From positions 1 to 20,091 of IMG/VR virus record IMGVR_UViG_3300005529_001115: a stretch of 20,091 bases of DNA. The stretch is one strand, 5' to 3'. Below, piece after piece: positions 1 to 20,091 of the stretch. The stretch comes from a virus. Within the stretch, counting starts at the first letter, position 1; every line of letters starts with the position of its first letter. The translations under genes and the position numbers were made by a program. The notes below the pieces were generated by a model that made no database searches, was not told the DNA's origin, and saw only the letters and a program-made list of their open reading frames with translations.

Positions 1-2370
1 TCATCGGAAAACTGCGTGTCGCTGAGCTGATAAATCTTGCCGGTGCCCGCACCGTTGCCGATAAACAACTGTGCCGTGCCGTCGCTGCGTTCGATAAGCG
101 CGGCGGAATTCGCGGCGATATTCCACGGCGCCCACTTGCGCCCCCGTCCCAGGCAAATCAGCCGCCCGGTCATCGAACTGGTATGCACCGAAGCGTACGT
201 GGCGATATCGGAAGCCGTCGAAAGGCTGCGGTAATCGAGCGCCAGCACGCGATTGGGTTGTGTTGCCGGAGCGATCGGCACGCCCACGAGAATACGCTTG
301 GCGCGCGTATCCACGCGCACCCACAGCGTGTGGCCGTACTGCCAGTTGATGGCGTCCCACAGCGGCTGGGATCTCCTGCGAAATTTTCACCGGCTCCCCG
401 CCGTCGAAAATGAAAAGCCCGGCACGGTCGGCAATCACCGCCCAATCTTCGCCGGTGTCTACGCCATCCACAGAAGGTGTGCCGGCGATGCTCGAAACTT
501 CGCTGAGCGTCCAAGCGGCGGGCTCGTTCACGCCATCGTCCCGCGTCGAATAGATCGAGTGCTCCTTCACAAAGTAGAGCTGATCGCGCAGCACAAACGC
601 GGCGCGCACCGCCTGGCCATTGTTTTCGGCAACCGAGAGCAGCCCGTCGACGCCGTCGTAGCTTTCCGGATCTTCGGCGCGGCTGGCGCGCACGATGCTC
701 GTGTTGTAAGGCTGCGCGGTAGGGAAAATTTCGATGTTGTCAAAGATCACGCCGCAATTCAGGTTCAATCCGTCGGCATATACGCGCAGTAGCAAATCCC
801 CGGGCACTGGCGAAACAATGCCAGCGGTGAGCGCGCCGATAAATTCCTGAAATTTCGTAGTGAGCGCGGTGGCCGCCACGTTAAAGCCCAGGTCGATGCC
901 CTGCGAGGCGCTGTAAAGATGTACGTGCAGATTCCCGGAAGTCGGCGCAGCGCTCGCCGGATCGTTCATGGCGCGAAAGCGCACCGAATACGCGGTATTG
1001 GGCTGAAGGATGGGCACGCCATCCGAATCGCGGCAGGCCCCCTGCGTGATCATGCCTTTGTCGTTGGCGACGCCGTCGCCGACGATCTCCCACGCGCCGC
1101 CCCAGAGTGCGCTTGCCGTGCCGGCCCCTGCGCCGCCGTAGGTATTGTCCGAAATCCACCCGAGTGGCGGGCGCACGCCCGGCCCGCTCGCCACAAATCC
1201 GCCGTCGAAGCTTAAATTCTCGAAATTGACGACCTGGTTGCGCTCGCCCCACCAGAAAAGGCGCGAAGCGTAACCGATGACGCCCGCGCATTCGCCGAGC
1301 TCCGCCAGGCGAAACAGCGGATCGGCCAGCGTGCCTGCAAGCAATGCCGTATCGGAAAAATCCAGCGTGATGCTCGTCGTGCTGGTATCGGCGATGATCA
1401 TCTGCGGAGAGTCGCTCTCGCCGCTCGTGTAATAAAACGATCCGCCGGCCGACGGAGTAAACGCCAGCACGCGCGCGACAATGTTGGCGTCGTTCAGCGG
1501 CAGCGGGATGCCCGTCAGTTGCACGCGGCGCCCGCCCGAAGCCGTCCACGTCACCGGCGGCGAGGGTTGCGTCAGATAACCTTGCCGTGTCTTGAAAAAG
1601 ACGCACACCTGATGCACTCCCGCGGAAAGCTGCGGCGCAAGCGTGGCCGCACCGCCGCCCGAATTGCTCGCCGCGCCGAGTTGTGGATACGTAAGCGTGG
1701 TCGCCGAGGGCACCGACTGCACGACGAATGTGCCATCGAACGAAGCATCCGTCACGCCTGCGATGTTGACCGACGCTCCGGGATACAGATTGTGCGCCGT
1801 GGTTGTGGTGATGGTGACGGTGTTGTTATTCCGCACCGCGCCCGCCGGCGAATTCGCGATGGTGTACACCGGCTCCGCTGGCGCGTCGAATGCCGTCACC
1901 GGACCCGCGCCCGGCCCGGTTTGGCTCACGCGATCGAGATTTGTGCCGTCATATTGCCGCGGGATATCGATGCCGAATTGTCCATCGTGAAAAGCGATGT
2001 ATTCGCGGCCAAAGAGAGTGGTGGATTTGGCGCGGCAGTTCGGCGCGATAAATTTTCCGGCCGCGCCGGAGTTGATCTGCGTCAGCGCGCCCGGCGCGAG
2101 TTCCGCCCAAAGCGATCCGGCGGAGTCGAGCGCCAGCATGGTCTCGGCGAGATTCGGCTGAACGAATGTCTTCAGATAGTTGACCGTCGGATTGCCCGCG
2201 ATCGCCGTGAAAACCGAGAGCAAGCCCGGGCGCGTCTTCACTGCGCCGGGCACAAACGCCACGTCGGCGCAGTCCGGCGAAGCTCCCGGTGGCAGATCAG
2301 CCGGAGCCACGTCGGTCACCAGCCCGCCGAAAATATCCAGCGCCGCGTCAGTTTTGCCAAGCACACCCAT
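1..2370 (-). CDS. Large virion (tail or tail-connector) protein, 3' end outside window, apparent frameshift near 369
   Basis: The gene starts at ATG 2370, preceded by GGAGAGG at good spacing; an upstream in-frame GTG at 2388 lacks this support. The product has at least 789 residues. From the N-terminus it shows a region typical of phage structural proteins, a small beta module (about residues 182-242, with VTITTTTAHNLY) that recurs in the spike gene, and a jelly-roll-like stretch (about 420-560) resembling carbohydrate-binding modules. It lies last in the minus-strand block, after the adaptor gene, so a tail or connector role is likely. The reading frame after about residue 667 becomes arginine-rich and implausible. 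Dropping one base of the GGG at 368-370 restores a coherent sequence (EIQPLWDAINWQYGHTLWV and on) that stays open to base 1. The true C-terminus lies outside the window. I infer function from context, not from a recognised family. Confidence 0.75.
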   Translation of the reverse strand: MGVLGKTDAALDIFGGLVTDVAPADLPPGASPDCADVAFVPGAVKTRPGLLSVFTAIAGNPTVNYLKTFVQPNLAETMLALDSAGSLWAELAPGALTQINSGAAGKFIAPNCRAKSTTLFGREYIAFHDGQFGIDIPRQYDGTNLDRVSQTGPGAGPVTAFDAPAEPVYTIANSPAGAVRNNNTVTITTTTAHNLYPGASVNIAGVTDASFDGTFVVQSVPSATTLTYPQLGAASNSGGGAATLAPQLSAGVHQVCVFFKTRQGYLTQPSPPVTWTASGGRRVQLTGIPLPLNDANIVARVLAFTPSAGGSFYYTSGESDSPQMIIADTSTTSITLDFSDTALLAGTLADPLFRLAELGECAGVIGYASRLFWWGERNQVVNFENLSFDGGFVASGPGVRPPLGWISDNTYGGAGAGTASALWGGAWEIVGDGVANDKGMITQGACRDSDGVPILQPNTAYSVRFRAMNDPASAAPTSGNLHVHLYSASQGIDLGFNVAATALTTKFQEFIGALTAGIVSPVPGDLLLRVYADGLNLNCGVIFDNIEIFPTAQPYNTSIVRASRAEDPESYDGVDGLLSVAENNGQAVRAAFVLRDQLYFVKEHSIYSTRDDGVNEPAAWTLSEVSSIAGTPSVDGVDTGEDWAVIADRAGLFIFDGGEPVKISQEIPAAVGRHQLAVRPHAVGARGYARQAYSRGRADRSGNTTQSRAGARLPQPFDGFRYRHVRFGAYQFDDRAADLPGTGAQVGAVEYRREFRRAYRTQRRHGTVVYRQRCGHRQDLSAQRHAVFR

Positions 2371-2393
2371 GCCCTCTCCTGAAATCACGCTTG

Positions 2394-2445
2394 GTTGTCA
2401 TCACGAGCGAATCCTCACATGCGGATGAGCGAGGGATCTGCAGTT
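2394..2445 (+). repeat. Family A palindromic element, copy 1
   Basis: It has the conserved left end GTTGTCATCACGAG and right end GAGGGATCTGCAGTT. The core has only a weak ATCC/GGAT pairing. It lies between the adaptor stop (2554) and the start of the large virion gene (2370). Confidence 0.85.
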
Positions 2446-2477
2446 ACGATTTTCTGTCACGCGGCTAGCAAAACCTT

Positions 2478-2523
2478 GTAGCTCAGGTCGGGCCCTGCGG
2501 TTTGGCCAGACCTGAGGATTTTT
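2478..2523. repeat. Family B inverted repeat (CTCAGGTC/GACCTGAG), copy 1
   Basis: The arms CTCAGGTC (2482-2489) and GACCTGAG (2509-2516) are perfectly complementary. The pairing extends inward through GGCC/GGCC across one unpaired base, and ATTTTT follows. It lies just beyond the adaptor stop codon. Related copies lie at 3848-3893 and 4122-4191. Confidence 0.75.
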
Positions 2524-2553
2524 CTTTCGCACGCCGCAGTAAACCGCGTCGCG

Positions 2554-3279
2554 CTACACCATCGGACCGTAACCTTGCCGCCACGAATACGGCCGGCGCC
2601 GCCGCGAACTGTGCTGTTCGCGATGCAGCGCGCGCACCACCAAATCCTCGAGCGCATCGGAACCGGCATCGTCCCAGCGCCACGCCTCCGGCGCACCGCG
2701 CGCGCCCGCGGCCAGGGCTGCGGTGAAAAACGCGATCGGCTCGATCGCGTCGCGAATCAGCACGGCGCTGGTGCCGTCCACGAGCGCCGGGTACGCTTTC
2801 TCGTATCGCAGCCGGATCTGCGTATCCTGCGTGGCGCCCAGAAAATAGATTCCGTCCGCGCGCCATTCCCAATACTGCAGGTTCATTCCCTGGGGTTGCG
2901 AAGGCAGCCCGCCGTGGCCGGTCAGATCGCTCATCTCCACAAAATCGTCGGACGAGCCGTTCGGCCGCTCCCACAGTTTCAGCGGCACCAGCAGATCAGA
3001 GGGCAACTGATTCGGCGGCGCGGTCGCATCGGTGATCGAAACTTGCAGCGAAGGATCGACGCCCGCAACGGCGGGCACGGCCAGCAGCACGTCGTCGCTC
3101 AGAAAGCTGCCCGAGCCCACGTTGGCCAGCGCCCGCTGCACTTTGCGGTACGCGGAATTCGTGTACGGAATCAACACCGCATCGGTGAAAAGATTTCCCG
3201 CGGCGTCATTCAGCAGCGAACGCACCAGCGATGTAACCTGTCCCGCCGTGTTGTAAGCCGTCGTCCCTACGCCCGGCAT
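2554..3279 (-). CDS. Probable head-to-tail adaptor/connector protein (P22 gp4-like role)
   Basis: The product has 241 residues. ATG 3279 is preceded by GAAGGAG eight bases upstream. The N-terminal third is helical and contains a motif common in adaptor proteins that dock under the portal (TAGQVTSLVRSLLND, then an AYRKVQRAL helix at about 43-52). The middle (about 95-165) is richer in aromatic and beta residues (YWEWRADGIYFLGA, IRLRYEKAYP). The C-terminus carries an arginine cluster (RRRRP, about 226-230). It sits between a holin-like gene and the large virion protein, in the late block. The adaptor call rests on general sequence style and position; a tail accessory protein is the main alternative. 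Confidence 0.6.
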   Translation of the reverse strand: MPGVGTTAYNTAGQVTSLVRSLLNDAAGNLFTDAVLIPYTNSAYRKVQRALANVGSGSFLSDDVLLAVPAVAGVDPSLQVSITDATAPPNQLPSDLLVPLKLWERPNGSSDDFVEMSDLTGHGGLPSQPQGMNLQYWEWRADGIYFLGATQDTQIRLRYEKAYPALVDGTSAVLIRDAIEPIAFFTAALAAGARGAPEAWRWDDAGSDALEDLVVRALHREQHSSRRRRPYSWRQGYGPMV

Positions 3280-3303
3280 GGTTCACTCCTTCCCCGCATA
3301 CCT

Positions 3304-3372
3304 GTTGTCATCCTGCGGCCGACTGCTCACCGCGCCTTTGTTATGCCCGGATTGTGGCGAGCGAGGGATCTT
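3304..3372 (+). repeat. Family A palindromic element, copy 2 (diverged)
   Basis: It starts with GTTGTCATCCTG and ends with GAGCGAGGGATCTT. The core is long and poorly paired. It lies upstream of the adaptor start. Confidence 0.6.
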
Positions 3373-3404
3373 CCCCGCCATGGCAAAACGCCACCCGCAC
3401 GGAC

Positions 3405-3468
3405 GTTGTCATCCCGAGGAAGTTCGCGCTCATTTCTTTTGAACGCGAACGACGAGGGATCTGCTTTT
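3405..3468 (+). repeat. Family A palindromic element, copy 3
   Basis: GTTGTCATCCCGAGG is the left end and GACGAGGGATCTGCTTTT the right. The core pairs GTTCGCG (3422-3428) with CGCGAAC (3444-3450). It ends six bases before the stop codon of the holin-like gene. Confidence 0.85.
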
Positions 3469-3474
3469 ACTGTT

Positions 3475-3711
3475 TCATTTGTTCTGATTCGCAGCCGGCA
3501 GCGGCGATTGCTTGAGGTAGGCGGCGACTCCGATGATGCCGCTCATCGCGGCGCTCACGCCGGCGATGCCCAGCGTCGCGCGAAAGCCCGCCTGCAAATT
3601 GAAATGCGCGGGATCGATGCCCATGGCCGCGAATCCGGTGATCACGCCGTTGGCGGCGCCGGCGATGGCCGCCGTCGCCAGCCCTTTGAGCCACAACTCA
3701 ACGCCACACAT
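3475..3711 (-). CDS. Small two-helix membrane protein, holin-like
   Basis: The 78-residue product begins at ATG 3711, preceded by AGGGG. It has two hydrophobic segments rich in Ala, Gly and Ile (about 9-30 and 42-66). They are separated by a short polar loop (GIDPAHFNLQAG), and a charged tail with YLKQSP follows. This size and topology fit phage holins, which permeabilise the inner membrane at lysis. Its place beside tail genes, between spike and adaptor, agrees. The wall hydrolase candidate is about 5 kb upstream, not adjacent. No catalytic motif exists to prove the role; a small structural membrane protein is the alternative. Confidence 0.65.
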   Translation of the reverse strand: MCGVELWLKGLATAAIAGAANGVITGFAAMGIDPAHFNLQAGFRATLGIAGVSAAMSGIIGVAAYLKQSPLPAANQNK

Positions 3712-3726
3712 CGAAACCCCTTTTCC

Positions 3727-3790
3727 GTGTCATCACGCCGAAGTTTCGCCCCGCATGAGGAGTGTGGGCGACGAGGAGGAATCTGTTTTT
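3727..3790 (+). repeat. Family A palindromic element, copy 4 (diverged)
   Basis: The left end is GTGTCATCACG and the right end GACGAGGAGGAATCTG. It lies 16 bases upstream of the holin-like start codon, so the minus-strand transcript would carry it in its leader. Confidence 0.6.
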
Positions 3791-3847
3791 GCTTTTTTCG
3801 GGTGCTTCTGCGGCGAGTACCAGGTGCCCAGCCCTTGGTAGTTTTTG

Positions 3848-3893
3848 TAGCTCAGGTCGCGTGCCGCCGTTTGGCACGAGACCTGAGGATTTT
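3848..3893. repeat. Family B inverted repeat, copy 2
   Basis: The arms CTCAGGTC (3851-3858) and GACCTGAG (3880-3887) are perfect. The inner GTGCC/GGCAC pair extends the stem past a two-base bulge. A further right arm (GACCTGAG) follows at 3903-3910. Confidence 0.75.
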
Positions 3894-4023
3894 GTTGGGC
3901 CAGACCTGAGGAGCTTTTCGGGACGCCGCATTACACAACAAAGGCCTCGGGCCTCCCGCGGCTTCACGTAAGTGAATGCGCGTACGTTACCGGCGCGGGT
4001 GACCCGAGCTACTACATGGCTCT

Positions 4024-4075
4024 GTTGTCATCGCGAGCTCATCCGCGTACGCGGATGAGCGAGGGATCTGCAGTT
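4024..4075 (+). repeat. Family A palindromic element, copy 5
   Basis: GTTGTCATCGCGAG and GAGGGATCTGCAGTT flank a perfect ten-base stem: GCTCATCCGC (4037-4046), loop GTAC, GCGGATGAGC (4051-4060). Confidence 0.9.
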
Positions 4076-4087
4076 GTTTTTCGGGTG

Positions 4088-4112
4088 CCCACCCCTCGTT
4101 TCTAGGGGTGGG
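4088..4112. repeat. GC-rich hairpin (CCCACCCCT / AGGGGTGGG)
   Basis: Nine-base perfect arms (4088-4096 and 4104-4112) surround a seven-base loop. Similar hairpins lie at 16366-16390 and 16624-16647, and the context GGGTGCCC or AGTGCCCC is shared. Confidence 0.8.
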
Positions 4113-4121
4113 ATGCAGGTT

Positions 4122-4191
4122 GTAGCTCAGATCGCGCGCCAGCTGCCGCGCGAGCGCACGCACGCAAATTCGGCGGCGAGACCTGAGGAAT
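4122..4191. repeat. Family B inverted repeat, copy 3 (long loop)
   Basis: CTCAGATC (4126-4133) opposes GACCTGAG (4180-4187) with one mismatch. The loop is longer than in the other copies. GTAGCTCAG precedes the left arm, as in the other two copies. Confidence 0.6.
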
Positions 4192-4314
4192 TTGCCTGTC
4201 ATCGCATGTCGGAAAAACCCTCGGGTCTCCGGGCGTGTTTTTGCCGGCTCGACACTAGCACTTTGGCAAGGCCGTCCCGCGACCCGAGCTGCCAATTCGC
4301 GCTGCGTGCGGGCA

Positions 4315-6336
4315 CTAACGCAACACTTCCCAATTCACCACCAGCCCCGAAGGCGTCTGCGAACTGGCCGTCGGATTGCACAATTTCCAGTTCACGTTCC
4401 CGCTGGTCACGTACGAACTCAGCGCCAGCAGGCCATCCGCGGTTGCGGGCGCGCTGGCATACGACCACTCGACGCGATCGCTGGTGAGCACTCCTGTCGC
4501 CGCTGTCGTCACCACAGACGCGCATGCTCCGCCGGCAATCGCCGAGCTGCCCAGCGTCGAAGTTCCCGCGGCGACCACTTTCGGCAGCGTCAACCCGCGA
4601 ATCCCGCAGAGGGCGCCCGACGCGCAGTTATCGCCGTAGCTCGCCAGGTTGTTGGCCCAGTCAGTGGCTTCGCTGTCGTTCCCCGGTGTGATGACGCATC
4701 CGCTCGGCGCGCTCAGGCCGCTTGCCGCGTTGTACAGAGTAAAACTCGTCGACGTCGGCGTGCCGGTGATCACCCATTCGCCGTTGTATCCGCTCACACT
4801 GCATCCCGAAATCACAACGGGCATGCCGCCATAAAGATTGTGTGCGGCGCTCGTTGTAAACGTGACCGTGTTGCCGGTTTCCGATGCGCTGGAAAATGTG
4901 GGCGCAGCCACCAGCGCCACATTCGACGCCGGGATGCGCACAAACATCGGGGCATACGCGTTGATCGGAAAGCCGGCCTGAAACGCCAGGTGAATTTTCA
5001 CCTGGCTCGCGCCCGCGGCAGGCGCGGTGACCTTCGCCAGCGCCCACAGCCACTGCCAATTCCCGTCGGTCTGATAGTAGGGACTGACCGTGAAGCCCGG
5101 ACCGGTCGCGCTGCCGCCGCTCGGTCCCCCCGCAAGCATTCTGATCGAAGGCTGATTGTTGACGAACTCGAGGCTGATCGGCCTGCCGAATACGCCGATC
5201 GGCGCGTTTCCGAATCCCGCCGTGCTTGCCGGCTGCGCCCACGCGCCGATGTAAATGTAGTCGCCCGCCGCAAACGTCAAATTATTGTTGTAAACGTAAT
5301 AATCGCAGCCGCCCGTGCCCGCATTCCCGGTGCAACTGAGTGTCGCCGCATTGGTCACGCCCGAACCGTCGCCCGGCCCCTGGATCTGCGTGAGCGTTGT
5401 GCCGGTGCCGTTATTCGCCACCCAACTCGCCGGATTTTGCGCCGCGAGATTGGCAAACCGCACGAAGCTCGCGCCAAAAGCTCTGCGGTATTCATCGACC
5501 TGCGGTTGCGGCAATCCATAAAGCCCGCCGCGCTGCGATTTCGCCGCGGGAATCACATTGGCGAGCGGCGTCAGTTCCGCGTAGGTCGGCGTTCCTCCGC
5601 TCGCGCTCGCGCTGCATGTGCCTGTGCCGACAGTGAGCGGCCCTTCGAGAAACGCGTAGTTTCCTCCTTGCACGATTCCGGAGACATTCGTATTGCAAGG
5701 ATCGTTTCCGGCCGCCACGCGCACCACGGGAATATTCGTGCCGCTGTCGGATTCTCCGCCTTCAAGAATGATGTTCGCCGCGAAGGTGCCATTGTTGATC
5801 ACTTCAAAGAGGGGCTGACTCGTGCCCGCTCCTTCCATCAGCGCACGGCGCAGATAAATGCTGGAGGTCACGCCGGTATTGGCGTCGAAGCGAACTCCGC
5901 CGCCTCCGGTGAAGAAAACGTGGTCAAAATAGATCAGCCCAAGCGCGGTGTTGTTGCCGCCGTTACTGAAATAGGCATTCGCGGCCTGGTTCGACGTCGC
6001 CGGGACTCCGGCGCCGTTTTCCAGCACCGAGTCGTGGATGTTGAACCAGATCAGATTCCCGCCCACGTCGAGAGTCGGTCCGCCGCCGCCCGGACAACTG
6101 ATCACGCACTGCGCGCGCAAATCGACGTGGTCGAATTCGATTGTGCCCGCGGGATTCGAGGAATTGACGCGCCCGCCGTTCGAGTCGATGGAGAGCCGCA
6201 CCGCTGCTTCTGCGGCAATTTTCACGCGGCTGAGCGTCACGCCGCTCACCCCCGAAAGCCACAATCCCGGCGTCGAATCGTTTCCGCACGCCAGCAGCGT
6301 CACCCAGCCATTGGTCGAAGCCGCGCATAAGCCGCC
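4315..6336 (-). CDS. Tail spike, central and C-terminal part (frameshifted from the 6300-7289 piece)
   Basis: About 670 residues continue the 6300-7289 reading frame in another phase, so this is probably the rest of one tail spike. It begins with repetitive beta-strand turns (WLSGVSGVTLSRV, IEFDHVDLRAQ, GLIYFDHVFFTGGGG) typical of a right-handed parallel beta-helix. A jelly-roll-like region follows (GDYIYIGAWAQP onward), then a small beta module (4699-4872) shared with the large virion gene. The last 90 residues (STLGSSAIAGGACASVV to VVNWEVLR) resemble a compact C-terminal domain I associate with phage tail fibres. No SD-preceded start was seen at its 5' end, which supports a broken gene over an independent one. 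Catalytic residues cannot be assigned; a host-surface polysaccharide is the inferred target. Confidence 0.75.
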   Translation of the reverse strand, partial: GGLCAASTNGWVTLLACGNDSTPGLWLSGVSGVTLSRVKIAAEAAVRLSIDSNGGRVNSSNPAGTIEFDHVDLRAQCVISCPGGGGPTLDVGGNLIWFNIHDSVLENGAGVPATSNQAANAYFSNGGNNTALGLIYFDHVFFTGGGGVRFDANTGVTSSIYLRRALMEGAGTSQPLFEVINNGTFAANIILEGGESDSGTNIPVVRVAAGNDPCNTNVSGIVQGGNYAFLEGPLTVGTGTCSASASGGTPTYAELTPLANVIPAAKSQRGGLYGLPQPQVDEYRRAFGASFVRFANLAAQNPASWVANNGTGTTLTQIQGPGDGSGVTNAATLSCTGNAGTGGCDYYVYNNNLTFAAGDYIYIGAWAQPASTAGFGNAPIGVFGRPISLEFVNNQPSIRMLAGGPSGGSATGPGFTVSPYYQTDGNWQWLWALAKVTAPAAGASQVKIHLAFQAGFPINAYAPMFVRIPASNVALVAAPTFSSASETGNTVTFTTSAAHNLYGGMPVVISGCSVSGYNGEWVITGTPTSTSFTLYNAASGLSAPSGCVITPGNDSEATDWANNLASYGDNCASGALCGIRGLTLPKVVAAGTSTLGSSAIAGGACASVVTTAATGVLTSDRVEWSYASAPATADGLLALSSYVTSGNVNWKLCNPTASSQTPSGLVVNWEVLR

Positions 6337-7289
6337 GCGCTGATTCCTTGAATCGCGACCGCGCCGGTTTTCGCTTTCACCCACTGCACGTTATTGAGCA
6401 CTGTGGGCATCGCGGAATAATTCGGATCGCCCGAGCCCGCCATCCCCAGACCCTGCCCCGCAATCGGCGTGCACGCCACGGTCGCGTTTTGCGTTCCGCT
6501 GACGTAGATCGTGCCGCCGCCCGCGGGCAGTGCGTTATAAGCGCCGAGCACCGTCAGCTTTGCGGAGCCGAGCGAAAATCCGTCGCTGGTATCGTTGCCG
6601 TTCGGCGAAACGTATTGCACCGCATCGCTCGCCTGCGGCTTGACCGCCGCGTTCGCCGTCACGTTCACCATGATCCAGCGTATCGACGTGCTTACGCCCG
6701 AGCCGTAAAACTGCACGTAATAAAGCTGCCCCGATTGCGCAAAAGCGTTCCAGTTGCCATAGCCGTCCGTCACGATCGGCTGTGTAATCAGCCGTGTCAT
6801 TCCCGGATCGGAATAAATGGCCGACAGCCCTGCGCATCCGCTCGTCGAATTTCCCTGCTGCAAGACCGTGCCGTTGCTTGTAGCGGTCGCGTTCGCGTGC
6901 GTCAGCGAATAAGTAATCGTAGTCGAGGTGACAGAAACAATCGTGTAGCCGCCCGAGATGCCGGTTCCGTCCGTGAATGTGCCGCCGTTGAAGTAAGTGT
7001 CCGCGCCCGAGAATCCGGCAACTTCGATGGTCATTCCCGGGGCGAACCCGGCCGTGATCGGATTCGTCGCCATCGTCAGCACAGCCGTATTGCTGACCAC
7101 TTGCGCCGCGGTTGTCGCCACCGGCTGGCAAATCGCCACATTCACGCCGCCCATCGGCCGCCCGTTTGCATTTACCACCGGGCTCGACGCTGAACCGAGC
7201 GTCCCAGATTGGGCCAGGAGCAACTGCGGCAGCAATGCGGCGAAACTCACCAGCACGATCCGGGCTTTGGCGCATACCGAAGTCATCAT
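6300..7289 (-). CDS. Tail spike, N-terminal part with signal peptide and interrupted beta-sandwich
   Basis: ATG 7289 (or 7286) follows GGTGGAG. The 329-residue piece starts with a signal-peptide-like segment: Lys8/Arg10, a hydrophobic core IVLVSFAALLPQLLLA and a likely cut after Ala26. Next comes a beta-sandwich of the kind found at the base of spikes (GRPMGGVNVAIC, then IYSDPGMTRLITQPIVTDG). A beta module (about 69-146) is inserted in its loop. From residue 225 the YVSPNGNDTSDGFSLGSAK entry motif and AGGGTIYV open a parallel beta-helix. The frame ends in an implausible YARLRPMAG tail, while the missing continuation is found in another phase around 6320-6340. It lies 29 bases after the zinc-ribbon gene. 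A secreted host enzyme is the main alternative, given the signal peptide. Confidence 0.75.
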   Translation of the reverse strand: MMTSVCAKARIVLVSFAALLPQLLLAQSGTLGSASSPVVNANGRPMGGVNVAICQPVATTAAQVVSNTAVLTMATNPITAGFAPGMTIEVAGFSGADTYFNGGTFTDGTGISGGYTIVSVTSTTITYSLTHANATATSNGTVLQQGNSTSGCAGLSAIYSDPGMTRLITQPIVTDGYGNWNAFAQSGQLYYVQFYGSGVSTSIRWIMVNVTANAAVKPQASDAVQYVSPNGNDTSDGFSLGSAKLTVLGAYNALPAGGGTIYVSGTQNATVACTPIAGQGLGMAGSGDPNYSAMPTVLNNVQWVKAKTGAVAIQGISAAAYARLRPMAG

Positions 7290-7318
7290 CTTTGCTCCAC
7301 CATCAAACGAATTAGCGC

Positions 7319-7951
7319 TCAGCTTTGTGTCACAGGAGCGCTCGGAGTCCGCTGCTGCGGCCCGGCATTGGCCGCCGGCAGCGGCGCCAGACCAAGCCTG
7401 GCCGCTTTGTCGCGATCCAGAATCGCGCCGCAGCTTCGGCACACAGCCACTCCCGGCTTGATCTTTTCCGCGCAGCCGGGACATTCCACTGTCTCGCGCG
7501 CCTGATAGAACCAATCTTTCTCCACTCCCAGATATTGCGCTGCGCGCCGCTCGACATCGTTGATAAAAAGATAGGAATGCGAGCGCTCCCATTCGCGGTC
7601 CGCGCCTGCGACGAGCCGGCGGTAAAATGCGCTCAGCCTCTCACGCGCCCGGCGCAGCTCATCGTTGCTCGGCATCTCTCCGGCGGCGACGAAAACGCCG
7701 AAAAAGCTCTCCTCCCCGCCGTCGGCGTTGATCTCGCGGCAGAGATCTTCCGCGACTTCCCGCCCCGAAATCGGAATCTCCATGCTGCGCTTGTCGCCGA
7801 GATCCATGGAAGCCGTACGCGGCTCCACGCGCGTGAGCGCGTAAGGCTCGCCTTTTTCGCAGCCGCGCACGCGATAGGCGCCGTAGCTGCGATGCAAGGT
7901 CCACGTCTGGTCGGTCAAGTTCACAATCACTGCGTTGTTTCTGTTCGCCAT
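7319..7951 (-). CDS. Hypothetical protein with C-terminal zinc ribbon
   Basis: The 210-residue product starts at ATG 7951, with GGGGAG directly upstream. The N-terminal 60 residues look beta-rich (VIVNLTDQTWTLHRSYGAYRVRG), the middle is helical (about 95-145), and a four-cysteine zinc ribbon follows (Cys157, Cys160, Cys171, Cys174; spacing CxxC-x10-CxxC). The tail is low-complexity. It is separated from the preceding gene (7976-8572) by 24 bases and precedes the spike by 29, so the three probably form one transcript. No family is recognised with confidence. The ribbon suggests protein or nucleic-acid binding, and a structural role is equally possible. Confidence 0.8.
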   Translation of the reverse strand: MANRNNAVIVNLTDQTWTLHRSYGAYRVRGCEKGEPYALTRVEPRTASMDLGDKRSMEIPISGREVAEDLCREINADGGEESFFGVFVAAGEMPSNDELRRARERLSAFYRRLVAGADREWERSHSYLFINDVERRAAQYLGVEKDWFYQARETVECPGCAEKIKPGVAVCRSCGAILDRDKAARLGLAPLPAANAGPQQRTPSAPVTQS

Positions 7952-7975
7952 TCTCCCCTTCTCCCATCTTCTGGA

Positions 7976-8572
7976 TTACGGAACACCAACAAATGGCACA
8001 CCGTGAAATGCCGGGCAGCCGTCATCCAGCACGTCCCAGGCCCAGGCGTCGTACTCGCGTTCGTTGCGGCGTTCACGCTCTTCGAGCGCCCTACGCCGCT
8101 CACCCGCGCTGGCGCGCCGGCCCGCTTCGATGGCGCGCGCGATGTATTCGGCCACCGTCGGCGTGAGCTGAATAAACTCGCCGCGTGGCCCTTCGAGCGT
8201 GAAGCAATGCTCGTATTCGCCGCGCTCGGGATAAGGTCCGAGCGCGGGCATGCTGACGCCGCCTTCGCGTTCCATGGTTTGCGCGTACCAATCTCGTGGA
8301 GAACCGTAAGCTTCCGGCGGCAGCCAGCGTTCGATGTGCCAGCGGTCGTGCGGCGTGTATTTCGGAACGCGCCGCAGCTCCACGGATTCGCGCACAAGTT
8401 CGCCGGCGGCGTTGCGGTCTTCCCATTTGCCGCCGACCCACGCCAGCCGCGACCATCCCCACACCGCGCGATAGTTCGGCTCGCCAAAACGATTTCGCCC
8501 GCCCGCGAGCCGCAGCCTTAGTTCTACAGAAGGCGCAGCCTGCTGCTGCTCTCTTATGACTCGTATCGCCAA
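7976..8572 (-). CDS. Hypothetical phage-block protein, probable TTG start
   Basis: The open frame runs up to 8734, but residues before 8572 are low quality and overlap the upstream region of the divergent gene. TTG 8572 gives a natural N-terminus (M-AIRVIREQQQ, 198 aa), with GGAA about nine bases upstream. The body has many aromatic and charged residues (AVWGWSRLAWVGGKWED, HDRWHIERWLPPEAYGSP, YEHCFTLEGPRGEFIQLTPTV). A long Arg/Glu-rich helix, probably a coiled coil, occupies about 130-175. No family or catalytic motif is recognised. Position suggests a late-operon accessory or minor structural protein. The start remains uncertain. Confidence 0.65.
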   Translation of the reverse strand: MAIRVIREQQQAAPSVELRLRLAGGRNRFGEPNYRAVWGWSRLAWVGGKWEDRNAAGELVRESVELRRVPKYTPHDRWHIERWLPPEAYGSPRDWYAQTMEREGGVSMPALGPYPERGEYEHCFTLEGPRGEFIQLTPTVAEYIARAIEAGRRASAGERRRALEERERRNEREYDAWAWDVLDDGCPAFHGVPFVGVP

Positions 8573-8629
8573 ATGATTGCGTTCCAGGTCGGCTTGTTGG
8601 AATGCGTTAGCCTGTGCTAGCTTTTGCCC
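8573..8629 (+). promoter_or_regulatory. Short divergent intergenic spacer, candidate promoter for the plus-strand gene
   Basis: The ATG at 8630 has no Shine-Dalgarno sequence. TTGTTG (8594-8599) and TAGCTT (8618-8623) are 18 bases apart and could be weak -35/-10 boxes. That would place the transcript start at about the ATG and make the message leaderless. Both boxes are poor matches, so this is tentative. Confidence 0.25.
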
Positions 8630-9046
8630 ATGGGGCGCGTGTCTGTAGCAACTTGGCTGCTTGTTTTTGCGTTCTGCGCGCAAGCGCTGCCGCAGAAAAC
8701 CTCCAAGCGCGAAATCCCCTGCAAAACTCCCCAAAATGCCTCCGAGTGTTATTGGACTCGAGGCAGAATTGCAATTTACAACGGAAACCCGTCATTCCGA
8801 ATGTGGAAGGTTGGAACGAAGCGTCTGCTCGGAATTTTTAGCGGCCCGTCAGTCTCCCATAACCGGCTATCGCCCGACAACGAGCACCCCGAGCTCCCCG
8901 CTAATGTAGAAAGAATCTGGAAACCAAGACTCGGTGTTTCTCCGCTCTATGGCGACTTCGAGGTTTGCCCCCTGGCACCGGAGCGTTTCGGTGCCATGAG
9001 GCCTGTTTGCATCGAATCGGCAAAGAACCTCTTCGTCAAGCAGTAA
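8630..9046 (+). CDS. Secreted small cysteine-containing protein, lone plus-strand gene (moron candidate)
   Basis: This 138-residue protein starts at ATG 8630; an upstream in-frame TTG (8624) is less likely. It opens with a signal peptide (MGRVSVATWLLVFAFCAQALPQ, cut near residue 20). The mature part has four cysteines (in REIPCKTP, ASECYW, FEVCPL and RPVCIES), allowing two disulfides, and conserved-looking patches (YWTRGRIAIYNG, KVGTKRLLGIFSG, PELPANVERIW). I believe similar short secreted proteins are common in Acidobacteriota, but I cannot name a function. It is divergent from 7976-8572 and convergent with 9052-9744, whose stop lies five bases away. Its base composition is visibly more AT-rich than its neighbours. 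This fits a transferred accessory gene inserted into the late operon. Confidence 0.75.
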   Translation: MGRVSVATWLLVFAFCAQALPQKTSKREIPCKTPQNASECYWTRGRIAIYNGNPSFRMWKVGTKRLLGIFSGPSVSHNRLSPDNEHPELPANVERIWKPRLGVSPLYGDFEVCPLAPERFGAMRPVCIESAKNLFVKQ

Positions 9047-9051
9047 TTGCC

Positions 9052-9744
9052 TCAAAGTTTGCCCCTTGGAGGCGTGTTCTTAAGATTCTCATCGATATCG
9101 GTATATATTGGTCGATGCTTGTATTCATAAGGGCCAAAAACCCTGTTCACGCCAGCTGTCGAGTGCTCAGGATCCTTTCGATCGATAACGCGAGGGCTAG
9201 TCGAAGAAGTGTAGCGGTTATTAAACCAGATCCGGCCGCCTGTTGGGTCTTTGCCCGCGAGCTGCTCCTGAAACGCTTGGCGCGCGGCCTTTAGCGCCTG
9301 CTGATATGCGGCTGAGTTCTCAAGCTGCGGATCAACTTCCTTGCCCGCTGTACCCGCTCGATGATCCCGCTGATCGCCAAAAGTTCGATCGCCGTTGATA
9401 ATGGCGTGTGCCTTCCACAGCTTGGACTCGTAGAAATCCTCGGGCGAGGAAGGCCCCGCAGTAACATTCCTGTCCTCATTCGCAACGATATTGGCCACTT
9501 GCCGCACCGTTAGTTGGTTGATCTTCATGTCGTCGTAGGCTTCCGGCGGCGTTTCCGGCGGTGCGGGAGGCGGAGGCGGCTCGGTGGCTGATCGCGGCGT
9601 CGTCAGATGATCGACTAGCCGGTCCACCCAGGAACCCGAGCCGGTTTGCGTCGCGAGGCCTGGAAACGCATCCGCGATCCTGCCCTGTTCCAGCGACTGG
9701 CCGTAGTCGCCATTCATGTAGTAATTGCCGTTCACAATGGGCAT
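9052..9744 (-). CDS. Putative SleB-like cell-wall hydrolase (endolysin candidate)
   Basis: The 230-residue product starts at ATG 9744. An N-terminal segment (1-50) leads to a proline-rich linker (about 55-68). A domain follows whose pattern recalls SleB-type hydrolases: an early helix (TVRQVANIVANEDRN), WKAHAIINGDRTFGD (about 110-124), a helix with YQQALKAARQAFQEQLAG and the end motif DPTGGRIWFNNR (166-177). In SleB relatives this domain cleaves peptidoglycan, with a glutamate near the N-terminus; Glu90 is the only evident candidate. No signal peptide is visible, so a holin would be needed for release. It follows the small virion protein in the late block. Assignment is by motif resemblance only; a structural protein carrying a hydrolase-like fold is possible. 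Confidence 0.5.
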   Translation of the reverse strand: MPIVNGNYYMNGDYGQSLEQGRIADAFPGLATQTGSGSWVDRLVDHLTTPRSATEPPPPPAPPETPPEAYDDMKINQLTVRQVANIVANEDRNVTAGPSSPEDFYESKLWKAHAIINGDRTFGDQRDHRAGTAGKEVDPQLENSAAYQQALKAARQAFQEQLAGKDPTGGRIWFNNRYTSSTSPRVIDRKDPEHSTAGVNRVFGPYEYKHRPIYTDIDENLKNTPPRGKL

Positions 9745-9778
9745 GATTCGATTTCTTCTATTGGCGGGTGTCCCCGAA

Positions 9779-9855
9779 CTGTCATCCCGAGCGAAGTCCC
9801 GCGCATTTTTGGGGTTCCCGCGCAAAAGCGCGGCGCGGGACGTAGCGAGGGATCT
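9779..9855 (+). repeat. Family A palindromic element, copy 6
   Basis: Left end CTGTCATCCCGAG, right end AGCGAGGGATCT. The core pairs GTCCCGCGC (9796-9804) with GCGCGGGAC (9833-9841), a perfect nine-base stem. It lies 40 bases beyond the stop of the 9895-10275 gene. Confidence 0.85.
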
Positions 9856-9894
9856 CTCCGAGCTTGAGAGCAGATCTGCAGCCCGAGAGAGTTT

Positions 9895-10275
9895 CTAGAC
9901 GGCTTTGCGGAAGACGGCCGAAAACGTGATGATGTCTCCGGTCGCCGAAGCGGGATAGGCGCTGTTTCCGGTGAACTCGACTCCGCCGGCCGCGTATCCG
10001 CGCATCTTCCAGTTGTTCGCTGCCGTGCCTTGCTGCATGTTGTACTGATTCGGCGAGCCGCCCTGCACCGTGAACGAAGCTTGCAGCGGCCCGAACGACG
10101 GGTCTTGCATGCTGCTGTCCACAATTTGCCCGAAGCGGCCGTACTGCCCTTTCAGCGTCGTCCAATCCACCGTGTCGCCGCCGGAGGGATAATTCCCGGA
10201 CACCGCGACCGTGCCAAAGGCGTAGAGCAGATCGAGGCCGAGATCCACATCCGTTATCGTTAAAGTGAGTGCCAT
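9895..10275 (-). CDS. Small virion protein next to the capsid gene (decoration or head-completion candidate)
   Basis: ATG 10275 follows AAGGGGAAG and gives 126 residues ending in TAG. The protein is beta-rich with Gly, Ser and Thr (AFGTVAVSGNYPSGGDTVDW, FGPLQASFTVQGG, GDIITFSAVFRKAV). It has no signal peptide, membrane segment or cysteine. It directly follows the major capsid gene, separated by a hairpin-with-U-tract and a repeat. Phage decoration and head-completion proteins often occupy this place and size. The function is inferred from position alone. Confidence 0.7.
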   Translation of the reverse strand: MALTLTITDVDLGLDLLYAFGTVAVSGNYPSGGDTVDWTTLKGQYGRFGQIVDSSMQDPSFGPLQASFTVQGGSPNQYNMQQGTAANNWKMRGYAAGGVEFTGNSAYPASATGDIITFSAVFRKAV

Positions 10276-10302
10276 TTCCCTTCCCCTTTTTTTGCGCAGA
10301 AA

Positions 10303-10335
10303 CAAAAAGGCGCGAAGCACGTGACCCCGCGCCTT
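10303..10335 (-). terminator. Possible intrinsic terminator between capsid gene and small virion gene
   Basis: On the minus strand AAGGCGCG (10335-10328) and CGCGCCTT (10314-10307) form a perfect eight-base stem with a 13-base loop, followed by a T run (TTTTTGTTT). It lies 90 bases beyond the major capsid stop codon. Such a site could end or reduce transcription after the highly expressed capsid gene. The loop is longer than ideal. Confidence 0.5.
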
Positions 10336-10376
10336 ACCCGCACCTGTGTGCAAACCGCGCCGCCCGTCGCCCGCAA

Positions 10377-10402
10377 GTGTCATTCCGAGGACGAGGAATC
10401 TG
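10377..10402 (+). repeat. Family A element, minimal copy without hairpin core
   Basis: The left end GTGTCATTCCGAG joins directly to the right end GACGAGGAATCTG. It lies 22 bases beyond the major capsid stop. Confidence 0.6.
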
Positions 10403-10424
10403 GTGCTAAAGCGCAACGTCGGCT

Positions 10425-11681
10425 TTAGTAGCCCTGCGGCCGCGCCAGCCCGTCTATATACGCCCCGCTGCGCGGTGAATCCGAGAACACCTGAAATCCG
10501 GTGTCGAAGTAAAAAATAAAAGCCGCCGCCAGCCCGCCCGAAGTCCCATAAATCGGAAAGACGGTCTGATCGCCGACCTCGAAATAGTCGATATCCTTGA
10601 TTACCGCGCGTCCCCAGTGCGAAAGGTCGAGGAAGTCGACGCGCGTCTGGTCGGCATTGATCGAGGACTTGATGGGCACGCCGGCCATGGTTTTTCTTCC
10701 CGTGAAGAGCAGGTCGAGATTGTCGCTGCCGCCGCCCGGACCTTCCTTGATCACCTGGCTGATGGTGATGCCCAGATTTTCCCAGGCGTGCTCCTGTTCG
10801 ACCGAAGTGTACGCAATCAGTTTGCCGAGCTGGCCGATGCCCAACGCCTTGCGCACTTTGTTGATCGCCAGGCGCACGTACCCCGGCACCAGCGCCGAAT
10901 TCGCCGCATTCACGCGCGGCGTCTGCAACTGCTGCGGATAGGTCGCGCGGTTCAGGTTCATCCACGTTCCGGTGGTGGCGTTGTTCTGGTGGTACTTGAT
11001 GCCGAAAAGCGACGTAGGCGAAGCGCCGCTGAGCCCGTCGTGCACGATCACATCGGTTGCGACGGTGCCGCCCGGCACCGCGTCCACGGTAATCGTCTGC
11101 GTGGTGCTGATCGGGTCCGCAGCCACGACGTTGCACGAGCCGCGATTGGTGGTCAGCGTGGTGTCATACACCTGAATCGTCTGCCCGACGTAAACCAGCG
11201 CCGCGCCCGGCGGCGTATTCATCGTCAGCGTCGTGCCGCCCACCGAGCCGATCGTGCCCAGCACGCCGTTGCCGGCGGTCTGCAGCACTTTGTCCAGAAA
11301 CGCGCGGAACTGCTTCATTCCGTTGGCCACTTCGCGTTTGGCCGCGTTCTCGATGGCCTTCTCGCGCGCATTCGTCGCGTACTCGACCAGTTTGGAAATC
11401 TCCACCGCGAATCTGAAAAAGATCGGCGAAATCTGCGCCACGTCATAGCTCGTTCCCGAACCGCGCCCCAGATCGCCGCCGTCGGCGTTGTACGAGCCGC
11501 CTTTGCCGCCCGGATTCACCTGCAGCGGAATGCGCATGTTGCGCGAGCTGACTTTCTCCACGTCTCCGCGCTGCTGGATCATGCTGAGCAGGACGTCGTC
11601 GCGCTCGTACAGCAGCGGCACTTTGTCCCGCACCTTTTCCAGTTGCAGCGCAATCGTCTGCGTGTTTTGCATTTGCGCCAT
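10425..11681 (-). CDS. Major capsid protein (HK97-fold type)
   Basis: The 418-residue product begins at ATG 11681, with GGAGAA six bases upstream, and ends in TAA. The N-terminal region (1-60) is helical, leading to an E-loop-like glycine-rich stretch (about 56-80) and a long helix (about 98-135) matching the spine helix of HK97-fold subunits. Residues 137-217 form a beta-rich insertion (GTIGSVGGTTLTMN, VGQTIQVYD, TQTITVDAV), then the fold resumes (GYVRLAINKVRKALG, LGKLIAYTS, TMAGVPIKSS). The C-terminal FIFYFDTGFQVFSD resembles the final strands seen in phage coats. It sits between scaffold and decoration candidates, the classic order. It should form the capsid shell. No N-terminal cleavage region is evident, in keeping with use of a separate scaffold. 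Confidence 0.9.
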   Translation of the reverse strand: MAQMQNTQTIALQLEKVRDKVPLLYERDDVLLSMIQQRGDVEKVSSRNMRIPLQVNPGGKGGSYNADGGDLGRGSGTSYDVAQISPIFFRFAVEISKLVEYATNAREKAIENAAKREVANGMKQFRAFLDKVLQTAGNGVLGTIGSVGGTTLTMNTPPGAALVYVGQTIQVYDTTLTTNRGSCNVVAADPISTTQTITVDAVPGGTVATDVIVHDGLSGASPTSLFGIKYHQNNATTGTWMNLNRATYPQQLQTPRVNAANSALVPGYVRLAINKVRKALGIGQLGKLIAYTSVEQEHAWENLGITISQVIKEGPGGGSDNLDLLFTGRKTMAGVPIKSSINADQTRVDFLDLSHWGRAVIKDIDYFEVGDQTVFPIYGTSGGLAAAFIFYFDTGFQVFSDSPRSGAYIDGLARPQGY

Positions 11682-12047
11682 CTTGTTTTCTCCTTTTCAT
11701 TGGCACAGCTCCAGGCACGCCAGGCGCGCCAGCGCGAGCAGATCTCGCGAATGCTAAACGCCCGTTGTGCGTTACTCCTGGCTGTGCGGGTTTGTCCGTG
11801 CCGCTCACTTTGGCCGCACCACGGCCTCGGTTTGCGGGTACCGCGAGGAAGCTCTGTGTGCTTAAAACGAGGTCGTCACGAATTCGTGGCGTGACTCACT
11901 TCGCTATTGCGTGAGAATCTGCTCGCCGATGCCCTGTTTGCCTCCGCTGTCATCACGAGCGAGTGCTTTCCCGTCGCGCGCTCCAGCACGCGACCGGGAA
12001 CGAGCGAGGGATCTGCAGTTCTACGAAGGTAACCCCTGGCGAGGCGG
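11682..12047. other. Intergenic 366 bases between capsid and scaffold genes
   Basis: No convincing gene was found. The stretch contains a family A element (11947-12020) adjacent to the scaffold stop and a perfect 12-base palindrome CACGAATTCGTG (11877-11888). A weak CTCAC/GTGAG pair follows near 11895-11914. A minus-strand promoter for the capsid gene could lie here, but no clear boxes were found. Confidence 0.5.
11947..12020 (+). repeat. Family A palindromic element, copy 8
   Basis: CTGTCATCACGAG and GAGCGAGGGATCTGCAGTT flank a core in which TTCCCG-TCGCG opposes CGCGACCGGGAA with one bulged base. It lies 27 bases beyond the scaffold stop. Confidence 0.85.
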
Positions 12048-12650
12048 CTACAGATCCAGGATCTGCTCGTCGGTCATCTTCGAGTAATCGATTTTCCGTG
12101 GAAGCAGCGCGCTCGCCGGAATCGTCGCCGGCAAAGACCCCCCGGTAACATCCCGCCGCGCGGCGGCCGCATCCACGCGCGCCGCCCGCGCGCGGTCCGA
12201 AGCCAGCACCGATGAAGTCCATTCCGCGATCACTCGCCGCGCCACCTCCGGCATCGCGGCACGCGCCCGGCTCGTGATCAGCGAAACGACCTGCTGTCGC
12301 GTCGCGCCGTCAAAATTCCAGCCGCGCAGGATTTCGCCCACTTGCCGGCCGAGCTCGCGGTCACCGGAAAGTGTTGCATGCAACTCCTGGAAAATGTCAT
12401 TGCCGATGCGCCGCCGCGCGCCCTCGCCAATTTCCTCTGGCAGCGTAGAACTGAGCGTGCGGCCGATCGCCTCGCGCGTGGCACGCGCGACATCTTCGTT
12501 GGCCGCCGCCTCGAAGGCACGATACGCCTCAGCCGGAAAGGCGCCGGCGCTGCCGTTGTTTGCGGGAGCCTGGTTTTGCGCTGCCGCGTTCGCCTCCAGC
12601 GAACGCGCCGCCTGTGCCAGCGACTTCGCTGGCGCATTTGTGGTTTGCGT
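12048..12650 (-). CDS. Scaffold-like protein, C-terminal part downstream of an in-frame TAA
   Basis: The frame directly continues that of 12651-13334 and stays open for 200 codons after the TAA (12651-12653). The segment from 12650 to 12384 has no ATG or GTG; only a TTG at 12383 offers a start, deep in the sequence. It is helical and rich in Ala, Arg and Glu, with a compact block (LGRQVGEILRGWNFDGATRQ, ARRVIAEWTSSVLASDRARA) and the C-terminal peptide MTDEQILDL. That peptide also appears near the N-terminus of the other half. Phage scaffolds bind coat protein through such short terminal elements. The piece is probably the second half of one 428-codon gene; independent expression from TTG is less likely. 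Confidence 0.65.
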   Translation of the reverse strand, partial: TQTTNAPAKSLAQAARSLEANAAAQNQAPANNGSAGAFPAEAYRAFEAAANEDVARATREAIGRTLSSTLPEEIGEGARRRIGNDIFQELHATLSGDRELGRQVGEILRGWNFDGATRQQVVSLITSRARAAMPEVARRVIAEWTSSVLASDRARAARVDAAAARRDVTGGSLPATIPASALLPRKIDYSKMTDEQILDL

Positions 12651-13334
12651 TTAGCTCACGCCGAGCCGCCGCGCCAGTTCTGTCAGCGCCTGCGGATCGC
12701 GCTCCGACAACATGCGCGCGCTGGCGGCCAGCATTTCGCGAAATGCCGCGGGATCGCTCTCGTAAAGCCGCGCCGCCAGCCCCGAGCGCGCGCTCGCATC
12801 GCTGCTGAAGTAAGCGGCGTCGAGCGCGGCCACATTTTGCGCCGCTTCCCGCCATTGCCGCGCCTCTGCCGCAGCCGCGGGCTGCGGGTCGAGCTGCTTC
12901 AGCCATGCCGGCTCGCCCTGCGTTTCGCGCGCGAGGAGTTCCCCCTGCGCGCCTGCGCGCTCGGCGATCGATGGGGCAGGTGGGTAGGGCTCCGATGTCT
13001 GCCGGTTGTCGTGCGCTGAAAGTCGGCGGTTAGTCGGGCTTTCAGCGCTTAACGAAGTCGTTGTGGCGCCTCGCGAGCTAGACGAACTCCCCTCCAGAAC
13101 CGCCATGTCGTCCTGCGCTTGCCTTTGCTGTTCGTTGTCATTCTGGGGCCCGGTTCTCAGGGACGAAGCATCCCTCTGCGACTGTTGGGTTGTCGCCCAC
13201 GCCGCTCCGGCGTTCTGGCCCGGAGTTCCTGAGAATGTTGCTTCCAGATCACTCATATCGAGGTCGAGAATCTGTTCATCCGTCATTCCCGCCATGCGCG
13301 CCGCCGGCGCGCTCGCGCTGCTTCCCTGCTGCAT
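12651..13334 (-). CDS. Scaffold-like protein, N-terminal part ending at a premature TAA
   Basis: ATG 13334 is preceded by GGGAGGA. The 227-residue piece carries MTDEQILDLDMSDLEA at about 17-32. A low-complexity linker (about 45-115) includes RDASSLRTGPQNDN, which is encoded by a family A-like repeat (13134-13180). An alanine-rich helical region follows (LDAAYFSSDASARSGLAARL, MLSERDPQALTELARRLGVS). The gene lies between portal and capsid, the usual place for scaffold or scaffold-protease genes. No protease catalytic motif was seen. The stop TAA falls between two helical segments of apparently one protein. Confidence 0.7.
   Translation of the reverse strand: MQQGSSASAPAARMAGMTDEQILDLDMSDLEATFSGTPGQNAGAAWATTQQSQRDASSLRTGPQNDNEQQRQAQDDMAVLEGSSSSSRGATTTSLSAESPTNRRLSAHDNRQTSEPYPPAPSIAERAGAQGELLARETQGEPAWLKQLDPQPAAAAEARQWREAAQNVAALDAAYFSSDASARSGLAARLYESDPAAFREMLAASARMLSERDPQALTELARRLGVS
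13134..13180 (+). repeat. Family A-like sequence inside the scaffold gene
   Basis: GTTGTCATTCTG at 13134 and GGACGAAGCATCCCTCTGCG at 13161-13180 match a diverged family A unit. Read in frame on the minus strand it encodes the SLRTGPQNDN linker. Confidence 0.6.
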
Positions 13335-13353
13335 TAGTCATTCCTCCCAAACA

Positions 13354-13415
13354 TCGTCATCCCGGGGAAGCTCGCCTGCATCTTCATGCGGGCGAGCGAC
13401 GAGGGTTCTGCTTTT
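13354..13415 (+). repeat. Family A palindromic element, copy 9
   Basis: TCGTCATCCCGGGG and GACGAGGGTTCTGCTTTT flank a twelve-base stem, GCTCGCCTGCAT (13370-13381) against ATGCGGGCGAGC (13386-13397), with one wobble pair. Its right end touches the portal stop codon. Confidence 0.85.
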
Positions 13416-16012
13416 CATTCTCGTAATTTCCCGTCGCCGGCTGCCGCAGGGGGCCGTTTTCGATTCGGCTGCTCACTGCCCTGCGCCTGCTGCCGCGCCA
13501 GGGCTGCCGCATGTTCCGCCGCGTGCGCGCGCACGTTCGCGAATCCCGCCGGATTCTGCGCCCGCGCGATCTGCCCCGCATCCGAACTGGCCCAACGCCG
13601 GCACTCCTCGAATTCCGTGGCGTGATCGTCCAGCAACTCATCCACCGGCACTGTCGAGCGCACGACCGCCGGCGCGCCGGGCGTGCCTTCCGCGCTTCGC
13701 CCGGCAGTTATGCCACCCAGGCCGAAGTCCCCGGTAAGGGGACCTTCGGCCGTCAAAAGAAGCTGTATCTCCCGCAGTTGCTTATTGCGCGCGTCTTCGC
13801 CCGGCACGACCAGCTCGCTCAGTCCCACCAGGGACTTGATGAACCCGAGATTCGCCGGCTCGCGCAGCGCGGCCTGAATTGCCGGATCCGGATTGGTCAT
13901 GAGTTGCTGTACGACGGCGCGCTGCTGCGATTTCAGCCGCGGGAATGTTTCGTCCGATTCGGGATGCGCCTGAATGTTGCCCTTGAGGTTCGCCAGCCGA
14001 ATGAACCGCGCCTGAAATTCGCCGCCCGCGCCGAGAAATGGAATCTCCACGTCGCCCGGCCGGTTCTTGCGGAAGCAATCCACGGCCAGCAGCATCACAT
14101 CGCAATAAAAAGCCTTGAGCCGCCGCCATACCAATCCGAGCCGCCCAAGCGCCTGGTCGCGCGCCATCGCGTAGCCGCTGGCCGTCTTGACGTTTTCCAT
14201 CTCGCCGCCAAACACGGCGGGAAAAAGGCCCGTCAGAAATTGCGCGATGGGACCGATCAGATCCTGCTGATGCCGCAGCATGTCCGGAGGTACCTGCGCC
14301 GGCGACGGTTGGAAAAATCCGTCGGCCAGCGACATGCCCGGCCGTGCCCGCGCCGGGTAGTGAGCCGCTGGCTCGGCCGTTTGATTCGCGAGGGCATCGA
14401 AATCCAGCACCTGCGGATCGGCATAGATCGGCGGAATTCCGTAATCGTAGGTCTCCGCCTGAATATTCGAGAGCGTGTTGTAACGCTCCTGCAGCTCGAT
14501 CAGCGAATCGCCCACGCTTGGGCGATTCTGCCCGTCGCCGGGCAGCGCGTGCATCACGCGCCAGCAGTCATCCATCGATTCGTTGCGCGATTCGCAATAA
14601 GTCTCGCCCGCAAACGCCACGTAGCAGCCGTCGGGAAACATGCGCAAAAGCTGGTCGCGTACCGCCGCGTCTTCGATGGAATAAAACGCCCACGGCCGGA
14701 TCCACGTCCGCGAAAACGTGACCAGATTGAAAAGCGCGTCCCCGGGATGGATCGTGGGCATCCCTTGTGCGACGGCAATCCGCGTCGCTCGTGCATACAC
14801 GTCGTCGGCTTGAATCGGGCCGCCCATCTGAATCTTGTCCGCCGCGTGCGGATAGGCGGCCTTGAGCTTCGCGCGGTGCACTTCCATCTGCCATTGCAGA
14901 TAGGGGAATTCGTACTGCTCGTTGGCCCACACCGGGGTGTTCAGCTCGAGACCGCCGACGATGGAGATGACTTCCTGCCCGTTGGCCACGCGCCGCGTGC
15001 CCACCGATTGCGGCACCGGTACCACCGGCGCCGGCCGAAAATCATTGGCCCCGAGCGCCGCGCCGCATCGCGGACAAATTGCCCCGGCAAAAAACGACGC
15101 TGCGCCTGCCGCCGGCCCCGTCCCCGCAGCCGCCCGGCCACTCCCGTTGTCGTTCTGAACGCCGCCAGGATGCACGGCGCCGTTTTCGTTGTCATTCCGA
15201 GGCGCGCTTTCCAGTTCCGAGGAACCCCGCTGCCGTATTTGCCTTTCTTCCGCACCGCGGTCGCTGACTTCGGTCTCTGCTCCGCAGTTCGCACACACAT
15301 ACGCATCCCGCCCCAGCCGCACCCAGCGCTCTTCGAGCAGCAGTTCCTCGCGCCACCCGAACCGCTGCCCGTCGGCCACGTACCGCACGTAGCCGCCGAT
15401 CTTTCCGTCGGTCCACAGATAAAATCCCACGCCGGTGAGCAACTGCTGCACGCGATTGTTTTGTTCCACCAGATCCGCTACCTGCGAAGCCGCCTTCGCC
15501 GTCTCGACATCGGCTTCGCTCAGCGTGGACTGCGGATAAAATCGCGTCGCCGGCACGTCCTGGCTGATCACCGACACAAACGAAAGCCCAAACGCCTGAT
15601 ACAAATTCGTGACGAACTGATAGCGCGGCATCTCCTCCAGCGCCGAGTCGTCGTAGATTTTCGCTTCCCACGGCAGGTGCCAGTTCATGTCCTGCGGATT
15701 CCACCAGGCGTACTGCAATCCCTGCCAGAAAAGCCGCGCCTGGCGAATGCGCCGGATTTCGTGCCGCCGCGCGACGATGCCTTCCTGCCGGAACTGCACC
15801 ACCAGCTCGCGCAGCGCGTTCACGAGCCGCGGCGCCGCTTGTTCGAGGCGCTCGTTGTTGGGACCGAGCGCCTGCGCGTTCGGATCGCTTTGCGAATCAA
15901 CGGCCAATGACGCACCGCCAACCTGCACCGACTGCGTCGACGCATTGCCATCGGCCTCGACGTGCGCGCCCCGCTGCGTGTCGTTCAAAATCGCGTTTTC
16001 ACTCGTGCTCAT
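13415..16012 (-). CDS. Portal protein, long form with an interrupted zinc ribbon
   Basis: The 865-residue product starts at ATG 16012 after GAGGGC and ends in TGA. It is large for a portal, closer to short-tailed-phage portals. Typical features are the early helical region with ARLFWQGLQYAWWNP (about 92-106), YQFVTNLYQAFGLSFVSVISQDVPATRFYP (about 131-160), and the later AERY/NVKTASGYAMARDQALGRLGLVWRRLKAFY wing-to-stem part. Residues 238-325 contain a zinc ribbon whose cysteine pairs, Cys240/Cys243 and Cys313/Cys316, are pushed about 70 residues apart by a repeat-derived insertion. The portal forms the dodecameric DNA gate at one vertex and binds terminase. It lies between the terminase block and the scaffold. 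The Ala/Gln-rich tail (about 825-865) is low-complexity. Confidence 0.9.
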   Translation of the reverse strand: MSTSENAILNDTQRGAHVEADGNASTQSVQVGGASLAVDSQSDPNAQALGPNNERLEQAAPRLVNALRELVVQFRQEGIVARRHEIRRIRQARLFWQGLQYAWWNPQDMNWHLPWEAKIYDDSALEEMPRYQFVTNLYQAFGLSFVSVISQDVPATRFYPQSTLSEADVETAKAASQVADLVEQNNRVQQLLTGVGFYLWTDGKIGGYVRYVADGQRFGWREELLLEERWVRLGRDAYVCANCGAETEVSDRGAEERQIRQRGSSELESAPRNDNENGAVHPGGVQNDNGSGRAAAGTGPAAGAASFFAGAICPRCGAALGANDFRPAPVVPVPQSVGTRRVANGQEVISIVGGLELNTPVWANEQYEFPYLQWQMEVHRAKLKAAYPHAADKIQMGGPIQADDVYARATRIAVAQGMPTIHPGDALFNLVTFSRTWIRPWAFYSIEDAAVRDQLLRMFPDGCYVAFAGETYCESRNESMDDCWRVMHALPGDGQNRPSVGDSLIELQERYNTLSNIQAETYDYGIPPIYADPQVLDFDALANQTAEPAAHYPARARPGMSLADGFFQPSPAQVPPDMLRHQQDLIGPIAQFLTGLFPAVFGGEMENVKTASGYAMARDQALGRLGLVWRRLKAFYCDVMLLAVDCFRKNRPGDVEIPFLGAGGEFQARFIRLANLKGNIQAHPESDETFPRLKSQQRAVVQQLMTNPDPAIQAALREPANLGFIKSLVGLSELVVPGEDARNKQLREIQLLLTAEGPLTGDFGLGGITAGRSAEGTPGAPAVVRSTVPVDELLDDHATEFEECRRWASSDAGQIARAQNPAGFANVRAHAAEHAAALARQQAQGSEQPNRKRPPAAAGDGKLRE
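15146..15235 (+). repeat. Family A-like sequence (two units) inside the portal gene
   Basis: GTTGTCGTTCTGAA (15146) and GTTGTCATTCCGAGG (15188) start two left-end-like units; the second ends with CCGAGGAACCCCGCTG. Read in frame on the minus strand they encode GSSELESAPRNDNENG and VQNDNGSG, which separate the two halves of the zinc ribbon. Confidence 0.65.
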
Positions 16013-16055
16013 CTGCCCTCATACAGCTTGCAATGTTGGTCGAGGAATATGTGGC

Positions 16056-16108
16056 GCCGGCTTTTTAAGCCGGCATCAGTATCCGCGTGTGCCGGGCTAA
16101 AGCCCGGC
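16056..16108. repeat. Two adjacent GC-rich palindromes
   Basis: GCCGGCTT-TTT-AAGCCGGC (16056-16074) and GCCGGGCT-AA-AGCCCGGC (16091-16108) each have perfect eight-base arms. The second has relatives (GGGCTTTAGCCC) at about 16484-16495 and 19764-19780. Confidence 0.75.
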
Positions 16109-16184
16109 GCTAAATACGTCGTTGTCATCACGAGGCCGCCGCGAACGAAAGCATGTACTCCTGCGCACGCGCCACTCCACAGCA

Positions 16185-16246
16185 CTGTCATCCCGAGCCC
16201 AGCCCCGGCGCCTTTGGTCGGGGATGGGGGCGAGGGATCTGCTTTT
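16185..16246 (+). repeat. Family A palindromic element, copy 11
   Basis: CTGTCATCCCGAG and GCGAGGGATCTGCTTTT flank a CCCCG/CGGGG-paired core. A half copy with only the left end lies just before it at 16121-16135. Confidence 0.8.
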
Positions 16247-16285
16247 CCTTTTTCGGGCTTCAAACTCGACTTCTAAATTCCCGCC

Positions 16286-16345
16286 GTTGTCATCACGAGG
16301 AAATTCGCTCGCACGATGCGAGCGAATGACGAGGGATCTGCAGTT
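16286..16345 (+). repeat. Family A palindromic element, copy 12 (identical to copy 13)
   Basis: The core is a perfect eleven-base stem, ATTCGCTCGCA (16303-16313) and TGCGAGCGAAT (16317-16327). The 60 bases, and about six more, are identical to 16551-16610. Confidence 0.95.
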
Positions 16346-16360
16346 GCCTTTGGTTTTTCG

Positions 16361-16392
16361 GGTGCCCCACCCATCGTACTTAGGGGTGGGTA
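16361..16392. repeat. GC-rich hairpin (CCCACCC / GGGTGGG)
   Basis: Seven-base arms at 16366-16372 and 16384-16390. It directly follows family A copy 12, in the same arrangement as 4024-4112 and 16551-16647. Confidence 0.75.
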
Positions 16393-16550
16393 TTGCCGAA
16401 ATGTGTTTGTAGCCGCGTCCTTCAGCGGGGTCCCCGGCACGCGGGTAGCTTCAGGGCGGCGGTTAGGCGAAGGCGCACTCGACCGGGCTTTAGCCCAGCC
16501 GCTGCACCACCGTGCGGCTCTCTATCACCTCCCGCCCGCACTGCAAAACC

Positions 16551-16610
16551 GTTGTCATCACGAGGAAATTCGCTCGCACGATGCGAGCGAATGACGAGGG
16601 ATCTGCAGTT
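16551..16610 (+). repeat. Family A palindromic element, copy 13 (identical to copy 12)
   Basis: An exact second copy of the 60-base element at 16286-16345, 265 bases away, again followed by a CCCACCCC hairpin. Confidence 0.95.
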
Positions 16611-16623
16611 GCCTTTTGGAGTG

Positions 16624-16647
16624 CCCCACCCCTTCTGAGGGGTGGGG
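16624..16647. repeat. GC-rich hairpin (CCCCACCCC / GGGGTGGGG)
   Basis: Perfect nine-base arms, 16624-16632 and 16639-16647, with loop TTCTGA. It follows family A copy 13. Confidence 0.85.
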
Positions 16648-16743
16648 CTGGGACACACCAGTGTAGCCGCCGTCCTCGAGGGCCGAGGAGGAGCCTGGCG
16701 TACCCAGCCGTTTCCGCTCTGCACTCGTCGGCTGCAAACAGAC

Positions 16744-16815
16744 GTTGTCATTCCGAGCGGAACCGGGTCCTAGCACGCGCTGCCTTTGTGCGTGCTGGGG
16801 TGGAGCGAGGAATCC
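16744..16815 (+). repeat. Family A palindromic element, copy 14
   Basis: GTTGTCATTCCGAGCGGAA and TGGAGCGAGGAATCCC flank a core in which AGCACGC and GCGTGCT pair. Confidence 0.75.
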
Positions 16816-16881
16816 CTCATAGGTTTTTGCTTCGCCCTCCATCTCGCGGATCGTCGTACTTAAGGGTGGGACTTCGCTGCG

Positions 16882-17064
16882 TTAACTGCTCGTTTGCCGC
16901 AAATCGTTTCCTTCCTTTGCCCGCGCCTCCCGCGCCGCCTCAATTTCCCTTGTCATCGCAATCTGCGACCACGAACGTCGCCGTATCGGCGCAACCTGTG
17001 CCGGATGCAGCGGCGGCGTCTCGATCGGCGGAACGCCGGCCGTGCCCAGCAGCGAATTCAGCAT
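16882..17064 (-). CDS. Partial in-frame duplicate of the coiled-coil gene's C-terminal half
   Basis: ATG 17064 opens a 60-residue frame whose first 48 residues (MLNSLLGTAGVPPIET to EIEAAREAR) match the C-terminal half of the 107-residue protein at 17116-17439. The DNA from 16925 to 17070 matches 17165-17310 at an offset of exactly 240 bases, with four differences, all at synonymous third positions. The tail AKEGNDLRQTSS is unique. The frame is open upward to the TAA that ends the longer gene (17116-17118), so the two copies are in phase. It may be a separate short protein or the remnant of a longer one; no Shine-Dalgarno sequence is evident. Confidence 0.5.
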   Translation of the reverse strand: MLNSLLGTAGVPPIETPPLHPAQVAPIRRRSWSQIAMTREIEAAREARAKEGNDLRQTSS

Positions 17065-17070
17065 GGCGCG
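16925..17070. repeat. Direct repeat, left copy (about 146 bases)
   Basis: Matches 17165-17310 at an offset of 240 bases. The first 107 bases are identical; the only differences are at 17032, 17035, 17038 and 17065. Confidence 0.95.
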
Positions 17071-17115
17071 CTTGCACGCGATTAGCGTGCAGAACAGAAA
17101 GTCCGAGCGCAGCCG

Positions 17116-17439
17116 TTAAGTTAAGGGTTGCTGCTGTCCCAGACGCTCCCGCTCTCGTCCTCGGGCCTCCCGCGCCGCCTCAATTTCCCTTGTCATCGCA
17201 ATCTGCGACCACGAACGTCGCCGTATCGGCGCAACCTGTGCCGGATGCAGCGGCGGCGTCTCGATCGGCGGCACTCCCGCCGTGCCCAGCAGCGAATTCA
17301 GCATCGCGCGGTTCTCCGCGCGCAGCCACTCGATCTCCTGGCGCTCTCGCGCAAGCTGCGCTTCGAGCATGCGCACATACCGCCCGCGAAAACTCTGCCA
17401 CACCCGCGCACACCACTCCTCTATACGAAGTCCCGTCAT
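17116..17439 (-). CDS. Small coiled-coil protein between terminase and portal
   Basis: The 107-residue product starts at ATG 17439 and ends in TAA. Residues about 20-50 (RYVRMLEAQLARERQEIEWLRAENRAMLNSLLG) have a heptad-like pattern of Leu and Ile suggesting a coiled coil. A proline-rich stretch follows (GVPPIETPPLHPAQVAP), then a basic helix (RRRSWSQIAMTREIEAAREARGRERERLG). It has no membrane segment or cysteine pair; a single Cys occurs near residue 10. The upstream spacer (17440-17563) holds no clear Shine-Dalgarno sequence or hairpin. The place between large terminase and portal suggests a packaging or portal accessory role. No family is recognised. Confidence 0.65.
   Translation of the reverse strand: MTGLRIEEWCARVWQSFRGRYVRMLEAQLARERQEIEWLRAENRAMLNSLLGTAGVPPIETPPLHPAQVAPIRRRSWSQIAMTREIEAAREARGRERERLGQQQPLT
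17165..17310. repeat. Direct repeat, right copy (about 146 bases)
   Basis: The counterpart of 16925-17070, lying inside the coiled-coil gene. Confidence 0.95.
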
Positions 17440-17563
17440 TTTATTTTTCGTGAGAATTCTGTTGCGAAGAAAATGCTACTGCTGGAGAGAAGTCGTCTGG
17501 CCCACCGGAGCTTTGTCGTCCCCCTTTTCCTGGGTAAGACAATGCAACCCTTTTGAACAGCCT

Positions 17564-19087
17564 TCATCGCGGCCCATGCCGGTGCGGCAGCACCGGCGGC
17601 TTTGCCGCGCGCTGCTCCTGGCGCAGCAGCTTCCGCATCCAGATCGCCCGCGAAGTCGGATCCACCGCGCTGATGCGTTCGGCCACGCGCTGCTCGACGG
17701 GCGGCCGCGCCGCCCCGAGCCGCGACTTCAGCCCGTAGCGCGCGGCATCGGCCGGATCGTCGCCATCCATCTTCCTCACGTCCTCCACGTTCACCGGATC
17801 GCGCACCAGCGTCGGGAGGCATTCGATCAGCCTCGGGCAACTGTCCGCGATCACCCACTTCCCTTCGCGCAGCATCTGGTACATCAGCATCCATCCGCCC
17901 ACGCGGTCGTCGTCGGCGCGCGCCGGCTGCGGCAGCCCGTAATCAGCGAACACCTGGCCCAACTGATCGGCAATCGTGTCTGGCGAACTGTGGTGCGCAT
18001 ACGCATCCGGTGAAAGAAGAATTTCGCGGATGCGCTCGCCGCCCGCGCGAGCATCGCCGCGCCCATCGCCGCTGCGTTCGGCAATCTCTCGCGCCAAAAT
18101 CTTCGGCTCGACGTTATGGGTCACGTATTCGCGATACGTGACCACGGCGCCGTCGGGCCGCGCCGCGTGCCAGTAAACCGCGCTCGGATGCGCGTATCCC
18201 CAGTCGATCGAAATCCAGCGCGGCCAGAATTCCGCGAGCCCAAGCTGCTCGGCGCGCGCCGTATGCCGGCGCAAATCAAAAATATCGAAATACTGCCCGG
18301 CAAAGACGTTCCAGTCGCCTTCGAGGAACGCCTGCCGCAGATGATGCGGCAGTGCATCGAGCGCCTTCAGGTACTCCGCATCGTTTGCATAAATCGGATT
18401 GTCGGCAATCGTCGCGCGGATGAACGCGTAATCCGCCGGATCGTATTGCCCGGGACGATCCATCCCCGGCGCCGGACGCCGGTCAACCCACAGCGCCTTC
18501 ACCCAGGCATGACCGATGTTGCCAGGATTGGTCGCCGCCGCCATATTGGGCGTCGTGCCTTTTACCGGGCAGCGATTGCGGCTCGTCAGAAACTGCCACT
18601 GGCCCAGCGTGAAAAGCGTCAGCTCATCGATACCGATAAAAAGAAATTCCGCGCCCTGATATTGGTAGATATCGTTTTCACTCGCGGAATACCCGAATCG
18701 CGTGGTTGAACCGTTGTGCCAGGTGATGACGTGCTTGGCTTCGTTGTAACTCGCGTAAAGATCGCGCGGCACATCCCGCCGGAAATAAGTAATCAGCGAA
18801 GCCTCGAGTTCCGGAAACGTGCGCCGCAGCAGCAGCGTGTCCACGCGAGGCCATTTATTCGCCTGGCGAATCGCCTCCCACAGCAGCGCCTTCGTTTTCC
18901 CCGGGCCCGCCGCGCCGCCAAACAGCCGGTATTTCGCCGCGTTGCTGTGAAACTCCCTCTGCCGCTCGAAGGGGTTGTAGTGCTGCGAAATCGTTATCGG
19001 CGGACGCTCCTCGACCAACGGTGCACCCGCCTCGGCGGCACGCGGCGGCTTCGGCCACCAGCGCCACTGCCACGGCAACCATCCCAC
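17564..19087 (-). CDS. terL: Terminase large subunit (packaging ATPase and nuclease)
   Basis: The 507-residue protein starts at GTG 19087, five bases after the stop of the small membrane gene, and ends in TGA. The ATPase half shows Walker A GGAAGPGKT (57-65), Walker B FLFIGIDE (148-155; Asp154, Glu155) and the coupling motif AATNPGN (184-190). The nuclease half begins with SIDWGYAHPSA (Asp295), followed by the late acidic motif DDPADAARYGL (about 443-453, Asp447). The enzyme pumps DNA through the portal and cuts genome ends. Length and motif order are normal for large terminases. The tryptophan-rich start (MGWLPWQWRWWPKPP) is unusual. It is probably translationally coupled to the upstream gene, as no strong ribosome site is visible. 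Confidence 0.95.
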   Translation of the reverse strand: MGWLPWQWRWWPKPPRAAEAGAPLVEERPPITISQHYNPFERQREFHSNAAKYRLFGGAAGPGKTKALLWEAIRQANKWPRVDTLLLRRTFPELEASLITYFRRDVPRDLYASYNEAKHVITWHNGSTTRFGYSASENDIYQYQGAEFLFIGIDELTLFTLGQWQFLTSRNRCPVKGTTPNMAAATNPGNIGHAWVKALWVDRRPAPGMDRPGQYDPADYAFIRATIADNPIYANDAEYLKALDALPHHLRQAFLEGDWNVFAGQYFDIFDLRRHTARAEQLGLAEFWPRWISIDWGYAHPSAVYWHAARPDGAVVTYREYVTHNVEPKILAREIAERSGDGRGDARAGGERIREILLSPDAYAHHSSPDTIADQLGQVFADYGLPQPARADDDRVGGWMLMYQMLREGKWVIADSCPRLIECLPTLVRDPVNVEDVRKMDGDDPADAARYGLKSRLGAARPPVEQRVAERISAVDPTSRAIWMRKLLRQEQRAAKPPVLPHRHGPR

Positions 19088-19092
19088 TTACA

Positions 19093-19260
19093 TCACGCGG
19101 CGCGCAGCTTCTTGCCGACGGCGTACGCGGCCGTCCCGCCTAGCAACAGCGCGCCGATCGCGTAGTGCTGCACGCTGATGATTACTCCGGCCGCGAACGC
19201 CAGAACGCCGGCCAGCTCAACCACTGTCCCGATCTTCTGTTTGCTCCACGATGCGCTCAC
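19093..19260 (-). CDS. Small two-helix membrane protein coupled to the upstream gene
   Basis: GTG 19260 overlaps the TGA of the upstream gene (GTGA), giving 55 residues starting M-SASWSKQKIG. A longer frame to 19386 is less likely because its first 42 residues overlap the upstream gene. Two hydrophobic segments, VVELAGVLAFAAGVIISV (about 12-29) and AIGALLLGGTAAYAVG (about 33-48), are joined by a short QHY loop; the C-terminus is basic (KKLRAA). The topology resembles a small holin or other membrane protein. Its position just before the terminase is unexpected for lysis genes. The function is unknown. Confidence 0.65.
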   Translation of the reverse strand: MSASWSKQKIGTVVELAGVLAFAAGVIISVQHYAIGALLLGGTAAYAVGKKLRAA

Positions 19261-19661
19261 TCCTCGCCTCCTTCCCGGTCTTGCGGCTCCACAGGATCGA
19301 CCGGCTCGTACGGCGGACACGGAATATCCCAGATGACGCGCGGCGGTTTGCGCTGCGCCTCGCCTCCCGGCTTTCCGAATACCCATTCGGCAAACGTTTT
19401 CAGCGCATTCAGCCGCGTCGGATCGGCCTTCTTGTCGCCCGGATCGAGCAGTTCCGCGCCGGCCTGCACAGGATTGGCCGTAGTAAAGATTGCGGTGCCC
19501 AGTTCGCGAAGACTGCCAGGCAGCGGCGTGCCCTCCGCGAAGTCGAGCCGCGCGTCTTCCTTTTCGGCTCCTGCGCTTAGCACTCCTCTAACCCCGGTGC
19601 GGGGAGAATCTTTCTCTTGCGCCCGCGCGGCTAGCACCCGCCCATTGCTATCTGCTGCCAT
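19257..19661 (-). CDS. Protein in small-terminase position
   Basis: ATG 19661 is preceded by GAGGAAG at good spacing, giving 134 residues; an upstream ATG at 19682 has no ribosome site. The N-terminal 45 residues are low-complexity and charged. The middle (SLRELGTAIFTTANPVQAG) is followed by DPTRLNALKTFAEWVFGKPGG, a pattern that recalls the helical ends of small terminase-like phage proteins ('...ALK.L..W.FGKP'). The tail is proline and acid rich (PPYEPVDPVEPQDREGGEE). It lies immediately before the membrane protein and the large terminase. A small terminase (DNA-recognition) role is inferred from position and the FGKP pattern only. Confidence 0.45.
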   Translation of the reverse strand: MAADSNGRVLAARAQEKDSPRTGVRGVLSAGAEKEDARLDFAEGTPLPGSLRELGTAIFTTANPVQAGAELLDPGDKKADPTRLNALKTFAEWVFGKPGGEAQRKPPRVIWDIPCPPYEPVDPVEPQDREGGEE

Positions 19662-19697
19662 CGTTGCTTCCTCTTCGACCATGCGCTTATGTCTGCC

Positions 19698-19895
19698 TCA
19701 GTTGTCATCACGAGCGAATCCGCGTACGAGGAGGAGCGAGGGATGCTTCGTTCTCTGTAGTCGGCGGGCTTTAGCCCGGCTGCTACATTCGCTTGACGCT
19801 GTCATCACGAGGGCCGGGGCCAGCGTTTGCGCCAGTTCCGCCGCTTTTGCGAGTGGGTCATCTGCCGGAACGCCCTTATCCACAGCGGCCCACAC
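19698..19895 (-). CDS. Short ORF running into repeats, possibly truncated
   Basis: GTG 19895 begins a frame whose first 30 residues look natural (MWAAVDKGVPADDPLAKAAELAQTLAPALV). The rest is encoded by a half family A element, a GGGCTTTAGCCC palindrome and the family A element at 19701, whose left end supplies the closing ...ARDDN and stop. It overlaps the end of the upstream partial gene by about 20 bases, allowing coupling. It may be the stub of a gene cut by repeat insertion, or spurious. Confidence 0.3.
   Translation of the reverse strand: MWAAVDKGVPADDPLAKAAELAQTLAPALVMTASSECSSRAKARRLQRTKHPSLLLVRGFARDDN
19701..19752 (+). repeat. Family A palindromic element, copy 15, with neighbouring half copy and palindrome
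   Basis: GTTGTCATCACGAGCGAA and GGAGCGAGGGATGC bound a core with a short CGCGTACG palindrome. A GCGGGCTTTAGCCCGGC palindrome (19764-19780) and a left-end-only family A fragment (19799-19811) follow. Confidence 0.75.
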
Positions 19896-20091
19896 CCATC
19901 AGCGTCAGCGTCGGCACGCACGATGGCGCGGCTGCCGGTGCCTTGAGCGCCATTCCTGCCCAGTTCCATTGGCCCGTGGCGAGCGGCACGTTCGTGATTA
20001 CCCAGGTGAACGTGAAACTCGATGTGTTCGGGTTGTAGTAATGGCCCTTGCAGTTGTTCTCGTCCATCTCCGACTGTGTAGCCTCTTGCGG
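19876..20091 (-). CDS. Unknown protein, C-terminal part (5' end outside window)
   Basis: The frame is open from the window edge and ends in TAA at 19876-19878. About 71 residues are visible, including SEMDENNCKGHYYNPNTSS and FTFTWVITNVPLATGQWNW, a beta-rich, aromatic sequence with Cys residues and a hydrophobic tail (LTLMGVGRCG). An internal ATG at 20067 could also start a 63-residue protein. I do not recognise the family. Confidence 0.45.
   Translation of the reverse strand, partial: PQEATQSEMDENNCKGHYYNPNTSSFTFTWVITNVPLATGQWNWAGMALKAPAAAPSCVPTLTLMGVGRCG

Follow-up and report, generated by a model that had tools for sequence, protein, structure and literature searches.

The window, which is the whole stretch of DNA that was analyzed, comprises the 20,091 bases of a virus record in IMG/VR that is listed without end repeats and is possibly a fragment. 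A presumed portal gene (13415..16012, minus strand) is named by its position, without a family match, and is intact when aligned with its relatives. The major capsid gene (10425..11681, minus strand; PHROG 14242, E 3.4e-07) is also intact and terminates with TAA. The scaffold gene studied here sits between these two genes, and the same gene order is repeated in the relatives. The window also contains a terminase gene (PHROG 979, E 4.1e-38). Relatives of the capsid protein were found in 71 viral loci as well as in 18 loci from genomes whose titles name Acidobacteria, Terriglobia or Candidatus Acidiferrum, and the latter make Acidobacteriota the most likely host phylum. When the second part of the scaffold gene and the capsid were compared by tblastn with 50,697 phage records, no match was obtained.

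Several repeats are present in the window. Between the portal gene and the terminase gene lies a direct duplication of 152 bases (16922-17073 and 17162-17313, 96% identity). Other repeats, about 40-110 bases long and for the most part intergenic, are dispersed at 2394-2445, 4017-4112, 16284-16390, 16549-16646 and 19694-19744, with weaker copies at 13121-13190 and 15185-15233; a weaker repeat match (73% over 49 bases) joins low-complexity sequence in the scaffold gene to that in the portal gene. We take the dispersed repeats to resemble interspersed repeats of the host type.

The interrupted scaffold gene

The scaffold gene occupies positions 13334-12048 of the minus strand as a single frame of 227 codons, a TAA (12653-12651), a further 200 codons and a TAG, so that its 427 sense codons are interrupted solely by the TAA. 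The first part (12654..13334, minus strand) starts from the ATG at 13334 and is 51-55% identical to the four relatives L003-L006. The second part (12048..12650, minus strand), which lacks a usual start codon near its beginning, is 75-79% identical to the same four relatives and shares its frame with the first half. An initial reading of the sequence alone had described the frames 13334-12651 and 12650-12048 as being in one phase, parted by the TAA alone, with a coherent continuation after the stop, and the coordinates and the homologues agree with that description. The matches indicate that the continuation past the TAA is true coding sequence.

A codon scan confirmed the earlier observation that there is no in-frame ATG or GTG over the 267 bases past the TAA. 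The first in-frame TTG is at 12383, 267 bases downstream, and the first GTG is at 12341; upstream of the TTG there are just weak start candidates such as CTG, ATC and ATT. In all five of the closest relatives the position of the TTG is occupied by a CTN leucine codon, which indicates that TTG 12383 is a plain leucine codon and not a conserved start. These observations bear on a model in which the two parts are separately translated genes, with the second begun at a non-standard codon. Such an arrangement would leave each part with a structural domain and a terminal peptide of its own, but a start at the TTG would truncate the conserved domain, the preceding 267 bases offer no ATG or GTG, and the gene is never split among the relatives. 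We regard two separate genes as very improbable indeed.

To describe the uninterrupted protein, the intact homologue from L005 was modeled with 46 relatives. The model (mean pLDDT 71.3) is mostly helical and partly disordered: helices span residues of about 114-194 and 239-367, residues 198-228 form a linker of low confidence, and each terminal peptide has a short helix. The TAA of the window (12651..12653, minus strand) aligns with residue 199 of L005, at the start of the predicted linker. No usable match to a named family was found for the protein in Pfam, PHROGs, PDB sequences or Foldseek. The description of the gene as scaffold-like, proposed from the sequence alone, is supported by gene order, with a portal neighbor that is itself named by position, and by the predicted architecture, but no match in these collections names the protein. 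It would represent a scaffold-like family, lacking a named match in these collections, from a widespread clade of Acidobacteriota phages.

The stop codon in relatives

The comparison covered 89 loci (L003-L091) matched by their capsid, among which there are many near-duplicates, so the counts given here are not dereplicated. Eighty of the 89 encode the part downstream of the stop site, and within this second part all 80 are free of stops. In 72 of the 80 the search also picked up the first part, without exception in one open frame with the second. Nine relatives showed no match to the second part. One of these, L084, begins too close to the capsid gene to contain the scaffold gene, and the other eight (L064 and L067-L073) have a single frame of 427-484 codons at the equivalent place. 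At the exact site of the stop, the five closest relatives have a codon for an acidic residue, Glu or Asp in L003, L004, L005 and L006 and Asp in L091. A comparison of homologues of the joined protein had been suggested, on the basis that a sense codon at this position in full-length relatives would indicate mutation or error, and this is the result that was obtained. A search of the viral collection for near-duplicates of the region around the stop returned none, and without one it cannot be claimed that the stop is private to one sample.

The sequence-only reading had offered two explanations, a nonsense mutation in one gene and a read-through of the stop that yields short and long scaffold forms. 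The homologues favor the former, or a sequence error. Programmed or leaky read-through of the TAA, which would give a short form of 227 amino acids together with a long one, is compatible with a second part that is in frame and under purifying selection, and with the location of the stop in the linker between two helical domains of the model. The stop is nevertheless absent from all relatives that encode the second part, the close relatives have a sense codon at the site, and the window, though it may be incomplete, contains no tRNA gene. We therefore consider read-through highly improbable, and there is no evidence for two programmed forms. A two-form protein made by recoding is known from phage P2, in which the tail/assembly protein occurs as E and E+E' through a frameshift, as described in PMC3091744. 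The two cases are alike in that one gene could in principle yield a short and a long product; compared with the P2 frameshift, the interruption in the window is an in-frame stop and is not conserved in relatives.

The dN/dS ratio over the 200 codons past the stop is 0.12-0.15 between the window and five relatives. For more distant pairs of relatives the same codons gave 0.12-0.17, and for three near-identical pairs, with dS of about 0.1, they gave 0.27-0.33. The second part is thus under purifying selection without a sign of relaxation. Conserved coding past the stop is expected under a recent lesion, an error and read-through alike. A long-dead gene would show a higher dN/dS, and the ratios suggest that the stop is recent or, as an error, absent from the organism altogether.

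The explanation that best accounts for these data is a single scaffold gene of an Acidobacteriota phage with a lone premature stop in this record, that is, a nonsense lesion, either a recent mutation or a sequence error, rather than read-through. We assign it a probability of roughly 0.94. We consider the two causes about equally likely. In the first, a nonfunctional copy, such as a decaying prophage or defective virus, would have acquired a nonsense mutation recently; in the second, the metagenome consensus would have a wrong base at this position. A real TAA would give a product of 227 residues without either the conserved C-terminal domain or the peptide at the C terminus, and the better conserved half of the protein would be lost. 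Such a truncated copy should not build heads unless it is helped by an intact one.

The scaffold of phage 80alpha offers a comparison. In PMC5644958, its C-terminal residues are reported to bind the capsid protein, two mutations there are lethal, and binding is assigned to the last 16 residues of the 80alpha scaffold and of SaPI1 CpmB. By analogy, a real stop would likely abolish the function of the window's scaffold. The separately encoded 80alpha and SaPI1 proteins, as described there (PMC5644958), resemble the window protein as helical proteins with a short C-terminal peptide. The window protein differs in that searches by sequence and by fold linked it to no named scaffold family. A further difference is that the window scaffold has a similar peptide near its N terminus as well, with a putative role in binding.

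Other lesions in the window and its relatives

Two further lesions were found in the window, both on the minus strand. One is a frame change at 6318..6336 in a spike-like tail gene, which is one frame of 1020 amino acids in L003, and the other is a frame change at about 350..370 in another tail-like gene, which is one frame of 918 amino acids in L093. When lesions were counted over six reference proteins, the window had three in 11,220 aligned bases, compared with five calls in 501,081 bases for 92 other loci; the latter count missed some damage (that of L091 and L084 was not caught), and diverged loci may conceal more. At the rate of the relatives, the Poisson chance of at least three lesions in the window is about 2e-4. 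Either decay of a prophage or a poor consensus would fit this excess. The five calls elsewhere are in the L004 portal, the L016 and L017 portals (one virus), the L023 capsid and the L058 capsid. Further stops, close to the beginning of the t241 gene in the window, L056 and L091 and of the L077 scaffold gene, were taken as preceding the true start, and a TAG flagged in two tail genes lies outside the alignments, which were counted from the start codon onward.

An all-against-all scan for in-frame stops returned 170 sites, of which three were kept: the L023 capsid (n=65), L084 (n=8) and the window (n=6). The remainder rest on one or two query frames and were set aside as shadow frames. In L023, an in-frame TAA lies at 6280 within the major capsid gene, at a site that is Glu in 60 and Gln in 5 of the 65 aligned queries. 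L019 is 99.95% identical to L023 (7 differences over 13,254 bases), and the codon at this site is a sense codon in L019 as well as in L055. The comparison with L019 indicates that lone stops in essential head genes do occur in single records of this clade. L016 has an in-frame TAA at 2743, within a low-complexity stretch inserted in the portal gene, and L017 has it in common at the matching place; the two are 99.98% identical over 13,254 bases. Because the TAA is common to both, random error is not the plain explanation of every such stop.

The TAAs in these two other head genes, the L016/L017 portal and the L023 capsid, are what would be expected if TAA were decoded as an amino acid in this lineage, through a changed code or a suppressor. 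TAA nevertheless terminates the capsid gene of the window itself, as well as 31 of 78 capsid genes and 17 of 80 scaffold genes of the relatives, and the L023 site is a sense codon in the 99.95% identical record. Reassignment of TAA is the most improbable of the explanations considered, and barely credible.

The closest known parallels are the ordinary nonsense and frameshift lesions of prophages and metagenome consensus sequences, exemplified in this clade by the L023 capsid, the L004 portal and the L058 capsid. They likewise consist of a lone stop or frame change in an essential gene with conserved sequence downstream, and no distinction from them was observed save that the window has three. 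The stop is an ordinary lesion, real or artefactual, of one record, and one candidate for a new recoding event is thereby discarded.

In L091, the portal and capsid genes are disturbed. A piece of its scaffold gene (8170-8363, 194 bases) recurs at 10534-10727 with 94% identity, within the capsid gene, where it replaces capsid sequence. The copy may be the result of either recombination or an assembly artefact.

Similar peptides at both ends of the scaffold

The translated scaffold gene contains the peptide MTDEQILDL twice, once near the N terminus (13260..13286, minus strand) and once as the last residues of the protein (12051..12077, minus strand). A like pair at both ends was matched in 71 of 80 relatives, a count that includes L060, in which the N-terminal pick was false though the true motif is present. 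The remaining nine have the C-terminal copy only, and two of them, L078 and L080, begin at a contig end. A stricter form of the peptide pattern had no match in 19,955 residues from the middle parts of the scaffolds. In a permutation test on the terminal peptides, which was not corrected for shared ancestry and includes the false pick in L060, 5.55 of 9 positions were identical compared with 4.98, and none of 5,000 shuffles was as high. By eye, L064 and L067-L073 have different peptides that are again similar to each other at the two ends.

One tentative reading of this arrangement, which we consider possible but on balance doubtful, is that the scaffold of this clade is a double-docking protein, in which the [LM][ST]DEQIL-like peptide at both ends may bind the same site on the capsid protein and so bridge subunits. 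A narrow literature search for scaffolds acting via 'both termini' found no paper. If double docking were true, the stop in the linker would yield a one-ended form. The two-ended peptide offers a testable feature of the scaffold.

Follow-up and report, generated by a model that had tools for sequence, protein, structure and literature searches.

A phage scaffold-like protein carries the same short, selected motif near its N-terminus and at its C-terminus

Introduction

Scaffold proteins of phages are known to bind the coat through a single terminal end, which in 80alpha is a helix. The last 16 residues of the 80alpha scaffold form an amphipathic helix and a hook that lie on the coat N-arm and in the A/P cleft, and in both this scaffold and SaPI1 CpmB the C-terminal helix with its RIIK hook binds coat, point mutations being lethal (PMC5644958). 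The P22 scaffold gp8 is arranged in the order N-loop, base, column, C-loop and hook; its C-terminal hook contacts coat and portal, and the coat-binding element is C-terminal in the structures compared (PMC12005531). How a scaffold can tie coat and portal subunits together and still be removed later is not settled, and one reason is that procapsid maps resolve most of the protein poorly.

In this study, we analyzed a 20,091-nucleotide stretch of viral DNA (hereafter, the window), in which an initial annotation had noted the peptide MTDEQILDL near both ends of a scaffold-like protein. We demonstrate that this twin terminal motif is real, under selection and confined to the scaffold in the loci seen. 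Our search of the open-access literature found no published scaffold in which one motif is shared by the two termini.

The protein resembles the 80alpha and CpmB system in its short, conserved and probably amphipathic helix at the extreme C-terminus, in its partner (here proposed) being a coat of HK97 fold, and in the rest of the scaffold being largely unresolved or flexible. Unlike 80alpha and CpmB, which have one copy and a C-terminal RIIK hook, it carries the motif [ST]DEQILx[LM], has it near the N-terminus as well, and its binding is putative. The C-termini of its relatives end in an [ST]DEQIL-type motif without RIIK. The likeness to P22 gp8 lies in the series of an N-loop, a helical body, a flexible C-loop and a C-terminal element, which in P22 binds coat; however, the P22 hook binds coat mainly via Arg/Lys charges, and the N-loop of gp8 is not described with a copy of the hook (PMC12005531). 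Neither a profile search of PDB sequences, which gave no convincing match, nor Foldseek at a threshold of E<=0.001 supported a relationship with gp8, an absence that is weak evidence. Encapsulin cargo-loading peptides are short terminal peptides on a flexible linker, which direct a protein inside an HK97-fold shell. The scaffold motif is likewise a short terminal peptide on a flexible linker associated with an HK97-fold shell; whereas encapsulin peptides mark cargo enzymes, the motif is found here on the scaffold alone, at both ends, and on no nearby ORF.

Results and Discussion

The scaffold-like gene lies between a portal-position ORF and the coat gene

The gene order in the window, where it runs on the minus strand, and in its relatives is terminase, portal-position ORF, scaffold and coat (Table 1). 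The portal-position ORF gave no family match and is a putative portal, from its position between terminase and scaffold. The coat protein matches phrog_14242 weakly (E 3.4e-7), and its match to NF033394 (E 8.9e-10) is below the cut-off of that model. The AlphaFold model of the homologous coat of a relative, L079, has the HK97 fold and matches many HK97-fold capsids and encapsulins, the best structural match being the capsid of cyanophage A-1(L) (Z 21.2 over 291 residues). In that cyanophage too, a gene lies directly upstream of the similar coat gene; reading its sequence revealed no matching motif at either end.

Table 1. Features of the window discussed in the text
Feature	Position	Strand	Basis or remark
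Terminase large subunit	17564-19087	minus	phrog_979, E 4e-38
Portal-position ORF, 865 residues, alternative motif partner	13415-16012	minus	gene order only
Scaffold-like gene, from its ATG (13334) through its TAG stop (last base 12048), with an in-frame TAA inside	12048-13334	minus	between portal-position ORF and coat gene
N-terminal motif copy MTDEQILDL, residues 17-25 of the scaffold-like protein	13260-13286	minus	conserved in relatives, pN/pS 0.13
Internal in-frame TAA, codon 228, separating the motif copies	12651-12653	minus	sense codon in closest relatives
Conserved lead-in IDYSK preceding the C-terminal motif	12078-12092	minus	[VI]DY/NY equivalent in most relatives
C-terminal motif copy MTDEQILDL, residues 420-428, the final nine	12051-12077	minus	conserved in relatives, pN/pS 0.26
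Major capsid (coat) protein, HK97 fold, proposed motif partner	10425-11681	minus	phrog_14242, E 3.4e-7

Read from 13334 to 12048, the minus-strand frame specifies a 428-residue protein with one internal TAA. As is usual for scaffolds of tailed phages, the gene is found downstream of the portal-position ORF and directly upstream of the coat gene. The expected helical and extended character is also found in the AlphaFold model of the intact L079 homologue, which is mostly helical (helices 102-221 and 258-403), with unordered ends and no strands. On gene order and helical prediction, we regard the protein as a scaffold-like component of the phage head. Family libraries recognized neither half of it, and a Foldseek search of a fold library with the scaffold model returned nothing significant.

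In L003-L006, the closest four among the relatives examined, a sense codon takes the place of the TAA and a single frame runs uninterrupted. The roughly 200 codons downstream of the TAA still look to be under purifying selection in comparison with relatives (pN/pS 0.21-0.25), and thus the stop codon is recent, bypassed or an assembly error; the stop that splits the scaffold gene looks to be of recent origin. No good restart was found after the TAA, the first listed in-frame start candidate being a TTG at 12383. The earlier remark that the two motif copies fall on opposite sides of the stop is true here, and this separation is specific to the window.

The two copies encode one peptide with different codons

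Both copies of MTDEQILDL were found at the coordinates originally given for them (Table 1). The N-terminal copy is encoded by ATG ACG GAT GAA CAG ATT CTC GAC CTC and the C-terminal copy by ATG ACC GAC GAG CAG ATC CTG GAT CTG, with TAG as the next codon. Seven codons differ, each in the third base, and ATG and CAG are unchanged. The NG86 count is 7 synonymous and 0 non-synonymous differences, confirming that the peptide is identical despite third-position changes. A looser motif search of the window in all six frames retrieved 2 sites, both of them the known copies.

An identical nonapeptide within one protein could in principle arise by chance, or by recent copying of a coding segment inside the gene. 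The number of identical 9-mer pairs expected by chance at the same length and composition is 4e-5, and none of 2000 shuffled proteins contained a repeated 9-mer, although 0.2% of them contained a repeated 7-mer. This expectation, the seven synonymous and zero replacement differences, and the dozens of relatives that hold both copies at the same places rule out a chance repeat or recent copying, to which we give next to no credence. The view in the initial annotation that the copies were not recently duplicated is largely right, since the third positions are scrambled; it needs the qualification that the two copies share codons slightly above expectation across the relatives (0.476 versus 0.422 expected, p 0.012). 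Genome codon usage could explain this slight excess.

Both ends are conserved in a lineage of uncultivated phages

Searches based on the coat protein yielded 71 IMG/VR loci, 18 bacterial-genome loci and further, more remote loci. A scaffold was identified in 136 of the 138 loci examined, which gave 106 non-redundant proteins at 75%. The comparisons below cover 80 non-redundant scaffolds of clades A and D and 26 proteins of clade B. All 18 bacterial-genome loci are titled as Acidobacteria, Terriglobia or Candidatus Acidiferrum MAGs, and one genome locus lies deep within a 624-kb contig, indicating that at least some are integrated. In L074-L091, the lineage is seen in Acidobacteriota MAGs, including well inside long contigs. 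Neither coat nor scaffold queries retrieved a cultured relative from INPHARED, even at E 5, and no relative of the lineage was detectable in 50,697 phage records. The lineage is one of uncultivated soil phages, widespread and associated with Acidobacteriota.

When the homologues were aligned and scored at their two termini, the check proposed in the initial annotation, each terminus proved to be conserved in clades A and D. The N-terminal motif [L/M][S/T]D-E-[Q/E]-I-L-x-[M/I/L] is present in 72 of the 80 non-redundant scaffolds of these clades, usually 7-50 residues past the first Met, with a few outliers up to 98. Among these copies, D occupies position 3 in 72/72 and I occupies position 6 in 71/72. 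The C-terminal motif ends nearly every clade-A/D protein, a few of which run several residues further. The preferences of the two copies differ: position 2 favors T in the N copy and S in the C copy, and position 8 favors G in the N copy and D/G/N in the C copy. When N-terminal regions were scanned with the profile of the C-terminal motif (leave-one-out), the mean score was +12.5 bits, compared with -10.6 for shuffles and -10.7 for middle regions. The N-terminal regions of 62 of 69 clade-A scaffolds reached p<=0.01, and several of the remaining ones carry the motif past the 130 residues scanned.

A third copy, in tandem near the N-terminus, is present in L013, L019, L024, L036, L039, L045, L050 and L060. 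Homologues with only one conserved copy, which had been named as the finding that would speak against two maintained copies, do occur, in a minority: the N copy is absent in L020 and L169, which keep the C copy, and is eroded in L021, L051 and L062 (for example, FDTAAESILEID). As it is missing or degenerate in five relatives, the N copy is not strictly required. The C copy is the more universal of the two.

Substitution rates from 172 pairs of moderately related scaffolds revealed a pN/pS of 0.13 for the N motif and 0.26 for the C motif, whereas the linkers next to them reach 0.82 and 0.73 and the body has a value of 0.34. Since pS is similar in all regions (0.59-0.67), the contrast lies in replacement changes. 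Low pN/pS and conservation across dozens of diverged proteins bear out the earlier suggestion that selection maintains both copies.

The clade-A loci extend some 5-10 kb to each side of the coat gene. Across ~1.4 million translated residues of these loci, the motif pattern matched scaffolds 133 times and never another ORF; the four seeming exceptions are N-terminal pieces of the frame-shifted scaffolds of L037 and L086. A general loading tag shared with other head proteins was also considered and was rejected, as no other ORF carries the motif in the loci searched (~5-10 kb around the coat gene).

The two ends change in parallel

The consensus of the motif is Phi-[ST]-x-x-[QED]-[IL]-L-x-Phi. 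A hydrophobic staple (positions 1 and 6) with a capping box (positions 2 and 5) is a common helix start, and the motif sequence fits a self-capping amphipathic helix. In the AlphaFold model of the L079 scaffold alone, each end has a short predicted helix that begins just past the S/T cap (N 25-28 and C 449-454). A model of the scaffold tail fused to the coat likewise places a short helix at 44-49, directly after the cap.

Distances between N motifs and distances between C motifs remained associated after coat and body distances had been removed (partial Mantel r 0.23, p 2e-4), although such tests are possibly liberal under shared ancestry, which limits the strength of the argument from co-divergence. 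The association is found at motif positions 4, 5, 8 and 9.

Clade B, whose coat is about 40% identical, has a different motif that is weakly alike at the two ends, with C-termini such as GMSTLDYLMKD and N-terminal islands of the type MSKEDMIEF or STEDFLMADD. A pairwise BLOSUM comparison of the N and C ends of each protein is underpowered in this clade, and a pooled profile test was used instead. The N regions scored -3.7 bits against the C motif of their own clade, the best of 300 group shuffles reaching -5.3; this likeness is significant for the group only, with 3 of 26 single proteins at p<=0.01. Both ends of the clade-B proteins also contain the pattern Phi-[STN]-x-x-[EQD]-Phi-Phi more often than expected (N, 9/26 versus 1.2 expected; C, 20/26 versus 0.5 expected). 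We read this as a single motif that has probably been retuned at both ends within each clade.

The motif is a good generic helix start, and helix-capping convergence could therefore account for a partial likeness of the ends. Carried to its limit, this explanation holds that both ends need a stable helix start, that LTDEQIL-like caps are favored for it, and that no ligand is shared. The fit of the motif to capping box and hydrophobic staple and the enrichment of a capping pattern in clade B agree with it, but positions 3, 7 and 9 are conserved outside the cap, the motif is absent from other ORFs of the loci and the two ends covary. Moreover, it is hard to see what a helix of some six residues would do at the end of an unordered chain if it lacked a ligand. 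We consider convergence alone highly improbable.

Alternatively, the helix-capping shape may be common to both ends while their partners differ, the C copy binding coat and the N copy binding portal or another head protein. The coat-binding region is C-terminal in the phages studied, and scaffold also contacts portal (PMC12005531); consistent with such a division, the C copy is retained more widely than the N copy, and the copies differ in detail (T2/G8 favored in N; S2 and D/G/N8 in C). However, the N and C copies covary beyond the divergence of coat and body, and clade B changed both ends together, which is easiest to understand if both ends see the same surface. Different partners for the two ends constitute an unlikely alternative.

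A proposed scaffold with two docking ends

We propose that the scaffold is two-headed and that the docking helices at its termini bind at the same site, which is most likely part of the HK97-fold coat; we consider the chances of this proposal to be evenly balanced. In this model, flexible, fast-changing linkers flank a helical middle, each outer end bearing the same short linear motif, and a single scaffold chain could carry a pair of coat subunits, or coat plus portal, at the ends of its flexible tethers. The helical bodies would self-associate while the ends hold the subunits. Both copies probably dock into the same kind of site; by analogy with the C-terminal helix and hook of 80alpha, this site may be the inner face of the HK97-fold coat.

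Somewhat short of an even chance, in our estimate, is a homobivalent scaffold, one chain of which docks two coat subunits via identical end helices and directly crosslinks the growing shell. Such a protein would act beyond the combination of one coat-binding end with multimerization of the body. A homobivalent scaffold would also accommodate the third, tandem N-terminal copy of some relatives, and the motif and its receptor pocket would be expected to change together between phage clades.

In L079, the coat gene is in frame with the scaffold tail across 45 intervening codons, and the fusion given by this natural read-through was modeled. VDYRKLSDEQILEM is the sole tail segment over pLDDT 50 in the fusion model, with the motif block at about 58. 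In the scaffold-alone model (pTM 0.41), the C motif reaches pLDDT 76-79 and the N motif about 64, both above their flanks; the comparison is not clean, the tail being covered by 9 alignment rows in the fusion versus 57 in the scaffold alone. The initial annotation had thought binding to coat or portal plausible, and modeling the tail fused to coat did not strengthen that idea, as AlphaFold confidence was no higher than for the scaffold alone. The two models gave no support for the coat over the scaffold's own body as the motif site, and the case for the coat therefore rests on analogy.

One or both motifs might instead pack on the helical body of the scaffold, in cis or between subunits, and so drive multimerization or restrain the tails before assembly. 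The raised pLDDT of both motifs in the scaffold-alone model is what such packing would predict, but it perhaps reflects only the deeper motif alignment and helix capping, and the pTM of that model is 0.41. Docking of the scaffold on itself would also make it hard to understand why the body evolves faster than the two ends, which are the best-conserved parts of the protein, and we judge it quite unlikely.

With regard to the two-headed scaffold, the same tag at both ends offers a simple experimental handle in the form of two 9-residue peptides and tail-swapped scaffolds. This handle bears on whether valence sets shell curvature or assembly rate. The tag might, in addition, direct proteins into the shells of this widespread uncultivated Acidobacteriota phage lineage.

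Further observations on the scaffold and neighboring genes

In L037 and L086, an ORF of 84 codons, ~1.5 kb upstream of the coat gene, contains the N motif and a second copy in tandem with it. The remainder of the scaffold is in another frame, so that here, too, the N tail is detached, in this case by a frameshift. In L157, the 3' end of the scaffold gene (DDDILDGRL-stop-DVTRQGTA) is apparently repeated past the stop codon in the gap between scaffold and coat (4650-5000), which is suggestive of a tandem duplication of the gene end.

Residues ~240-316 of the portal-position ORF contain two conserved CxxC pairs, and the profile of this ORF matches zinc-finger proteins in the PDB (E 3e-9), which suggests a zinc-ribbon insertion in this portal-like protein. 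Between scaffold and coat, L006 and L091 have an extra ORF of ~217 codons (MAIPD..DDTSWW..). By eye, it resembles the window ORF at 9052-9825, which follows the coat gene and matches Hydrolase_2 weakly; the gene may have been relocated relative to the window. Finally, near-identical stretches, such as SSRGNSLARCERMTRDLQLP, recur in the ORF translations of window positions 16122-17450, and LNFPCHRNLRPRTSPYRRNLCRMQRRRLDRR recurs at about 16894 and 17128, which points to repeats between the terminase and portal genes.
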